Shown here: piece after piece, positions 1 to 64,000 of the stretch
Position numbering within the stretch: the stretch's first letter is position 1
How the letters are laid out: every line of letters begins with the position of its first letter
NCBI RefSeq assembly: GCF_030227115.1
Contig: NZ_JASSUA010000001.1
Coordinates: 2,046,001 to 2,110,000 of the forward strand
Origin: Marinobacter sp. SS13-12
GTDB lineage: Bacteria > Pseudomonadota > Gammaproteobacteria > Pseudomonadales > Oleiphilaceae
Direction of reading: 5' to 3'
DNA: 64,000 nucleotides
Notes under the pieces: model-generated
Database searches by the model: none
What the model saw: only the letters and a program-made list of their open reading frames with translations
Told to the model about the DNA's origin: nothing
Translations under genes and position numbers: made by a program

Positions 1-798
<798 letters not shown>

Positions 799-820
799 AC
801 CCATTGAATCGGAAGGGCGC

Positions 821-1471
821 ATGACCGACTCCATCACCATCGCACTGTCGAAGGGACGCATCCTCGACGAGACCCTGCCGCTATTGAAAGAGGCGGGTAT
901 TGAACTGGTCGACGACGTCAAAAAATCCCGGAAACTGGTGTTTCCCACCACGGATCCCGACGTGCGCGTACTGATTCTCCGCGCAACGGATGTGCCTACC
1001 TATGTGCAGTATGGCGGCGCGGATCTGGGTGTTACGGGCAAGGATGTGCTGATGGAGCATGGTGGCGAGGGGCTTTATGAGCCGCTGGATCTGAATATCT
1101 CCCGGTGTCGGTTGATGACAGCGGGGAAGAAAGACACCAAGGCCCCGGAAGGCCGCCTGCGTGTAGCGACCAAGTTCGTGAACCTGGCGCGTCGTTATTA
1201 CTCCGCCCAGGGGCGGCAGGCCGATATCATCAAGCTCTATGGCGCTATGGAGCTTGCGCCAATCCTCGGCCTTGCCGATGAGATTGTCGATATCGTGGAT
1301 ACCGGCAATACCCTGAAAGCGAATGGTCTTGAAGCTCGCGAGCTGATTGAGAACATTAGCTCGCGCCTTGTGGTCAACCGTGCCTCGATGAAGATGAAAC
1401 ACGCGGGTATTAACCCCATAATTGAGAAGATGTCTGCTGCTGTGGAGAAACGCCGGCAGGTTTCGGAGTAA
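821..1471 (+). CDS. hisG: ATP phosphoribosyltransferase catalytic subunit, short form
   Basis: HisG condenses ATP with PRPP in the first step of histidine synthesis. The protein is 216 residues, the length of the short form (HisG-S), which lacks the C-terminal regulatory domain and in known cases needs HisZ for activity and feedback control. Recognisable parts are [16 protein letters not shown] at the N terminus, [17 protein letters not shown] in the first lobe, and the PRPP-binding loop [14 protein letters not shown]. The ATG at 821 follows a GGAAGGG ribosome site; an in-frame extension to 707 would overlap murA and is not used. It sits between murA and hisD. No hisZ is visible in the window. 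Confidence 0.96.
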
Positions 1472-1478
1472 GAACGGC

Positions 1479-1577
1479 TCAGGAAGGGCTTTCCAAAACA
1501 CGCTCCTTCGGCACATCCATGTGACGCTTGGACTCCGCCATCCATGGCTCCGTACAGTTTTGGAAAGCCCTTCCTGA
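1479..1577. repeat. Paired-hairpin palindromic element, copy 1
   Basis: Two perfect 21-bp arms (1479-1499 and 1557-1577) are reverse complements of each other. Between them lie two smaller palindromes, CACATCCATGTG (1512-1523) and GCCATCCATGGC (1537-1548). The core, read CGCT...CACATCCATGTG...CGCTTG...CCATCCATGG...TACA, recurs in opposite orientation at 3156-3209 with different outer arms. It fills most of the hisG-hisD gap and could fold into a long stem capped by two hairpins, possibly attenuating transcription between the two genes. It encodes no protein. The function is unknown. Confidence 0.85.
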
Positions 1578-1663
1578 CCCGTCCCCGGGCCTTTTCCGTA
1601 TTTTCAGGCCAGCAAGACTTTTCAAACCGCGGAGTAACTTCTCCGCACTGCAGGAACGATGAA

Positions 1664-2968
1664 ATGACTGATATCAGCATCAGACGATTGAACGCCTCCC
1701 AAAGTGACTTCGACAGTGCGCTGGCCAAGCTGCTGGCCTGGGATGACAGTGTTGATCATCAGGTGAATGAGTCGGTTCGTCATATTCTGCATGAGGTGAA
1801 AACCCGTGGTGATGCAGCGGTTCTGGAATTTACCGAGAAGTTTGATCGCCTCAAGGTTGGCTCTGTGGCCGAACTGGAGATTGGGCAGGAGCGACTGCAA
1901 AAGGCTCTGGAGACGATTCCCCAGGATCAGCGTGTTGCTTTGGAAAAAGCTGCTGAGCGGGTGAGGGATTATCACGAACGCCAGAATCAGAAGTCCTGGC
2001 AATACGAGGATGAAGACGGCACGGTGTTGGGCCAGAAGGTGACGCCGTTGGATCGAGCGGGGCTGTATGTGCCTGGTGGCAAGGCCGCGTATCCGTCGTC
2101 GGTTTTGATGAACGCTATTCCGGCGAAAGTTGCTGGCGTGGGTGAGGTTATCATGGTGGTTCCTACACCGGATGGCGTGGTGAACGACATGGTTCTGGCC
2201 TCTGCTGCAATTGCGGGCGTGGATCGGGTGTTTTGCGTGGGTGGTGCCCAGGCGGTTGGTGCGCTGGCTTACGGCACAGAGACCATTCCTGCCGTTGATA
2301 AAATCGTCGGACCCGGCAATATTTTTGTCGCCACTGCCAAGCGCGAGGTGTTCGGTACCGTCGGCATCGACATGATAGCCGGACCGTCGGAGATCCTGGT
2401 GATCTGTGACGGCAAGACCGATCCGGACTGGATCGCGATGGATCTGTTCTCCCAGGCTGAGCACGACGAGCAGGCTCAGTCTATTTTGATCAGCCCGGAT
2501 GCGGCTTTCCTGGATGCGGTGGAAGCCAGTATCAACAAACTGCTGCCCACTATGGAGCGCGCTGAGATTATCGCCACTTCCATGACTGACAGGGCTGCGC
2601 TGATTCACGTGGCGGATCTGTCTGAGGCTGCCAGGGTTTCCAACCGTATTGCGCCGGAGCACCTGGAGCTCTCGGTGGAAGATGCGGAAGGCCTGGTGGA
2701 AGACATTCGCCATGCCGGTGCGATCTTTATGGGTCGGTTTACGGCTGAGGCGCTGGGTGACTATTGTGCCGGGCCGAACCACGTGTTGCCGACGTCCGGT
2801 ACTGCGCGGTTTTCGTCGCCGTTGGGGGTTTATGACTTCCAGAAGCGGTCTTCCATTATCGGGTTTTCTGCAGCGGGTGCGGACCGGATGGGGCGAGTTG
2901 CATCGGTTCTTGCCCGGGGCGAGGGGCTTACGGCGCATGCCCGGTCGGCGGAGTATAGGATTAAGTAG
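1664..2968 (+). CDS. hisD: Histidinol dehydrogenase
   Basis: HisD is a zinc-dependent, NAD-linked cytoplasmic enzyme that oxidises L-histidinol to L-histidine in two steps, the end of the pathway. The 434-residue length is typical. Family signatures include [23 protein letters not shown], the segment [33 protein letters not shown], the metal/catalytic region [13 protein letters not shown], and IAPEHLELS. The ATG at 1664 follows CAGGAACG; the open frame extends up to 1544, but that part is made by the upstream repeat and does not resemble HisD. It lies 192 bp after hisG, separated by a palindromic element, and 290 bp of repeats follow it before hisC. Confidence 0.97.
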
Positions 2969-3098
2969 TAGGTCGGATTAGGCCCTCCGGGCCGTAATCC
3001 GACAAGCAGGTTCTATCGGATTACGCTGCGCTTAATACGACTTACCCGTTGACTGTTGGTTGTCGGATTACGGCCCGCTGGGCCTAATCCGACCTACG
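2968..3098. repeat. TCGGATTA-family palindromic repeat cluster
   Basis: Three related units stand in tandem: GTAGGTCGGATTAGGCC... at 2968-3004, a degenerate middle unit ATCGGATTACGC...TTAATACGAC near 3015-3043, and an inverted unit at 3061-3098 ending CCTAATCCGACCTAC. Each can form a hairpin and the outer units can pair with each other, the arrangement of a REP/BIME cluster. The first base overlaps the last base of the hisD stop codon. Related units occur at 6901, 8244, 25861, 50936 and 51855. Confidence 0.85.
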
Positions 3099-3129
3099 GT
3101 TTTAGGAGAGTCAGCACGCAAGTTTGTCA

Positions 3130-3235
3130 GGGCGGCGGGGCTACCCTCCCGGGAATGTAATTGGCCATGGATGGCCAATTTCAAGCGCACATGGATGTGC
3201 TCGTAGCGTTTCCCGGGAGGGTAGCCCCGCCGCCC
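3130..3235. repeat. Paired-hairpin palindromic element, copy 2
   Basis: Perfect 26-bp GC-rich arms at 3130-3155 and 3210-3235 enclose two smaller palindromes, GGCCATGGATGGCC (3163-3176) and GCACATGGATGTGC (3187-3200). Read on the minus strand, the core matches copy 1 at 1500-1556 almost base for base around the palindromes, but the arms are unrelated to those of copy 1. The element ends 23 bp before the hisC start and may shape the 5' leader of the hisC message. The open reading frame through it has no coding character. Confidence 0.85.
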
Positions 3236-3258
3236 GTTTCCACGGAGTAGACATCAAG

Positions 3259-4314
3259 ATGAGCAAATACTGGAGCCCGTTGGTAAAAGGTCTGACCCCC
3301 TATGTACCTGGGGAGCAGCCGAAGATGGCCAATCTGGTGAAGCTGAATACCAATGAGAATCCGTTCGGGCCGTCGCCGAGAGTGGTGGAGGCCATCACCG
3401 TTGAGCTTAACGATAACCTGCGGCTTTATCCGGACCCGGAAGGGGAGGCGCTGAAAGGCACTATCGCCAAATACTATGGTGTCCAGAGCGATCAGGTGTT
3501 CCTCGGCAACGGCTCTGACGAGGTGCTGGCGCATATTTTTTACGGCCTGTTCCAGCACGGCGAGCCCGTTCTCTACCCGGACATCACCTACAGCTTCTAC
3601 CCGGTGTACTGCGGCCTCTATAACATTGAAGGCAAAACCATACCGCTGACTGACAGCTTCGAAATCAACCCCGAAGATTACAAACAGCCTAACGGTGGCA
3701 TCATCTTCCCCAACCCCAATGCCCCCACCGGTCGGTACCTGGCGCTGGACAAGGTTGAAGCCATTGTTGCCGCCAACCCGGATCGCGTTGTGGTTGTGGA
3801 TGAGGCTTATGTGGATTTCGGCGGCGAAAGCGCCATCAAGCTGGTGGAAAAATACCCCAACCTCCTGGTCAGCCAGACGCTTTCCAAGGCCCGTTCCCTG
3901 GCCGGATTGCGGGTCGGCTTTGCGGTGGGTAGCGCCGAACTTATCGAAGCCCTGAATCGGGTCAAGAACAGCTTCAACTCCTACCCGCTGGACCGTCTTG
4001 CCCAGGTGGGTGCCATTGCCGCCTTTGAAGACGAAGACTGGTTCCGGGCCACCTGTGAGGGCGTTATCGGCGAGCGGGAATGGGTGACGTCCAAGCTGGA
4101 AGCGCTGGGATTCGACGTTTTACCCTCGAAGGCCAATTTCATCTTTGCCCGCCACCCTGATCACGCCGGGGAAGCGCTGGCAAAAGGGTTGCGGGAGCAG
4201 GGCGTGATTGTGCGCCACTTCAACAAACCCCGAATCTCCGAGTTTCTGCGTATCACCACCGGCACGGCGGACCAGAACAAACGGTTGATCGAATGCCTCG
4301 AAGCGCTGGTCTGA
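3259..4314 (+). CDS. hisC: Histidinol-phosphate aminotransferase
   Basis: HisC is a class I/II PLP-dependent aminotransferase that converts imidazole acetol phosphate and glutamate to histidinol phosphate. The protein is 351 residues. It shows the N-terminal [14 protein letters not shown] motif, NGSDEVLA for cofactor binding, [17 protein letters not shown], and the PLP lysine at about K210 in [17 protein letters not shown]. The ATG at 3259 gives the normal N terminus [10 protein letters not shown]; the longer open frame to 3124 runs through a palindromic repeat and is rejected. The gene completes the murA-hisG-hisD-hisC order. A Nif3-family gene follows after 36 bp on the same strand. Confidence 0.97.
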
Positions 4315-4350
4315 CACGACAACTTTCAGGTATTGAATACGGAGAAGGCT

Positions 4351-5094
4351 ATGGCATCACGCAACGAGATCCTCCGCACTCTGAACGAATGGCTCACCCC
4401 TGAGAACTTTCAGGACTACTGCCCCAACGGTCTGCAGGTTGAGGGCAGGGAAGCGGTGAATACCATTGTCAGTGGCGTAACCGCCTCACAGGCATTGATT
4501 GATGCTGCTGTGGACGCCGGTGCCGACATGATCCTGGTGCACCACGGTTACTTCTGGAAGGGCGAAGATCAGGCCATTCGTGGCATGAAGCGCGAGCGGA
4601 TCAGGCGCCTGCTGGACAACGACATCAACCTGGTGGCTTACCACCTGCCGCTGGATGACCATCCGGACTATGGCAATAATCGCCAGCTGGCGGATGTGCT
4701 GGGTATTCGTAATCCCCGCCCGCTGGGTGGCCTGGTATGGCAGGGCGAGCTGGGCAGTCCAATGTCGCCTGGGGCGTTTGCGGACCTGATTGGCGAGCAG
4801 CTGGGCCGTATTCCCCTCTGGGTGGGGGACGGGCCTGCGGAGGTTTCACGGGTTGGCTGGTGCACTGGCGCGGCCCAAGGATTTATCGGCAAGGCGCTGG
4901 ACGCGCGGCTGGACGCTTATATCAGCGGTGAGATTTCAGAGCCCACCACCCATACGGCCCGGGAATGCGGCATTCACTATTACGCTGCCGGGCATCACGC
5001 CACTGAGCGTTATGGTGTCCAGGCCCTGGGGCGGGCGCTGGAGACAACGTTCGGGGTCAGCCACAGGTTTATTGACTGCGACAACCCCGTTTAA
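4351..5094 (+). CDS. Nif3-like dinuclear metal center protein (YbgI/DUF34 family)
   Basis: This 247-residue protein belongs to the Nif3/YbgI family, whose members form a toroidal hexamer with a dinuclear metal site; the biochemical role is unsettled, although GTP cyclohydrolase type 2-like annotation is common. Visible signatures are CPNGLQVEG near residue 25, the metal-binding MILVHHGYFWKG, AYHLPLDDHPDYGNN, and the C-terminal GHHATERYGVQALG. The ATG at 4351 follows GGAGAAGG; a TTG at 4333 would add six residues with no clear ribosome site. It follows hisC closely and may share its transcript. A related gene stands near hisC in Pseudomonas. Confidence 0.93.
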   Translation: MASRNEILRTLNEWLTPENFQDYCPNGLQVEGREAVNTIVSGVTASQALIDAAVDAGADMILVHHGYFWKGEDQAIRGMKRERIRRLLDNDINLVAYHLPLDDHPDYGNNRQLADVLGIRNPRPLGGLVWQGELGSPMSPGAFADLIGEQLGRIPLWVGDGPAEVSRVGWCTGAAQGFIGKALDARLDAYISGEISEPTTHTARECGIHYYAAGHHATERYGVQALGRALETTFGVSHRFIDCDNPV

Positions 5095-5107
5095 TGTCCT
5101 GCGATCC

Positions 5108-5545
5108 TCAGGCTTTCTGCTCTTTTTCAGTGAGCCCGAAATCTTCGGCCAGCGTGCCTTTCTCCTTCGGGTCGCTTTTGGGCGCATAGTCCCGGGGTGG
5201 CTCTGTGCCCTCATTCTCACCGGAGCCTTCAAGTCGCGCCCGGGCGTTTTCTTTTTCCAGTTCAAGCAGCCAGTCTTCATCGTTGCACAGCCGGTTGGCG
5301 CCGCGGGCCATATGCTGGTTCACGTCGCGGTAGGTGTCGTTGAAGCGGCGCAGCAGGTGAGCAGACTCCATGAAGTGCTCATTGACCTGCGCCTGGTAGC
5401 GGGTGTACTCATTTCTCAATTCTTCAATCTGCTGCTCAGCCCGGCGCTGACGCAAGGTGGAGCCCTGACCGGAGCGGCCAACCAGTACCCCGATGACAAT
5501 GCCAACAATCAATGCGGCGATAGCTGCCAGAATCAGGTTTGTCAT
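5108..5545 (-). CDS. yhcB: YhcB/ZapG family (DUF1043) inner-membrane cell-division protein
   Basis: This 145-residue protein has one N-terminal membrane helix (residues 3-24, ending IVIGVLVGR) followed by a charged coiled-coil cytoplasmic part with QIEELRNEYTRYQAQVNEHFMESAHLLRRFNDTYRDV cut into the usual family pattern, and an acidic disordered tail. YhcB proteins act with the divisome and envelope synthesis in enterobacteria. The start at 5545 puts the membrane helix at the N terminus; a longer open frame to 5638 adds sequence that does not belong to the family. It is divergent from zapE, as in E. coli, which supports both assignments. Minus-strand convergent with the Nif3 gene. Confidence 0.9.
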   Translation of the reverse strand: MTNLILAAIAALIVGIVIGVLVGRSGQGSTLRQRRAEQQIEELRNEYTRYQAQVNEHFMESAHLLRRFNDTYRDVNQHMARGANRLCNDEDWLLELEKENARARLEGSGENEGTEPPRDYAPKSDPKEKGTLAEDFGLTEKEQKA

Positions 5546-5744
5546 AAGCTGTGTCGTCCTTTTGATGAATCGGCCATGCCGTTGATAAAGAGTATAACGC
5601 CCGAACGCCTCCGCGCACACGAATGACGCGTGCGCCAATCGTCGTATTGCATCGTATCTCTCGCCTGCAGCTCAGGTTCAGGGGCTCCGGACAGTTCCGG
5701 AACATGGCGAAAAAAGCCAAAATCGGCCACAATACGCCGCCGTT

Positions 5745-6896
5745 ATGAATGACCATACTTCGGGAAACGCCTTAATGACACCCCAAAAGTGCATCCATAT
5801 GACCCCATGGGAACGATACCAGCAGGACCTCGAGCGGCCGGAATTCCATAAAGACCCGGCCCAGGAAGACGCAGTGCGCCGTTTGCAGTCACTGTACGAC
5901 AAACTGGTGACGGCGGAAAGGGAGCGGGAAAAACCCATGGTCAAACTCCGCCTGAAACTGAAAAAGGGCAAGGAAGACCCGGTTAAGGGGCTCTACTTCT
6001 GGGGCGGTGTGGGTCGCGGCAAGACCTACCTCATGGATACTTTCTACGAGTCGCTACCGTTTGACCGCAAGATGCGGGTGCACTTTCACCGCTTCATGCA
6101 GCGCGTGCACAAGGAACTTAGAAGCCTGAAGGGCAAGAAGAATCCGCTTGAGCTTGTGGCAAAACAGTTTGCCGACGAAGCCCGGGTTATCTGCTTTGAT
6201 GAGTTTTTTGTCTCGGATATCGGCGATGCCATGATACTGGCCACCCTGATGGATGGCCTGTTCAGCCGTGGTGTCACCCTGGTCTGCACCTCCAATATTG
6301 TGCCGGACGGTCTCTATAAGGACGGCCTGCAGCGCGCCCGGTTCCTGCCAGCCATTGAACTGGTCAAGAAACACACCGATGTGGTGAACGTGGATGGTGG
6401 CGTGGACTATCGCCTGAGAAGTCTCGAACAGGCAGAACTTTACCATTATCCCCTGGACGACGATGCCGACAAGAGCCTGCAGAAAAGCTACGACAGCCTT
6501 GCAGTGGAAGCCGGCAGCCACAGCCTGGAACTTGATATCAATGGCCGCAAGCTCAAGGCGATTAACCACGCAGACGACGTGGTCTGGTTTGACTTCAGAA
6601 CCCTGTGTGATGGCCCCAGAAGCCAGAACGATTACATCGAACTGGCCCGGGAATTCCATGCCGTGATCATCAGCAACGTGCCGGTTCTGGGAAAGGACAA
6701 GGAAGACCAGGCCCGGCGGTTTATCAACATGATCGATGAGTTTTACGACCGCAACGTAAAGGTCATCATTTCCGCCCAAGTCGCCATCACCGACCTGTAC
6801 GCCGGCGGGCGGCTCGAATTCGAGTTTGAGCGTACCGAATCGCGGTTATTGGAGATGCAGTCGAGGGAATACCTTGAGGCGCCTCATAAAGCCTGA
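5745..6896 (+). CDS. zapE: Cell division ATPase ZapE (AFG1-like)
   Basis: ZapE is a P-loop ATPase of the AFG1 family that associates with the Z-ring in E. coli. The 383-residue protein has a Walker A GGVGRGKT at residues 87-94, a Walker B VICFDEFFVSDIGDAM, a sensor CTSNIVPDGLY, and the conserved tail with FFDRNVKV-like IDEFYDRNVKVIISAQV and FEFERTESRLLEMQS. An ATG at 5745 is used; a second in-frame ATG at 5775 would remove ten residues. Divergent yhcB lies 199 bp away, so the two share a promoter region. A repeat block follows the stop codon. Confidence 0.95.
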   Translation: MNDHTSGNALMTPQKCIHMTPWERYQQDLERPEFHKDPAQEDAVRRLQSLYDKLVTAEREREKPMVKLRLKLKKGKEDPVKGLYFWGGVGRGKTYLMDTFYESLPFDRKMRVHFHRFMQRVHKELRSLKGKKNPLELVAKQFADEARVICFDEFFVSDIGDAMILATLMDGLFSRGVTLVCTSNIVPDGLYKDGLQRARFLPAIELVKKHTDVVNVDGGVDYRLRSLEQAELYHYPLDDDADKSLQKSYDSLAVEAGSHSLELDINGRKLKAINHADDVVWFDFRTLCDGPRSQNDYIELAREFHAVIISNVPVLGKDKEDQARRFINMIDEFYDRNVKVIISAQVAITDLYAGGRLEFEFERTESRLLEMQSREYLEAPHKA

Positions 6897-6900
6897 TGGA

Positions 6901-7010
6901 TGTCGGATTACGGCTTCGCCTGATCCGAACTACGCAAAATCGAAACGAGCGCCGAACCCGTAGGTCGGATTTACCCGTGAAGGGCACAATGAGCGAAGCG
7001 TAATCCGACA
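6901..7010. repeat. TCGGATTA-family repeat pair
   Basis: A unit TGTCGGATTACGGCTTCGCC (6901 onward) ends in a degenerate TGATCCGAACTACG, and a second unit from 6960 begins TAGGTCGGATTT and ends GCGAAGCGTAATCCGACA at 7010. The second has an insertion of about 20 bp in its loop compared with other copies. Together they occupy most of the gap between zapE and the thiolase gene, so the thiolase promoter must lie within or immediately after them. Confidence 0.75.
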
Positions 7011-7040
7011 CCCAAGCAACATATATACGAGAGACTCAAA

Positions 7041-8225
7041 ATGACCACAGACAACGTCGTAATCGTAAGCGGTGTACGCACCCCCATGGGCGGCTTCCAG
7101 GGCAGCCTGGCCGCGGTTTCCGCGCCAGAGCTGGGCGCCATCAGCATTGCTGAAGCCATTCGCCGTGCAGGGCTGCAGCCCGCTGACGTGCAGGAAGTCA
7201 TCATGGGCAACGTACTGCCAGCAGGCCTCAAGCAGGGCCCGGCGCGGCAGGCAATGCGTCAGGCGGGCCTGCCTGACAGCACTGGCGCTACCACCATCAA
7301 CAAGCTTTGTGGCTCCGGTATGAAAGCCGCGATGTTTGCCCACGATGTGATCAAGGCCGGCAGCAACGACATTATGGTTGCCGGTGGAATGGAGAGCATG
7401 TCCAACGCACCTTACCTGTTGTTGAACGCTCGCAAGGGTTATCGCATGGGCCCCGGCGACGCGGCCCAGGACCACATGTTCCTGGACGGCCTGGAAGACG
7501 CGGAAACCGGACGCCTCATGGGTGCCTTCGCCCAGGACATGGCGGACAAAAAAGGCTACACCCGCGAGGAGATGGACACCTATGCCATCAATTCCCTCAA
7601 GCGAGCCCAGAAAGCCATCACGGAAGGTTTGCTGAAAGAGGAAATCATTCCCGTGACTGTAAAGACCCGCAAGGGTGAGACGGTTGTGGAAGACGACGAA
7701 CAGCCGTTCAATGCCAACATCGACAAAATCCCGACGTTGCGCCCGGCCTTCAGCAAAGACGGTACAGTGACGGCCGCCAACGCCTCTTCCATCTCCGACG
7801 GCGCTTCAGCCCTGGTGCTGATGCGTGAATCCGAAGCTGAAAAGCGCGGTCTCAAGCCGCTGGCGCGTATCGTTGCCCACAGCACCCAGTCCCAGCATCC
7901 GTCCGAGTTCACCTGCGCACCGGTGGGTGCCATCGAGACCCTGTTCGGTAAAACCGGCTGGACGAAAGACGATGTGGACCTGTTCGAGATCAACGAAGCC
8001 TTCGCCATGGTCGCCATGATGCCGATCCGCGAGCTCGGCCTGGACCCGGAAAAGGTCAACATCCACGGCGGCGCCTGTGCCCAGGGTCACCCTGTGGGCT
8101 CCACCGGCTCCCGCCTGCTGGTAACGCTGATGCATTCTCTGAAGCACTACGGCAAGAAGAAGGGTGTGGCAGCGCTTTGTATTGGTGGTGGTGAGGCTAC
8201 GGCGATGGCCATCGAAATGCTTTGA
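7041..8225 (+). CDS. Acetyl-CoA C-acetyltransferase (thiolase)
   Basis: A 394-residue thiolase of the AtoB/PhaA/BktB group. It condenses two acetyl-CoA to acetoacetyl-CoA, or runs the reverse reaction in degradation. The catalytic residues are visible: acyl-accepting Cys90 in NKLCGSGMKA, His350 in GHPVGSTGSR and Cys380 in CIGGGEATAM. The HPVGSTGSR form departs slightly from the common HPIGASGAR. No pha or fatty-acid degradation partner gene is adjacent, so whether it serves polyhydroxyalkanoate synthesis, beta-oxidation or ketone-body use cannot be told. The gene stands alone between two repeat blocks and so is probably monocistronic. Confidence 0.95.
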   Translation: MTTDNVVIVSGVRTPMGGFQGSLAAVSAPELGAISIAEAIRRAGLQPADVQEVIMGNVLPAGLKQGPARQAMRQAGLPDSTGATTINKLCGSGMKAAMFAHDVIKAGSNDIMVAGGMESMSNAPYLLLNARKGYRMGPGDAAQDHMFLDGLEDAETGRLMGAFAQDMADKKGYTREEMDTYAINSLKRAQKAITEGLLKEEIIPVTVKTRKGETVVEDDEQPFNANIDKIPTLRPAFSKDGTVTAANASSISDGASALVLMRESEAEKRGLKPLARIVAHSTQSQHPSEFTCAPVGAIETLFGKTGWTKDDVDLFEINEAFAMVAMMPIRELGLDPEKVNIHGGACAQGHPVGSTGSRLLVTLMHSLKHYGKKKGVAALCIGGGEATAMAIEML

Positions 8226-8243
8226 TCCCCGCCCTGCTGTAAT

Positions 8244-8331
8244 CGTAGGTCGGATTAGCGAAGCGTAATCCGACAGAACAGGTGGCGTAATGCTCCCATT
8301 GTCGGATTACGCTTCGCTAATCCGACCTACG
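8244..8331. repeat. Perfect 32-bp inverted repeat of the TCGGATTA family
   Basis: The unit at 8244-8275 (beginning CGTAGGTCGGATTAGCGAAG) is repeated as an exact reverse complement at 8300-8331, with a 24-bp spacer. Each half is itself a hairpin. A further partial unit TTATCCGACCTAC follows at 8335-8347. It lies 18 bp after the thiolase stop codon and may act as a transcript end or mRNA-stabilising structure. Confidence 0.9.
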
Positions 8332-8349
8332 TTCTTATCCGACCTACCT

Positions 8350-8596
8350 ACACAGCGTCAAAATCCTGTACTCACCCAACTGGTTGCATCCAGAAATGTT
8401 GACTATAGTGATTCTGTGCGAGGGAAGCCTGCCGTGGAGAGGGGTGTAATCGTAAAATCATACTTTTGACTGATCAAAGCGTCCGATGGCGTTAGCTATA
8501 GTGCCAACATCACGAGCACTGTGCATGAAGCCTCCTAACATCGTGAACACCAATAATCAGAGCAGCGACTCAGAACAACAATGGAGTAGCCTTCCA
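8350..8596 (+). promoter_or_regulatory. Non-coding leader upstream of the DUF1302 gene
   Basis: About 250 bp with no convincing gene separate the repeat from the DUF1302 start. Two similar strings occur, TTGACTATAGTG (8399-8410) and TTAGCTATAGTG (8492-8503), and a TTGACT at 8466; none forms a well-spaced sigma-70 pair, so a promoter is expected here but not located. The open frame that runs from 8486 into the gene lacks coding character before 8597. Confidence 0.35.
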
Positions 8597-10498
8597 ATGA
8601 CAAGAAAAACACAGCAATGGCAGCAGTGGACCAAATTGCCGCTGGCCGTAGCAGTTGCCGCCGGAATGTCCGGTCAGGCGGCTGCCTATTCGTTTTATGT
8701 GGGGGATGTGGAAGCCTCTTTGAACACCACGCTGTCAGCCGGTGCAACCTGGCGTACCCAGGATAGCGACAGAAGATTGATTGCCCAGGGTAACCTCGGC
8801 CCGGAGTACGCGCCCGGTCAGCCGCTGGCAAATATCGGTGCGTCCACCAACAACTACGACGACGGTAACCTCAATTTCGAGAAAGGGGATACGGTTTCCA
8901 AGATCGTAAAGGGTAACACTGAGCTATTCCTTAACTACAACGTAGACAGCGATGTGCTGACCCGTGTCGGCGGCTTTATTCGTGGCCGCTATTGGTACGA
9001 CTTCGAATTGAAAGACGAGAACAGGGCCGTAGATCCCGTTGGCCAGCGCCGCGAACTGAACGAGCAGGCAAAAGACAATGCCTCCGGCGGCGAGTTACTT
9101 GATGCCTACGTATTCTCGGACTGGTATTTCGGCAACACGCCCGTCAGCCTGCGTTACGGCAAGCAGGTGCTGAGCTGGGGTGAGAGCACCTTTATTCAGG
9201 GTGGTATCAACGTCATCAACCCGGTAGACGTGCAGGCTTTCCGTGCGCCGGGCTCAGAGTTGAAAGACGCGCTCCTGCCCGTTGAAATGTTCTACATGTC
9301 CGCCGGTATCACTGAAAACGTCACTGTGGAAACCTTTGTACAGGCAGACTGGGAGCCAGTGCGTCCAGACGACTGTGGCACTTTCTTCTCCACCAACGAC
9401 TTCGCGGCAGATGGCTGTGGCCCGGTACTGCTGGCCGGCACGCTGCCGGATTCACAGGCACTGGCACAGGGTTTTGTAGCACCACGCCTGGCCGACAAGG
9501 AAGCCGATTCCAAGGACCAGTTCGGTGTGGCTGTGCGCTGGTATGTGCCTGCGCTGAATGATTCAGAACTCGGTTTCTACTACATCAAGTACAACAGCCG
9601 CCTGCCTTATGTCAGTGGTCTGGTGAACAATCCGTCTTCACCCAGTGGCAGTCAGCAGAACGATCCGAATGAGCCGTTCTCCCAGTTCCCCAGTTATTTC
9701 ATTGAGTACCCGGAGAACATCAACCTTTACGGCATCAGTATCAACACTACCACCCCGGGCGGCTGGTCTCTGGGTGCTGAATACAGCTTCCGGGATAACG
9801 TACCACTGCAGTGGAATGCGTTTGAGCTGATTTTCGGTGGCCTGCAGCAGCGCGGCCCGGACGGCCAGATACTGAGCAAGCTGGAAGCGCAACGTCGTGA
9901 AGAAAACCCTGGCGCTAACCTGGCCGGCAAGCCCACTGATGGCTATGATCGGTTCAATGTATCCCAGGCCCAGTTCACGCTGATCAAGTTCTTCGACCAG
10001 GTCATGGGCGCAAGCCGCATGTCCCTGATTACGGAATTTGGTGCCACTTATGTGCATGATTTGCCAGACACTGACGAAGCCCGTTATGGCCGTTCTGGCA
10101 CCTTCGGTATTGGTGAGCTCCCGCTCGATGGTGCGAACTTCACAGGAGATTTCTGTGCGGCTGGTGCAAACATCAACACCAACTACTGCAACAACGAAGG
10201 CTTTACCACGTCCTTCTCCTGGGGCTACCGTACCCGCTTGGTATGGAGCTATCTGAACGCGTTTTCCGGTATCAACCTGTCACCGCAGCTGGCCTGGAGC
10301 CATGACGTCCAGGGTTACGCACCGCAGCCGGGTGGTAACTTCAATGAGGGTAACAAGGCCATTGGTCTCTCACTGGAGGCTGAGTACCAGAACCGCATAA
10401 CCGGCAATATCGGTTATACAAACTTTTTCGGTGGCAAACCGTATAACGAGTTAACCGACCGTGATTTTGTGAGTGCGAGCGTGTCCTACTCATTCTGA
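8597..10498 (+). CDS. DUF1302 family outer-membrane protein
   Basis: A 633-residue exported protein of the DUF1302 family, which is predicted to form an outer-membrane barrel and is often paired with DUF1329. A signal peptide covers about residues 1-30 (cationic start, hydrophobic PLAVAVAAG, cleavage near QAAA/YSF). The mature part is rich in aromatic and alternating residues, with family segments such as LRYGKQVLSWGEST, NVINPVDVQAFRAPG and ELGFYYIKYNSRLPY, and it ends VSASVSYSF with a C-terminal phenylalanine typical of barrels. The ATG at 8597 is chosen because it starts the signal peptide; GGAG stands 10 bp before. It is 33 bp from the DUF1329 gene, clearly one operon. The substrate is unknown; hydrophobic compounds are the usual guess. 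Confidence 0.9.
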   Translation: MTRKTQQWQQWTKLPLAVAVAAGMSGQAAAYSFYVGDVEASLNTTLSAGATWRTQDSDRRLIAQGNLGPEYAPGQPLANIGASTNNYDDGNLNFEKGDTVSKIVKGNTELFLNYNVDSDVLTRVGGFIRGRYWYDFELKDENRAVDPVGQRRELNEQAKDNASGGELLDAYVFSDWYFGNTPVSLRYGKQVLSWGESTFIQGGINVINPVDVQAFRAPGSELKDALLPVEMFYMSAGITENVTVETFVQADWEPVRPDDCGTFFSTNDFAADGCGPVLLAGTLPDSQALAQGFVAPRLADKEADSKDQFGVAVRWYVPALNDSELGFYYIKYNSRLPYVSGLVNNPSSPSGSQQNDPNEPFSQFPSYFIEYPENINLYGISINTTTPGGWSLGAEYSFRDNVPLQWNAFELIFGGLQQRGPDGQILSKLEAQRREENPGANLAGKPTDGYDRFNVSQAQFTLIKFFDQVMGASRMSLITEFGATYVHDLPDTDEARYGRSGTFGIGELPLDGANFTGDFCAAGANINTNYCNNEGFTTSFSWGYRTRLVWSYLNAFSGINLSPQLAWSHDVQGYAPQPGGNFNEGNKAIGLSLEAEYQNRITGNIGYTNFFGGKPYNELTDRDFVSASVSYSF

Positions 10499-10531
10499 AT
10501 CGGCCTGAATTCGTTTAACGAGGTAATATAA

Positions 10532-11893
10532 ATGAAACTGAACAAGAAGCTACTGGCCACTGGCATACTGTCCGCGTCCCTGTTTGCGGGCAATGCCTTC
10601 GGCGCAGTTTCCGCAGAGGAAGCGGCCAAGCTGGGTGACTCTCTGACGCCGATGGGCGCAGAGAAAGCTGGCAATGGCGATGAAATCCCGGCGTGGGATG
10701 GTGGCCTGACTACATCACCGGCGGGCTACAACGATGATGGCATCTACGTGAATCCGTTCCCGGACGAGAAGCCGCTGTTCACCATCGATCAAAGCAACGT
10801 TGATCAGTATGCGGACAATCTGTCTCCGGGTCAGGTTGCCATGATTGAACGCTACGACGATTACAAAATGCCGGTGTATCCTACGCACCGTACGGCTGCC
10901 TATCCGGATCACGTGATGGAAGAGACCGTCGAGAACGCAACCACGGTTGAGCTGATCAAGGACGGTAACGGCCTGGGTAATTACCAGACGGCAACGCCAT
11001 TCCCGATTCCCCAGAACGGCCTTGAAGCCATCTGGAACCACATCACCCGCTATCGGGGTGGTTCCGTTCAGCGTAATGTCGGGCAGGTTACGCCCACAGA
11101 AGATGGTGCCTTCAGTGTTGTAAAATTCCAGGACGAACTGACCTGGAAGACCTACCTGGAAGATTACGAGCCAGGGCAGGATCCTAACGTTCTGTTCTAT
11201 TTCAAGCAGGCGATCACTGCGCCGGCGCGTCTGGCCGGTAACGTTCTGCTGGTCCACGAGACCATTGACCAGGTTGAAGAGCCGCGTCGCGCGTGGGTCT
11301 ATAACGCCGGTCAACGCCGTGTTCGCCGTGCGCCTCAGGTAGCCTATGATGGTCCGGGTACCGCTGCGGATGGTATGCGTACCTCCGACAACTTCGACAT
11401 GTTCAACGGCGCACCTGACCGTTACAACTGGGAGTTGATCGGCAAAAAGGAAATGTACATTCCGTACAATTCCTACAAGCTGGTGGATCGTGACCTGACC
11501 TACGATGAGATCATCAAGGCCGGCCACATCAACCAGGATCTGACCCGTTACGAGTTGCACCGTGTATGGCATGTACGCGCTACCCTGAAAGATGGCGAGC
11601 GCCACATCTACGCACAACGGGACTTCTACATCGATGAGGATTCCTGGCAGGCGACAGTGATTGACCACTATGACGGTCGTGGTGAGCTCTGGCGTGTTGC
11701 AGAAGCGCACAGCATGCAGTTCTACGATCAGGTTGTCCCCTGGTACGCCATCGAAACGCTGTATGACTTGCTTTCCGGCCGTTACCTGGTGCTTGGTCTG
11801 ACCAACGAGGAAACCAATCCGTATGAGTTTGGCGTCGAGCGTCGGTCACGTGATTACACACCTGCTGCCCTGCGTCGTGCGGGCACCCGATAA
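10532..11893 (+). CDS. DUF1329 family periplasmic/outer-membrane-associated protein
   Basis: A 453-residue exported protein of the DUF1329 family, structurally related to LolA/LolB-type lipid-binding folds. The signal peptide is MKLNKKLLATGILSASLFAG followed by cleavage near AFG/AVS. Family segments include LTPMGAEKAGNGDEIPAWDGG at the mature N terminus (a conserved region), RRAWVYNAGQRRVRRAP, DGMRTSDNFDMFNGAPDRY, and the C-terminal FYIDEDSWQ. There is no lipobox cysteine. GAGGT precedes the ATG. It is the second gene of an operon with DUF1302 and is closed by a strong terminator. Partner and context suggest export or envelope transport of a hydrophobic molecule; this is inference. Confidence 0.92.
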   Translation: MKLNKKLLATGILSASLFAGNAFGAVSAEEAAKLGDSLTPMGAEKAGNGDEIPAWDGGLTTSPAGYNDDGIYVNPFPDEKPLFTIDQSNVDQYADNLSPGQVAMIERYDDYKMPVYPTHRTAAYPDHVMEETVENATTVELIKDGNGLGNYQTATPFPIPQNGLEAIWNHITRYRGGSVQRNVGQVTPTEDGAFSVVKFQDELTWKTYLEDYEPGQDPNVLFYFKQAITAPARLAGNVLLVHETIDQVEEPRRAWVYNAGQRRVRRAPQVAYDGPGTAADGMRTSDNFDMFNGAPDRYNWELIGKKEMYIPYNSYKLVDRDLTYDEIIKAGHINQDLTRYELHRVWHVRATLKDGERHIYAQRDFYIDEDSWQATVIDHYDGRGELWRVAEAHSMQFYDQVVPWYAIETLYDLLSGRYLVLGLTNEETNPYEFGVERRSRDYTPAALRRAGTR

Positions 11894-11927
11894 GTCCTTA
11901 TCTGCCCGGGAGTGAATCCCGGGCCAT

Positions 11928-11959
11928 AAAAACGGCGGGCCCATGGGCCCGCCGTTTTT
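11928..11959 (+). terminator. Rho-independent terminator after the DUF1302-DUF1329 operon
   Basis: A perfect stem AACGGCGGGCCC / GGGCCCGCCGTT flanked by A and T runs (AAAA before, TTTTT after) ends 66 bp past the stop codon. It could work in both directions. A smaller hairpin GCCCGGG...CCCGGGC lies just upstream at 11904-11924. Confidence 0.93.
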
Positions 11960-12131
11960 GTTCTGCCCCTTCAAACTTTTGCAGCCCACCCCTGATTTGG
12001 TTTAACCTCTCCGTACTAATACTAAAGGCGTACCCGATGCAGGTCGCCGTAATAACGACAAGGCAGAGATCACATTTGCCGGACGATGGGCCGCAGGGCC
12101 TGCGGATTCCGGATCTTCAACGGGGCAGAGA

Positions 12132-14858
12132 GTGAAACCATTTGATGATGGCTGTGCGGCCAACGATGAGTTCCAGTCGGCAGTGGGCGGGGCTCATCGT
12201 GGCGAGTTGATAAGGGATTTACTGCGTCAGCGGGTGCGGATGCCAGAACCCGTGCCTAACTATCTGAAAAGAGCGGCACTTACGGATAAACTCACGTCGG
12301 CTATCAGACCAGGGCGGGTTCTGTTTGTTGAGGCACCGTCAGGTTTTGGCAAATCCCATGCCCTGAGCGCGGCCTTCCGTGAAACCGGTCGCAACCCGGA
12401 AACCCTGAGATGGCTGGGGTTGACGGGCCAGGAAAACGACCCCGGCCGGCTGATGGCACTGCTTGATATCGCCTTGACACCCCCTCGCGTTACGCCGCGA
12501 CCGTCCGGTCAGCAAAAAGCCGCCAGCTACAGCGATGCTCTGGCGATGTTGTTGTCTCACCCTCACTGGAATACGCCAGAAAGCAATAATCGAGAAGGCA
12601 ACGACCCGGAAGCCGGCAGTGTGCTGGTGATCGACAATATCGGAACTGTCGCCAATCCCGCGGCCATTGCCCTGTTGCAACAACTTGCCGCCAACACACC
12701 CGACGGTCTGGCACTGGTACTGGTGTCGAGAAAGCCGCTGCCGTTTGAAACCCATACCTATGAGCTTGAAGGCCGTTTCAACCGGATCGGCACAGAATCT
12801 CTGGAGCTGACCCGTTCCGAAACCTTCGAGTTCTTTCAGACTGCCGTAAGCCGTAATCAGCTTACTACCATTGCCGTCGAGCACCTGTATTCACTGACTG
12901 AAGGTTGGCTTACGCCGCTGGGACTCTATCAGAGAGAGCTGGAGTCCTCTTCCGAGGCCCGGCTACCGATCCAGGAAACCTTCAGCGTTGAACGTTTTCT
13001 CAGGGATGCGGTGCTGGTTCATCTTACGCCGGGGCAGCAGCGTTCCCTGCGGATTATGGCTGAAATGGAAATTGTCTCGGATGAGCTCTTCCTGGCCCTG
13101 GCAGACGCCGGTTGTGATCATGCGTTTCGGCCTTCGGCGGCTGCGGAAACCGGTATCCCGCTCCGTCCGCTTCCCGGCAGGGGGCGCTGGTTCCGCCTCA
13201 ACCCATTGCTGCATGACTGGCTGCAGACGCCTGCGCTGGACGGTTCCCGGGAACGGGCACTCAGAGCCAGTCGCTGGTTCAGTGAGCGGAATCAGTTCCC
13301 GGAGGCATTGCGATATGCACTGTTAAGCGGGGATATGGACGAGTCCGTCCGCATTGCCTCGGAAGGTTCAGAGGCGCTGCTGATCGGTCAGGATACCGCA
13401 TCGCTGCTGCGGCTGCGCCGGTCCTTGCCACCGGGTTTGCTGGAAAAAAGTGCGCGGCTAAAGATCGTATACGGTTGGGTTCATGCCATCGGTGGGCAGT
13501 TCGGCCAGGCGCGGCTGTTGATCAGAGATCTGGATGACGGGAATCATCCCGAACTGGTGGGGCGTATCGACGCCCTGAGGGCGTTTATCCTCCGTGGCGA
13601 GGGTAGCGTTGATGAAGCTCTGGCAGTGGCGGACCGTGCGCTGCAGGCAGAAGAACTGTCCACCCAGGGCCAGTTGGTCACCCAACTGGTTCGCTCCAGC
13701 GCCCTGTGCGCGGCCGGTAACTTCGGCGAGGCCCGGGAAGCCAATCGTATTGCAGCGAGGCTGGCCAGGGAGGCTGGCGATGGCGGTTCGGAAATCCTGG
13801 CGGTGTATGCCCACGCGCGGATTGAACTGGGTAAGGGCTCGCTGAAACACGCCGAGCAATTGCTGAGAACCGGCCTGGATACCGCCATGAACGAATCCTC
13901 CCGCCCGGCGCGGGTTGGTGAAACCCGGCTCCAGCTTAATCTGGTGATGGTATTGTGGCACCAGGGCAGGGAAGCCGAGGCGGATCGCCTGCTGGTGACC
14001 TGCATACGCCATGCGGAACAGACCCGTGACCTGGGCCTGTTGCTGGCCATGGCGCTGCGAGTGCTTATCTGTCGCACACAGAACCGGCTGGATGATGCGT
14101 TTTCCTGGATCGGTCGTGCAGAGCGCATCATGCAATCCTGGCAGGTTGACCAGTCGGTGTATGTTCCGGTGCTGGAAGCCCTGAAAATTAGTGGCTGGCT
14201 GTCACTGGGGCAGGCGGACACGGCAGCCCAGGCGATGGAACGGCTGACCCCCTGGCGGGAAGTGAACTGTGTGCCGGAAATGTTCCCGATGATGCCGGGT
14301 ATGCTGAACTGCCTGCAGGCCAGGATTGAACTGGCAAGGGGCGACGACGTAAAGGCTGCAGAAACGGTCAAGGGCATCCGCAACAACAGTGGCGAAACAC
14401 TGCCGTTCGGGCTGGATATCCATTCGCGATTGCTCGAGAGTGTTGTCAGCTGGCGCCAGAAAGGCCCTGCAGCGGCGCAGAAGATTCTCGCCACTGCGAT
14501 CAGTATGGCCGGGGATGAGCACTACATCAGCCCGTTTGCCGAGCTCAGGGGCGAGCTCCAGGAGTTGTTGGAAAAAACCTGGCAGCAGTTGCCGGACACC
14601 CCCTTCACCGAGTCGGTGGGAAGGCTTTACGGGTTATCGGATATGAAAGAGCAGGTGCCCCTGGCTGAGCCCATCAGCGACCGGGAGCAGGGCGTGCTGG
14701 AGCTCATCGCCCAGGGTTTGTCGAACCAGGATATTGCCGACTGCCTGCACATCTCGCTGCATACGGTCAAAACCCATGCCCGCCGTATCAATGCCAAGCT
14801 TGAAGTGAAGTCGCGTACCCAGGCGATCGTCCGCGCCCGGGAGCTTGGGCTGCTGTAA
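12132..14858 (+). CDS. LuxR-family transcriptional activator, MalT/AlkS type (LAL)
   Basis: A large ATP-binding LuxR regulator of 908 residues. The N-terminal NTPase has a P-loop APSGFGKSHAL near residue 64 and a Walker B-like SVLVIDNIG; the middle is helical TPR-like sequence (about 400-820); the C terminus is a LuxR helix-turn-helix beginning ISDREQGVLELIAQGLSNQD and ending SRTQAIVRARELGLL. Such proteins bind an inducer and activate target promoters; MalT and AlkS are known examples. The GTG at 12132 is the first plausible start; an ATG at 12240 (MPEPVPNYLKR) is an alternative that matches the usual N terminus. It lies 238 bp downstream of the DUF1302-DUF1329 operon and may control it. Its stop is 3 bp from the convergent acyltransferase stop. 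Confidence 0.9.
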   Translation: MKPFDDGCAANDEFQSAVGGAHRGELIRDLLRQRVRMPEPVPNYLKRAALTDKLTSAIRPGRVLFVEAPSGFGKSHALSAAFRETGRNPETLRWLGLTGQENDPGRLMALLDIALTPPRVTPRPSGQQKAASYSDALAMLLSHPHWNTPESNNREGNDPEAGSVLVIDNIGTVANPAAIALLQQLAANTPDGLALVLVSRKPLPFETHTYELEGRFNRIGTESLELTRSETFEFFQTAVSRNQLTTIAVEHLYSLTEGWLTPLGLYQRELESSSEARLPIQETFSVERFLRDAVLVHLTPGQQRSLRIMAEMEIVSDELFLALADAGCDHAFRPSAAAETGIPLRPLPGRGRWFRLNPLLHDWLQTPALDGSRERALRASRWFSERNQFPEALRYALLSGDMDESVRIASEGSEALLIGQDTASLLRLRRSLPPGLLEKSARLKIVYGWVHAIGGQFGQARLLIRDLDDGNHPELVGRIDALRAFILRGEGSVDEALAVADRALQAEELSTQGQLVTQLVRSSALCAAGNFGEAREANRIAARLAREAGDGGSEILAVYAHARIELGKGSLKHAEQLLRTGLDTAMNESSRPARVGETRLQLNLVMVLWHQGREAEADRLLVTCIRHAEQTRDLGLLLAMALRVLICRTQNRLDDAFSWIGRAERIMQSWQVDQSVYVPVLEALKISGWLSLGQADTAAQAMERLTPWREVNCVPEMFPMMPGMLNCLQARIELARGDDVKAAETVKGIRNNSGETLPFGLDIHSRLLESVVSWRQKGPAAAQKILATAISMAGDEHYISPFAELRGELQELLEKTWQQLPDTPFTESVGRLYGLSDMKEQVPLAEPISDREQGVLELIAQGLSNQDIADCLHISLHTVKTHARRINAKLEVKSRTQAIVRARELGLL

Positions 14859-14861
14859 CGG

Positions 14862-15758
14862 TCAGGCGGGTTGTTTCAGTTCGTCGATCCGCGCGTCCTT
14901 CTCGGCCCACAGGTCACCAACCCAGCGCTGGAAATCAACGCGGATTTCGCGATCATTCTGGTAATCCATGCCCAGGAACCGCTGTGGAATTTCCCTGGTT
15001 CGTACATCAATGACAATCTTCCGCACTCGCCCACACAGGTAGTCCCAGATACCGCATTTGCCCTCCGGGTAGACGATGGTTACGTCCAGCATGGTATGCA
15101 GGGACTCACCCATCGCCTCCAGCACAAAAGCGGTGCCACCAGCTCGGGGTTTGAGCAGGTTTCTGTAGGGTGAGTTCTGGCTCTTGTGTTTCGCGGGTGT
15201 CAGCCGGGTTCCTTCCATGAAATTGAAGATGGTTACCGGGGTATAACGGAATTTTTCACAGGCTGCCCGAGTGGTTTCCACATCCCTGCCTTTCAGTTCC
15301 GGGCGGCGGGCGATCTGTTCCTTGGTGTGCCGCTGCATGAACGGGAAGTCCAGCGCCCACCAGGCGATACCCAGAAACGGCACCCAGATCAGCTGCTGTT
15401 TCAGGAAAAACTTGAGCAGCGGAATGCGGTTGTTCAGCACATGCTGGATAGCCGGAATGTCGGCCCAGCTCTGGTGGTTACAGGTCACAAAATACCAGTG
15501 CTCCCGGCTCAGGTCCCCGACCCCGCGCACGTCCCATTCGATATCATGAAGCACATCGGCCAGCACGTTGTTGAAGCCGATCCATAGCCAGGCAATGCGA
15601 TTGAGAACGATGGTGCACCCCTTGCGGATGGGGGGAGCCGGAATCACCAGTTTGATAATCGCAAAGATCATCAGGATCGGAAAAAGCCACAGGGTGTTCA
15701 GCAGCACAAGCACAATTGCAAGCACACCTTTGACCGGTGCAGGCAAAAAACTGAGCAT
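14862..15758 (-). CDS. YihG-like membrane acyltransferase (PlsC family)
   Basis: A 298-residue acyltransferase of the PlsC superfamily, closest in layout to E. coli YihG. An N-terminal hydrophobic stretch (residues 8-40) anchors it in the inner membrane. The acyltransferase motif I is NHQSWAD (HX4D), motif III is FMEGTRLTP and a later motif covers VTIVYPEG. It probably moves acyl groups from acyl-CoA or acyl-ACP to a lysophospholipid, but the natural acceptor cannot be read from the sequence. The ATG at 15758 gives the expected length. The gene is convergent with the LuxR gene and followed upstream by the bax-like gene on the same strand, about 49 bp away. Confidence 0.9.
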   Translation of the reverse strand: MLSFLPAPVKGVLAIVLVLLNTLWLFPILMIFAIIKLVIPAPPIRKGCTIVLNRIAWLWIGFNNVLADVLHDIEWDVRGVGDLSREHWYFVTCNHQSWADIPAIQHVLNNRIPLLKFFLKQQLIWVPFLGIAWWALDFPFMQRHTKEQIARRPELKGRDVETTRAACEKFRYTPVTIFNFMEGTRLTPAKHKSQNSPYRNLLKPRAGGTAFVLEAMGESLHTMLDVTIVYPEGKCGIWDYLCGRVRKIVIDVRTREIPQRFLGMDYQNDREIRVDFQRWVGDLWAEKDARIDELKQPA

Positions 15759-15807
15759 TGTCAGACGTCTCCGGAATACAGGTATGGGCCATTATCGGGC
15801 GGCAGTT

Positions 15808-16731
15808 TTATCCTTCGCCGCCGGTTGCATCATCCTGACTGTCAGTCAGCAGGGCTTCTTCCTTGCTGGCTGAAGCAAGCTTCAGCAACTGTTGCTGGCT
15901 ACTGTCCCGGACGCTGCGAAACTTTTCGTCGTAGTAGGTCAGGTTGTTGTAGCGGATCATGCTTCTGATTTCTTTCACGTATTCCTCGCCGCGCTCGGAA
16001 TAGTCCAGCAGGCCGGCGGCAAGGCTTGAGCCGCTGGCGTCATCCCCGGAGCTGCGAGCCTTGAGGCGAACGTCCCGAAGCATCTGGTAGGCGGGGTGAC
16101 GATTCAGGTTCTGGATGTAGGAGCGCACCGAGAGATACGGCGATTCGAAATCGGCCACCTCGTGGCTGGCACCCTCAACCCGGCTTTGAGGCACGATGCC
16201 GCAGCCTTTCGAGAAGCACCACTGGCCGAACAGGTTATTACCCCGGCGGGCAAAGCGGGAAGTGCCCCAGGCGGATTCATTCGCGGCCTGAGCCATGATC
16301 AGTGAAGGTGGAATCACATCCAGGCGGTTCTCCAGGCGCCGGAACATGTCCGCACTGCCGGGTTCTTCGTCCACCCTCAAACGCTCGGCCTGGTTTTTCA
16401 GCCAGGTGAGCTCGGACTTGCAGAGCTCGTCCTTGCCGGAAAGACTCTGCAAATAGCCCCGTTCGATCAGAATGCGGGAGTTTGCCAGCACGATACGTGG
16501 GTAGAGAAACGAGAAGAATGCCGCTTTCTTTTCAGTGGTATCGCTATAGCTGGAAAAGTCCGGCAGGTCAGCCCTGGACCAGCGGGGCAGGGATGGCAGC
16601 TGGGCCAGCGCAACGTCATCGGTTTCATCCCTGTCCCGGTCAAGATCGGGGTCTGGTGTGTGCAACGCTCCCCACAAGCCAAAAATCACCATCGGAAAAA
16701 CCAGCAACAACGCCCGGATACCAGAAGACAT
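15808..16731 (-). CDS. Bax-like protein with glucosaminidase domain
   Basis: A 307-residue protein of the Bax group in the glucosaminidase (lysozyme-like) superfamily. Residues 7-24 form a signal peptide or anchor. The domain is recognisable from FLYPRIVLANSRIL, then IPPSLIMAQAANESAWGTSRF with the putative catalytic glutamate in ANESAWG, GNNLFGQWCF, and SYIQNLNRHPAYQMLR. These enzymes cut or bind peptidoglycan in the periplasm; activity of Bax itself is poorly known. The low-complexity acidic tail (DDATGGEG) is unusual but harmless. It precedes the acyltransferase gene on the minus strand. Confidence 0.88.
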   Translation of the reverse strand: MSSGIRALLLVFPMVIFGLWGALHTPDPDLDRDRDETDDVALAQLPSLPRWSRADLPDFSSYSDTTEKKAAFFSFLYPRIVLANSRILIERGYLQSLSGKDELCKSELTWLKNQAERLRVDEEPGSADMFRRLENRLDVIPPSLIMAQAANESAWGTSRFARRGNNLFGQWCFSKGCGIVPQSRVEGASHEVADFESPYLSVRSYIQNLNRHPAYQMLRDVRLKARSSGDDASGSSLAAGLLDYSERGEEYVKEIRSMIRYNNLTYYDEKFRSVRDSSQQQLLKLASASKEEALLTDSQDDATGGEG

Positions 16732-16809
16732 AAAACCTCACGTTACAGTCGATATGGCAGCAATTATAACAGGTTATACGGCCACGTCGCCCGTGTGGTT
16801 TGGTGTCGG

Positions 16810-19011
16810 TCAGTCCGGCAGGCGTGTCGCCATCACCAGGCCTACGACTTCCTCATCCCCGTCCGTGTCGCTCAGTTGCAGGAAGAACTGATCCCGGTCG
16901 CCGGTAAAGAACCCGCCCATTGTCAGGGTGCCACCGGTGAAGGTTGCTGTCCCATCATTGTTCGCACTCCAGGTGAGAGATATGTCTTCCGGTACCCGGG
17001 CCTGTGGAACGGATACGGTTTCCGCATCTACTTCGTGGGTAACATCCAGTCTCCGGCCCTCAAGGCGGGCGATGCCTGCAGATTCGATGACCAGCAAGGC
17101 GTTATCGAAATGGGCCAGCCGGTTGCTGGACTGGGACATGCCCAGGCTTGCACCTTGCACCCGGTAGCTACCGCTTGTGGGTGGCGAAACGTTAGCCTGC
17201 TCGGCAGCCACCAGGAGGCCATCGCCGATGGCATTGGTGTCCAGGTTGAAGCCCAGGAGTGTGCCATCCGGCGTGGAAGCACCGATGGCGATGTCGGGCA
17301 CTTCATCCAGACCCGAGGCGGTGTTCCTGTCCAGATTCAGCCGACCATTGCTGACGATCACGTTGCCTTCGTTGGGGTCGTAAACCCGTGACGGGCGCTC
17401 ACTGATCACCCAGCTGGCATCGCGGGTTCCGGGGACTACGGTGACGGTTCCGGTATTGTCCCGATTAAGCGTGGTGGTGGTTGCGGTCTGGGTAACGTTC
17501 TGGCCATTGATTTGCCAGTTTCCGACTCCGCTCTCCACTACCATGGGCTGGTTCTCGTCGCCCATGCGGGTGGTCAGATAAACCACGTTATAATTCTTGC
17601 CGTCCAGAACCGCCTGCCGGTCAAACCCTTCTGCCCGCAGCAGATTCAGTTCAAACACCGACAGGTAGTGGTCCTCCAGGGTGCGTTCCCGTTTCAGCTC
17701 ACCGCCTTCGGAGCGCAATTCAATGGCCTTCCCCGCTGTGAAATAACCGCTGAGCACCCGGTCAGGCTGGTCAGTGCCGCCGCCTGCATAGGCGTCCAGA
17801 TGATAGGGGTTGCGGGTCCAGCCGATGATTTCCGAGCTGCCGCGGCCGGTGATGCTCTGGAACAGGGCGCGGCCGGCCAGCAGGCGAATATCATCCTTGA
17901 GGGTTGCAGCGCCGGGGGACGAGGAGTGGGTATTCAGTTCCCAGTCGGTGCGGTCGAAAAATGCATTGTCGTTCCGGTGGACCAGTGTTTTTCGGTCATA
18001 AGGGATATCGCTGGCCAGGGAGGTAACCTTGATATTGAAGGCATCGAAGGATGTCAGGGTCACGCCGGGATAGACATAGCCGGTGCCATTCTGGTCCGTG
18101 ACCGTCTCCTCACGCGCGAGACGCACGCCCCATTGGCCGGAGCCGGAAAGGGTTGATTCCCGGAAGGTCTGGCCCAGTTCCACGCCCCAGAACACCGAGT
18201 GGTAATCCGCGGAGCTGGCTTCGATCTTGCCCGACGAATCCTCCCCCAGCAGCGCCAGGTCCGCCATGGAAGACACATAGCCGGCAAAGTCTCCCCGTTC
18301 TTCCAGTAACGTTAATGCTCCCTGAGCTCCCAGGTTGCCGGGAATATCAATCTCGAAATCGTGTACCTGATCGGCGAGGGTGGACCACACATACTTGTTC
18401 AGACACAGGGTGCTGTTGGTGTCATTCACACAGTCCATTATTCGGGAAAATTCACCCGGGGTATACGCGCCCAGCGCATTGGCCACCAGGTATTCCGAGA
18501 ACGGATTGACCTTGACATCCCGGTCCGCATCGGCAGCCAGGGCCCGCAAGCGGGTGTTGCCGTAGGTGGCCTCGATGATCACGTCGGGGCCCAGGGGCAG
18601 GCCATCTTCAAAGGCAATCACAGTGCGCCCGGTGTCTTCCGTGCGGGAGCGGGTGTCGACAGAAGCGAGGTTGCGGAGCGACTGGTCAGTCCGGTAAACG
18701 TTGACGGTGTCCGGCTCGACGATCCTGAGGTTACGACGGGTGGGCTCTCCATCCGGTGCCACGGATTCCGGCACCTCCATGGTTACCCTGACCTCATTGC
18801 GTTCCAGGCCAGAGGTGTTGCTGGAATCGCCCGTGGTGCCGGAGGTGAAATCGTCGTTGGCATTCTTGGCCGGAGGGAAGCTGTTTTCCCTGTCTCTTGC
18901 ATCATCGATGGCATCATCACCGCCGCCGCAACCGGTGCTGAGTACCAGTACGGAAGCTGCTGACAAGGCCAAAAGGGCCCGCCCGGTTGTCTGTAAAAAG
19001 AGGTTGTCCAT
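16810..19011 (-). CDS. Unknown lipoprotein, 733 residues
   Basis: I do not recognise this protein. It has a lipoprotein signal peptide: a hydrophobic stretch LLALSAASVLVLSTGCGGG with the likely lipid-bearing Cys at about residue 28, followed by a glycine/aspartate-rich linker. There is no Asp at position +2, so sorting to the outer membrane is likely. The rest is acidic and rich in Thr, Asn and Gly, suggesting a beta-rich secreted domain; it contains the short recurrent themes of a large calcium- or ligand-binding envelope protein but no clear catalytic motif. It stands alone between bax-like and yfaZ-like genes on the same strand. A family search would decide the fold. Confidence 0.8.
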   Translation of the reverse strand: MDNLFLQTTGRALLALSAASVLVLSTGCGGGDDAIDDARDRENSFPPAKNANDDFTSGTTGDSSNTSGLERNEVRVTMEVPESVAPDGEPTRRNLRIVEPDTVNVYRTDQSLRNLASVDTRSRTEDTGRTVIAFEDGLPLGPDVIIEATYGNTRLRALAADADRDVKVNPFSEYLVANALGAYTPGEFSRIMDCVNDTNSTLCLNKYVWSTLADQVHDFEIDIPGNLGAQGALTLLEERGDFAGYVSSMADLALLGEDSSGKIEASSADYHSVFWGVELGQTFRESTLSGSGQWGVRLAREETVTDQNGTGYVYPGVTLTSFDAFNIKVTSLASDIPYDRKTLVHRNDNAFFDRTDWELNTHSSSPGAATLKDDIRLLAGRALFQSITGRGSSEIIGWTRNPYHLDAYAGGGTDQPDRVLSGYFTAGKAIELRSEGGELKRERTLEDHYLSVFELNLLRAEGFDRQAVLDGKNYNVVYLTTRMGDENQPMVVESGVGNWQINGQNVTQTATTTTLNRDNTGTVTVVPGTRDASWVISERPSRVYDPNEGNVIVSNGRLNLDRNTASGLDEVPDIAIGASTPDGTLLGFNLDTNAIGDGLLVAAEQANVSPPTSGSYRVQGASLGMSQSSNRLAHFDNALLVIESAGIARLEGRRLDVTHEVDAETVSVPQARVPEDISLTWSANNDGTATFTGGTLTMGGFFTGDRDQFFLQLSDTDGDEEVVGLVMATRLPD

Positions 19012-19103
19012 ACCAGATAAACCATTCCCGAAGCGTGAGCGGGAAGTTTACCAAGTTGGCAAAGGGCAAAGAGTGAGGCAGGGCACGATTTCGGGGGTGT
19101 TAA

Positions 19104-19129
19104 CCCCGCCGGTCGGGTAACCGGCGGGG
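19104..19129 (-). terminator. Hairpin downstream of the YfaZ-like gene
   Basis: A 10-bp perfect stem CCCCGCCGGT / ACCGGCGGGG lies 27 bp past the yfaZ-like stop codon. On the minus strand it is followed by TTAACACC, which is a poor U-tract, so it is a weak terminator or a 3' stabiliser rather than a certain terminator. Confidence 0.45.
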
Positions 19130-19155
19130 TGAGCTGTCGGGTGGTCAGGGGCGAA

Positions 19156-19710
19156 TCAGAAGAAGATCTTCATGCCAGCCAGAACACCTTCGTCCAGGTT
19201 GAGGTCGCCACGGCCCTCAAAGTTGGTATTGAGATAGCGGTAGCCGGCAAAGAGCTCGGCGTTACGAATAACGCGGTAGCTGGCCCGCAGCTCCAGGCTG
19301 GTCAGGTCGTCGGAATCACCGAACGACAGAATACTCGGCGCGTAATGAAGCCCGCCGGTAAACGACAGCCCCGGCACGTCGGGAATATTCACAGTGGCAA
19401 ACCCGCCGAGGGCAACCGCACCGCCGTCCGCAGGATCATCTTCCCAGCCGATGGCGCGCACACCAATGCCGGCGGTGGTAGGCAGGTTGCCAAGCGCCGT
19501 ACGGCCCTGGGCGTGGAAGTCCACGTTGCCAATATGGCGGCTGCCTTCGTGATAGGTGTAGCCGGTACCGACCTGAATGTCAGAATTGGTGTCGAAAAAG
19601 TTGACCTGGCCCTTCACGGAGTCGTTGGTCAGGCTCAGATCCGCGTCGGCAGCGAAGACAGGGGCTGCCGCAAGGGACAGAACGATAAAAGGAATACGGG
19701 ACGCTTTCAT
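19156..19710 (-). CDS. YfaZ-family outer-membrane protein
   Basis: A 184-residue exported protein of the YfaZ family, small predicted outer-membrane barrels of unknown function. A signal peptide is present (SRIPFIVLSLAAAPVFA, cleavage near residue 20 before ADADLSL). Alternating polar and aromatic strands follow, with LSFTGGLHYAPSILSF and LELRASYRVIRNAELFAGYR, and the protein ends GMKIFF with a C-terminal aromatic residue as barrels do. AGAAGGTAGAAG precedes the ATG. No neighbouring gene suggests a role; it is transcribed with its own leader on the minus strand. Confidence 0.85.
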   Translation of the reverse strand: MKASRIPFIVLSLAAAPVFAADADLSLTNDSVKGQVNFFDTNSDIQVGTGYTYHEGSRHIGNVDFHAQGRTALGNLPTTAGIGVRAIGWEDDPADGGAVALGGFATVNIPDVPGLSFTGGLHYAPSILSFGDSDDLTSLELRASYRVIRNAELFAGYRYLNTNFEGRGDLNLDEGVLAGMKIFF

Positions 19711-19827
19711 TCTTCTACCTTCTCATTGATTGAATGTAACCGGATCGGGTTTCATTTGGCCGAATGGTAACGGGCTGGCACGGGGGCCTCAACTTAAAAC
19801 GGGTTAAGGGGCAATTAATACGTGCTG

Positions 19828-20016
19828 TCAGTGACTGGATGCATCGTCACCCTGGTCGAGGTCGTCCGGTGAGACGTTTTCGGCTGGCACGCGGTATTCT
19901 TCGTTGGCCCAGGCGCCGAGATCAATCAGCTTACAGCGTTCTGAGCAGAAAGGGCGAAAAGGATTATTCTCATTCCATTCCACGGATTTCTTACAGGTGG
20001 GGCATTCTACGTTCAT
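19828..20016 (-). CDS. yacG: DNA gyrase inhibitor / zinc-binding protein YacG
   Basis: A 62-residue zinc-ribbon protein. Two Cys pairs bind zinc: CPTC near the N terminus and CSERC about 16 residues later, with the family phrase [20 protein letters not shown]. coli YacG binds GyrB and blocks DNA binding by gyrase. In many gammaproteobacteria yacG lies directly after coaE in the pilB-pilC-pilD-coaE group; here it is about 4.3 kb away, with trmO, a hybrid kinase and a membrane protein between, although still on the same strand. Short C-terminal acidic tail. Confidence 0.93.
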
Positions 20017-20065
20017 GGTGACCTTGTATTCACGGTATTGAGGGTATTGAGGGCATTAAGAGCAA

Positions 20066-22417
20066 TCAGGTGGACGCGGACGCCTTGCAGTATTGTTCCA
20101 GAACCGCCCGTAGCATTTCAATATTGACAGGCTTGGCAACAAAGGAATCCATGCCGGCCTCGCGGCAGCGCTCCTCGTCCTTCTCCATGGCACTGGCTGT
20201 CAAAGCCACCACCGGCACCGGGGTGCGGTTATGGTCTTTCTCCCATCGGCGCAGGCGCCGTGTGGCTTCGAAGCCATCCACCTTGGGCATGATGCAGTCC
20301 ATAAAAATCAGATCAAAGGGGTGCCACTGCCACAGGCTGGACGCCGCCTCGCCATCATTGGCCGTCATCACATCACAGCCGAGCTTTTCCAGCAGCCGGC
20401 GTGTGAGGGTTCGGTTGACCGGGTTGTCCTCCACCAGCAGTACCTTCATGCGGCCACAGGGCAGCTCCTGGCGGCGGGTGTTGTCACTGACAGCCTGCAG
20501 GGAAAAACGGGTCAGGAACCGGCGCTCGTCCTTCGCAGCGTCAGCAAACAACTGATGGAGAATCGGCGTCAGGCACGACTCGCGCAGAGACTTGCTCAGA
20601 AATGCATCGGCTCCGGCCTGGCGGAAATGTTCCGCGTCGCCCCGTTGGGGGTTGGACGACAGAATCAGTAGCCGGGTATGGCTCCACTCTGGGTTGCTGC
20701 GTATCTGGCGGCACAGCAGGTCGCTGTCCATGTCCGGCACAAACCCATCCAGTGCAATGGCATCAAAGGGTTCGTGGTTGTCGGAGGCCAGTCGCAGTGA
20801 GGTCAGTGCCTCGCCGGCGGACTTCACCGCTTCGATATCCAGCTCGTGCCGCGACAGCATCTCCAGGGTAATCTTGCGGGACAGTTCATAGGAGTCCACC
20901 ACCAGAATGCGCTTGCCGCGGATCATGCTGGTATCCGGCCGGCTGCGAGAGGCGCTTTCTGCTGCTACCGGCAATGTCAGCTCCATCCAGAACGTGGAGC
21001 CATCCCCGGGTTTACTCTCCAGGTCCAGGGAGCCACTCATCAGGTGAACCAGCTGGCGGCAGATGGTCAGCCCCAGGCCAGCCCCGGGAAGCTGGCGCTG
21101 GAACCGCTGGCCCAGCTGAACATAAGGCTCGTACACCAGGGGAATGTCCTCCGGATTGATGCCTACCCCGGTATCTTCCACTGCTATGCGCAGCCGCACG
21201 TTGTCATCCCGACGGCCCAGCACTTCAATGCTGATCAGCACATGGCCGGAGTCAGTGAACTTGATGGCGTTGGACGTCAGGTTCAGCAGAATCTGCCGCA
21301 ACCGCACCGGATCGCCCCTCAGCGCCCAGGGCAGGTTCTCGTCAATGCGCAGTTCCAGCGCCAGCCCTTTTTCACGGGCGCGGGCGCCCAGCATATGTAC
21401 CAGATCATTCAGGGTATCCCGCAGGTCAAAGGGAATGTCCTCCAGCACCAGTTTGCCGGCTTCCATGCTGGAGATGTCCAGCAGGTCATTGATAATGGAC
21501 GACAGGCTCTCGGAGGCGTTCAGCAGGGTGTGAACATACTCCCGCTGTTCCTGGTCCAGGGGCGTGTCTGACAGCAGGTTGGCGTAGCCCAGGACCGACT
21601 GCAGCGGAATCCGCAGTTCATGGCTGACATTGGCGAGGAACTGGTTCTTGGCGTGGTTGGCCCGCACCGCTTCATCCCGCTCATCCTGGGACTGAATCGA
21701 CGTCTGGCGCAGTGACCGGGTATCTTCCAGCAACTGCAGGCGCATGGTGTTGAGGGCCTGTTCCAGTTCGCTGAGCTCATCCCCGCGCCTGGGTGGCTTG
21801 CGGCGAAGCTGCAGCGGTTCAATCAGCGCATCCAGATTCAGCCGGGAGGCATAATCGGCAATGGTTTCCAGGTGCCGTGACAGGGTAAGCCGCACAATAA
21901 TCAGCAACCCCAGAGTTCCCAGCATCACGATCATAGACTGGAACAACAGCGTCAGCAGAGCCCGGTCCATCAGCTCGTTATGGACCGTCTCCACCGACGA
22001 GGTTACCGTCAATGTGCCCACGGCTTCGGGGTTGTTGAAAGACGCGCGGTTAAAAACCAGAGGGAAGGACTGGCTGATCACCCGGCCATCGGGATAGGTA
22101 CCGGTGCTGAACTCCTCGCCACTGACGGTGACGACACGGGCGTGCTGGATAGCCGGAATGGCACGCATATCGTCCAGGCTGTTGGCCACCTCGCTGTAGT
22201 TCAGCAACCACAGATTATTGCTCATGGCGCCGGACACCAGCTCGGCCGCGCGCACCTGAGTATTGCGCAGATCCTCCGTACGGCGCTCCAGCTCGCCAAT
22301 CATCTGCACGCCCGTTGCCGCCAGCGATAGAATAAGGCTGAACAACAGAACATAAACCAGCAGCCTGGCAGCCAGTGGCCGTACACCTATTCGTCTGAAT
22401 AACCGGATCGGAGGCAA
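20066..22417 (-). CDS. Hybrid sensor histidine kinase with two receiver domains
   Basis: A 783-residue membrane sensor kinase. Transmembrane helices lie near residues 15-40 and 152-180 around a periplasmic domain of about 110 residues; a HAMP-like linker follows. HisKA contains the phospho-accepting H266 in ANVSHELRIPL (Ile where HELRTPL is usual); the ATPase has N-box LNLTSNAIKFTD, G1 EDTGVGI and G2 GAGLGL. Two receiver domains follow: the first near 502-625 (phospho-Asp about D557, K609) and the second near 657-780 (D707, K762). No HPt domain is visible, so a separate phosphotransfer protein is expected. It resembles BarA/GacS in design but lacks the HPt end. No response regulator is adjacent; the signal is unknown. 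Confidence 0.93.
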   Translation of the reverse strand: MPPIRLFRRIGVRPLAARLLVYVLLFSLILSLAATGVQMIGELERRTEDLRNTQVRAAELVSGAMSNNLWLLNYSEVANSLDDMRAIPAIQHARVVTVSGEEFSTGTYPDGRVISQSFPLVFNRASFNNPEAVGTLTVTSSVETVHNELMDRALLTLLFQSMIVMLGTLGLLIIVRLTLSRHLETIADYASRLNLDALIEPLQLRRKPPRRGDELSELEQALNTMRLQLLEDTRSLRQTSIQSQDERDEAVRANHAKNQFLANVSHELRIPLQSVLGYANLLSDTPLDQEQREYVHTLLNASESLSSIINDLLDISSMEAGKLVLEDIPFDLRDTLNDLVHMLGARAREKGLALELRIDENLPWALRGDPVRLRQILLNLTSNAIKFTDSGHVLISIEVLGRRDDNVRLRIAVEDTGVGINPEDIPLVYEPYVQLGQRFQRQLPGAGLGLTICRQLVHLMSGSLDLESKPGDGSTFWMELTLPVAAESASRSRPDTSMIRGKRILVVDSYELSRKITLEMLSRHELDIEAVKSAGEALTSLRLASDNHEPFDAIALDGFVPDMDSDLLCRQIRSNPEWSHTRLLILSSNPQRGDAEHFRQAGADAFLSKSLRESCLTPILHQLFADAAKDERRFLTRFSLQAVSDNTRRQELPCGRMKVLLVEDNPVNRTLTRRLLEKLGCDVMTANDGEAASSLWQWHPFDLIFMDCIMPKVDGFEATRRLRRWEKDHNRTPVPVVALTASAMEKDEERCREAGMDSFVAKPVNIEMLRAVLEQYCKASAST

Positions 22418-22458
22418 GGCACGCGTTCCCTGTGTCGAAAAAACAACCGATCTGCAGT

Positions 22459-23205
22459 TTAACAGACAGTCAGCACTTCGACACGTTCCTGTGAATCGGC
22501 ATGGACAAAGCGGAAACGTACATTCAGATCGTACAAATGCGCCCCGTAAATTCGCTCCTCATCCCGCCCCCGACGAAACGACGGCCGCGGGTCATAACTC
22601 ACCACATCCTCAATCAGCCCCCGCAGATCCGGATACTGCGTCGCCGGCAACCCCGCAAGCTGCTCCTCCGCATCCTCGAGAAACACCACCGGCAACCGCT
22701 CCGTCGGCGCTGAATCCGCCCACCCAAGTGACGCCTCCGGCACCGAATCTGAAAACGGCAGGTACGGTTTGATATCCAGAATCGGCGTACCGTCAATCAG
22801 ATCATGGTCACTGATCCGCAACACCAACCGCCCGTCATCATCCCTGCCCAGCCCCTCATTCCGAACCACCGACAGCCCCAGACTGTTGGGCCGAAACGGC
22901 GACCGACTGGCAAACACCCCGATCTTTTTATTACCGCCCAACCGCGGAGGCCGAACCACCGGCCGCCACTCTGCCCGAACCGCTTCATGAAACTGAAACG
23001 TCAGCCACAGATGACTCGCCGTCTCCAACCCCCGAAACGCATCCTCCCGGTCAAACGGCGGTTGAATCACCAGGTCGGCATGGGCGAACCGGGTTAATCC
23101 CGGCTGGCGGGGCACCCCGAATTTGTCACGGAAACACGAGCGGGTAAGGGCAATGGGAGTAAGTGTTAAAGCCTCAACAGCCGGACGGGAAGGATGGCGG
23201 CTCAT
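22459..23205 (-). CDS. trmO: tRNA (t6A37-N6)-methyltransferase TrmO
   Basis: TrmO (TsaA/YaeB family) uses SAM to methylate t6A at position 37 of tRNA-Thr, giving m6t6A. The 248-residue protein has a TsaA beta-barrel with GVFASRSPFRPNSLGLS and LIDGTPILDIKPYLP, two family hallmarks, and the C-terminal domain with VVSYDPRPSFRRG. The start at 23205 has only 2 bp between it and the stop of the upstream minus-strand gene, so it is translated in that operon. The coaE-OMP-trmO arrangement seems specific to this lineage. Confidence 0.92.
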   Translation of the reverse strand: MSRHPSRPAVEALTLTPIALTRSCFRDKFGVPRQPGLTRFAHADLVIQPPFDREDAFRGLETASHLWLTFQFHEAVRAEWRPVVRPPRLGGNKKIGVFASRSPFRPNSLGLSVVRNEGLGRDDDGRLVLRISDHDLIDGTPILDIKPYLPFSDSVPEASLGWADSAPTERLPVVFLEDAEEQLAGLPATQYPDLRGLIEDVVSYDPRPSFRRGRDEERIYGAHLYDLNVRFRFVHADSQERVEVLTVC

Positions 23206-23207
23206 TA

Positions 23208-24302
23208 CTAATAGGGCCTCTCAATACTGCCAGAAAAATACAACTCGATCCGCAAAATCAACGAAGCCCGATCCTTGAAACTCTCATCCCGGGGAAACTC
23301 CAGCGCCGGAATAATCTCCCCAAACAACCAGTCACTGTGCAACCGATACCGGTAGGTCACATCCGTAAACACCGACGTCGTCCGCCATCCCGGCTTACTC
23401 TCACCCAGAATCCCCACACGCGGATTCAGAGTAGACCGGTTATTCAGCCGCTTATAAAAATTCGCCGTCTGGGAAAGCTCGAATTTACGCTCATCGTGAA
23501 CCCACTCAACCTCGGAAGCCACCAGCGTATTCCAGCCATGGCCCAGATCACGACCCGCACCGAACCACGATCGCGTGCCCCAACCGTCCTGGTGGAAATA
23601 ATACACCCGCTGCTCTACCGCCAGCTTCCAGTCCTCGCCCGGCTGCCAACTCTTCTCGGCTTTCGCCCGCCAGAACGCATCCGGTGGCAGCCGCAACCGA
23701 ATACCCACATCGTTACTCAGATTGATTGCATCCCCGACACTGGTCAGATAACGAAACGCACCGGTAGCCTCGGTTTCACTGCGCTCATCCGCTGTCAGCT
23801 GCCGGCTTCGCCGCCGCTCCGAGAGAGGGATCAGCTCATCGCTCTCACTCTCGATGACCAGCCGCAGCTTTTCCTCAGTGGTCGGAATATCCAGCCGGAA
23901 CCGCGCCTCCGGATCAAACTGGGCCGGGTCGCCATATTCTGATTCAGTGGCAAATCCCACCCGCAGATAGCTCTCATTATCCGGCAACGACTGATTGCTG
24001 CCGGAAAGGGTACGGTCTGCCCATTCCCCCAGAGACTGAACGCGATCACTGTGGCCGCGCTCCTGGGTCAGAACCCAGTTACTGAATCGCAGCCAATAGG
24101 AGTCCCTGGGCTCGGCCCAGTATTCGTCCGGGGAAAAGGTAAAAAACGACGGAGGCAGATTTTCAGGGGCCAGCACATTCTGCACTGCAGGGTCAGGAAC
24201 GGTAAACAGTCGATCCTGTGCCGTTGAGATACCGGGAACCGCTGCAAGCAGGGCAGCACAAACTCGGGAAAAGGTACGGAAAGAACGAACGCTAGCGACC
24301 AA
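23208..24302 (-). CDS. Predicted outer-membrane protein of unknown function
   Basis: I do not recognise a named family. With a TTG start at 24302 the protein is 364 residues and begins MVASVRSFRTFSRVCAALLA, a plausible signal peptide with cleavage near STAQ/DRL. The rest shows alternating strands rich in Trp, Tyr, Arg and Glu, and ends LILRIELYFSG before a short tail, which fits an outer-membrane barrel. The start overlaps the last 11 bp of coaE, so the two are translationally linked; a longer frame to 24452 overlaps coaE much more and is unlikely. Start uncertain. Next downstream is trmO, 2 bp away. Confidence 0.7.
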   Translation of the reverse strand: MVASVRSFRTFSRVCAALLAAVPGISTAQDRLFTVPDPAVQNVLAPENLPPSFFTFSPDEYWAEPRDSYWLRFSNWVLTQERGHSDRVQSLGEWADRTLSGSNQSLPDNESYLRVGFATESEYGDPAQFDPEARFRLDIPTTEEKLRLVIESESDELIPLSERRRSRQLTADERSETEATGAFRYLTSVGDAINLSNDVGIRLRLPPDAFWRAKAEKSWQPGEDWKLAVEQRVYYFHQDGWGTRSWFGAGRDLGHGWNTLVASEVEWVHDERKFELSQTANFYKRLNNRSTLNPRVGILGESKPGWRTTSVFTDVTYRYRLHSDWLFGEIIPALEFPRDESFKDRASLILRIELYFSGSIERPY

Positions 24303-24894
24303 AGGCCACCATAAACTGGTTGTGTAACTCGTCAACGCGGTGCTCAACCTCAGAAACGGGCCGGTTATTGTCCACCACCTCATCAGCCTTATGCAGCCGC
24401 TGCTCGCGTGGAATCTGTGCATCAATAATTCGCTGAACCTGATCCCTGGCATTGTCGTCCCTGGCTATCGTTCTTTCAATCTGAATATCCACCGGCACAT
24501 CCACCACAACTACCTTATCGACCAGCTGGTGCTGGTCCGTTTCCAGTAACAACGGCGATACCAGCAACACATAGGGCAGGGCGTAGTCCGAGGGATGTAG
24601 CTGCCGAACCAGTTCCTCGCGAATCACCGGGTGCAATAACCCCTCCAGCCAGGCCCGCTCCTCCGGCGCATCAAACACAACCTGCCGCAAAGCCGCCCGA
24701 TCCAGCCCGCCGTCCGGCAGCAGGATGTCGTGCCCGAAATGCTCCGCAATCTGCTTCAGAGCTGGCGTACCGGGATCCACCACCTCACGGGCAACATCGT
24801 CGGCGTCCACCCAGTGTACGCCCAGCGCGCCAAACATGCGCGCAACCGTCGATTTGCCGGAGCCGATTCCGCCTGTGAGCCCCACAACCGCCAT
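24292..24894 (-). CDS. coaE: Dephospho-CoA kinase
   Basis: CoaE phosphorylates dephospho-CoA at the 3'-hydroxyl, the last step of CoA synthesis. The 200-residue protein begins MAVVGLTGGIGSGKS with the P-loop GGIGSGKST at residues 8-16, followed by the family DADDVAREVV, the LLHPVIREEL region, and the lid region QIERTIARDD. The ATG (24894) shares its A with the last base of the pilD stop codon (TAATG), classic translational coupling. The longer frame to 24951 adds sequence from the pilD 3' end and is not used. pilD-coaE is a common gammaproteobacterial order. Confidence 0.96.
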   Translation of the reverse strand: MAVVGLTGGIGSGKSTVARMFGALGVHWVDADDVAREVVDPGTPALKQIAEHFGHDILLPDGGLDRAALRQVVFDAPEERAWLEGLLHPVIREELVRQLHPSDYALPYVLLVSPLLLETDQHQLVDKVVVVDVPVDIQIERTIARDDNARDQVQRIIDAQIPREQRLHKADEVVDNNRPVSEVEHRVDELHNQFMVAFGR

Positions 24895-25769
24895 TAAACC
24901 CCCAAATACCCATACCAGGCCGCCAAAATCTCCGCCCCGAACCAAAGGCAAAGCAACCCCGCCGCCGCCAGATATGGCCCGAACGGAATCGGCACCTCAC
25001 GCCCGTGCTGGCGGAACACCATCAAACTGATTCCCACAACCGCACCAACAACAGACGACAACAAAATCACCGCCGGCAACAACTGCCATCCGAGCCAGGC
25101 GCCCAGCGCCGCCAGCAACTTGAAATCACCATGCCCCATACCTTCTTTGCCAGTCACTAGCTTGAACGCCCAGTACACCGACCAGAGCGACAGATAACCC
25201 GCTATGGCACCCCAAAAAGCACTATCGATATCGGTCAGCACACCAAAGTAATTCAGCACCAACCCAAGCCACATCAGCGGCAAGGTTATGCTATCCGGCA
25301 ACAGCTGGGTATCAAAATCAATCACCGTCAACGCAATCAGCGCCCACACCAGCAACAACGCCCACAACGCCGCCTCAGTCGGCCCCATGACAAAAACCGT
25401 CACCACCGAAAACAGCGCCGTCACCGCTTCGATAATTGGATAGCGCGGCGAAATACCGGTTTTACAGGAAGCACACTTGCCGCCCAGCACCAGGTAGCTG
25501 ATCACCGGAATGTTTTCCCAGGCACGAATTTTGTGGCCACAGGACGGGCAGGTGGAGGCGGGCTTCGAAAGCGTGATCGGCTCTTCCTCCTTTCTCTGCC
25601 CTTCAGGAAGCTCCAGAAACTCCTCGCACTGGCAGCGCCAGTCCTGCTGCATCATTTTTGGCAGGCGCAGGATGACCACGTTCAGGAAGCTGCCGATGCA
25701 GAGGGAGAAGAAGGTAACTGTGGTGTAGAGGAGCCAGGGGGTGTCGAGGATGGGATCTAGGTTTGGCAT
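24894..25769 (-). CDS. pilD: Prepilin peptidase / N-methyltransferase PilD
   Basis: PilD cuts the leader of type IV prepilins and type II pseudopilins after the glycine and methylates the new N terminus. The 291-residue protein has about eight membrane helices. It shows the N-terminal zinc/methylation cysteines CPSCGHKIRAWENIPV and GGKCASCKTGISPRY, then the aspartic-protease motifs: one Asp in LTVIDFDTQLLPD and one in GKEGMGHGDFKLLAALGAW. It should process the PilA encoded at 29171. It overlaps coaE by one base and follows pilC on the same strand with a repeat between. Confidence 0.96.
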   Translation of the reverse strand: MPNLDPILDTPWLLYTTVTFFSLCIGSFLNVVILRLPKMMQQDWRCQCEEFLELPEGQRKEEEPITLSKPASTCPSCGHKIRAWENIPVISYLVLGGKCASCKTGISPRYPIIEAVTALFSVVTVFVMGPTEAALWALLLVWALIALTVIDFDTQLLPDSITLPLMWLGLVLNYFGVLTDIDSAFWGAIAGYLSLWSVYWAFKLVTGKEGMGHGDFKLLAALGAWLGWQLLPAVILLSSVVGAVVGISLMVFRQHGREVPIPFGPYLAAAGLLCLWFGAEILAAWYGYLGV

Positions 25770-25802
25770 TGCTGGTCCGGATTGGGGAAATTTACGAGTG
25801 CT

Positions 25803-25897
25803 TATTGTTGGATTCCAGCTTCGCTTAATCCAACCGACGCTGAAGGGATACTATTGCACCGTAGGTCGAATTAGGCCCAGCGGGCCGTAATCCGACA
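25803..25897. repeat. TCGGATTA-family repeats between pilC and pilD
   Basis: A decayed unit GTTGGATTCCAGCTTCGCTT...AATCCAACC at 25808-25834 is followed by a better one at 25861-25897 (GTAGGTCGAATTAGGCCCAG...GGGCCGTAATCCGACA). They separate pilC from pilD and could terminate or stabilise the pilBC transcript. Confidence 0.7.
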
Positions 25898-25927
25898 AAC
25901 TGTTGTTTGACAAAACAACCAAACAAA

Positions 25928-27145
25928 TCAAACCACCTGACCCATCTGGAAGATCGGCAGATACATACCAATAATAAGGCCACCCACCAAAACACCAAGA
26001 ACCACCATAATCATCGGTTCCATCAGCGCAGTCAGGTTATCAACCATGTCGTCAACAACCCCCTCATAGTGGTCAGCAACCTTCTCCAGCATCTCGTCCA
26101 GGTTACCGGACTCCTCACCGATAGATGTCAGTTGAACCGCCATAACCGGAAACACACCGGTGGTTTTCATGGAGGCCTGAAGCTGGGTACCGCTGGAAAC
26201 GTCATCCTTGATTTTCATCACGGCATCGCGATAAATGGCATTACCGGTAGCGCCGGCAACTGAGTCGAGGGCATCCACCAGAGGAACACCTGAAGCGAAG
26301 GTGGTTGAAAGAACCCGGCCAAACTTTGCAACAGCAGATTTATCCAGGATTTCGCCGACAACAGGGAGTTTCAGTAGGTATTTGTCAACTAAATCGGAAA
26401 ATTTCTGTGACCTTCGCACGCTCTCTTTGAATGCAAATATAAAGCCCGCTATCCCGAGGAGCACTATAAACCACCATTTCTGCATCCATTCTGATATCTC
26501 AATAATAAACTGGGTAAACACCGGAAGATCTGCACCAAAGCCCTGGAAGAGGCTCTCGAACTGCGGCACCACTTTTACAAGTAGGATGGCGGTCACGATG
26601 ATTGCGACCACAATAACCGCAATCGGGTAGGTCATGGCCTTCTTGACCTTTTTCTTTAGGATTTCGGTCTTCTCAAGATACATCGCAATTCGGTCGAGCA
26701 TCTGCTCCAGGGCACCGGCCTTTTCACCGGAATCCACCAGGTTGCAGTAGAGGTCGTCAAAATGCTTGGGATGGCGGCGCAAGGCATTGGCAAAGCTTGT
26801 GCCTGATGCCACATCATTGCGGACCGCTGCAATCAGTTCCTTTAATCCCTGGTTTTCTAGACCGTCAGTCACGATATCGAAACTCTGAACCAGGGGCACA
26901 CCGGCTTTCATCATTGTCGCCATCTGCCGTGTAAACATGGCAATATCAAATGGCGTGATTTTTTTACTACCGCCGAATAACGGCTTGGGCTTTTTCTTCA
27001 CCTTGTCTGGCATAATGCCTTGCTTGCGCAACTGGGCCTTTACCAAGGCAAGGTTGGTACCGGATACCTCACCCTTGGACTTATTACCTTTACGGTCTTT
27101 ACCTTCCCAGACGAACGCCTGAAGTTTCTCTGCTTTTTCTGCCAT
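25928..27145 (-). CDS. pilC: Type IV pilus inner-membrane platform protein PilC
   Basis: PilC (GspF family) is the inner-membrane platform on which PilB and PilT drive pilus extension and retraction. The 405-residue protein has the two repeated T2SSF domains, with VPLVQSFDIVTDGLENQ / MLDRIAMYLEKTEILKKK in the first and a second copy starting GRVLSTTFASGVPLVDALDS; three membrane segments are visible (about 170-195, 220-240, 375-400). The gene starts 2 bp after pilB ends, so they are translationally close. It is followed by a repeat and pilD, keeping the standard pilB-pilC-pilD order. Confidence 0.97.
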   Translation of the reverse strand: MAEKAEKLQAFVWEGKDRKGNKSKGEVSGTNLALVKAQLRKQGIMPDKVKKKPKPLFGGSKKITPFDIAMFTRQMATMMKAGVPLVQSFDIVTDGLENQGLKELIAAVRNDVASGTSFANALRRHPKHFDDLYCNLVDSGEKAGALEQMLDRIAMYLEKTEILKKKVKKAMTYPIAVIVVAIIVTAILLVKVVPQFESLFQGFGADLPVFTQFIIEISEWMQKWWFIVLLGIAGFIFAFKESVRRSQKFSDLVDKYLLKLPVVGEILDKSAVAKFGRVLSTTFASGVPLVDALDSVAGATGNAIYRDAVMKIKDDVSSGTQLQASMKTTGVFPVMAVQLTSIGEESGNLDEMLEKVADHYEGVVDDMVDNLTALMEPMIMVVLGVLVGGLIIGMYLPIFQMGQVV

Positions 27146-27147
27146 GC

Positions 27148-28863
27148 TTAATCCTTCGTCACGCGGTTGGCTTCCTCAAGGCTGGTCACACCCTCCATCA
27201 CTTTCTTGAGGGCTGACTGGCGAAGATTCGGGAAGCCTTCGGCCTGTGCCTGCTTTGCAATTTTAATGGAGCTGGCCTCTTCCATAATCATGCTTGCCAG
27301 CTCATCGGTAATCTTGACCACTTCGTAAATCCCGACGCGGCCTTTATATCCTCCATTGCATTTATCACAGCCCTTGGGGCGGTACAACGTGAACCCTGTA
27401 TCAATTTGTTCCTGTGTGAACCCTTCGGCCAAAAGCACGTCCTTGGGGATATCTGCCGCCTGTTTACAGGCATTGCACAGTCGCCGGCCCAGACGCTGGG
27501 CAATGATCAGGCTCACAGACGTGGCGATGTTGAACGCCGGTACCCCCATATTCATCATGCGGGTCAGGGTTTCCGCAGCACTGTTGGTGTGCAGGGTCGA
27601 AAGCACCAGGTGGCCGGTTTGTGCAGCTTTGATGGCAATGTTGGCTGTTTCCAGGTCCCGAATCTCGCCCACCATGATGATGTCCGGGTCCTGGCGCAGG
27701 AAGGCGCGCAACGCTTCCGCAAAACCCAGGCCGACTCTATTATTTACGTTGACCTGGTTGACGCCCTCAAAGTTGATTTCGGCTGGATCTTCCGCAGTGG
27801 AAATATTCCTTTCCGGCGTATTCAGGATATTCAGGCCAGTATAGAGAGAAACGGTCTTACCAGAACCCGTAGGGCCGGTAACCAGTATCATCCCCTGTGG
27901 TTGCTCCAGGGCGTCCATGTACAGTTTCTTCTGCTCTTCCTCGTAACCCAGGACATCGATGCCCAGTTTCGCCTGACTCGGATCCAGAATCCGCAGAACG
28001 ATCTTCTCACCCCAGAGCGTGGGCAGGGTGTTCACCCGGAAATCGATCGCCTTGGTTTTGGAAAGTTTCATCTTGATCCGGCCGTCCTGGGGTACCCGGC
28101 GCTCCGAAATGTCCAGTTGCGCCATAATCTTTATACGAGCCGAGATCTTTGGGGCCAGTTTGATGGAGGGGCGTGACATTTCCTTGAGGATACCGTCCGT
28201 CCGGTAGCGTACCCGGTAGGTCTTTTCATAGGGTTCAAAGTGAACATCCGAGGCACCGCCACGAATCGCGTCAAGCAACATTTTGTTGACGTACTTAACT
28301 ATCGGCGCATCGTCCACGTCCGTAGCTGCTACTACTGCATCGTCTTCCTGCTCACCGCCTTCTGTCTCCACGCCCTCGAGATCAGCATCATCGAGGTCGC
28401 CCATCGAACTGTCCTGGGACTCAAGGTATTTATCAATGGCTGCCCGGAGTTTTGCATCGTCTACCAGGATGGCATCGGTGCTCAGGCCAGTATTGAACTT
28501 GATCTCATCCAGTGCCTGAATATTGGTCGGGTCCGAAACCGCAATAAACAAACGATTACCTCTCTTATAGAGAGGCAGAGCGTTGTGCTTGCGGACCAGT
28601 TTCTCGTCAACCACCTTCTCCGGCATCATTTCCGGTAGAAAAGAGCTGAGATCCAACACTGACACCCCGAACTCCATCGCAGCTGAGAAGGCTAGCCCAC
28701 TGCTATTTGCGAGCTCGTTTTGCACCAAGTAGGTAATTAATGGGATTTTGTTCTGGGAGGCTTGGATAAAGGCTTCTTTAGCTGTTGCCTCGTCCAGTAG
28801 CCCATCCTCGACAAAGCGCCGGGCAAGCCCTGTCAGCGTAACGTTGGAATTGTTAGTAGCCAT
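27148..28863 (-). CDS. pilB: Type IV pilus assembly ATPase PilB
   Basis: PilB is the hexameric GspE-family ATPase that powers pilus extension. The 571-residue protein has an N-terminal MshEN-like domain, the phosphate-binding Walker A GPTGSGKTVSLYTGL, an Asp box region around STAEDPAEI, Walker B GEIRDLETANIA, a His box GHLVLSTLHTNSAAETL, and a C-terminal zinc-binding set of Cys (CNACKQ and CDKCNGG). The start at 28863 gives the normal MATNNSNVTLTGLARR N terminus. It is divergent from pilA across a 307-bp AT-rich gap. Confidence 0.97.
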   Translation of the reverse strand: MATNNSNVTLTGLARRFVEDGLLDEATAKEAFIQASQNKIPLITYLVQNELANSSGLAFSAAMEFGVSVLDLSSFLPEMMPEKVVDEKLVRKHNALPLYKRGNRLFIAVSDPTNIQALDEIKFNTGLSTDAILVDDAKLRAAIDKYLESQDSSMGDLDDADLEGVETEGGEQEDDAVVAATDVDDAPIVKYVNKMLLDAIRGGASDVHFEPYEKTYRVRYRTDGILKEMSRPSIKLAPKISARIKIMAQLDISERRVPQDGRIKMKLSKTKAIDFRVNTLPTLWGEKIVLRILDPSQAKLGIDVLGYEEEQKKLYMDALEQPQGMILVTGPTGSGKTVSLYTGLNILNTPERNISTAEDPAEINFEGVNQVNVNNRVGLGFAEALRAFLRQDPDIIMVGEIRDLETANIAIKAAQTGHLVLSTLHTNSAAETLTRMMNMGVPAFNIATSVSLIIAQRLGRRLCNACKQAADIPKDVLLAEGFTQEQIDTGFTLYRPKGCDKCNGGYKGRVGIYEVVKITDELASMIMEEASSIKIAKQAQAEGFPNLRQSALKKVMEGVTSLEEANRVTKD

Positions 28864-29170
28864 AAAGGATTTAAGAATGCCGCCTAAGTTGCTGAAATTT
28901 TGTCAGGTGTGAATTACTCAGAGTTTAGATGGATGGGGTGGGTTTGGAAAGTAAGCGTTTGTGATCGCAGAGGTGACCAAAAGCGTCAGTGATTGACGAG
29001 AACAGGCACTTCGAGGCTCGATTGATAGCGTAGGCAATGGCGGCATAAAAAAAACAGGGTGTTGATAATATAGAATAAATTAAAATAAATTTCATTTGGC
29101 ACGCGCTGTGCTTGTGATCTTGCAGGCTGCTCCCTTTGGAGTGTGACTGACGAAATCTCGGAGATAAATT
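28864..29170 (+). promoter_or_regulatory. Divergent pilB/pilA intergenic region
   Basis: This 307-bp gap holds no supportable gene (a short antisense frame from 29185 to 28925 has no coding features). The pilA side has an AT-rich tract (29060-29092, such as ATAGAATAAATTAAAATAAA), which could be a PilR or IHF site, the sigma-54 promoter at 29097-29112, and a leader of about 48 bp with CGGAGATAAATT before the ATG. The pilB promoter is not identified. Confidence 0.55.
29097..29112 (+). promoter_or_regulatory. Sigma-54 promoter of pilA
   Basis: TGGCACGCGCTGTGCT matches the -24/-12 consensus (TGGCAC then a GC element), with exactly 10 bp between the invariant GG (29098-29099) and GC (29110-29111). 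Transcription would begin near 29123, about 48 bp before the ATG. Known pilA genes in Pseudomonas are RpoN-dependent and activated by PilR, so the same control is likely here. Confidence 0.88.
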
Positions 29171-29611
29171 ATGAAAAAAGTTCAACAGGGTTTTACGCTG
29201 ATCGAACTGATGATCGTAGTCGCGATCATTGGTATTCTGGCGGCGGTTGCTATCCCGGCTTATCAGGATTACACAATCCGTGCCAAACTGACTGAGGCAA
29301 TGTCTGTGGCGTCCCAGGCAAAAACTGCGGTTTCAGAATATTACATTTCGCAGGGTTCTATGCCTGCAGACCAAGCTGCGGCCGGACTAGACCTTCCTGG
29401 CGCATATTCTACCGATGTTGTTCAAGACATGACCTATACTAAAACAAGTGACACGGTCGGCGTGATTACGATGGATATCGAAGCTGTTGGCGGTGATACT
29501 CTTGCAGGTGAAAACTTCCTGCTGACCGGCACAGGCACGTCTACTAACGTAACTTGGGCGTGTACCGCTGGCACAATCGATGCCAAATACCTGCCGTCTA
29601 ACTGTCGTTAA
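29171..29611 (+). CDS. pilA: Type IVa major pilin PilA
   Basis: The 146-residue prepilin starts with a 7-residue leader MKKVQQG cut by PilD before Phe8, then [19 protein letters not shown], the hydrophobic N-terminal helix with the required Glu at mature position 5. The globular part ends with a Cys pair (C131 and C145, in TWACT and SNCR), the usual C-terminal disulfide loop. It is the pilus fibre subunit. A sigma-54 promoter precedes it and a hairpin with U-run follows; the next genes are a GT-C transferase and a TfpX/TfpZ-type accessory protein, as in pilin-modification loci of Pseudomonas. Confidence 0.97.
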
Positions 29612-29636
29612 TCGACAGTGGCTGAGCAGCTAAGAG

Positions 29637-29659
29637 AAAGCGCCTCCGGGCGCTTTTTT
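29637..29659 (+). terminator. Rho-independent terminator between pilA and the GT-C gene
   Basis: The stem AAAGCGCC / GGCGCTTT with loop TCCG is followed by a T run, 26 bp past the pilA stop. A smaller hairpin ACTGTCG...CGACAGT spans the stop codon (29601-29619). As the next gene starts 4 bp after the T run, this is likely an attenuator that makes pilA mRNA much more abundant than the downstream genes. Confidence 0.9.
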
Positions 29660-29662
29660 ACT

Positions 29663-31369
29663 ATGTGGATATTAAACAACGCTTACTTTCAGGTTCTGAT
29701 CGCCTCCCTGCTGACAGTCGCGGTCTATGCGCTTGGGTTTTCCGGCGGCTTCTACTTCGATGATGAGTGGAATATTCTGAGGAATCAGGCGTTACAGCTT
29801 GATTCACTGGCATTCGAAGGGCTTTGGAATGCTGCGCTTTCTGGTACCGCCGGGCCCCTGGGTCGTCCCATATCAGTGTTGAGTTTTGCGCTTAATCATG
29901 TCTTTTTCGGACTGGACCCTTTCTATTTTAAGCTTGTCAACCTGACTATTCATGTGTTCTGCGGTTGGGTTATTTACGCTTTGGCTCTCGCGCTCAGCGA
30001 ACACCTTCCCAAGATGCCCGTGCAACGTAGGCATCTGTTTGCTTTCCTGGTGATGTTGCTCTGGCTGTTGCACCCACTAAATCTGAGTACCGTTTTGTAT
30101 CCTGTTCAGCGTATGGCTTCCCTGAGCGCGCTCTTTTGCCTGCTTGGTATGTTCGCCTACGTTAAGGCACGGCATGTATCTCGGGCAGGGTGGGGAGCCC
30201 GGGCAGGCTTGTACGCCCTCTCGTTCCTGGTATTTTGGCCTTTGGCCATGTACAGCAAGGAAAACGCCTTGTTGTTCCCAATCTATCTGTTTCTCATAGA
30301 GCTCGTTTTTCTGAAATTCCAAAACCCTGCAGAGGGCAAAACAAGCCGGGTCATAGTGCTTTCATACGGCGTATTGTTCGTCCTACCCGGTGTCCTCCTC
30401 TCGCTTTATCTTGTTTTTTTCTTTCCTGACTGGATCCTGAACGGCTATGCAAACCGGGATTTCTCTCTCGGAGAGCGGTTATTGACTCAGTCTCGTGTGA
30501 TAGCTTTCTATTTGGGGCAGGTCTTCTTGCCTATAAACAGTAGCCTGGGTCTATTCCATGATGATTTTGCCCTGTCAACATCACTCTTATCCCCCTGGAC
30601 CACGGTCGTAGCGGTCCTATTTGTCTTCGTTGCAGTCGTCGCGGCATTTTCCGGTATCAGAAAATATCCGGTGATTGCATTCGGAGTGCTATTTTTTTTA
30701 GCGGCCCATTCGATGGAATCTACGATTTTCTCCCTTGAACTGGTGCATGAGCATCGAAACTACCTGGCGATTTTTTCAGTCCTGTTTGCTATTGCTTATT
30801 ACCTGGTGATTGGTTCAGACAAATTTTCGTCACTACGGGTCCTTCTCGCTGGTAGTCTGATTATTTTCTTTGGGCTAACAACTCTGACAAGAGCTGCAGT
30901 GTGGGGAGAGCCTGTGGTTCACGTGATAACTGAGGTGTCTAATCACCCACTGTCGCCAAGAGCCAACTATGGTTTGGGCAAGCAGTATGCAATCTATGCT
31001 AATGCTCTTGACGGCTCGGCTCAGAAAACTGAAGCAATCCAGAGCGCAGTCAAATATTTTGAGAAAAGCGCGGAACTGAGGGCAAGTTACGTCGATGGTT
31101 TGTTCGGGTTGCTCATGTTAGAGGGACTAGAGGGCCACCAAATGAGCGAGGAATCGTATCGTTCATTACTCCGCCGGCTTCGAATCGCTCCGTTCTCCAA
31201 TAACACCTATAACTATTTACACGGAGTTCTAAGCTGCCTGGAGGCCGGAGACTGTGAAATATCAAATAGGAAGATGAATGAGATTTTTGATGCTTGCCGC
31301 GACAATCCCGGGTTTTCTGGTAAACACGCTCGCAATGTACAGGAACGCTACCAACGGTATCGAAAATGA
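29663..31369 (+). CDS. Predicted GT-C membrane glycosyltransferase, possibly for pilin
   Basis: A 568-residue integral membrane protein with about ten helices. It begins MWILNNAYFQVLIASLL, has the early acidic loop FYFDDEWNIL that marks metal- or lipid-sugar-dependent GT-C enzymes, GRPISVLSFALNHVFFGLDPF, and LLHPLNLSTVLYPVQRMASL, and it ends in a soluble region of TPR-like helices (about residues 430-568). The layout recalls TMTC/PMT-like transferases. Lying directly after pilA and before a TfpX/TfpZ-type gene, it probably adds a sugar to the pilin, comparable to TfpW; this is inference. An in-frame start at 29618 would lie before the terminator and is not used. Overlaps the next gene by 4 bp. 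Confidence 0.72.
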   Translation: MWILNNAYFQVLIASLLTVAVYALGFSGGFYFDDEWNILRNQALQLDSLAFEGLWNAALSGTAGPLGRPISVLSFALNHVFFGLDPFYFKLVNLTIHVFCGWVIYALALALSEHLPKMPVQRRHLFAFLVMLLWLLHPLNLSTVLYPVQRMASLSALFCLLGMFAYVKARHVSRAGWGARAGLYALSFLVFWPLAMYSKENALLFPIYLFLIELVFLKFQNPAEGKTSRVIVLSYGVLFVLPGVLLSLYLVFFFPDWILNGYANRDFSLGERLLTQSRVIAFYLGQVFLPINSSLGLFHDDFALSTSLLSPWTTVVAVLFVFVAVVAAFSGIRKYPVIAFGVLFFLAAHSMESTIFSLELVHEHRNYLAIFSVLFAIAYYLVIGSDKFSSLRVLLAGSLIIFFGLTTLTRAAVWGEPVVHVITEVSNHPLSPRANYGLGKQYAIYANALDGSAQKTEAIQSAVKYFEKSAELRASYVDGLFGLLMLEGLEGHQMSEESYRSLLRRLRIAPFSNNTYNYLHGVLSCLEAGDCEISNRKMNEIFDACRDNPGFSGKHARNVQERYQRYRK

Positions 31370-32079
31370 ATCCAGGCCTGAATAGACGCTCGGTCTTTGG
31401 GCTAAGTTTACTCGATACTGCTGTATTTTCAGTGGCAATTATTGTACTTATTAAACGATGGTATCCTGATTTTTATTCAAATCTTTACGAGGTTAACCTA
31501 AAGCTTGCGGCTTTTTTAAGCCTTATTTTTTTATTAGGTCCGGTAATCAATGTTTTAATTTATAAACCTCAACGCGATAAGTATGTTAACGATCTCAGTG
31601 TGCTCTACATCCTTAAGCTTGTTGTATTGGGTGTTGGGCTTCATTTGGCCTACACCCAGCGACCGGTTTTAGTGGCGTTTTCTGTCGATAGGCTTGTTGT
31701 TGTGCAAGCCCATCAGACTGAGATGGGGAGGATTCCTCCGGAAATAATGAAATTGATGATCAGCTCTGAGGCTCCACCGTTAATCGCTGCGAGGGAATTG
31801 CCTAAGGATGACCTGAGTTTAATTTTCGAAGTTATGAGTGGCGGTGTTGATATTGAGTATCGGCCTGCCCACTATGAAAGGTTCAAGCACCAACGTGAAC
31901 GCTTTTATCATCGAATGTGCAATTCTGAGATTGACGTCAAGGATTTTGGGGTTAACTTTGACAGGAACTGCGGCTCGATAGCTGTTCCTTTGGTTTATGA
32001 CACGGATGAATTTGCTATCGCTGTGTTTGATAGCGAACACGAGACCATACGCAGAGTTATTTTTCAGGACCCATGGTAA
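31366..32079 (+). CDS. TfpX/TfpZ-family type IV pilin accessory protein
   Basis: A 237-residue protein with N-terminal membrane helices (about residues 10-30, 45-65 and 80-98) and a soluble C-terminal part. The order LIFLLGPVINVLIYKPQRDK, LHLAYTQRPVLVAFSVDRLVVV matches the TfpX/TfpZ family, proteins encoded beside pilA in Pseudomonas and needed for normal assembly of their own pilin type; the mechanism is unknown. Start overlaps the end of the GT-C gene (ATGA). From here to about 36.3 kb the DNA is visibly more AT-rich than the flanks, which suggests the locus came by transfer together with its pilin allele. Confidence 0.85.
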   Translation: MNPGLNRRSVFGLSLLDTAVFSVAIIVLIKRWYPDFYSNLYEVNLKLAAFLSLIFLLGPVINVLIYKPQRDKYVNDLSVLYILKLVVLGVGLHLAYTQRPVLVAFSVDRLVVVQAHQTEMGRIPPEIMKLMISSEAPPLIAARELPKDDLSLIFEVMSGGVDIEYRPAHYERFKHQRERFYHRMCNSEIDVKDFGVNFDRNCGSIAVPLVYDTDEFAIAVFDSEHETIRRVIFQDPW

Positions 32080-32110
32080 TAAAACCAGAATCTAGGGCAT
32101 TGGTTAAGGT

Positions 32111-32965
32111 ATGGAAAACGTTACGATAGTTATACCCGCAAAAAACGAAGTCGAATCCCTGAAGGTATTGTTGCCAAAAATTAGGCAATTGCATTACGAC
32201 ATTGAAATTATTGTTGTGAATGACGGTTCAACTGATGAGACAAGTCGCGTATGTTCAGAGGCCTCAGTTACCGAAATTATTCATCCTTATTCTAAAGGCA
32301 ATGGGGCTGCCATAAAGACTGGGGCAAGGGCCGCCTCAGGCGATATTATTCTCTTTATGGACGGAGATGGTCAGCATTCGCCAGATGATATTTCGCGGTT
32401 GATTGATAAGGTGGAAAGCGGCTTTGACCTGGTGGTTGGTGCCAGACAGACCGGATCACAGGCCAGCGTGGGACGGAGTATGGCCAACCGATTTTACAAT
32501 AGATTATCAAGCTATATGACGGGTCAAAAAGTTGAGGATTTGACCTCTGGTTTCAGAGCTGTTCGCAAAGATATGTTTTTACAGTTTTTGAACTTGCTAC
32601 CCAATGGCTTTTCATACCCCACGACGTCGACAATGGCTTTTTTCCGCGCGGGTTACACCGTTGGATATGTTCCTATTGATGCCTCACAGCGAGTCGGTCA
32701 AAGTCATATAAAGCCATTTCGAGACGGGATTCGCTTTCTTTTAATAATTTTTAAAATTGGAACTCTGTATTCGCCCTTAAAGATATTCGTTCCTATGGCG
32801 GTTGCAGTGTTTGGATTGGGCTTGATGCGCTACATTTATACCTATTTGGCTGTTGGGTCTTTCACGAACATGTCGGCTACACTTTTTGTCGCTTCTGCCC
32901 AGATTTTCCTTATTGGTCTGGTTTCCGAACAGCTAACTTCGTTGATGTACAAAGATGATAGGTAG
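32111..32965 (+). CDS. Family 2 glycosyltransferase, DPM-synthase-like
   Basis: A 284-residue GT-A fold transferase with two C-terminal membrane helices (about 215-240 and 250-275). Motifs include VTIVIPAKNEVESL, VVNDGSTDETS, the DXD-type DGDGQHSPDDI, and DLTSGFRAVR. Such enzymes move a sugar from a nucleotide donor to a lipid carrier such as undecaprenyl phosphate. It might make the lipid-linked donor for the GT-C transferase two genes upstream, which would complete a pilin-glycosylation pathway; that link is inference. The ATG at 32111 follows AAGG. It is 31 bp after the accessory gene. Confidence 0.88.
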   Translation: MENVTIVIPAKNEVESLKVLLPKIRQLHYDIEIIVVNDGSTDETSRVCSEASVTEIIHPYSKGNGAAIKTGARAASGDIILFMDGDGQHSPDDISRLIDKVESGFDLVVGARQTGSQASVGRSMANRFYNRLSSYMTGQKVEDLTSGFRAVRKDMFLQFLNLLPNGFSYPTTSTMAFFRAGYTVGYVPIDASQRVGQSHIKPFRDGIRFLLIIFKIGTLYSPLKIFVPMAVAVFGLGLMRYIYTYLAVGSFTNMSATLFVASAQIFLIGLVSEQLTSLMYKDDR

Positions 32966-32994
32966 CAACTATCTGACTTTTTTTGTTATGTTGA

Positions 32995-34041
32995 ATGATC
33001 ATGTCTAAAGTCGTCGCGCTTTTTCCAGCTCATCCTGCCCAGTTATGGCTTATGTTATCGGTAAAGTCATGGATTCAAGAGGTCGACCAAAGTGTTCAGT
33101 TCAAATGGTTCTTCCGGGACAAAGACGTAACTCTATCACTTGCCAGTTCCCTTGGATTAGAGGGTGTCGTGGTATCGAAGGCTTCGTCGGGGTTATTCGG
33201 GAACGCGGTTGAGCTGACTGTTAATATTTTTCGATGCGTTTACTATACCAAGAAATACGGAATTGATTTATGGCTAACGAAATATGGTTGCGGGAATATT
33301 GCGGCGAAGATTTTAAATAAGAAAAGTATCAGCTTTAACGATGATGACGAAGATGTTGTTCCGTTGATTGCAAAGACCAGTTATCCCTTTGCCGATTTGC
33401 TGTTATTTCCAAAATTTACGAGAAACATAAAGTTCTATAAGAAATCAATCTACTATAACGGACTCCATGAATCAGCGTATTTAACTAATGACAGAGCAAA
33501 GTCTGAAGCGCCGCATAATAATTCAGAGAGTAGATATGCTCTAGTTCGTATATCTGCTTTAAAATCACACCATGATGTAGGACGCAGTGGAATCAGTTTA
33601 GAGTTTTTGGATAAACTGGTTGACGAGCTTGAGGAGCGAAATATCAGTGTATACATCAGCTCCGAATCCAGGTTGCCACCCCGATTCTCGTCAATGGTTC
33701 GAAATGCCGATGTATCGGAGATTCACGAGTTTCTCGCAGGCGCATGTTTTTATGTGGGAGACAGTCAGACTATGGCAATCGAGGCGAGCCTTCTCAGTGT
33801 TCCAACGCTGCGCATTTCGGATTTTGATAACCTGTCGGTAATCAACTACCTTGAAAAACAGGGTTTGATAATCAGTTTCCCCCCGGACGACACCTCCTCG
33901 CTCAGTTATTTGGCTTCGTTTCTTGATAATTACGAACAACGGTACGCTTCATTTTCTCAGCAGGTAAGACGGGTTCGGAATTCATTCGATGATACCCGTG
34001 AAGTGTTTGGCCAGGCCGTATTAAAACTGTTGCAGGGGTGA
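32995..34041 (+). CDS. DUF354-like putative glycosyltransferase
   Basis: A 348-residue protein with the features of the DUF354 group, GT-B-like proteins of surface-polysaccharide loci: SFNDDDEDVVPL, YPFADLLLFPKF, YNGLHESAYL, VRISALKSHHDVG, and a C-terminal YVGDSQTMAIEASLLSVPTLR resembling the nucleotide-sugar site of GT-B enzymes. No signal peptide is seen. The first ATG is at 32995; another at 33001 is equally possible and there is no strong ribosome site. AT-rich like its neighbours. The sugar and acceptor are unknown. Confidence 0.72.
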   Translation: MIMSKVVALFPAHPAQLWLMLSVKSWIQEVDQSVQFKWFFRDKDVTLSLASSLGLEGVVVSKASSGLFGNAVELTVNIFRCVYYTKKYGIDLWLTKYGCGNIAAKILNKKSISFNDDDEDVVPLIAKTSYPFADLLLFPKFTRNIKFYKKSIYYNGLHESAYLTNDRAKSEAPHNNSESRYALVRISALKSHHDVGRSGISLEFLDKLVDELEERNISVYISSESRLPPRFSSMVRNADVSEIHEFLAGACFYVGDSQTMAIEASLLSVPTLRISDFDNLSVINYLEKQGLIISFPPDDTSSLSYLASFLDNYEQRYASFSQQVRRVRNSFDDTREVFGQAVLKLLQG

Positions 34042-34045
34042 TGGC

Positions 34046-35107
34046 GTGAAAGCGGTTTTAGTAACTTGCGGGTTGTCGGACGCCAAGCTGAGCGGGAAGC
34101 TCGCTGGTCTCATGTCAAGTTGTCTGGTGGATCGAATAATTCTTGTTCGCAAACACCCCTTGAAAGGCGGGAAAATAGTTAACGTCAATCCGCCGGTATG
34201 GATTGCTCGTTCCCGTATTTTATTTGAGATGTGGCGTTTTTTTTTGGTTTTGTTCTATGGCTATCGTCATCGTGTTGAGCTGTTCGTCGGAATCCAAGCG
34301 CAAATGCATGGGTCTGTGGCGGTTTTGGTTGCCGCGTTACTGGGGGCGAAAAGTGCACTCTGGCTAATAGGGAGTGATCTCCTCATCCACTCCAGGCACA
34401 GCGTTTTTGCGCCCATTATCAGGTATTCTATTCGTAGGTCTGACACGGTTTTTGTCATGGGTGATTACTCAAGGCAGCTAGTGAAGGAGGTGTGCGGGCG
34501 AATCTGTCGAGTTTTCGTTCTGCAAGTGGTCTGCAAGCAAGGCCCGATGCATAGAGTAGATCTTCCAGACAAGAAGTGGGATTTGCTGTTCGCCGGAAAC
34601 CTCGTTGATGTTAAGGACCCTCTCGCAGCGATATCGATTTTTTCGCGAGTTCATGATGTAATTCCGACGGCACGGTTTTGCATGATAGGCGAAGGATATC
34701 TCATGGATGAAATTGTTAAGCACATCAAATGCAGAGGGTTGCAGGCCTGTGTTGACGTGCTTGGCCAGGTTTCCGAACCCCTTAATTACATAGGGGCCTC
34801 GAGGCTTTTGATTATCCCATCCAAGAGTGAGGGTTTACCCTCGGTTTTGATTGAAGCGTCAAAATTGGGCGTTCCGGTTGTTGCCTCTTTGGTCGGAGAG
34901 ATCACGAATCTTTCTCAAGAGTCTAGCGGTATTATAGGGGCCGCATCCGGAAACACTGATTCGTTCGTCGAGCCGTCTCTAAGGCTTTTGTTAAACGAAA
35001 ATGTTTATCATCGAGCCTCTGACTCTATTCTGGAATTTGGTATTTCCCATTGTAGAAAATGGTCAATAGAAAACCAAAAAGTGGTCTGGGAAAAAGCGAT
35101 TATTTAA
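34046..35107 (+). CDS. Glycosyltransferase family 4 protein
   Basis: A 353-residue GT-B glycosyltransferase. The C-terminal half holds the family pattern: DLLFAGNLVDVKDPLAAI, MIGEGYLMDEI, then IIPSKSEGLPSVLIEASKLGVPVVASLVGE, the EX7E motif region that binds the donor nucleotide. The N-terminal part includes GIQAQMHGSV and a short hydrophobic patch but no clear helix. GTG at 34046 starts 4 bp after the previous stop. It ends the plus-strand run; the next gene is convergent. Confidence 0.88.
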   Translation: MKAVLVTCGLSDAKLSGKLAGLMSSCLVDRIILVRKHPLKGGKIVNVNPPVWIARSRILFEMWRFFLVLFYGYRHRVELFVGIQAQMHGSVAVLVAALLGAKSALWLIGSDLLIHSRHSVFAPIIRYSIRRSDTVFVMGDYSRQLVKEVCGRICRVFVLQVVCKQGPMHRVDLPDKKWDLLFAGNLVDVKDPLAAISIFSRVHDVIPTARFCMIGEGYLMDEIVKHIKCRGLQACVDVLGQVSEPLNYIGASRLLIIPSKSEGLPSVLIEASKLGVPVVASLVGEITNLSQESSGIIGAASGNTDSFVEPSLRLLLNENVYHRASDSILEFGISHCRKWSIENQKVVWEKAII

Positions 35108-35151
35108 TGATTAGGGAAAATTACCGTGTTTTAGCTACGCCCTTGAAGAAA

Positions 35152-36255
35152 CTATACTCGCTTTTCGCTATTATCCAGAGACTCGAGCAAGTTTTTGTAC
35201 AGTACTTCCTTAGAAATATATTGTTGAGACGATTCTGCTATTGATTTCTTTCCTACTTTTCTATTTTGGATTGCGAAAGCTATGGCAGCATCGATGTCGA
35301 ACTTGGACTTCAGGAAGTAGGGAAAGCTGGAGTTAAAGCAAGGGTCTCTGTAATCGGCCATTACTGGTATTCCCTGTTGGAAGCTTTCCCGGGTTTTTAA
35401 CGGGCACGCTTCATTTAGACCTTTCGCGTCCAGTCCGAACGGTCCGACACATAAATCGATTTTTGAAAGTAGGTCCTCAAGCTTATCTTGATTGAGATGC
35501 CCCGTGAAATGGACACGATTGTCGGTTTCTAGGTTTTCAGAAGCTGGTGATAAATTTCCGACGAAATAGATTTCGAAATCCTGTCGCCCAGATTCTTCGA
35601 TCTCGTTGTAGATTTTATGAAGCCCATGCCATGGCACATCTTTATTGCAAATACAGCAAAGCTTTATCTTGTCATCTCTATAGTCCCTGATTTCGACATG
35701 GCTTGTTAGAATGCCATTTGGATAGAGCATAATATTCTTGGGAAACTTTGCTCGGTCGAGCTGATATTCTGCTATCTCATTGGTTACGCCAACGAATCCC
35801 AGTATTTTTTTCTGTAGTAATTTGAACTGAATTTTTTCAATTAAAAGTTGAAGCTTGGAAACGGTTGAGGGGTTGCTTTTTATTTCTTCGATTTCTTTGG
35901 TGTGATGAATAGTGTAGAAGGGTTTAATATAAAAAGAGAAAATCGGAAAAATAAAGTCACCAAGCGGATAGCGTATTAAAATTATATCAAACCTTTCTTG
36001 ATTTTTTAATAACCAAGAGTAAGCGCTAATTCGCAAATGAATATAGTTTTTTAACTTTTTAAATATTAATAATTTCAGCCAGAATGAAGGCATAGCCGGT
36101 TTTTTCATATATTCGCGATCTGGCTCGCTATGAGAAAAATAGACTATGGTATGACTTGCGTTGACTTTAGTTGCAGATAATGACTCGTAGTCAAGCTGTT
36201 TTTTTACGCCTGGATTTATAGATCTAATTGCACCGAAATGTAATATTTTTGCCAT
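35152..36255 (-). CDS. Glycosyltransferase (GT-B type), AT-rich
   Basis: A 367-residue protein convergent with the GT4 gene. It starts MAKILHFGAIRSINPGVKKQ and has YTIHHTKEIEEI, LYPNGI, and FVGNLSPASENLETDNRVHFTGHLNQDKLEDLLSKIDLCV cut to family-like steps, then GLNEACPLKTRESFQQGIPV, the donor-site region of GT-B enzymes. The DNA is among the most AT-rich in the window, with codon use unlike the housekeeping genes, so recent transfer is likely. The substrate is unknown. Next gene to the right on the same strand is the beta-CASP hydrolase, 131 bp away. Confidence 0.8.
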   Translation of the reverse strand: MAKILHFGAIRSINPGVKKQLDYESLSATKVNASHTIVYFSHSEPDREYMKKPAMPSFWLKLLIFKKLKNYIHLRISAYSWLLKNQERFDIILIRYPLGDFIFPIFSFYIKPFYTIHHTKEIEEIKSNPSTVSKLQLLIEKIQFKLLQKKILGFVGVTNEIAEYQLDRAKFPKNIMLYPNGILTSHVEIRDYRDDKIKLCCICNKDVPWHGLHKIYNEIEESGRQDFEIYFVGNLSPASENLETDNRVHFTGHLNQDKLEDLLSKIDLCVGPFGLDAKGLNEACPLKTRESFQQGIPVMADYRDPCFNSSFPYFLKSKFDIDAAIAFAIQNRKVGKKSIAESSQQYISKEVLYKNLLESLDNSEKRV

Positions 36256-36386
36256 GAAGTATTTGTGGTTCAGTTTTTAAGTGTTAAATTCGCATCTACG
36301 AGTAGTTTTGGCATGCGACTTAGTTATTCTTCAACCCTTCAACTAATTGGTGGGAAGCCTGCCAAGGTTATGTTAGAAAATCATTG

Positions 36387-37748
36387 TTATACAGGTACCT
36401 CATCAAACAACTCCGCCACCTCAACATCCCATCCAAACTTATCCCGAATCCGCTTCCGCATAACATCACTAGCCACAATCTCACCATGAGTAATATAAAC
36501 CTTCTCTGGCTTCAGTGTCCCAGCCTCAAGCCACTGCAGAATCTCCTCATAATCCCCATGAGCCGACAGCGAATCGAGGTTATGCACCTCAGCCTTAACC
36601 GGCCAGTACTCTCCATGAATCTTCACCGACTCAGCCCCATTCACCAGCGCATCCCCTCGAGTACCCGGTGCCTGGAACCCGGCAAACACAATACTGTTGC
36701 GCGGATTAGGTAGAAGTGTCTTCAAATGGTGCAACACACGGCCACCGCTGGCCATGCCACTGGCGGAGATGATAATGCAGGGGTAACGCACGCTGTTGAG
36801 TTCGATGGACTCATCCACGGTGCGGACAAACTCGGTGTGCTGGTCGATCATTTCGCACTGGCCAGCACTGAGTTTATGCTCCTTGTGATGGCGGGAGAAG
36901 ATTTCTGTGGCCTTTATCGCCATGGGGCTGTTCAGGTACACCGGCATTTTCGGTATGCGGCCTTCGCCCATAATCTTGTGGATCAGGTACAACAACATCT
37001 GCGCCCGGCCTACGGCGAAGGAGGGCACAAGTACAATGCCCCCACGCCCGGCGGTTTTGGTAATAATGTCAGCCAGTTCCGATTCCGGGTCGCTTTGTGC
37101 GTGCAACCGGTCCCCATAGGTGGATTCACACACCAGCACATCCGCCTTGGTGATGGGCTCCGGCGCGCGCATGATCACATCGTCCTGTCGGCCCACATCG
37201 CCACTGAACACTACCGTGCGGTCGCTTTCCCGGTGGTGGACGTGCACACAGGACGACCCCAGAATATGCCCGGCCGGAGTGAAGGACACCTCCATCCCTT
37301 TAACGGGTTCGAATCGCTCATGGAAATGCAGGGATTCGAAGTGCTTCAGGGCTTCGTGGGCGTCCTTGACGGTGAATAGTGGTTCCGGCTTGTCGTGCTT
37401 GGAGAACCCTTTGCGGAAGGCGTATTTGGCATCTTCTTCCTGCAGGTAGCCGGCATCGGGCAGCAAAACCTTGCACAGCTCATGGGTAGCTTTGGTGCAG
37501 TAAATCTTGCCATTGAAGCCGTTTTTCACCAGCGCGGGCAGGTAGCCGGTATGGTCGATATGCGCGTGGGTCAGAACCACCGCATTGATAGACGAAGGCT
37601 CCACGGGAAACCGTGCCCAGTTGCGTTTGCGCAGGTTCTTCACGCCCTGGTACATGCCACAGTCCACCAGCAGTCGGTGTTTGTCATCCGACAACAGATA
37701 GCGTGAACCGGTTACTGTGCCCGCGGCGCCAAGAAATTGCAGCTTCAT
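36387..37748 (-). CDS. Metallo-beta-lactamase fold beta-CASP hydrolase (RNase-like)
   Basis: A 453-residue MBL-fold protein with the beta-CASP insert used by RNA- and DNA-processing nucleases. Metal-binding motifs are visible: THAHIDHTG (HXHXDH), TPAGHILGSS, FSGDVGR, and the C-terminal HGDYEEI and ITHGE. The RMMBL-like end includes KAEVHNLDSLSAHGDYEE. It probably cuts RNA; the exact substrate is unknown. The start at 37748 (MKLQFLGAAGTVTGS) is preceded by AAGGAT; the open frame extends to 38039 through repeat sequence and is rejected. Divergent from brnT across a copied 74-bp segment. Confidence 0.9.
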   Translation of the reverse strand: MKLQFLGAAGTVTGSRYLLSDDKHRLLVDCGMYQGVKNLRKRNWARFPVEPSSINAVVLTHAHIDHTGYLPALVKNGFNGKIYCTKATHELCKVLLPDAGYLQEEDAKYAFRKGFSKHDKPEPLFTVKDAHEALKHFESLHFHERFEPVKGMEVSFTPAGHILGSSCVHVHHRESDRTVVFSGDVGRQDDVIMRAPEPITKADVLVCESTYGDRLHAQSDPESELADIITKTAGRGGIVLVPSFAVGRAQMLLYLIHKIMGEGRIPKMPVYLNSPMAIKATEIFSRHHKEHKLSAGQCEMIDQHTEFVRTVDESIELNSVRYPCIIISASGMASGGRVLHHLKTLLPNPRNSIVFAGFQAPGTRGDALVNGAESVKIHGEYWPVKAEVHNLDSLSAHGDYEEILQWLEAGTLKPEKVYITHGEIVASDVMRKRIRDKFGWDVEVAELFDEVPV

Positions 37749-37757
37749 GAAGTCATC

Positions 37758-37831
37758 CTTGCAATAGTTTTGATGTGTTATGCCACTATCGCCCATATTA
37801 GCGCAAAATTTATTGATCTGACGCAGGAAGC
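37758..37831. repeat. 74-bp direct repeat, copy A (flanks brnTA)
   Basis: This 74-bp segment, starting CTTGCAATAGTTTTGATGTG and ending CTGACGCAGGAAGC, recurs at 38621-38694 with six differences (about 92% identical). Copy A lies just upstream of the MBL gene start and copy B just upstream of cysQ; the REP-brnTA-REP segment lies between. It probably contains the original MBL/cysQ promoter region. Confidence 0.92.
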
Positions 37832-37833
37832 TT

Positions 37834-37886
37834 GGGGTCAGACCCCAAGGCATTTCAGCATGCAAAATGTTCGGGGGTCTGACCCC
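37834..37886. repeat. GGGGTCAGACCCC palindromic element 1
   Basis: Two 13-bp palindromes, GGGGTCAGACCCC (37834-37846) and GGGGTCTGACCCC (37874-37886), bracket an inner CATTTC...AAATG pair. It abuts the 74-bp repeat copy A. Similar elements stand at 38562, 39475 and 40234, around the RAYT gene, so they are probably substrates of that transposase. Confidence 0.85.
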
Positions 37887-37988
37887 GGGCACACAGCCGT
37901 GACCCATAATCCTGTGGCTTGTGAGTTGTAGCAACATCTGTGCATGCGGGTGTTTGTTGTTTTCGTTTCTGTATGTACAATAAATGAC

Positions 37989-38258
37989 ATGAAAGTTGAA
38001 TTTGATCCAGGGAAGGATGCGCTCAATACGATGAAGCACGGTGTTTCACTGGAACGTGCTGCATTGCTTGAGTGGGATTTTGTATGGGCTACCGAGGATG
38101 CTCGCAATGACTACGGCGAACGCAGGATGATCGGGTATGGGCCTATTGGTAGTCGTGTTTATTGCGTTGTTTACACTGAAAGGGGTGATGCCCGGCGTAT
38201 AATCAGTTTCCGAAAGGCCAACAGACGAGAGGTGAGGCTATATGCGGACAAAATCTAA
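37989..38258 (+). CDS. brnT: BrnT-family toxin (type II toxin-antitoxin)
   Basis: An 89-residue member of the BrnT family, ribonuclease toxins related to RelE that inhibit translation. Family features are MKVEFDPGKDALNTMKHGVS at the start, the central AALLEWDFVWAT, ERRMIGYGPIG, VYCVVYTERGDARRIISFRKANRREVR with the usual catalytic Arg/Tyr set at the end. The ATG at 37989 matches the family N terminus; an upstream ATG at 37944 would add 15 unrelated residues. It overlaps brnA by 17 bp, the usual toxin-first order for BrnT/BrnA. The pair is enclosed by palindromes and a 74-bp direct repeat. Confidence 0.9.
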   Translation: MKVEFDPGKDALNTMKHGVSLERAALLEWDFVWATEDARNDYGERRMIGYGPIGSRVYCVVYTERGDARRIISFRKANRREVRLYADKI

Positions 38259-38547
38259 ATCAGGGCGGGTGTTTGAGTTGCCGTCGGATCAGGAAGAGTC
38301 CGATATTAATAAAGGTATTGCGGGGGACCCAGATACTAGAGAGCTTACAGACGGGGAGTTTCAACAGCTCCGCCCATTGGGGCGACCAAAAGCGGAGGTC
38401 ACTAAGGAGCGGATAACCATCCGGCTTTCCCCGGAAGTCGTTGAACAGTTCAGGGCTACTGGCAGCGGATGGCAAACCCGTATGGATAAGGCGTTGCAGG
38501 AGTACCTTAAAACTCACACTCAGTCGGAAGTTGAGAGGTTGGGTTAG
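38242..38547 (+). CDS. brnA: BrnA-family antitoxin
   Basis: A 101-residue protein that should bind and neutralise BrnT and repress its own promoter. The C-terminal half, VTKERITIRLSPEVVEQFRA followed by GSGWQTRMDKALQEYL, is the ribbon-helix-helix DNA-binding domain of the BrnA family; the N-terminal half is a charged flexible toxin-binding segment. GAGGTGAGG precedes the ATG at 38242, inside the end of brnT, so translation is coupled. A GGGGTCAGACCCC element follows 15 bp after the stop. Confidence 0.9.
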   Translation: MRTKSKSGRVFELPSDQEESDINKGIAGDPDTRELTDGEFQQLRPLGRPKAEVTKERITIRLSPEVVEQFRATGSGWQTRMDKALQEYLKTHTQSEVERLG

Positions 38548-38561
38548 TTGCCGGGAAAATT

Positions 38562-38615
38562 GGGGTCAGACCCCAAGACATTTCAATGGACTGAATGCAC
38601 TGGGGTCTGATCCCC
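38562..38615. repeat. GGGGTCAGACCCC palindromic element 2
   Basis: GGGGTCAGACCCC (38562-38574) and GGGGTCTGATCCCC (38602-38615) bracket CATTTCAATGG...GAATG. It lies between brnA and copy B of the 74-bp direct repeat, in the mirror position to element 1. Confidence 0.8.
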
Positions 38616-38620
38616 GATAT

Positions 38621-38694
38621 CTTGCAATAGTTTTGATATGTTGCGTCACTATCGCCCATAATAGCGCAAAAGTTATTGATCTGACGCAGGAAGC
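38621..38694. repeat. 74-bp direct repeat, copy B
   Basis: Second copy of the segment at 37758-37831, in the same orientation, ending 8 bp before the cysQ ATG; six base changes, all in the middle. Its AGGAAGC provides the cysQ ribosome site. Confidence 0.92.
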
Positions 38695-38702
38695 CAGCCC
38701 TC

Positions 38703-39467
38703 ATGCATTACAGCTCCATCCTCCCGGATGTCCTCAAAATCGCCGACGCCGCCAGCGAAAAAGTCCTCAGCATCTACATGACGGACTTCAAAGTGGACTA
38801 TAAAGCTGACGAGTCGCCCATTACTGCAGCAGACGTTGCCAGCCATCGGGTGATTGTGGCGGGCTTGCGCAATCTCAGCCATGATATCCCTGTGCTGTCA
38901 GAAGAAGGTGCAGAGATCCCCTGGAGCGAGCGTAAACAGTGGCACCGGTTCTGGTTGATTGATCCTATCGACGGCACAAAGGATTTCACCCAACGCACCG
39001 GCGAGTTCACCGTTAACATAGCTCTGATTGAAAACGGAGAGCCTATTCTGGGCGTGGTGACGGCTCCGGCGCTCAAGGAAGCCTACTGGGGCCTGAAAGG
39101 CGAGGGCGCTTACAAGCGGGACCGCACCGGGCGGGTGCATCGCATCAGTGTGGCGACACCAGGTGAGACCAAGCGCGTTGTAGCCAGCAAGAATCACCTC
39201 AATGAAGAAACCAGAGCCTTTATCGACAAGCTCGGCTCTCACGAACTAGTGCAGGCGGGTAGTTCCCTCAAATTTTGCAAAATCGCCGAAGGCCATGCGG
39301 ATATCTATCCTCGTCTGGGGCCCACCTGCGAGTGGGATACCGGGGCAGCTCACGCAGTGTTGTCGGCTGCTGGTGGCAAAGTAGAGACACTGGACAGAGA
39401 GCCACTGAAGTACGGAAAGGAGAATGTGCTGAACCCGTTCTTCGTGGCCGCCGGCGACTGGTATTGA
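38703..39467 (+). CDS. cysQ: 3'(2'),5'-bisphosphate nucleotidase CysQ
   Basis: CysQ removes the 3'-phosphate from PAP (and PAPS), keeping sulfate assimilation going. The 254-residue protein belongs to the inositol-monophosphatase superfamily, with metal-binding SEEGAEIP, DPIDGTKDF, and the C-terminal GPTCEWDTGAAHAVL. Its start at 38703 follows the AGGAAGC of the duplicated segment. In many gammaproteobacteria cysQ is near nudE; here the neighbours are an MBL hydrolase and mobile-repeat DNA, so the context has been disturbed. Confidence 0.95.
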   Translation: MHYSSILPDVLKIADAASEKVLSIYMTDFKVDYKADESPITAADVASHRVIVAGLRNLSHDIPVLSEEGAEIPWSERKQWHRFWLIDPIDGTKDFTQRTGEFTVNIALIENGEPILGVVTAPALKEAYWGLKGEGAYKRDRTGRVHRISVATPGETKRVVASKNHLNEETRAFIDKLGSHELVQAGSSLKFCKIAEGHADIYPRLGPTCEWDTGAAHAVLSAAGGKVETLDREPLKYGKENVLNPFFVAAGDWY

Positions 39468-39474
39468 GAACCAT

Positions 39475-39527
39475 GGGGTCAGACCCCCAGACATTTCCCT
39501 TCATCAAATGTCCCGGGGTCAGACCCC
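39475..39527. repeat. GGGGTCAGACCCC palindromic element 3
   Basis: Two GGGGTCAGACCCC palindromes at 39475-39487 and 39515-39527 enclose GACATTTC...CAAATGTC, an inner inverted repeat. The right palindrome covers the stop codon and last codons of the RAYT gene, so transposase and substrate share sequence. Confidence 0.85.
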
Positions 39528-40166
39528 AAATCGGGCGTGCATTTGCTCCTGAAACGCCTCTGTTCCAAGCGGTTTCCCGGCGATTGCGGCGTATTGGATC
39601 AAATCATCCATGCCATCCGGGGCGGGGCTGGCCACAAAGGAGCGGTAGCTCTCAAAGCGCTTATCCGGGGCAGGCTGGTACGCCAGGTAGCAACTGTGGG
39701 GCGTGTGCCACTTTGCTTTTAGTCCGTACCCATGGCACCGGTAGCTCGACCACTGATAGTCCCCGGCATAGTGCACCATTCCTGCTTTCACCGGGTTTAA
39801 CTCAATATACCGCTGGCACTGTAGAAAATAGCTCTCGGTATCCACCAGACAGGACTTGAACCGCCCCTCCCAGAGCGTGCCGGAGCGCTCGTATTTGTAA
39901 TTGAAGTACTGCGCATAATGCTGGCCTAGGGCTTTCATGAATCCGGACAGTGCTTGATCCGTTTGCGGTGTCACCAGCAGATGGGTGTGATTACTCATCA
40001 AAACCCAGGCATGAATGTCCACCTCATACTCTCGCCGGTAGCGGGAGAGAAAAGCGATGAAGGCGGCTCTATCTGAAAAATCCTGAAAACAAACCTGCCG
40101 GTTATTCCCCCTCTGAATCACATGCTGGGGCATCCCGGCCGGGCAAATCCTTGGTCGGCGGGCCAT
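39519..40166 (-). CDS. REP-associated tyrosine transposase (RAYT, Y1/HUH family)
   Basis: A 215-residue HUH-type single-strand nuclease of the REP-associated (TnpA_REP, DUF1568) group. The N-terminal MARRPRICPAGMPQHVIQRG is typical, the HUH pair is MSNHTHLLV, the catalytic tyrosine lies in RYIELNPVKAGMV, followed by the diagnostic YQWSSYRCH. RAYTs cut and rejoin single-stranded REP hairpins and are thought to spread them; they do not form ordinary insertion sequences. Palindromes of one kind lie at both ends of the gene, and the stop codon is inside one. Apparently intact. It stands between cysQ and the type VI module. Confidence 0.93.
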   Translation of the reverse strand: MARRPRICPAGMPQHVIQRGNNRQVCFQDFSDRAAFIAFLSRYRREYEVDIHAWVLMSNHTHLLVTPQTDQALSGFMKALGQHYAQYFNYKYERSGTLWEGRFKSCLVDTESYFLQCQRYIELNPVKAGMVHYAGDYQWSSYRCHGYGLKAKWHTPHSCYLAYQPAPDKRFESYRSFVASPAPDGMDDLIQYAAIAGKPLGTEAFQEQMHARFGV

Positions 40167-40233
40167 GTCACATTCCTTGTGAACTGATTCGAAAGCGCAA
40201 CAATCTGCCGCACTCCGCGACCAATTTCAAGTT

Positions 40234-40286
40234 GGGGTCAGACCCCGATACATTTCACACTTTAAAATGCATTGGGGTCTGACCCC
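40234..40286. repeat. GGGGTCAGACCCC palindromic element 4
   Basis: GGGGTCAGACCCC at 40234-40246 and GGGGTCTGACCCC at 40274-40286 enclose CATTTCACAC...AAAATG. It lies 67 bp upstream of the RAYT start. With element 3 it brackets the RAYT gene. Confidence 0.85.
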
Positions 40287-40377
40287 ATGGAATGGGGTTA
40301 CATTCTTCGGCGTGATCGTTATAATCTGGCGTGCTCAGGAAGAGCTGAAAAACTCTTAATCTTCAGGGATCGAAGAC

Positions 40378-42504
40378 ATGCCCCAGGCAACCGGACTGCA
40401 GTTCACGGCCACCCTTGGCCAACTCCCCAAAGACCTGTTCGCGGTCGTCCGCTTTGAACTGACCGAAACCCTTTCCAAGCTGTGCCACTGCAAGCTGGAA
40501 CTGGCCAGTACCTCGCCGACTATTGCCGCTGAGGAAGTGCTGGAACAACCCGTGGAGCTGGTGGTGTGGCAGGACGGCATCCCCTTGCGGCGCTTCCACG
40601 GCGTGGTCAACGAATTCGCCCGGGGCGACTCTGGCCATCGCCGCACCCGCTACGAAGTCATCGTCCAGCCCCCGCTGTGGCGCCTGGGCCTGATGCACAA
40701 CAGCCGCATTTTCCAGACCCAGAGCACCGACGCCATCGTGCGCACCCTGCTGGAAGAGCGGGGCATCATCGACACCGTATTTGACCTGAAACGCACCCCC
40801 GAAGAGCGGGAATACTGCGTCCAGCACCGGGAAAGCGATCTGGACTTTATTGAACGACTGTCGGCCGAAGAAGGCTGGTACTACCGTTACAACCACGGTG
40901 ATGTGAATGGCGAGGAGCAACCGGGCCTGATCATCGCTGACCACCACGGCGACGCTCCTAAACTGGAGCCCGCCGAATACAACGGCAAGGCCGGCGGCAG
41001 CAGCCGCCAGAGCGCTGTCTTCCAGTTCAGCTACCGGGAACGGGTCCGCGCCGCCTCCGTGGCCATGAAAGACTACACTTTTCGGAACCCCGCCTACGCC
41101 CTGATGCACGAACAGCAGGCCGACAAGCTGGACGCTCAGCGCGAAGACTACCAGCATTACGACTACCCCGGCCGCTTCAAACAGGACGCCAGCGGCCAGC
41201 CCTTCACCGAACGCCGCCTGGACGCTTTGAGAAACGACGCCACAACCGCCAACGGCCAGAGCGACCGCCCCGACTTCACCGTGGGCGCCAAAGTGGCACT
41301 CACCGAACACGACAATCCGGCCCTGAACCGGGAATGGCTGTTCACCAGCATCACCCACACCGGCGTGCAGCCCCAGGCCCTGGAAGAAGACAGCACGGGG
41401 GGTGCCACCACCTACCACAATGCGTTCAATGCCATTCCCGCAGACCGCACCTGGCGCCCACAAGTAGAACACCGACCCTTGATGGACGGCCCCCAGATGG
41501 CCATCGTCACCGGCCCGGAAGGCGAAGAGATCCACTGCGACGAACACGGCAGGGTAAAAGTAAGGTTTCCGTGGGACCGCTACTCCAAGAACGACGAACA
41601 CAGCAGCGCCTGGCTACGAGTCAGCCAGGGCTGGGCTGGCGGCCAGTACGGCTTCATGGCACTCCCGAGAATCGGCAACGAAGTCATCGTCTCCTTCCTC
41701 GATGGCGACCCGGACCAGCCCATTATTACCGGTAGAACCTATCACGCCACCAACACGCCGCCGTACGCGCTGCCGGAGCATAAGACACGCACCACACTGA
41801 AAACCCAGACCCACAAGGGCGAGGGCAGTAACGAACTGAGATTTGAAGACGAAGCCGACAAAGAGCAGATCTACCTCCACGCCCAGAAAGACCTGGACCT
41901 GCTGACGGAAAATAACCGCACCGAAGTCATCAGGAACGACAGCCACCTCACCGTGGACAACCACCGCAAGGCCCACATCAAGGGCAATGACCACGCCACC
42001 GTGGATGGCGATAAACGAGAACAAATCGGCAAGGACCACAGCTTCAACGTCACCGGCACCCTGCACCTGAAAGCCGGCACCGCCTGGCTCAGCGACTCCG
42101 GCACCGAACTGCACATCAAGGCCGGTCAGAAAGCGGTTATCGAAGCGGGTGCGGAAATCACCCTCAAGGCTGGTGGCAGCTTTGTGAAGATTGATCCCAG
42201 TGGCGTAGCTATGGGTGGCGCCGCCATCAAGCTTAATGCGGGTGGTTCGCCAGGCAAGGGGAGTGGACAGAAGGTTCAGGTGCCGGAGATGCCTGGTTTA
42301 GTGGAGAAGAATGGCGGAGCAGTGGCGCCGGTGGAGATTGCAGATGTTGATCAGCGTGCAAATGCCGAACCAAAACCTGTGGTAGTCCATCGATTGAAAC
42401 AGGCGCGAATGAACCGCGCAGCGGTGGTTGAGGAATGTCAGGAACAAGCTGATGGCTCTTGTCCATTGAGTGATTGTCCCTGTGGAAAAGCCCGGACGGC
42501 ATGA
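40378..42504 (+). CDS. vgrG: Type VI secretion spike protein VgrG (TssI)
   Basis: VgrG trimers tip the T6SS tube and carry effectors. The 708-residue protein has a gp27-like part (about residues 1-370, with [12 protein letters not shown] and [15 protein letters not shown]), then the gp5-like OB domain (about 385-480) with [18 protein letters not shown] and the highly conserved [20 protein letters not shown], then a beta-helix repeat region ([18 protein letters not shown] onwards). A C-terminal extension ends in a cysteine cluster with [10 protein letters not shown]. Its stop overlaps a possible start of the DUF4123 gene. No hcp or tss structural gene is in the window, so this is an orphan payload module. 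Confidence 0.96.
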
Positions 42505-42515
42505 AGGAAGACGCT

Positions 42516-43058
42516 ATGGCACGACGATCCAAGCAGGGCGACGACATCCTTTACCTGATATTGGAAAGTGCGGGAAGTAAATCGTTGCTGCAATCGCTTT
42601 ACGAGCAATGTGATGCGCCCGTATGGCAGCCGTTATTCCGCGAAACGCAGTGGGCTCCCTATGAAGATGAGAGTCCGCTAGTCATCCAGACAGCCCGGGA
42701 TAGTGACTTACACCGGTGGGCTCTCGATGGAATTGGAAAAACGGGTGAACTAAGTGGTTTGATGATTGAGTCTGATGAAAGACTTGAGGCAGTGCTGCGC
42801 TGGGCGAGAGAGCGTCTTACGGTGGCGCTGGGCGGAACAAGAAAAGGTCTGTTGCGGTTCTACGATCCATTGATCTGGCATAGCCTTAAGCCCCGCGATA
42901 TTGGTCAGCAAGGCATAGTAAACTGTGTGGTTTATCTACACGGCAGTCCGGAAAACGGTGAATGGCTGACAAGTCTAAATCCGGAACCGGTAACCATGAC
43001 AGAAGTCCCCATGTTAGAGCCAGAGCAACTCCATAACCTGGGTCTCGGAAGTGTTTAG
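42516..43058 (+). CDS. DUF4123 T6SS effector adaptor/chaperone
   Basis: A 180-residue DUF4123-family protein (TEC/Tap group), which loads a cognate effector onto VgrG without being secreted. Visible features are VWQPLFRETQWAPYEDESPL and LLRFYDPLIWHSLKP, the RFYDP core that marks this family. The ATG at 42516 follows AAGGAAG; an ATG at 42501 overlaps the vgrG stop by one base and is an alternative. Being between vgrG and a large effector is the standard arrangement and identifies the next gene as its cargo. Confidence 0.9.
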   Translation: MARRSKQGDDILYLILESAGSKSLLQSLYEQCDAPVWQPLFRETQWAPYEDESPLVIQTARDSDLHRWALDGIGKTGELSGLMIESDERLEAVLRWARERLTVALGGTRKGLLRFYDPLIWHSLKPRDIGQQGIVNCVVYLHGSPENGEWLTSLNPEPVTMTEVPMLEPEQLHNLGLGSV

Positions 43059-43086
43059 GCAAGTTTTTACCTAAGGGATGACAAGG

Positions 43087-46000
43087 ATGTCTGAAACAGA
43101 ATCAACTCGAACTTCAAGAAACAGCGGTCCCGCCTGTGAGGGTGACACACTCATTGTCGAAGTACTGGGAAAGGATCATCCTGAGGGTCAGGAACTCCGC
43201 ATATTGCATCACGAAGAGTCAGCTCCCTACACCGCTATTGATGACCTGCGTAGTAACGAAGCTCTGGACTCCAGCATACTGCGTGTCTGGCCCTGGGAAA
43301 ATAGTCCGCAAGCCGATGTGGCGCTGGAGATTGCGGCCCATGAGGGTGACCCTTTACAGATACCCCTATACAGTCTCCCCGAGGTAACTTCACGCCAGTT
43401 GATTCGTCAGAAACTGATTCTTGCACCATTGGTGCCGCTCACTTTAGTAGAGCGGGAGGAGCCAATAGTGAGAGTGCCAGCACAACAGGTTGTTTCGGCA
43501 AGATCGGGTTATCTTTACCTGTTCCGGGATAACCGCCTTTGGCGCGAGATACATATATCCCAAGACGATGCAGGCTGCCTCCTTTTCCGGGACGTTCCGT
43601 TGAGCAATTACAGGGAAGCAGGGCAGCAACGTTTGACTTCGAACATGCGTCCACCCACGTCGATGCCCCTGGAAGAGATCTGGGTTCCGGTTAACGACTA
43701 TAGGACAAGCGCCACCTATGCAAGTGATGTCAGAGTATCCTGGTCCGAGGTCCAATGGTCTGCTGCCCGCGTAGACTTCCTGGAAAATGATAGATCGGCC
43801 TTTAACGAACGCACTCAGAGGATTGTGCAGCGGCCGGATGCCCGTTGGCACCCACGGTTCGCAGAACTGGTTTCCCTGGATGAAGTGGCCCCTCAGCGTG
43901 GCCGACAACCCCTGCTGGAAGAACAGTTGCCGTGTACTTTCGACTTTCTCACGGATCTTGGCGGTGGGTATGGGTTGGATTGCTATAACCTGGCTGTCGA
44001 GGAACAGAAAAGCTTCTTCGCGGGCGGTGAAGATGCCGAAAACGCATGGCGCGAAAGTCAGTACCGGAATGCAGATCTCGGCCCCACGGCGGCAATACGG
44101 AACACGGTGTTGCAGGACCTGGTTGGAGAGACGGGGGAAGCCGGATCTGCAGAGGATAGCAGCAGCACCGCGTGGGAGAGCATTGGCGGATCTGGCGATA
44201 TCTTTGATGGCTGCCGCACCAGGGGGGGATTGGGAGTCGTCGTTTACGATGAACTGTATGAAATCCGCAAGGCCATGGCCCGCACCAATGCCGGAATGCT
44301 GTACCAGAAGAATATCCGAGAGTGGGCCAGTCGCCAGCCCAACTATCGAAGCGCCGAGCTCGTTGAACAAACGGTATTGCCGGAGACCCTGGGCGGGCAG
44401 CCCAATCCCCTGAACAAGCATGCCGAACACCTCGACCTGTCCCTGACCGGCAAGCTCGAACGGGCCCTGCACCGGGGCTACCGCGGCCATGGCATCAACA
44501 CCATCAAGGCCGCCCAGTGTCGGCTGCTGGCCCTGATGCAGGACACCCACAACCAGGCACGAATGGCCGACCTGTTTTCCCTGGAGGGAGGTGATTACCT
44601 GAGCGGCTTCGTGCTGACGGAGCAGTTGTTTAACGCCCTGCAGCACGATGCCGAAGCCGCCGACAAACCCTGGCTGGCCAGCAGCAATCCGGATTGCGAC
44701 ACCCGTTGCAGCGGCCACCTGACTGACCCGGACACCAGCCCGGCCCGGGAGGGCTCCCAGCTCGTACTGGATATCGGCTGGGAGGGCTCGGGCCACCCAT
44801 TGCACGACATGCTTTATCCGAAACAGGGCGTTGTGCCGCTGGACCAACCCTACGAACCACCTGAGCCGGAAACCAACCCCGGTGATGGCCGGTTCCGCCC
44901 TGCGGCCTTTGCCCAACTGGATAAGGATGGTGAGCTGCCGAAACAGGAAGATCTACAGACCCTGGAGATCGCCTCGATGGTGGCCTTGACCGAACAAGGA
45001 GCCTTTGACTCTGTTGGCCATCTGAGGGGGGCCATCAAGTCGCTCGATGGAATCAGTGGCCAGTTGTTGGATCAGTTCAACAAGGCCCAACAGCGCATCC
45101 ATGGTGAGATGATGCGCATCGACCTGGACATCCACGGCCCCATGGTCCGCGCCCTCAAAGCCATGAATCCCACCTTGCTTGGCGAACTTCACCTCCTGCC
45201 CCAAGGGTCGCAGGGGCTGAATATGGTCCTGCTGGGCGTTGAAGACCCGGACATCGGGCTGCGCAACGGCCTGACCGAAGCGGAACGCGACTACTTTAAC
45301 AGCAATAACCACAGCGGCCGGTTCCTGGGGGAAATCCAGGACAGCGAGGGTCGTATCATTGGCAGCACCAACTCGAACCGGGTACCCGGCGGGGCGGATA
45401 TCGAAGATTCCGGCCGTTTCTACGCCTTTATGGCGCCCACCAGCTCCGAACTGGTGAAAAACTACCGCGAGGTGCGGAAACAGGTCAGCCGGCAGCGTAG
45501 CCTGGGCAAGACTCTGGACCGGCTTGGGTTGCCGTATGTGGTACTGGGGTTTGAGCTTTGGAATATAAACAGCGCGTTGTCACGATTTTCTGAAACAATG
45601 CGAACAAGAGGTGGTTTGCGGACAGGGGCAAGTCTCGTGTCTGCAGCGCTAGATTTGTCAATGGCTTCTTTGGCCGTCGCAGACCAACTGTCCAAAAAGC
45701 TGATGAACAGCACAGCTATTGCCCGCCAAATGAACCGGGTTGTAGTTGACGTTGAGAGGGCCGTGGCTGCTGGCCGAATCTCAGAGGCGTTTGGGAGCCA
45801 ATTGCCTAGAGCGGTAACCATGCGAATGGTGTCGGTATCTATACTGGCCTTGCTGGACGCCGGTATCCGAGTGGCGGATTCCGTTCACTACATGCAAACG
45901 GGACAAATTGCCTCCGCAGTGGCCATGGGGGGCTCTAGCGTTGGCGCCCTAATGACAGGCTGGGCCAGCCTGTCCCTGATGAGCTCAGGGACCGCGGCGG

Positions 46001-46872
46001 CTTCCAGTACCGGAGCAGTATTGGGGCTGAGTACCCCGGCGGGTTGGATCGTACTAGGGATCGGCCTGACGCTGATTGTGGGCGGGTCGATAGCTGCCAA
46101 TCTGCTGGAGGACGACGAACTGGAGGAGTGGGTCAAGAACGGGCCGTTTGGGGACTACCGCAACTCCTCGTATGAGCACTTGTGGGGCGAAGCGAAAGCC
46201 CCCAAGCCGGTGCCGGAGCGGGAGGCCTTCTACCGGCTCGCTAATATCCTGGCTGGTGTCCGGATTGAGGAATCGCTGTACCAAGTAGATACTCTAGAGG
46301 TGTATCGGCTAGCCGAAGCCCTCATTGATGATCAGGAGCCACAGCCTTCCCGCCGGGAGGTAGATGCATTGCATGATGAACTGAGAAAGGCTAATTTCCG
46401 CGTGGTGGTCAAAAGCAACCTGATGAGTGTACTGGGGGATGCCGCACTCAAGGTCTACATTCGTCGCCTGAAGGAAAAACGCCGGCCCAACCCTCCGTCG
46501 GGGGGCTCCACGGTGGTCAGTAGCGAACTGCAGGAATCTCCCACCGGCCATTGGTGGCTCTATCGCAGGGCCTTGTCGGACGGGGTGGAGTACTGGCTGC
46601 ACACGCCCCAGCCGGAGGGGTTGGTGTATCACGAGTGGAAGGTACGGGCCCGGGTCGTCGCCAACCTGGGTACAGACCGGGAATATGTGTTCCCGGCGCC
46701 GCCAATCAATGATCCGCTGGTGTACCAGGAGAGCAAACATGGCGGCCATGATGCCCCGGACTTTACCCGGGAAGATGCCCCCTTCTGGGCTAACCTGACC
46801 ACCAACCGGATAGCCCTGAATGCCCAGGCCTACCGTTACCTGAACATCGTGGAGGAAGCCTCCGATGGCTGA
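43087..46872 (+). CDS. VasX-like T6SS pore-forming effector
   Basis: A protein of about 1261 residues. The N-terminal third resembles the VasX N-terminal region (IVRVPAQQVVSARSGYLYLF near residues 130-150). A long hydrophilic middle follows. Near residues 830-1010 lie several hydrophobic helices (ASLVSAALDLSMASLAVADQ; GGSSVGALMTGWASLSLMSS; GWIVLGIGLTLIVGGSIAAN), then the charged motif DDELEEWVKNGPFG seen in this toxin class, and a C-terminal domain. Known VasX proteins permeabilise the inner membrane of rivals. The start at 43087 has AAGGG nine bases before it; an ATG at 43078 is alternative. It overlaps the immunity candidate by 8 bp and follows its DUF4123 adaptor. Confidence 0.88.
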   Translation: MSETESTRTSRNSGPACEGDTLIVEVLGKDHPEGQELRILHHEESAPYTAIDDLRSNEALDSSILRVWPWENSPQADVALEIAAHEGDPLQIPLYSLPEVTSRQLIRQKLILAPLVPLTLVEREEPIVRVPAQQVVSARSGYLYLFRDNRLWREIHISQDDAGCLLFRDVPLSNYREAGQQRLTSNMRPPTSMPLEEIWVPVNDYRTSATYASDVRVSWSEVQWSAARVDFLENDRSAFNERTQRIVQRPDARWHPRFAELVSLDEVAPQRGRQPLLEEQLPCTFDFLTDLGGGYGLDCYNLAVEEQKSFFAGGEDAENAWRESQYRNADLGPTAAIRNTVLQDLVGETGEAGSAEDSSSTAWESIGGSGDIFDGCRTRGGLGVVVYDELYEIRKAMARTNAGMLYQKNIREWASRQPNYRSAELVEQTVLPETLGGQPNPLNKHAEHLDLSLTGKLERALHRGYRGHGINTIKAAQCRLLALMQDTHNQARMADLFSLEGGDYLSGFVLTEQLFNALQHDAEAADKPWLASSNPDCDTRCSGHLTDPDTSPAREGSQLVLDIGWEGSGHPLHDMLYPKQGVVPLDQPYEPPEPETNPGDGRFRPAAFAQLDKDGELPKQEDLQTLEIASMVALTEQGAFDSVGHLRGAIKSLDGISGQLLDQFNKAQQRIHGEMMRIDLDIHGPMVRALKAMNPTLLGELHLLPQGSQGLNMVLLGVEDPDIGLRNGLTEAERDYFNSNNHSGRFLGEIQDSEGRIIGSTNSNRVPGGADIEDSGRFYAFMAPTSSELVKNYREVRKQVSRQRSLGKTLDRLGLPYVVLGFELWNINSALSRFSETMRTRGGLRTGASLVSAALDLSMASLAVADQLSKKLMNSTAIARQMNRVVVDVERAVAAGRISEAFGSQLPRAVTMRMVSVSILALLDAGIRVADSVHYMQTGQIASAVAMGGSSVGALMTGWASLSLMSSGTAAASSTGAVLGLSTPAGWIVLGIGLTLIVGGSIAANLLEDDELEEWVKNGPFGDYRNSSYEHLWGEAKAPKPVPEREAFYRLANILAGVRIEESLYQVDTLEVYRLAEALIDDQEPQPSRREVDALHDELRKANFRVVVKSNLMSVLGDAALKVYIRRLKEKRRPNPPSGGSTVVSSELQESPTGHWWLYRRALSDGVEYWLHTPQPEGLVYHEWKVRARVVANLGTDREYVFPAPPINDPLVYQESKHGGHDAPDFTREDAPFWANLTTNRIALNAQAYRYLNIVEEASDG

Positions 46873-47872
46873 GAGTGCCTATTACAGCCCCACCGCCTGG
46901 CAGTCCGGGCGAGACGAAAAGCCACGCCGTCGAGGGCAGCTGGATACCCGTTCCCTAAGCTTTCGGCTCCAGTGGGCAGCGGGGCAGAAGCTGCCCAAGG
47001 ATTACATTCGAGACTTGGTCCCGGGCGACTTCCTTGAAACCTGGCCTCCTGGGCAGGACGAGGATACCAACTGGTACGTCGAGCAGGGGTATGGAAAGGA
47101 GAAAAGGAAGGTACCAATTGCCTGGATCAATCAGGAAAGCATTCGCTGGGCCACGCTGCCAAGTTCCTCGTGGCGGTGGTTGTTGCTGAAGGTCTTTGCG
47201 AAGTTTACTTTGATTCTAGGGGGGGGAGGGATTCTTCTAGCCTTTTTGAGTGTTGCATTATTTGTGGACGATAGCGATATAGAAAAGAGACAACTTTTCG
47301 TAGAGGGATTTTTGCCCATGATCGCATATGGGGGGGGCGGCTGCGCTCTAGTTTGGGGCGCCATCAGCCTCATCGAACGCCTCTTCCCCGGCTGGATCTA
47401 CAAGGATCCCAGAGGCCCCCTGTGGGAATTCAACCGCCGCACTGGGCTGGTCACGGTCTTCCGTAATCCCAAGAAAAAACGGGATGCCGGCCAGATAGCC
47501 TGGCAATCTCCTTTCTCAGAATTTGATGGCTACATCCACAGCGGCCCAACCCACCAGGGCCTGCCGCTGTATTACGGGGCCATGGTCCATCGGTTCCGGG
47601 AAGAAGCCCTGACCCTGACAGCCTTCCAGGCCGCCTCCGCCAATGATGAAGATCACAAGGCACTGTGGAACTTCTGGCTGCAGTACATGGACAGCTCAGC
47701 TCCACTACCGGACATCCCGTTGTTCGAGCCCCACCGGAGCAAGGACCCGGTGACCGCCGAGCGCGATAAGCGTGCGTGTCGTAATCCCCGGTACTGGCGA
47801 GATATGGATGAGGCCACGTACAAACAAAAAACCGACGAAATGCACAAGAACTGCTTGAAAGGTTTTGGGTAG
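46865..47872 (+). CDS. DUF6708-family membrane protein, candidate immunity protein
   Basis: A 335-residue protein with two membrane helices (about residues 104-134 and 142-170). The C-terminal half resembles the DUF6708 family: YKDPRGPLWEFNRRTGLVTV, QGLPLYYGAMVHRF, YMDSSAPLPDIPLFEPHRSKDP. Its ATG lies inside the end of the effector gene, so it is made with the toxin. A membrane partner fits a pore-forming effector, and immunity is the likely role; a delivery-related role for DUF6708 proteins is also possible. No other small gene between it and 48.1 kb could be the immunity protein. Confidence 0.75.
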   Translation: MAESAYYSPTAWQSGRDEKPRRRGQLDTRSLSFRLQWAAGQKLPKDYIRDLVPGDFLETWPPGQDEDTNWYVEQGYGKEKRKVPIAWINQESIRWATLPSSSWRWLLLKVFAKFTLILGGGGILLAFLSVALFVDDSDIEKRQLFVEGFLPMIAYGGGGCALVWGAISLIERLFPGWIYKDPRGPLWEFNRRTGLVTVFRNPKKKRDAGQIAWQSPFSEFDGYIHSGPTHQGLPLYYGAMVHRFREEALTLTAFQAASANDEDHKALWNFWLQYMDSSAPLPDIPLFEPHRSKDPVTAERDKRACRNPRYWRDMDEATYKQKTDEMHKNCLKGFG

Positions 47873-48372
47873 AGGTAACTGCAGTAACGGGCTAGAAGCC
47901 CAAATCCATTGTTGCAATGCTTCGGGCATTGGTAATCGAGAGTTAGGAATCAAGCGAACCCCAGACATAAAGCTATGCCCCATCATTATGTCGTCTACGC
48001 AAAAAACACCGGCTATGAGAAGCCCCCTGGAACTCCGTAAACTCTTCGAGGCTGTTGACGGTTCCTCGGCCAAGCTGGGTATGATTCGCGATATTGATAA
48101 GTCTCGCAAATAGCTATCTGCATTCTACGAGTTTGTTTCTCGCGATTCCGCCCCTGGAGAGCGCACCAAAAAGCTAGAACCGCTCTTCCGCAGCTCCCTC
48201 TTCGTCAACCTGGAAAAAACAGACCCCGGTGGGCTATTACATTCTTAACTGTGGCTCGGTTCCAGAAAATTCTCGTGCGTTACTTGTCGTGTCTATCCTC
48301 CTATCTGCCAATAAAGTAAGATGCCGTCCAACAACATACCGGCACACTTGAGAAACTAGCAGGATCTTTAGG
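47873..48372 (+). other. Degraded region with an rfaH relic
   Basis: Five hundred bases without an intact gene. The first part holds an open frame (from about 47988, beginning MSSTQKTPAMRSPLELRK) that runs to a TAG at 48111-48113; I recognise nothing in it. The rfaH-like relic at 48115-48235 continues in the same frame. The last 140 bp are AT-rich and probably carry the promoter of the acyltransferase gene; no clear promoter was found. Confidence 0.5.
48115..48235 (+). pseudogene. RfaH/NusG-like gene fragment
   Basis: Bases 48162-48227 match the intact rfaH at 50582-50647 with 7 differences in 66 bp (about 89%). Translated, the fragment reads ERTKKLEPLFRSSLFVNLEK where rfaH has KRTKKLEPLFPGYLFVNLEQ, preceded by a weaker match around AFYEF. 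It has no start, stops soon after TDPGG, and lacks the KOW domain. It is a broken duplicate, left when the acyltransferase gene was placed between it and the intact rfaH or when the locus was rearranged. Confidence 0.8.
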
Positions 48373-50379
48373 GTGACAAAAAAATACCTTCCGCATGTCG
48401 ATGGGTTGAGAGCGATTGCTGTGCTGTCGGTAATTCTGTTCCATCTGAATGTGTCAGCATTTTCGGGAGGCTACGTTGGTGTTGACGTGTTCTTCGTCAT
48501 CAGCGGCTTCCTGATAACTGGTATTCTCAAAAGCGAACTAGAACAGACTAGAAGTGTCAACCTGGCACAGTTTTATAGGAGGAGAATAAAGAGACTTGCT
48601 CCGGCTTTTTTGGCCATGGCACTCGCAACCTTTCTATTCTCGATGCTGGTGTTTTCCCCGACTCATTTTCAAAGGATTGGAGGCGCACTCGTAGCTTCGC
48701 TAGCTAGCGTATCCAATTTCTTTTTCTGGTTGGAGGCCGATTATTTTGACACTTCCGCCAAGTTAAAGCCTTTTTTGCACACTTGGAGTTTAAGCATAGA
48801 AGAGCAGTTTTACCTGCTTTGGCCTGCAACACTATTAGTCCTATATAAACTAAGATTGCGAACTCTTGTCTTGCCTCTCCTTTTTATTGGGTCGCTGGCT
48901 AGCCTAGCTCTGAACTTTATACTTGCAGACGGCCAAAGTGATTTTCTATCGAACCACTTTAAAGTGCTAGCCGATCTGGTAGTTGATGGGAAAAGCACCC
49001 TGTTTTTCCTGCTACCGTTTAGAATTTTTGAATTTTCAATAGGTGCTTCAATAGTTTGGCTTATTGATAAACGGATGCCCTGGAGGTTGTTAAATGATCT
49101 GCTCACATGGACGGGCTTGGGCCTTATCGCATACGCGGTATTTAAATTTGATGAAGGGATGTTATTTCCTTACTGGTTCGCGCTGGTCCCCTGCATAGGA
49201 ACAGCGCTTGTCATTTACGCCGGGGCGGACTCTTATTCTAGAGTTCTGATTTCGAACCCGGTAGCGGTCGGCGTTGGTTTAATTAGCTATTCTCTTTATT
49301 TGGTTCACTGGCCGATCATCGTGTTTTGGTATTACCTTGGAGGAGAGCTTGATATTGCGGATCAGATAGCCGCAAGTCTGTTAACGTTCATTCTTGCTTA
49401 TGTGTTGTATCGTTTCGTGGAACAGCGGTTTCGCCAGCCGAAATATTTCAGGTTTAAGCCCGCATGGCGTACCACTGCGTTGATGGCGTTTCTCGCACTC
49501 TTTGCATCGGGAGTTCATTCCTACTCCGCAGAGGGCTGGACCTGGAGGGCCGAGGAGCCGATCGTTAACCTCGCTGAAGTAAGCGATGCAGGCAGTTTTC
49601 ACAAAGCATACTATGGAGGCGCCGGCTATCCTTACTATGGTCCAGTTGGTGCGTCTACAGATCCTGACATTGTTTTGATGGGAGATAGCCACGGGCGCCA
49701 CTATGCCGAGGGAATTAGTACTGTTTTTTCAAAAGGAAAAGGCCTCGGCCTGTATATGGCATCTGGTAGTTCGTGCTTTCATTTGCCAGGCTTTACCCGA
49801 ATAACTGAAGGGAACGACTGGAATAAGATATGTACTGATCGCTTAGAGGAAGCTCTTGGCTACATAAACAAAGCGTCGACGCCCCCCCTGGTTGTGGTTT
49901 CCCACTCATGGAGGTTTCAAATGAGTGTAGCCGGTCTAATCAATAAAGGAGAATCGAAGATTGGTATTAGTAGCATAATTAAAGGGATACTGGAGCTGAA
50001 AGAATTGATCGGTGATTCCCCATTAGTTGTAATTGGTGAGGTTCCCGGAGCAGGCGTAAACCTTTATGACATCTTTACGCGACCGATGCCCCTCGTGTTC
50101 AATGATTTTGATCGCGAGTCGTATCTTTTCAATACACTACCGGACCACCGGCCGAGAATAAATAACGCGCTAAAGGAAGCCGCCGAATCAACGGGTGCTT
50201 ATGTTTTCGTGGATCCATTTGACTACCTCTGCAGCAATAATAAATGCCGGAACACGGACGACCAGAAGCGGCTGATTTATTCAGACACGGCCCATCTATC
50301 TAAGTTTGGATCACTATATCTGATAGAGGCTATGCAGTCGGAAATTGAAAAGGCCTTAGAGGGAAGACTGAACGAGTAA
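48373..50379 (+). CDS. OafA/YrhL-type acyltransferase with SGNH domain
   Basis: A 668-residue membrane protein that probably O-acetylates a surface polysaccharide. The N-terminal acyltransferase-3 domain begins HVDGLRAIAVLSVILFHLNV with the key His, and has GYVGVDVFFVISGFLITG, HTWSLSIEEQFYLLWP and about ten membrane helices to residue 375. The periplasmic C-terminal SGNH domain has DIVLMGDSHGRHY (block I GDS) and a late DTAHLSKFG (D-x-x-H). GTG at 48373 follows TTTAGG. AT-rich compared with the flanks. Its place beside rfaH and the polysaccharide locus suggests it decorates that polymer. Confidence 0.93.
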   Translation: MTKKYLPHVDGLRAIAVLSVILFHLNVSAFSGGYVGVDVFFVISGFLITGILKSELEQTRSVNLAQFYRRRIKRLAPAFLAMALATFLFSMLVFSPTHFQRIGGALVASLASVSNFFFWLEADYFDTSAKLKPFLHTWSLSIEEQFYLLWPATLLVLYKLRLRTLVLPLLFIGSLASLALNFILADGQSDFLSNHFKVLADLVVDGKSTLFFLLPFRIFEFSIGASIVWLIDKRMPWRLLNDLLTWTGLGLIAYAVFKFDEGMLFPYWFALVPCIGTALVIYAGADSYSRVLISNPVAVGVGLISYSLYLVHWPIIVFWYYLGGELDIADQIAASLLTFILAYVLYRFVEQRFRQPKYFRFKPAWRTTALMAFLALFASGVHSYSAEGWTWRAEEPIVNLAEVSDAGSFHKAYYGGAGYPYYGPVGASTDPDIVLMGDSHGRHYAEGISTVFSKGKGLGLYMASGSSCFHLPGFTRITEGNDWNKICTDRLEEALGYINKASTPPLVVVSHSWRFQMSVAGLINKGESKIGISSIIKGILELKELIGDSPLVVIGEVPGAGVNLYDIFTRPMPLVFNDFDRESYLFNTLPDHRPRINNALKEAAESTGAYVFVDPFDYLCSNNKCRNTDDQKRLIYSDTAHLSKFGSLYLIEAMQSEIEKALEGRLNE

Positions 50380-50458
50380 CTTGGATAGTCCAGGGTTTCG
50401 CCATGGAAACGTACGTGGGCGCCAGCACCGCCAGAAACATTTTAACCAAGAGGCACCC

Positions 50459-50950
50459 ATGACCTGGTACGCCCTCCAACACAAACCCGCCCAGGGCGAC
50501 CGTGCCCTGGCGCATCTGCAAAATCAGGACATCGCCTGCTTCTACCCCAAAATTACGGTAGAAAAAATCAAGGCCGGCAAACGCACCAAAAAGCTCGAAC
50601 CGCTGTTCCCCGGCTACCTCTTCGTCAACCTGGAACAAACCGACCCCATGTGGTCCAAACTTCGGTCCACCCGGGGTGTGATACGGGTAGTGAGCTTCGC
50701 CAATAAGCCAGCAGCCATCTCAGACGACGTTATCCGGCACATCAAAGACAGCCTGCACACCGTCGCGGAGCAGGGCGGTATCAAGCCCGGCCAGACAGTT
50801 GAGCTGGACGACGGCCCCTTCAAAGGCCTCAGCGCCATCTTCCAGGCCTACGACGGCGAAGAGCGTGCCATCGTCCTCATCAGCTTCATGCAAAAACAAC
50901 AAACCCTGAAAGTCCCCCTCTCAACCATCCACCCTCGTAGGTCGGATTAG
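50459..50950 (+). CDS. rfaH: Transcription antiterminator RfaH
   Basis: A 163-residue NusG paralog. RfaH is recruited to polymerase paused at an ops site, blocks termination and couples translation for long surface-polysaccharide operons. The N-terminal domain has WYALQHKPAQGDRALAHL, the hallmark LEPLFPGYLFVNL, and TRGVIRVVSFANKPA; the C-terminal KOW domain holds QTVELDDGPFKGLSAIF. The ATG at 50459 gives the normal N terminus. The last four codons and stop (HPRRSD end) are supplied by a TCGGATTA repeat. It lies 1.2 kb before the wzi gene, which holds an ops-like site. Confidence 0.95.
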   Translation: MTWYALQHKPAQGDRALAHLQNQDIACFYPKITVEKIKAGKRTKKLEPLFPGYLFVNLEQTDPMWSKLRSTRGVIRVVSFANKPAAISDDVIRHIKDSLHTVAEQGGIKPGQTVELDDGPFKGLSAIFQAYDGEERAIVLISFMQKQQTLKVPLSTIHPRRSD

Positions 50951-50967
50951 CAAAGCGTAATCCGACA
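50936..50967. repeat. TCGGATTA-family hairpin overlapping the rfaH stop
   Basis: CGTAGGTCGGATTAGCAAAG then CGTAATCCGACA forms a hairpin. Its first 15 bases encode RRSD and the stop codon of rfaH, so the repeat has replaced the original end of the gene. The GCAAAGC loop variant is shared with the copy at 51855. Confidence 0.85.
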
Positions 50968-51075
50968 CCCAGCTCCTCAAATACACCCAATCCAAAAAAG
51001 GAACCCTCCATCCCTTCTTTTCGTGTCCTAACCCGTCATAATATGCATTTCCTTTAACAAGACGGCAGATTCAGA

Positions 51076-51834
51076 ATGGTAGAAAGCTCACAAGGATCGC
51101 GATCCCAATACGACGACGAAATCAGCCTGGTAGACTTGGCCACCACATTCCTCAAGCGCCGGCGCGTGTTCTACGCCGTTTTTCTGCTTGTCACCCTTGC
51201 CGGTGTGGCCTATGCACTTTTAACGCCAGCAAAATACGAATACGTTACCCTCGTGAAACTGGCTGAAAAGTCGGGTGGCAAATACATCGAAGAGCCAGCC
51301 ACCGTCATCGCCGAGCTGGACAGCCTCTGGGTACCAGACTTGCAAGCCACATACCGCGCAGAACACGACCGCAACCTGCCTTTCAGGATAACGGCAAGCA
51401 ACCCTGAAAATACGGGCCTGGTTCGAATCGTGTCAGAGGCAACCCCCGCCGGTGAAGAGCTTATCGATAGAACTCATCGCCAACTGATCGAACGGTTAAT
51501 TACTGACCAGGAGCAGGCGCTGACAAGACTACGTAAGAGCCTGGAGAGACAGATAGAATCCCTGGATACCACTATCGAGATGCTCGAAGGCGGACAGGAG
51601 ACAGGCGATGCCCTCGCCTCAGCAGTAGAAAAACAACTGTCTCTGGAAACAGATCTGGAATCACTGGCGCCAGCAGAAGCGTTGGTTGTCAGCAGGAGTA
51701 ACGGCGAAAACACCGGCCCGGCCAAAAGCCTGATCGTGGTGCTGGCCGCCATGCTCGGGTTGATGGGCGGTGTCTTCCTTGCGTTTTTTGCCGAGTTTAT
51801 TGGTTTGGTGCGGGAAAAAGCGGCCGAACTGTGA
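51076..51834 (+). CDS. Wzz-type chain-length/polysaccharide co-polymerase protein
   Basis: A 252-residue protein with the Wzz layout: a cytoplasmic start with EISLVDLATTFLKRRRVF, a first helix at about 31-50, a periplasmic helical part with coiled coil (about 130-200, RLRKSLERQIESLDTTIEML), and a second helix near 220-245 (SLIVVLAAMLGLMGGVFLAFF). It is shorter than many Wzz proteins and has no tyrosine-kinase domain. It probably sets polymer length. A second Wzz-like gene lies at 56214. Its start at 51076 follows CAGA; no strong ribosome site is seen. Confidence 0.82.
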   Translation: MVESSQGSRSQYDDEISLVDLATTFLKRRRVFYAVFLLVTLAGVAYALLTPAKYEYVTLVKLAEKSGGKYIEEPATVIAELDSLWVPDLQATYRAEHDRNLPFRITASNPENTGLVRIVSEATPAGEELIDRTHRQLIERLITDQEQALTRLRKSLERQIESLDTTIEMLEGGQETGDALASAVEKQLSLETDLESLAPAEALVVSRSNGENTGPAKSLIVVLAAMLGLMGGVFLAFFAEFIGLVREKAAEL

Positions 51835-51854
51835 CCCACGGGATCGGTTAACCT

Positions 51855-51885
51855 GTAGGTCGGATTAGCAAAGCGTAATCCGACA
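51855..51885. repeat. TCGGATTA-family hairpin
   Basis: GTAGGTCGGATTAGCAAAGC followed by GTAATCCGACA, 21 bp after the Wzz-like stop. Almost identical to the copy at the rfaH end, so the Wzz-like gene is bracketed by two copies in the same orientation. Confidence 0.8.
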
Positions 51886-52127
51886 AAAAAACCGCCCAAA
51901 ACTCACCCAATATCGGTGCAGTTACCATGCTTTGACAAGACTTAACACGATACCTGGCTCAAACACACAGGTCTGTAGTTTTGCGACTTGCGCGTCATAT
52001 TGGATCCCGTAGAATCTTCGGCCTCTGGAACCAGACGCTCCATTAACCGACAGGGATACCGTTGGGATTAAGTTGTTCCCTCCTTTTATTCATCATTCCC
52101 TGTCCACGCAGTAAACAGTAAAGTTGT
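51886..52127 (+). promoter_or_regulatory. Leader of the polysaccharide export operon
   Basis: A 242-bp non-coding stretch before wzi. A possible sigma-70 promoter is TTGCGC (51988-51993), 16 bp spacer, TAGAAT (52010-52015); the match is moderate. Transcription from there gives a leader of about 110 nt before the wzi ATG and an ops-like sequence about 140 nt downstream of the start point, the distance expected for RfaH loading. Confidence 0.35.
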
Positions 52128-53621
52128 ATGACCTCAAAGCACTGGACCCTGGTCGGTGGGGCGGTAGCGTGCCTGATCACCTCCGCGCATTCTTCAATAG
52201 CCACCGCCGCCCCCTGGCTGGAACCCGGTGACAACCGTGCCCGCTTTGCCCTGCAGAAGCTGGCAGACAGGGGCCACCTGAGCCGCACCATGTCTACCTG
52301 GCCGGTGATGATGGGCACCGTCCACAACGGCCTGGCTCGTGGAACCGGAAGCGACGCACCGGCCATTGGCGGCCCGCTGGCTTACCTGAAGTTCGAGATG
52401 GACGAGCAGGGGGCACAGGGCTGGCGAGCGGAATACGAATTGGGTGCCACCAGCGAACCGGCCTTTGTAAGAGGTTTCCAGGCGGGCCCCCGTGAAAACG
52501 GTGAAACGAACCTTAACGTGCAATGGCAGGGGGAATCCTGGGCCTTCGGCCTGAAACCGGCCTTCGCTGCCAACCCGGAAGACGACGAATCGCTGCGCTT
52601 GGACGGCTCCTACCTGGCCGCCACCGCTGGCAACTGGGTATTCGGCGCAGGCGCCATCAACCGCTGGTGGGGCCCGGGCTGGCAAAGCAGTTTGATCCTG
52701 TCCAATAATGCCCGCCCTATGCCAGCTGTCTGGTTGAACCGCAAAGATGCCAGTGCACCGGAATCGGACTGGCTGCAGTGGATCGGCCCCTGGCAGTTCA
52801 CCGTATTTGCCGGCCAACTGGAAGACGAGCGCGCCGTGCCAGAGGCGAAAATGATCGGCATGCGCCTGACGGTAAGGCCTGTTGAAGGCCTGGACATCGG
52901 CTTCTCCCGGGCCATCATGCTCGGCGGCGAGGGCCGTCCGGAAGGCGCCTCCACATTCTGGAACGCCTTCATCGGGCGGGACAACGGCCAACTGGAAGAA
53001 AACGACCCCGGCAACCAGCTGGCCAGTATCGATGCCCGCTACGGCTTCGGCATCGGCGACCAGGCCATGGGCGTGTACGCACAGATGATGGGTGAAGACG
53101 AAGCCGGCGCCTTCCCGGCCCGCAAATCCTGGCTTCTGGGTACTGATTGGACCACCCAGTTACTGAGCAGCGACCAGCAGTGGTTCGTCGAATACAGCAA
53201 TACACTGGCCGATGACTTCCTCGGCAACGCCATGCCCAATATCACCTATGATCACTCCCGTTATCGCAGTGGTTACCGTTACAAGGGCCGCAACATGGCA
53301 TCCACCTTTGATGGCGACGCGGAAACCGTGACTCTGGGTGTGTTCAACTTCTTCCCGGATGGCCGAAACCTGTCTGCTTCCCTGGGTTACCTGGATCTCA
53401 ATAAAGACGGCGGTAATCGCACTGTCATCACAGACCGCGATATTTTCTACAACGTACCGGAAGGAGCCCAGAACGCAGCGCTGCTATCCGTGGGTTATGG
53501 CACACAGTTTCTTAGCGGCTGGCTGGACCTCACGGCCCAGGCTACCGACAGAAAGATAGAATTCCTGGGCGGCGAGAAAGACCAGTGGTCTCTCGGCGCT
53601 GCCTGGCGTTATCGTTTCTAA
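52128..53621 (+). CDS. wzi: Wzi-family capsule/exopolysaccharide assembly outer-membrane protein
   Basis: A 497-residue exported protein of the Wzi family, outer-membrane barrels that anchor or assemble capsule at the cell surface. The signal peptide covers residues 1-28 (LVGGAVACLITSA, cleavage near ATA/APW). Family parts include LQKLADRGHLSRTMSTWPVM, GAINRWWGPGWQSSLILSNNARPMP, and a C terminus ending SLGAAWRYRF as in barrels. An ops-like site lies within codons 11-15. It is 16 bp before the Wza-like gene and opens the export operon. Confidence 0.9.
   Translation: MTSKHWTLVGGAVACLITSAHSSIATAAPWLEPGDNRARFALQKLADRGHLSRTMSTWPVMMGTVHNGLARGTGSDAPAIGGPLAYLKFEMDEQGAQGWRAEYELGATSEPAFVRGFQAGPRENGETNLNVQWQGESWAFGLKPAFAANPEDDESLRLDGSYLAATAGNWVFGAGAINRWWGPGWQSSLILSNNARPMPAVWLNRKDASAPESDWLQWIGPWQFTVFAGQLEDERAVPEAKMIGMRLTVRPVEGLDIGFSRAIMLGGEGRPEGASTFWNAFIGRDNGQLEENDPGNQLASIDARYGFGIGDQAMGVYAQMMGEDEAGAFPARKSWLLGTDWTTQLLSSDQQWFVEYSNTLADDFLGNAMPNITYDHSRYRSGYRYKGRNMASTFDGDAETVTLGVFNFFPDGRNLSASLGYLDLNKDGGNRTVITDRDIFYNVPEGAQNAALLSVGYGTQFLSGWLDLTAQATDRKIEFLGGEKDQWSLGAAWRYRF
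52160..52171 (+). promoter_or_regulatory. ops-like RfaH recruitment site
   Basis: GGCGGTAGCGTG matches the E. coli ops sequence (core GGCGGTAG, full GGCGGTAGCGTG) at all 12 positions. It lies on the coding strand, about 150 nt downstream of the putative promoter and 33 bp into wzi, in the operon that follows rfaH. A chance match in a Gly-Ala-Val-rich signal peptide is possible, since the codons also spell GGAVAC. Confidence 0.72.
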
Positions 53622-53637
53622 AACCGGATTTAACCCA

Positions 53638-56217
53638 GTGACCCTGACCAAACGACTTCTGACGGTGTTGGCCCTGGTATTGCCAGTAACCCCTGCTGCG
53701 CAATCCATAAGCCAGTCCCAGATTGAACAGTTCAAAAGCATGCCCCGAGCCCAGCAAGAAGCCTTGACCAATCAGTATGGGGTGGACCTGGATGCCATCG
53801 CCGGCTCAACTGGCCAGCAAAACCAACGCCCGCAGAACGTAAACGTGGTTGAACCCGTTAATGCCATCTCTGATAAAGAACAGGAGCACGCCCGGGAAGA
53901 GCGAGAAGACAACGAAGAGCAGGACCGAAAAAACGGCGGCCTGAAACCCTTCGGATACGACCTGTTTGCCGGTAGCCCTACAACCTTTGCGCCGGTCACC
54001 GAAATACCCATCCCCAACGACTACACCCTGGGCCCCGGTGACGTTCTACGAGTACAACTCTGGGGCAAGGAAAACCAGCAACTGGAACTGCCGATATCCC
54101 GAGACGGCACCATCAGCTTTCCCCAGTCCGGTCCGCAAACCATTGCCGGCCTAAGCTTCGACCAGGCCAGTCAGCAAATCAAAAAGCGGGTCTCTGAACA
54201 GTACATAGGCGTGCAAGCCAGTGTCAGCCTGGGCGAATTGCGCAGTATGCGGGTGTTTGTGCTGGGGGAGGCAAGAAACGCCGGTTCCTACACGGTCAGC
54301 TCGCTCTCTACCATTACCAATGCGCTCTACGTATCCGGCGGCATCGAACGTACCGGCTCCCTGCGTAAGATCCAGCACAAGCGGGACGGCAAGCTGATCG
54401 GAGAACTGGACCTGTATGACCTGCTGCTGGCAGGCGACACCTCCGGTGACAACCGCCTGCAACCCGGCGACGTTATCTTCATCCCGCCAGTCGGTGACCG
54501 CGTAGGAATAGACGGCGAAGTCTACCGCCCCGCACTCTACGAACTGAAAAACACCACCAACCTGCAGGAACTGGTGAACCTGGCCGGCGGCCTGACGCCA
54601 CAGGCCTATCCACAACTGGTGCGCATCGAACGCAATAACGACGACTTCCTGCGCATCATTGCCGAAGCCAACCTCACTACCCGCAAAGGCAGGCAAGCGA
54701 AGGTCAGGCCGGGGGACCACATAGAAGTCGCCTCCATCTCTGACATCACCGGCCAGTATGTGGAAGTGAAAGGTGCGGCTACCCGCCCGGGCCGCTACGC
54801 CTGGGTGCCGGGCATGCGAGTGAGCTCTGTTATTCGCTCCCTGGATAACGACCTGCTGCAGGAAGCGGACAAACGCTACGCCGCCATCGTGCGAACCGAT
54901 CCGGATACCGACACCGTATCCGTCATCAACCTTCGCCTGCGGAAAGCCCTGAACAACCCGGGTGGCGAGAACGACATTCGCCTGCAGGAGAAAGACCAGT
55001 TCCTGATCTTTGCAGACGAAGGCAAGGTTAGCGCCAAAAACAGCGACCTGAACGACAGCAAGCGCCAGGATGCCCCTCGCACTATGGACGCAGAAGAGGA
55101 CGAGGGCGCCGAAGAGACCGATTACAGCCGCTTCAGCCGCGAAGCCCTGTTCGCACCGGTACTGCAAAGGCTGAAAGCTCAGGCCAAACCAGGGGCCCCC
55201 CAGCAAACCATTCAGGTAACCGGCCCGGTGCGTTACCCCGGTGAGTACCCACTACCGGCCTCAAGGCAGGTGGCAGACGCCATCTACGTCGCCGGTGGCC
55301 TGATAGACTCAGCCTCACTCCACACCGCCGAACTGGCCCGTTTCGGTGTTGATAGCGATGGCACCGGCGAAACCTACATAAAGAATCTGGATCTTCAAGC
55401 CGTTATGAAAGGGCAAGCCGTAATCGCCCTCCAAAGCCGCGACCGCCTGCTGATCAAATCCATACCGGAATTCGCCCAGGCGAAAACCATCGAACTGGCC
55501 GGAGAGGTCCGCTACCCTGGCGAGTACACCGTTCGAAATGGCGAAACCCTCCGCGACGTCATCCAACGCGCCGGCGGCCTGACTGACAACGCTTTTCCCC
55601 GGGGCGCCGTATTCACCCGTGAGAAACTCCGCCAACGGGAAGCCCTGCGCCTGAGGGAAGCCGAAGAACGACTGCAGGGCGACCTGCTGGGCGTTCAGCT
55701 GGAAGGCGATGACATCGGCGGCCAGGCGGCGCAACGAACCGAGCAAGTGCGGGATCTGCTGGAAGATGTACAGAGCGCACGCCCGGTCGGCCGTATGGTG
55801 ATCAACCTGGCAGACGTGGTGAGTGACGACGCCTACCAGGCTATTCGCCTGCAGGACGGTGATCGGCTGACCGTGCCAACCATCCCGCAGTCTGTCAGCG
55901 TATTTGGCGAAGTCCAGTTTCCCACCAGCCACCTTCATACCGAAGGGTTGACGGTGGACGACTATCTGGAACGAAGCGGCGGCCCCACCCGCCAGGCGGA
56001 TGAAGACAGGGTCTATGTGGTGAAAGCGGATGGCTCCGTGATGCTGCCAGAGAAAAGCCGCTGGTTCGGCGGCCGCAGCCAGCAACTGGCGCCGGGTGAT
56101 ACGGTTATCGTGCCCATTGACGTGGACAGGCTAAACCAGCTGGAACTCTGGAGTAACGTAAGCCAGATTGTGTATCAGATGGCGCTGGGTGCAGCGGCAG
56201 TGGGGAACTTGCAATGA
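53638..56217 (+). CDS. Wza-like polysaccharide export protein, multi-SLBB
   Basis: An 859-residue exported protein of the Wza/OPX family, the outer-membrane exit for polysaccharide. A signal peptide covers about residues 1-20 (LLTVLALVLPVTPAAQS), but there is no lipobox cysteine, unlike classic Wza. A charged linker (residues 80-100) precedes the Poly_export domain (DYTLGPGDVLRVQLWGKENQ; SRDGTISFPQSG), then several SLBB domains with GSYTVSSLSTITNALYVSGG and repeats of RYPGEYPLPASR and RYPGEYTVRNGETL. It is about twice as long as Wza. GTG start 16 bp after wzi; overlaps the next gene by 4 bp. Confidence 0.93.
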   Translation: MTLTKRLLTVLALVLPVTPAAQSISQSQIEQFKSMPRAQQEALTNQYGVDLDAIAGSTGQQNQRPQNVNVVEPVNAISDKEQEHAREEREDNEEQDRKNGGLKPFGYDLFAGSPTTFAPVTEIPIPNDYTLGPGDVLRVQLWGKENQQLELPISRDGTISFPQSGPQTIAGLSFDQASQQIKKRVSEQYIGVQASVSLGELRSMRVFVLGEARNAGSYTVSSLSTITNALYVSGGIERTGSLRKIQHKRDGKLIGELDLYDLLLAGDTSGDNRLQPGDVIFIPPVGDRVGIDGEVYRPALYELKNTTNLQELVNLAGGLTPQAYPQLVRIERNNDDFLRIIAEANLTTRKGRQAKVRPGDHIEVASISDITGQYVEVKGAATRPGRYAWVPGMRVSSVIRSLDNDLLQEADKRYAAIVRTDPDTDTVSVINLRLRKALNNPGGENDIRLQEKDQFLIFADEGKVSAKNSDLNDSKRQDAPRTMDAEEDEGAEETDYSRFSREALFAPVLQRLKAQAKPGAPQQTIQVTGPVRYPGEYPLPASRQVADAIYVAGGLIDSASLHTAELARFGVDSDGTGETYIKNLDLQAVMKGQAVIALQSRDRLLIKSIPEFAQAKTIELAGEVRYPGEYTVRNGETLRDVIQRAGGLTDNAFPRGAVFTREKLRQREALRLREAEERLQGDLLGVQLEGDDIGGQAAQRTEQVRDLLEDVQSARPVGRMVINLADVVSDDAYQAIRLQDGDRLTVPTIPQSVSVFGEVQFPTSHLHTEGLTVDDYLERSGGPTRQADEDRVYVVKADGSVMLPEKSRWFGGRSQQLAPGDTVIVPIDVDRLNQLELWSNVSQIVYQMALGAAAVGNLQ

Positions 56218-57158
56218 CCCGATACGAACGTTTGCCGGAACCGTATGAGACTGGGCATTACCCGGATGATGAGATTGATCTTCGGGAACTCTTTGCCACT
56301 CTGTGGGCCGGTAAATGGATAATCATCCTGGTCACCATCCTCTTTGCCGCCGGTGGTGTTGCCTATGCCCTCTACAAACCGGATATCTACCAGGCTAATG
56401 CTCTTCTCGCACCGGCGGATGGAGATAGCGGTGGCCGCTTGGGTGGGCAGCTCGGCAGCCTGGCCAGCCTGGCTGGAGTCAATATCGGAAGCGACAGCTC
56501 CAGCAAAACCTCAATCGCCAAAGAAGTGCTTCAATCAAGGGTGTTTCTGACAGATTTCATACATCGCCATGAGCTCGAAGCTCCACTCATGGCAACGAAA
56601 GCGTGGAATACCAGGCAGAGTGAGTGGGTGTATGACCGAGAGATCTACAGCCCCGCAACGGGTGAGTGGGGCACCAATGAAGACGGTGAGAGCTTGCAGC
56701 CAACAAACTGGGATCTCATAAAGAAGTTTAAGCAAAGCCACCTAAGCGTTCGTGAAAATCAAGACAACGGCATGGTTACCGTCAGCATAAAAAGCCTCTC
56801 TCCCGTCGCTGCAAAACAATGGACCGAATGGTTGGTGAAAGACATCAACGAACACATGCGAGCCCAGGATATTGAAGAAGCGGAAGGCAGCATCAGCTAC
56901 CTGGAGACTAAGCTCAACGAAACCAACATCGCTGGTATGCAGCAAGTGTTCTATCAACTGATAGAAAGCGAAACACGAACGGTAATGCTGGCTAACGCAC
57001 AGCGAGAGTACGTCTTCAAAACCGTAGACCCGGCTGTGGTTCCCCAGGAAAAAAGTGAACCCAATCGGGCCCTGATCGCCATCATTGCTACAATGCTGGG
57101 CGGCATGCTCGCCGTATCCATAGTTTTTATCAGATCATTTATCGAAAAAACTGCTTAA
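56214..57158 (+). CDS. Wzz/PCP-type co-polymerase protein
   Basis: A 314-residue inner-membrane protein with two helices (about 35-57, WIIILVTILFAAGGVAYALY, and 288-308, ALIAIIATMLGGMLAVSIVF), and a periplasmic domain between. It starts with DDEIDLRELFATLWAGKW, the conserved juxtamembrane Wzz motif, and has PEKSEPNRA-like PQEKSEPNRALI before the second helix. Glycine-rich GGRLGGQLGSLASLAGV follows the first helix, as in PCP proteins of exopolysaccharide loci. ATG overlaps the stop of the Wza-like gene (ATGA), so they are coupled. It probably controls chain length for the polymer exported here. Confidence 0.92.
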   Translation: MTRYERLPEPYETGHYPDDEIDLRELFATLWAGKWIIILVTILFAAGGVAYALYKPDIYQANALLAPADGDSGGRLGGQLGSLASLAGVNIGSDSSSKTSIAKEVLQSRVFLTDFIHRHELEAPLMATKAWNTRQSEWVYDREIYSPATGEWGTNEDGESLQPTNWDLIKKFKQSHLSVRENQDNGMVTVSIKSLSPVAAKQWTEWLVKDINEHMRAQDIEEAEGSISYLETKLNETNIAGMQQVFYQLIESETRTVMLANAQREYVFKTVDPAVVPQEKSEPNRALIAIIATMLGGMLAVSIVFIRSFIEKTA

Positions 57159-57164
57159 CAGTGA

Positions 57165-58127
<963 letters not shown>

Positions 58128-58159
58128 CAATCAACACGCCTCTCCCAAAAGGAGCACCC

Positions 58160-58735
58160 ATGCCTGTAAAAATCCACCCCAGCGCCATAGTAGACGAAGG
58201 CGCCCAAATCGGTGAAGGCTCCCGAGTCTGGCACTTCGTCCACGTATGCGGCGGCGCCCAAATTGGGAAAAACGTATCCATGGGCCAGGGCGTATTCGTT
58301 GGCAATAAGGTTACGATTGGCGACAACTGCAAAATCCAGAACAACGTCTCTGTGTACGACAATGTTCATCTGGAAGAAGGCGTTTTCTGCGGCCCCAGCA
58401 TGGTCTTTACCAACGTATACAACCCCCGCTCACTGATTGAGCGAAAGGATGAATACCGGGATACATTGGTGAAGCGTGGTGCCACGCTCGGTGCCAACTG
58501 CACCTTAGTTTGTGGTGTGACTATCGGCGAGTTTGCCTTTGTAGGTGCCGGTGCCGTCGTAAATAAAGACGTACCAGCGTACGCCTTGATGGTGGGCGTA
58601 CCCGCCCGGCAGGTTGGCTGGATGAGTGAATTTGGCGAGCAGTTGGACATGCCTGTTGCAGGTGACGGGGAAGCAGTTTGCACTCATACCGGCACCAAAT
58701 ATCTGCTTAGCAATGGCCAACTTTCTAAAGCCTGA
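58160..58735 (+). CDS. wbpD: UDP-2-acetamido-3-amino-glucuronate N-acetyltransferase, WbpD type
   Basis: A 191-residue left-handed beta-helix acetyltransferase. Hexapeptide repeats run from about residue 8 to 150 ([59 protein letters not shown]), and the family phrase [20 protein letters not shown] is present. It adds an acetyl group to the 3-amino position made by WbpE, third in the WbpB-WbpE-WbpD pathway. ATG at 58160 follows AAGGAG. It lies between wbpB and wbpE. Confidence 0.94.
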
Positions 58736-58785
58736 TCCTGATTGCTTCGGTTAACTCAATTGCTACTTCTAAAGGTTGATTACGT

Positions 58786-59862
58786 ATGCAGTTTGTAGAC
58801 TTGGCAGCTCAGCAAACCAGAATTAAAGACAAGATAGACGCCAACATCCAGAAAGTCCTGGCCCACGGCAAATACATCCTCGGGCCAGAAGTGGCGGAAT
58901 TGGAAGAAAGACTCGCAGTCTACTGCGGCGCCAAACACTGCATAACCGTAGGCAATGGCACAGACGCCCTGCAAATCGCTCAGATGGCAGTTGGCGTGGG
59001 TCCCGGCGATGAAGTGATCGTACCGGGTTTCAGCTATATCGCCACTGCCGAAACTCCTGCGGTGCTGGGCGCAAAACCCGTTTACGTGGACATAGACCCG
59101 AGAACCTACAACCTGGACCCGGAACTGCTTGAAGCCGCGATCAATCCGCGCACCAAAGCCATTATTCCAGTTTCACTTTATGGCCAATGCGCAGACTTTG
59201 ATACCATCAATACTATTGCTGAAAAACACGATATTCCGGTAATTGAAGACGGCGCCCAAAGTTTTGGCGCCAGCTATAAAGGCGGGAAATCCTGCAATCT
59301 CACCACGATTGGCTGCACCAGTTTTTTCCCCAGTAAACCCCTGGGTTGTTATGGTGATGGCGGTGCCATCTTCACCAACGACGATGATTTGGCGACCATC
59401 CTCCGCCAAATCGCCCGCCACGGCCAAGACAGGCGCTACCACCATGTCCGTGTGGGCGTAAACAGTCGCCTGGATAGCCTGCAGGCCGCTATCATGCTGC
59501 CCAAGCTGGAGCTACTTGATGAGGAAATTGAATTACGTAACAAGGTGGCAGAAAACTACACCCGGCTGCTGAACGAAGCTGGCATCGACACCACCCCCCA
59601 TGTAGAAACCCACAATATTTCCGCCTGGGCGCAGTACACCATCCGGGTGCAAAATCGTGGACAAGTGCAGGAAAAACTGAAAGAGGCGGGAGTTCCAACG
59701 GCAGTTCATTATCCGATTCCCCTGAACAAGCAGCCTGCTGTTGAGGATGGTGTTGTTTATCTTCCTGCCGGGGATCAAGCCGCACAGGTTGTAATGTCGT
59801 TGCCCATGCATCCTTACCTGTCTGGTAGTGACCTTTTACATGTCGTTCAAGCTTTTGGTTGA
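58786..59862 (+). CDS. wbpE: PLP-dependent UDP-3-keto-uronate aminotransferase, WbpE type
   Basis: A 358-residue DegT/DnrJ/EryC1 (sugar) aminotransferase that puts an amino group at C3 of the keto sugar made by WbpB. It starts MQFVDLAAQQTRIKDKI, and has VGNGTDALQIAQ, EDGAQSFGASYKG, and the PLP-binding lysine K184 in SFFPSKPLGCYGDGGA. The C-terminal GVPTAVHYPIPLNKQPA is typical. AAAGGTTG precedes the ATG. It completes the wbpB-D-E set. Confidence 0.94.
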   Translation: MQFVDLAAQQTRIKDKIDANIQKVLAHGKYILGPEVAELEERLAVYCGAKHCITVGNGTDALQIAQMAVGVGPGDEVIVPGFSYIATAETPAVLGAKPVYVDIDPRTYNLDPELLEAAINPRTKAIIPVSLYGQCADFDTINTIAEKHDIPVIEDGAQSFGASYKGGKSCNLTTIGCTSFFPSKPLGCYGDGGAIFTNDDDLATILRQIARHGQDRRYHHVRVGVNSRLDSLQAAIMLPKLELLDEEIELRNKVAENYTRLLNEAGIDTTPHVETHNISAWAQYTIRVQNRGQVQEKLKEAGVPTAVHYPIPLNKQPAVEDGVVYLPAGDQAAQVVMSLPMHPYLSGSDLLHVVQAFG

Positions 59863-59875
59863 GTGTTAAACACAA

Positions 59876-61063
59876 ATGCATATTCTCTTACTGCCTTCCT
59901 GGTATCCAGGTCATGCGGGAGACGTCAAAGGAGTTTTCTTTCGGGATCAGGCATTGGCACTACTTAATCATGGCCACAAAGTAGGTGTGATTGCACCAAT
60001 GCTGCGTTCATTGCGAACGCTGACTCAAAAGTCTGGAAGGCGATCAATACCTTTTTGTGAAATGGATATGGGTATACCAACCTACCGGGAAGATGTACTC
60101 GCAGCCTTACCTCGTGTGCCTTATGGTAATTATTGGCTTTTTAAGCGTGCGGCCAATGTTTTGCTGAAAAATTATATTGAGCATTACGGAAAGCCGGACA
60201 TCCTGCATGCCCACTGCACAATATTTGGGGGATCGGCGGCGGCGGATCTAGCTAGAAAATATGGTATCCCCATGGTATTGACAGAACATAGCAGCGGCTT
60301 CGCAAGAAATCTTTATGCCGACTGGCAGTTGAGACTGGTAGGGAAGGGAATTGCCGGAGCATGCTCGTGTATCTCAGTAAGTCCATCACTTGGAGAGATT
60401 CTCGGCAAACAGTTTGTATCTAGTAAAGATCAGTGGCATTGGATACCCAATGTAGTTGCAGATCGCTTCAATGCTTCAAAGGGCCTCAAGAGAAGGCATG
60501 GTTCGTTTATATTTCTGAACCTTGCGTTAATGACAGAGAATAAAGGGCAGTTAGAGTTAATCGAGGCATTTCACAGTATCGCCTCGGATAATCCTACTAC
60601 AGAGTTGTGGCTTGCAGGTGATGGGCCGATAAAGAAGGTATTGGAAAAGAAAGCCAGTGAGTTGGGGCTTTCCGACAAAGTGCATTTTTTAGGAATGGTT
60701 GCTCCTGAAAAGGTACCGGAATTACTGGGGAAAGCCGATGTAATGGTAGTTGCCAGTCATTACGAAACTTTTGGTGTGGTGGCCGCGGAAGCATTGATGA
60801 CAGGCTTACCAGTTATTGCAACACGGTGTGGCGGGCCGGAATGTATTGTTGAGAAGGGTGATGGCTTGCTTGTGCCCACAAGAAACCCTAAAGCACTTGC
60901 TGCTGCGATGCAGAAGTTGTTGGAAAATATCGAGTCATTCGACTCTTGCTCAATCGCAAAACGGGCTCATGATCGTTTTTCTGGCTCTGCCATAGCTGGC
61001 ATGCTTACTGAAGAGTACACGCGAGTAATAAACGCAAATAAAAACGAACTGGATTGTGCATGA
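59876..61063 (+). CDS. Glycosyltransferase family 4 protein
   Basis: A 395-residue GT-B glycosyltransferase. N-terminal features are LLLPSWYPGHAGDVKGVFFRDQ and HAHCTIFGGSAAADLARKYG; the donor-binding C terminus has NLALMTENKGQLELIEAF, LAGDGPIKKVLEKKASELGL, MVVASHYETFGVVAAEALMTGLPVIATRCGGPE with the EX7E glutamates. It probably adds one sugar to the repeat unit; donor unknown. It starts 13 bp after wbpE and an IS630 element follows its stop after 57 bp. Confidence 0.92.
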   Translation: MHILLLPSWYPGHAGDVKGVFFRDQALALLNHGHKVGVIAPMLRSLRTLTQKSGRRSIPFCEMDMGIPTYREDVLAALPRVPYGNYWLFKRAANVLLKNYIEHYGKPDILHAHCTIFGGSAAADLARKYGIPMVLTEHSSGFARNLYADWQLRLVGKGIAGACSCISVSPSLGEILGKQFVSSKDQWHWIPNVVADRFNASKGLKRRHGSFIFLNLALMTENKGQLELIEAFHSIASDNPTTELWLAGDGPIKKVLEKKASELGLSDKVHFLGMVAPEKVPELLGKADVMVVASHYETFGVVAAEALMTGLPVIATRCGGPECIVEKGDGLLVPTRNPKALAAAMQKLLENIESFDSCSIAKRAHDRFSGSAIAGMLTEEYTRVINANKNELDCA

Positions 61064-61120
61064 GCGCTTTTACCGCAAAGAATTCAGACGACTTGACTGC
61101 TGTTCATTAGAAATCTGAGC

Positions 61121-62305
61121 TAGTGTTCCGTCCGGGTAATTCCTAAGCGTAAATGTGCTATAATTCGAGCTGTTATTCACGAGTTTGGAGACTCTGTTTT
61201 GGCCCGGAAACCAGCACCCTTTAATCTTACGGTAAACGATCAACTGGAGCTGGAAGGCTGGTTGCGAACAAGCACGCTCAGCCAGAATCTCGTTCAGCGA
61301 GCACGAATCGTTTTGGCCCTGGATGCCGGTGAATCACCCAAAGACGCTGCTGAGCGACTGGAAACCAGTACGGCCACGGTATTCAAGTGGCGTAATCGTT
61401 ATATCGAACAGGGCCTGAGCGGCCTTCAGGATGCTCCAAGACCTGGGCAGCCCAGAAAGCTGGAACAGAAGAAGGTCAAATCAATTCTCGATGACACGGT
61501 AAAAAAGCTGCCCAAGGAATCAACCCACTGGAGTGTGCGGCTGATGGCCGAATATGCCGGCGTCAGTCGCTGGCAAGTGCACCAGATCTGGAAAGCCGCT
61601 GACCTGAAACCGCACCGGCTGAAAACCTTCAAAATAAGCAATGATCCGGACTTTGCTGAAAAGGTTTTCGATGTCGTTGGCCTGTACCTGAATCCGCCGG
61701 ATAACGCTCTGGTACTGTCTGTTGATGAGAAAACGCAGATCCAGGCTCTGGATCGAACTCAACCAAAGCTGCAATTGAAACCCGGCCAGATCGAGCGCCG
61801 CACTCATGATTACAAGAGGCACGGCACGACCAGCTTATACGCGGCTCTGAATATCCTGAACGGCGAGGTGATTGGGCGCATCACACAACGCCACCGCGCC
61901 AAAGAATTTCTCGACTTTCTGCGGCAAATTGATCGAGAAACACCGAAAGAGCAGGACCTTCATCTGATTCTGGACAACAGCTCGACTCACAAAACACCAG
62001 AGGTGAAAGCCTGGCTGGAGAAACACCCTCGGTTCAAGCTTCACTTCACACCAACCAGCGCCTCTTGGCTGAACGCCGTGGAGGGATGGTTTGGTCAGCT
62101 GGAACGCCGCGCTTTGTACCGTGGAATCTTTACCAGTGTGGGCGAACTCAAGACGGCGATTCGCCGGTATATAAAGACCCATAACGAGAAACTGGCCAAG
62201 CCGTTCCGGTGGCACAAAAGTGCAGAATCGATTATGACTTCAGTGGCGCGAGCAAAACTGAGCATTATTGATAATAAATAAATGGATTACCCGGACGGAA
62301 CACTA
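61121..62305. mobile_element. Intact IS630-family insertion sequence
   Basis: The element is bounded by 20-bp inverted repeats TAGTGTTCCGTCCGGGTAAT (61121-61140 and reverse complement 62286-62305). Each end begins in TA, the target duplicated by IS630-Tc1/mariner elements; inner repeats start GTGTTCCGTCC. One intact transposase fills it. It has split the polysaccharide operon between the glycosyltransferase and the wbjB-type gene, with about 66 bp left between the element and the latter. Confidence 0.95.
61199..62281 (+). CDS. IS630-family transposase (DDE)
   Basis: A 360-residue transposase with an N-terminal helix-turn-helix (LETSTATVFKWRNRYIEQGL) and a C-terminal DDE domain: Asp in LVLSVDEKTQIQALDRTQP, Asp in HLILDNSSTHKTPEV, and Glu in SWLNAVEGWFGQLERRAL. 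The TTG start at 61199 follows TTTGGAG. An extended -10 TGCTATAAT (61156-61164) just inside the left end is the likely promoter. No frameshift or stop is seen, so it is probably active. Confidence 0.95.
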   Translation: MARKPAPFNLTVNDQLELEGWLRTSTLSQNLVQRARIVLALDAGESPKDAAERLETSTATVFKWRNRYIEQGLSGLQDAPRPGQPRKLEQKKVKSILDDTVKKLPKESTHWSVRLMAEYAGVSRWQVHQIWKAADLKPHRLKTFKISNDPDFAEKVFDVVGLYLNPPDNALVLSVDEKTQIQALDRTQPKLQLKPGQIERRTHDYKRHGTTSLYAALNILNGEVIGRITQRHRAKEFLDFLRQIDRETPKEQDLHLILDNSSTHKTPEVKAWLEKHPRFKLHFTPTSASWLNAVEGWFGQLERRALYRGIFTSVGELKTAIRRYIKTHNEKLAKPFRWHKSAESIMTSVARAKLSIIDNK

Positions 62306-62371
62306 GGGGGGCCTCGTTTTTCGTTTTCGTTTTAAATTATCGCCGATACGTATTAAATTTTGGGATATATA

Positions 62372-63382
62372 ATGTTTGAAGATAAAGTTCTAATGATTAC
62401 CGGTGGCACGGGCTCGTTCGGTAAAACAGTTCTTAAGCGATTTTTAGATACAAATATTCGTGAAATTCGAATTTTCAGTCGGGATGAAAAAAAGCAAGAG
62501 GATATGCGTCTTGCGCTGTCGAACGACAAGGTCAAGTTTTATATTGGTGATGTGAGGTCTCATGACAGCATAAAGCAGGCCATGGTAGGCGTTGATTACG
62601 TTTTCCATGCAGCTGCACTCAAGCAGGTTCCTTCCTGCGAGTTTCACCCAATGGAAGCGGTGAGGACTAACGTTCTTGGCACTGAAAATGTCCTCAATGC
62701 GGCCATTGAAAGCAATGTAAAGCGGGTTGTTGTCCTTAGTACTGATAAGGCGGTGTATCCGATTAATGCCATGGGCATCTCGAAAGCCATGGCCGAAAAG
62801 CTGATGGTGGCAAAGTCACGTCTTGTCCCCGAGGGCGGCCCGGTTTTGTGTGCCACCAGATACGGAAACGTTATGGCTTCCCGAGGGTCGGTGATTCCTT
62901 TGTTTCTGAAGCAAATTAAAAACAAAGAAGCATTAACCGTAACAGATCCTGAAATGACCAGATTTCTGATGTCGCTTGAGGATTCTCTTGATCTGGTTCT
63001 GCATGCTTTTGAAAATGCGACACAAGGGGACATTTTTGTGCAAAAAGCGCCTGCGTCAACTGTGCAGGATCTTGCGCAGGCACTGAAAGAGTTATTTGGG
63101 GCTGACAATACAATTAGAATAATTGGCACCCGGCATGGTGAGAAACTCTATGAGTCACTCATTTCCAGGGAGGAAATGGCGAAGTCAGAGGATATGGGCC
63201 GTTACTACCGCATACAGGCCGATAACCGTGATCTGAATTACCGGAAATTTTTTGTGGAAGGTGAAGAAAAAATTTCCCAGTCGGATGACTATACCTCTCA
63301 TAATACGACTCGTTTAACCGTTCCGGAAGTAAAGAGTCTGGTTAGTGAGCTGGAGTACGTGAAGGAGCAGCTCAATGCTTAA
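62372..63382 (+). CDS. wbjB: UDP-GlcNAc 4,6-dehydratase/epimerase, WbjB/FnlA/CapE type
   Basis: A 336-residue extended SDR enzyme that starts L-FucNAc (or L-QuiNAc-like) synthesis from UDP-GlcNAc. It has the NAD loop TGGTGSFG at residues 10-17, FSRDEKKQEDMR, the catalytic STDKAVYPINAMGISKAMAE with M-x-x-x-K in place of the common Y-x-x-x-K, which is characteristic of this inverting group. Start ATG at 62372; TTG at 62360 would add four residues. It overlaps the next gene by 8 bp. The IS630 insertion upstream may have changed its promoter. Confidence 0.92.
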   Translation: MFEDKVLMITGGTGSFGKTVLKRFLDTNIREIRIFSRDEKKQEDMRLALSNDKVKFYIGDVRSHDSIKQAMVGVDYVFHAAALKQVPSCEFHPMEAVRTNVLGTENVLNAAIESNVKRVVVLSTDKAVYPINAMGISKAMAEKLMVAKSRLVPEGGPVLCATRYGNVMASRGSVIPLFLKQIKNKEALTVTDPEMTRFLMSLEDSLDLVLHAFENATQGDIFVQKAPASTVQDLAQALKELFGADNTIRIIGTRHGEKLYESLISREEMAKSEDMGRYYRIQADNRDLNYRKFFVEGEEKISQSDDYTSHNTTRLTVPEVKSLVSELEYVKEQLNA

Positions 63383-64000
63383 GGTCATGACGCTCGTAGG
63401 CACCCGCCCTGAACTGATAAAAATGAGCCGCGTGATTGCCGAGTTGGATAAACAGGTCAACCATATCCTGGTGCATTCCGGGCAAAATTATGACTTTGAG
63501 CTGAATCAGGTTTTTTTTGATGATCTTGAAATTCGCAAGCCTGATTATTTTCTGGGTGCCGCCGGAAGTACTGCCGCCAAAACCATTGCAGAAGTGATTG
63601 CCAGGGCTGACGAAGTTTTTGCCGTTGAAAAGCCGGATGCGTTGTTGCTTTATGGTGACACCAATTCCTGTATGGCGGTGATCTCGGCGAAACGGAGGAA
63701 AATCCCAGTCTTTCACATGGAGGCTGGAAACCGGTGTTTTGATGAGAGGGTGCCTGAAGAACTTAATCGTAAAGTGTTGGACCATTTGAGTGACATCAAT
63801 ATGGTTTTAACTGAGCACGCGCGTCGTTATTTGATTGCCGAGGGCATTCGGCCGGAAACAATCCTGAAAACCGGCTCTCACATGCATGAAGTCCTGAACT
63901 ATTACATGCCCAAAATTCAGCAATCGGATGTTTTAGACCGAAGTGGACTTGAAGCCGGAAAATTTTTCATCGCGAGCGCTCATCGCGAAGAGAACGTAGA
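63375..64000 (+). CDS. wbjD: UDP-GlcNAc/FucNAc 2-epimerase, WbjD/FnlC type, truncated by window end
   Basis: The first 208 residues of a 2-epimerase of the WecB superfamily, most like WbjD/FnlC/CapG, which makes UDP-L-FucNAc in the WbjB-WbjC-WbjD pathway. It starts MLKVMTLVGTRPELIKMSRV and has HSGQNYDFELNQVFFDDLEI, LLLYGDTNSCMAVISAKRRK, MEAGNRCFDERVPEELNRK and a final ASAHREENV at the window edge. wbjC is not between wbjB and this gene, so it would have to follow beyond the window. The ATG overlaps the end of wbjB. Confidence 0.92.
   Translation, partial: MLKVMTLVGTRPELIKMSRVIAELDKQVNHILVHSGQNYDFELNQVFFDDLEIRKPDYFLGAAGSTAAKTIAEVIARADEVFAVEKPDALLLYGDTNSCMAVISAKRRKIPVFHMEAGNRCFDERVPEELNRKVLDHLSDINMVLTEHARRYLIAEGIRPETILKTGSHMHEVLNYYMPKIQQSDVLDRSGLEAGKFFIASAHREENV

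Follow-up and report, generated by a model that had tools for sequence, protein, structure and literature searches.

Toxin-antitoxin pairs between RAYT-linked hairpin elements suggest a cassette-like route of gene exchange in Marinobacter

RAYTs have been called domesticated transposases. In the accessible portions of the literature, REPINs comprise two inverted palindromes within one hairpin and are mostly intergenic, and the gene for the Y1 protein is itself flanked by copies (PMC3116915, PMC8266576); all these features recur at the locus described here. The enzyme TnpAREP cleaves single-stranded REP DNA, and the route of REP dissemination is stated, in the part of the source available, not to have been elucidated (PMC8266576). 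In the Pseudomonas fluorescens group, the presence of REP elements is a sign of older DNA, and REP deserts house many of the strain-specific genes; the single mention of 'toxin-antitoxin' in the available text of that report concerns bacteriocins (PMC3390384). Among TIRtrons, some TIR families are described in available excerpts as dimeric or self-complementary (PMC3733652, PMC6006769), and 20 of 26 TIRYTs are placed there in subclass 2.1 with a C-terminal HTH domain (PMC6006769).

The window, that is, the whole 64-kb stretch of Marinobacter DNA that we analysed, contains a toxin-antitoxin (TA) pair close to a RAYT gene. Genes and elements are ordered as the MBL gene (minus strand), copy A of a 74-bp repeat, element E1, brnT-brnA, element E2, repeat copy B, cysQ, element E3, the RAYT gene (minus strand), element E4, and vgrG. 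The native left neighbour, an MBL/beta-CASP metallo-hydrolase gene (36387..37748, minus strand; Pfam Beta-Casp, Lactamase_B and RMMBL), adjoins cysQ in relatives too; cysQ itself (38703..39467, plus strand) matched TIGR01331 with 310.8 bits at a cut-off of 228.8. Between them, the plus strand carries the brnT toxin gene (37989..38258; PF04365, 5.1e-22, 78.4 bits) and the brnA antitoxin gene (38242..38547; PF14384, 3.8e-21, 75.7 bits). The open frame of brnT is listed from 37944, and its start at 37989 was set by codon-based gene calling. With both Pfam domains present, the toxin gene first and the two frames overlapping by 17 nt, the pair agrees with the BrnTA type II toxin-antitoxin system and in itself shows nothing unusual.

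What sets the pair apart is its borders. Each hairpin element measures 53 nt and consists of two GGGGTCWGACCCC palindromes around a 27-nt spacer, most of which forms an inverted repeat of its own. Repeat search and hairpin folding located E1 (37834..37886), E2 (38562..38614, its second palindrome with one mismatch), E3 (39475..39527, overlapping the 3' end of the RAYT frame) and E4 (40234..40286), all read on the plus strand and each folding as one long hairpin (folding z-scores -4.4 to -7.4). The original prediction had named REP-like palindromes common to brnTA and the RAYT gene. The four 53-nt copies confirm the sharing, and the palindromes are indeed present, with the refinement that each proved to be a pair of palindromes with a 27-nt spacer. 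A chance origin was rejected: the window holds 8 palindromes with at most one mismatch, whereas 100 shuffles averaged 0.22 and never reached 8; all 7 perfect palindromes of the 4.64-Mb genome fall inside E1-E4; and the reversed pattern was absent (0) among the matches listed. Perfect palindromes thus number 7 in this genome, and range from 3 to 79 across 18 genomes. Across 140 elements of 53 nt gathered from the genus, conservation extends to the palindromes, the CATTT/AAATG arms and the TT/AA edges, the spacer centre being variable; column counts of these 140 revealed neither a GTAG nor a CGTC tag conserved at the base of the palindrome. Two variants were seen along the way. A near-perfect palindrome of roughly 70 bp with GGGGTCAGACCC ends lies in G104 (L249, about 15516-15586) as an element variant beside a gene pair, X, described below, and in another genome a GGGGTCAGACCCC unit occurs in tandem with a different spacer (G036:C1:1180244-1180364), the best RAYT match of that genome being 49%.

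The RAYT/TIRYT-type gene (39519..40166, minus strand) encodes 215 aa matching NF047646 (81.0 bits, cut-off 80) and PF01797, the latter being the only Pfam domain found at E<=0.001; no C-terminal HTH domain was detected. Residues H60, T61, H62 and Y120 are invariant in 12 homologues, and H60, H62 and Y120 are presumably the catalytic residues of Y1 transposases. Judged from sequence, then, this is a RAYT-superfamily Y1 transposase. Its gene is flanked by its own palindrome copies, E3 and E4, and the same holds in most mapped relatives. Of 124 Marinobacter genomes, 18 have a close RAYT (about 70% identity or above), in 15 of them no farther than 2 kb from cysQ, and strict double elements were found in 26 of the 124, namely in 15 of the 18 genomes with a close RAYT and 11 of the 106 without one. 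Beyond these, 80 further RAYT loci included 17 with the palindrome, 10 of which are the closest Marinobacter ones, and several carrying other GGGGTCAGA repeats. Pfam searches for cargo covered two of the 80, L272 and L286. In the former (M. persicus, RAYT identity 54%), single palindromes surround NTase_sub_bind and DUF4258 genes downstream of the RAYT gene (13389-16540); no TA family was found by Pfam in the latter. At another locus (L120, G097:C1:4455078-4458010), HipA_C genes flank the RAYT gene on either side. A plasmid search returned no relatives of the cassette and no close relatives of the RAYT, all 26 RAYT records being less than 60% identical.

The 74-bp repeat encloses E1, brnT-brnA and E2. 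Copy A (37758..37831) and copy B (38621..38694) agree at 68 of 74 positions (92%) with a spacing of 863. Copy A, recognised by repeat search and by its match to empty sites, is the MBL upstream region; it lies just upstream of the MBL start (37748, minus strand) and ends 2 nt before E1. Copy B begins 6 nt after E2, ends 8 nt before the cysQ ATG and is the cysQ upstream region, containing AGGAAG and a promoter-like stretch (38633-38662, plus strand; consensus match only). E1 and E2 therefore sit at the inner ends of the duplication. On recomputation, the coordinates, the 68/74 identity and the palindrome-brnT-brnA-palindrome arrangement first reported were exact, and the proposal that copy A serves MBL and that copy B, with its ribosome site, serves cysQ agrees with the positions.

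If the cassette was inserted, strains without brnTA were expected to carry one copy between MBL and cysQ. We searched for cysQ in the 124 genomes and compared 30 loci. Four of them, L002 (G042), L003 (G017), L005 (G119) and L008 (G004, with 64 of 74 bases aligned), lack brnTA and show exactly this: MBL, one near-full 74-bp copy, cysQ, and no palindrome. Two full copies occur only in the window (L001, G000) and in L009 (G010), both with brnTA, and the brnTA-less strain with both copies that would have spoken against the original prediction did not turn up among the 30 loci. At L010 (G051) a single copy occurs with no adjoining MBL gene, and several more distant cysQ loci have only a partial and diverged match. 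A single 74-bp copy is thus the common state, and the brnTA unit with both its ends is missing from the empty sites, as is looked for in a composite transposon. The same gap has received another gene: in L007 (G027), a Fic-family gene stands as an insert (641-1503) between a full copy and a 28-bp partial copy, the family label coming from Pfam on a G112 homologue with 94% DNA identity to this insert. That G112 gene (L122, 8399-9166) stands between single palindromes, and L011 (G040) by eye retains a 3'-end remnant of the gene together with an element.

The distribution of brnTA does not follow the host genes. In the cysQ tree, G000, which has brnTA, pairs with G042, which does not, and G010, which has it, pairs with the brnTA-less G119; the MBL tree, which omits G042, G051 and G112 (no full MBL match), again joined G010 and G119. 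Between G000 and G010, the cassette is 94% identical over brnTA (brnT 255/270, brnA 272/289), with E1 at 49/53, E2 at 43/53 and the RAYT stretch at 579/639, as against 631/765 (82%) in cysQ and 639/749 in the aligned part of MBL. Since brnTA is less diverged than its conserved neighbours, it moved after the lineages had split, in agreement with the early idea of an incoming cassette. The further claim that the promoter region was duplicated when the cassette came in holds as far as the duplication itself, which is real. Both G010 copies carry the CTTAA allele of sister G119, and copy A of G000 carries the TGCC of its sister G042, with G000 copy B differing and resembling G017. With so few informative positions, the duplication may have come about by target duplication or by recombination at the repeat.

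The search proposed at the outset for other genes bounded by palindrome pairs was productive, and numerous TA modules were among those found. According to Pfam, ParD/ParE, PIN proteins, CcdA/CcdB, PemK and Gp49/HI1420 are among the bracketed modules, as is a nucleotidyltransferase or the substrate-binding protein that goes with it, and G065 adds a second location for BrnT/BrnA. HipA occurs there with small companion genes, of the HTH type in both cases examined, and a Zeta toxin has a ParD-like neighbour, identified as such on the G014 copy. Single palindromes rather than the double element bound CcdAB and Gp49/HI1420 in G118 and one side of brnTA in G065. Around cysQ and RAYT, about 9 kb of G098 contain six TA genes or pairs recognised by Pfam (PIN_3, Zeta, PIN, a lone BrnA, ParDE and a nucleotidyltransferase pair), and its relative G068 has the PIN_3 and ParDE of these six at matching places. 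G112 has a PIN pair in the gap from cysQ to a NusG-family gene, and no element was found there. Beside palindromes in G065 (L038, 6355-6808), a DUF4258 gene and the DUF2283 gene after it may form a TA pair. Native genes are bracketed as well in the stretches that we fetched, including cysQ, the MBL gene and a NusG-family gene (Pfam), and bracketing alone therefore proves little.

We compared gene families in the 18 RAYT genomes, scoring palindromes with at most 2 mismatches within 1.5 kb on both sides of 30 loci per family. HipA_C loci (30 of 35 matches used) were bracketed in 11 of 30 cases, PIN (30 of 33) in 5 of 30 and ParE (30 of 66) in 3 of 30, and both acetyltransferase and integrase loci in 0 of 30. 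Pooled, this gives 19/90 for TA against 0/60 for controls (Fisher p = 2.6e-5), a control that is only partial because its loci were the best 30 per family by score and mostly core-gene-like by appearance, for example XerC/D-type integrases. The double element stands on both sides in 11 of the 19 bracketed TA loci and is wanting on at least one side in 8, and some of the 19 lie on contigs other than that of cysQ or more than 1 Mb away from it. A link special to brnTA was rejected, for BrnT loci are mostly unbracketed: genus-wide, only 1 of 30 has palindromes on both sides (L052, G065). Among integrases, three neighbouring genes (436, 391 and 439 aa) recur at nine places in G069:C1, like a multi-copy three-recombinase mobile element.

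The spacers of flanking elements point the same way as the bracketing counts. We compared the two spacers flanking each of 98 intervals between neighbouring double elements, leaving out 6 mixed and 3 gene-less intervals from the test. Spacers at least 92% identical and in the same orientation flank 7 of 14 TA-only intervals and 6 of 75 others, RAYT intervals included (Fisher p = 0.0005; rank test p = 0.005, p values that ignore relatedness among species that are not independent). The TA labels followed a seed list drawn up after the intervals had been seen, and the 'other' class includes TA-like genes, namely a HipA (L048, 5917-8227) and DUF4160 pairs (L032, L250). The six near-identical intervals outside the TA class hold an 82/71-aa gene pair, a pair with a PRiA4_ORF3-like gene, and, in four cases, conserved or unplaced genes. 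In the window, E1 and E2 are not near-identical (0.59).

One site was found in several states. Site S1, a gap bounded in each case by the same 667-aa and 482-aa genes, holds one element in G065, element-X-element in G069 and element-HipBA-element in G098, and the five 27-nt spacers of these three genomes differ at one position only; G025 has one element with a different spacer. The neighbouring genes of G065 and G069 share about 95-98% DNA identity, and what is repeated in G069 is the 53-nt element with some 5 nt more at one end. X, a pair of 82-aa and 71-aa genes with no Pfam match (L242, 7214-7731 in G069; L249, 15643-16160 in G104), stands between two identical elements in G069 and is a candidate new TA pair. 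In G104 it adjoins the same gene amid other palindromes, and its 79% identity is on a par with that of the genes nearby; some of its absences from S1 may therefore reflect loss between identical elements rather than gain. Entry of a circle with a foreign element by single crossover was rejected as the sole explanation of S1, both spacers matching the site's own element; a circle derived from S1 of a different strain may have entered. The S1 HipBA of G098 showed no more than a 64% match, over 261 nt, to another HipBA.

At a second site, S2, a truncated HipA cassette of G069 is 94% identical to that of G025 in two pieces (345 and 146 nt) and 96% identical to that of G084 over 1052 nt, compared with 82-88% in the neighbouring genes (G069 and G025, the only pair compared). 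The nearest approach to one cassette at two sites was a Zeta module that adjoins cysQ in G098 and RAYT in G014, at 82% identity. The cassette comparisons yielded no high-identity cassette at two different element sites, and the PIN (VapC-like) pairs of G098 and G010 showed no DNA match.

Taken together, the data suggest that small TA pairs in Marinobacter are often exchangeable cassettes between RAYT-linked hairpin elements, an unrecognised route of gain, loss and swapping. For the window, we consider it probable that brnTA is a mobile TA cassette bordered by RAYT-type elements and exchanged at element boundaries. On this account the RAYT would seed the 53-nt hairpins, whether REPIN-like or the dimeric TIRs of a TIRtron, and the elements would mark the borders where small addictive modules enter, leave or replace one another, each module finishing between two element copies in direct orientation. 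A unit E1-brnTA-E2 would have entered the divergent MBL/cysQ promoter region and its entry would have left the 74-bp direct duplication, by which both MBL and cysQ would have kept a full upstream region. We infer that exchange proceeds mainly by recombination at flanking direct repeats, at most sites the elements and in the window the 74-bp stretch; the RAYT would furnish elements, possibly nicks too, and addiction would select which captured DNA stays. A bolder version, in which a RAYT/TIRYT-based cassette system uses hairpins made by the domesticated transposase as attachment sites and lets small modules, many of them TA, enter at an element, duplicate it and pass between species in integron-like fashion with no integron integrase, strikes us as tentative and somewhat unlikely.

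The RAYT could itself catalyse the movement, either by taking the hairpins of two neighbouring elements as ends and moving the intervening DNA by single-strand transposition of the IS200/IS605 kind, or by cutting the two palindromes of one element on opposite strands and capturing DNA between its copies. In G000 the elements indeed occur only beside the RAYT gene, double elements accompany a close RAYT across the genus, and the repeated unit at S1 in G069, an element with about 5 nt, is what staggered cuts at two palindromes would give. The duplication in the window nevertheless lies outside the elements, 11 genomes have double elements without a close RAYT, and IS200/IS605 insertion is not known to duplicate its target; direct catalysis, in either form, thus appears unlikely.

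Two further readings dispense with cargo movement by the elements, and to each of them we give rather little credence. The elements may be bystanders that the RAYT later placed in many gaps, bracketing many genes, after the TA modules had arrived otherwise. The element-free PIN pair of G112 would then be expected, as would the 75 of 98 bracketed intervals holding only genes not labelled TA, which in part bear out the concern raised in advance that palindromes might simply adjoin genes without cargo. Against the bystander reading stand the excess of bracketed TA loci over controls, some far from cysQ, the more frequent near-identity of flanking elements at TA, and the position of the window elements at the inner ends of a duplication, elements that the empty sites do not have. 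The cassette and the right 74-bp copy may instead have come by homologous recombination from a donor with brnTA upstream of cysQ, an illegitimate left junction creating the direct repeat without mobile-element activity. That G000 copy A has the TGCC of G042 and copy B, which resembles G017, does not would fit such an import, as would the Fic insert of G027 with its full and partial copies in the same gap. Identity between G000 and G010 drops to 82% in cysQ, however, both G010 copies carry the CTTAA of its sister, and the informative sites are few. We retain the mobile cassette bordered by RAYT-type elements as our working explanation.

Compared with REPIN/RAYT systems, the Marinobacter elements are few per genome and have no GTAG tag, and the accessory TA modules between them are the opposite of the REP deserts in the accessible account of Pseudomonas (PMC3390384). 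The TIRtron motif GGGGWSAS, as given in the available excerpts, fits GGGGTCAG of the elements (PMC3733652, PMC6006769), but the 215-aa RAYT is without HTH by Pfam, a combination for which we prefer the name REPIN-like and do not class the elements as REPINs. The same excerpts name no TIRtron cargo genes, and a term search of PMC3686654 gave no match. In E. coli, a REPtron locus has been replaced by a TA operon, RAYT and TA alternating, according to the available part of PMC6006769, which cites earlier work; that text, however, does not state that REP elements bound or carry the TA genes. We found no TA cargo joined to RAYT, REPIN or TIR elements in the literature searched, seen in part and with subscription journals mostly outside it. 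RAYTs, REPINs and TIRtrons are already known, and TA cargo between such elements would be, as far as that literature goes, what is new. If the elements also dock cargo, RAYT-type enzymes gain a role in accessory-gene traffic, and the scattered chromosomal distribution of TA modules would have a route. The model can be tested, one locus being present in empty, filled and swapped states among related marine bacteria. Integron and superintegron cassettes form arrays of small modules, often TA modules, with a palindromic element between them; the Marinobacter elements differ from these in that they bracket native genes as well.
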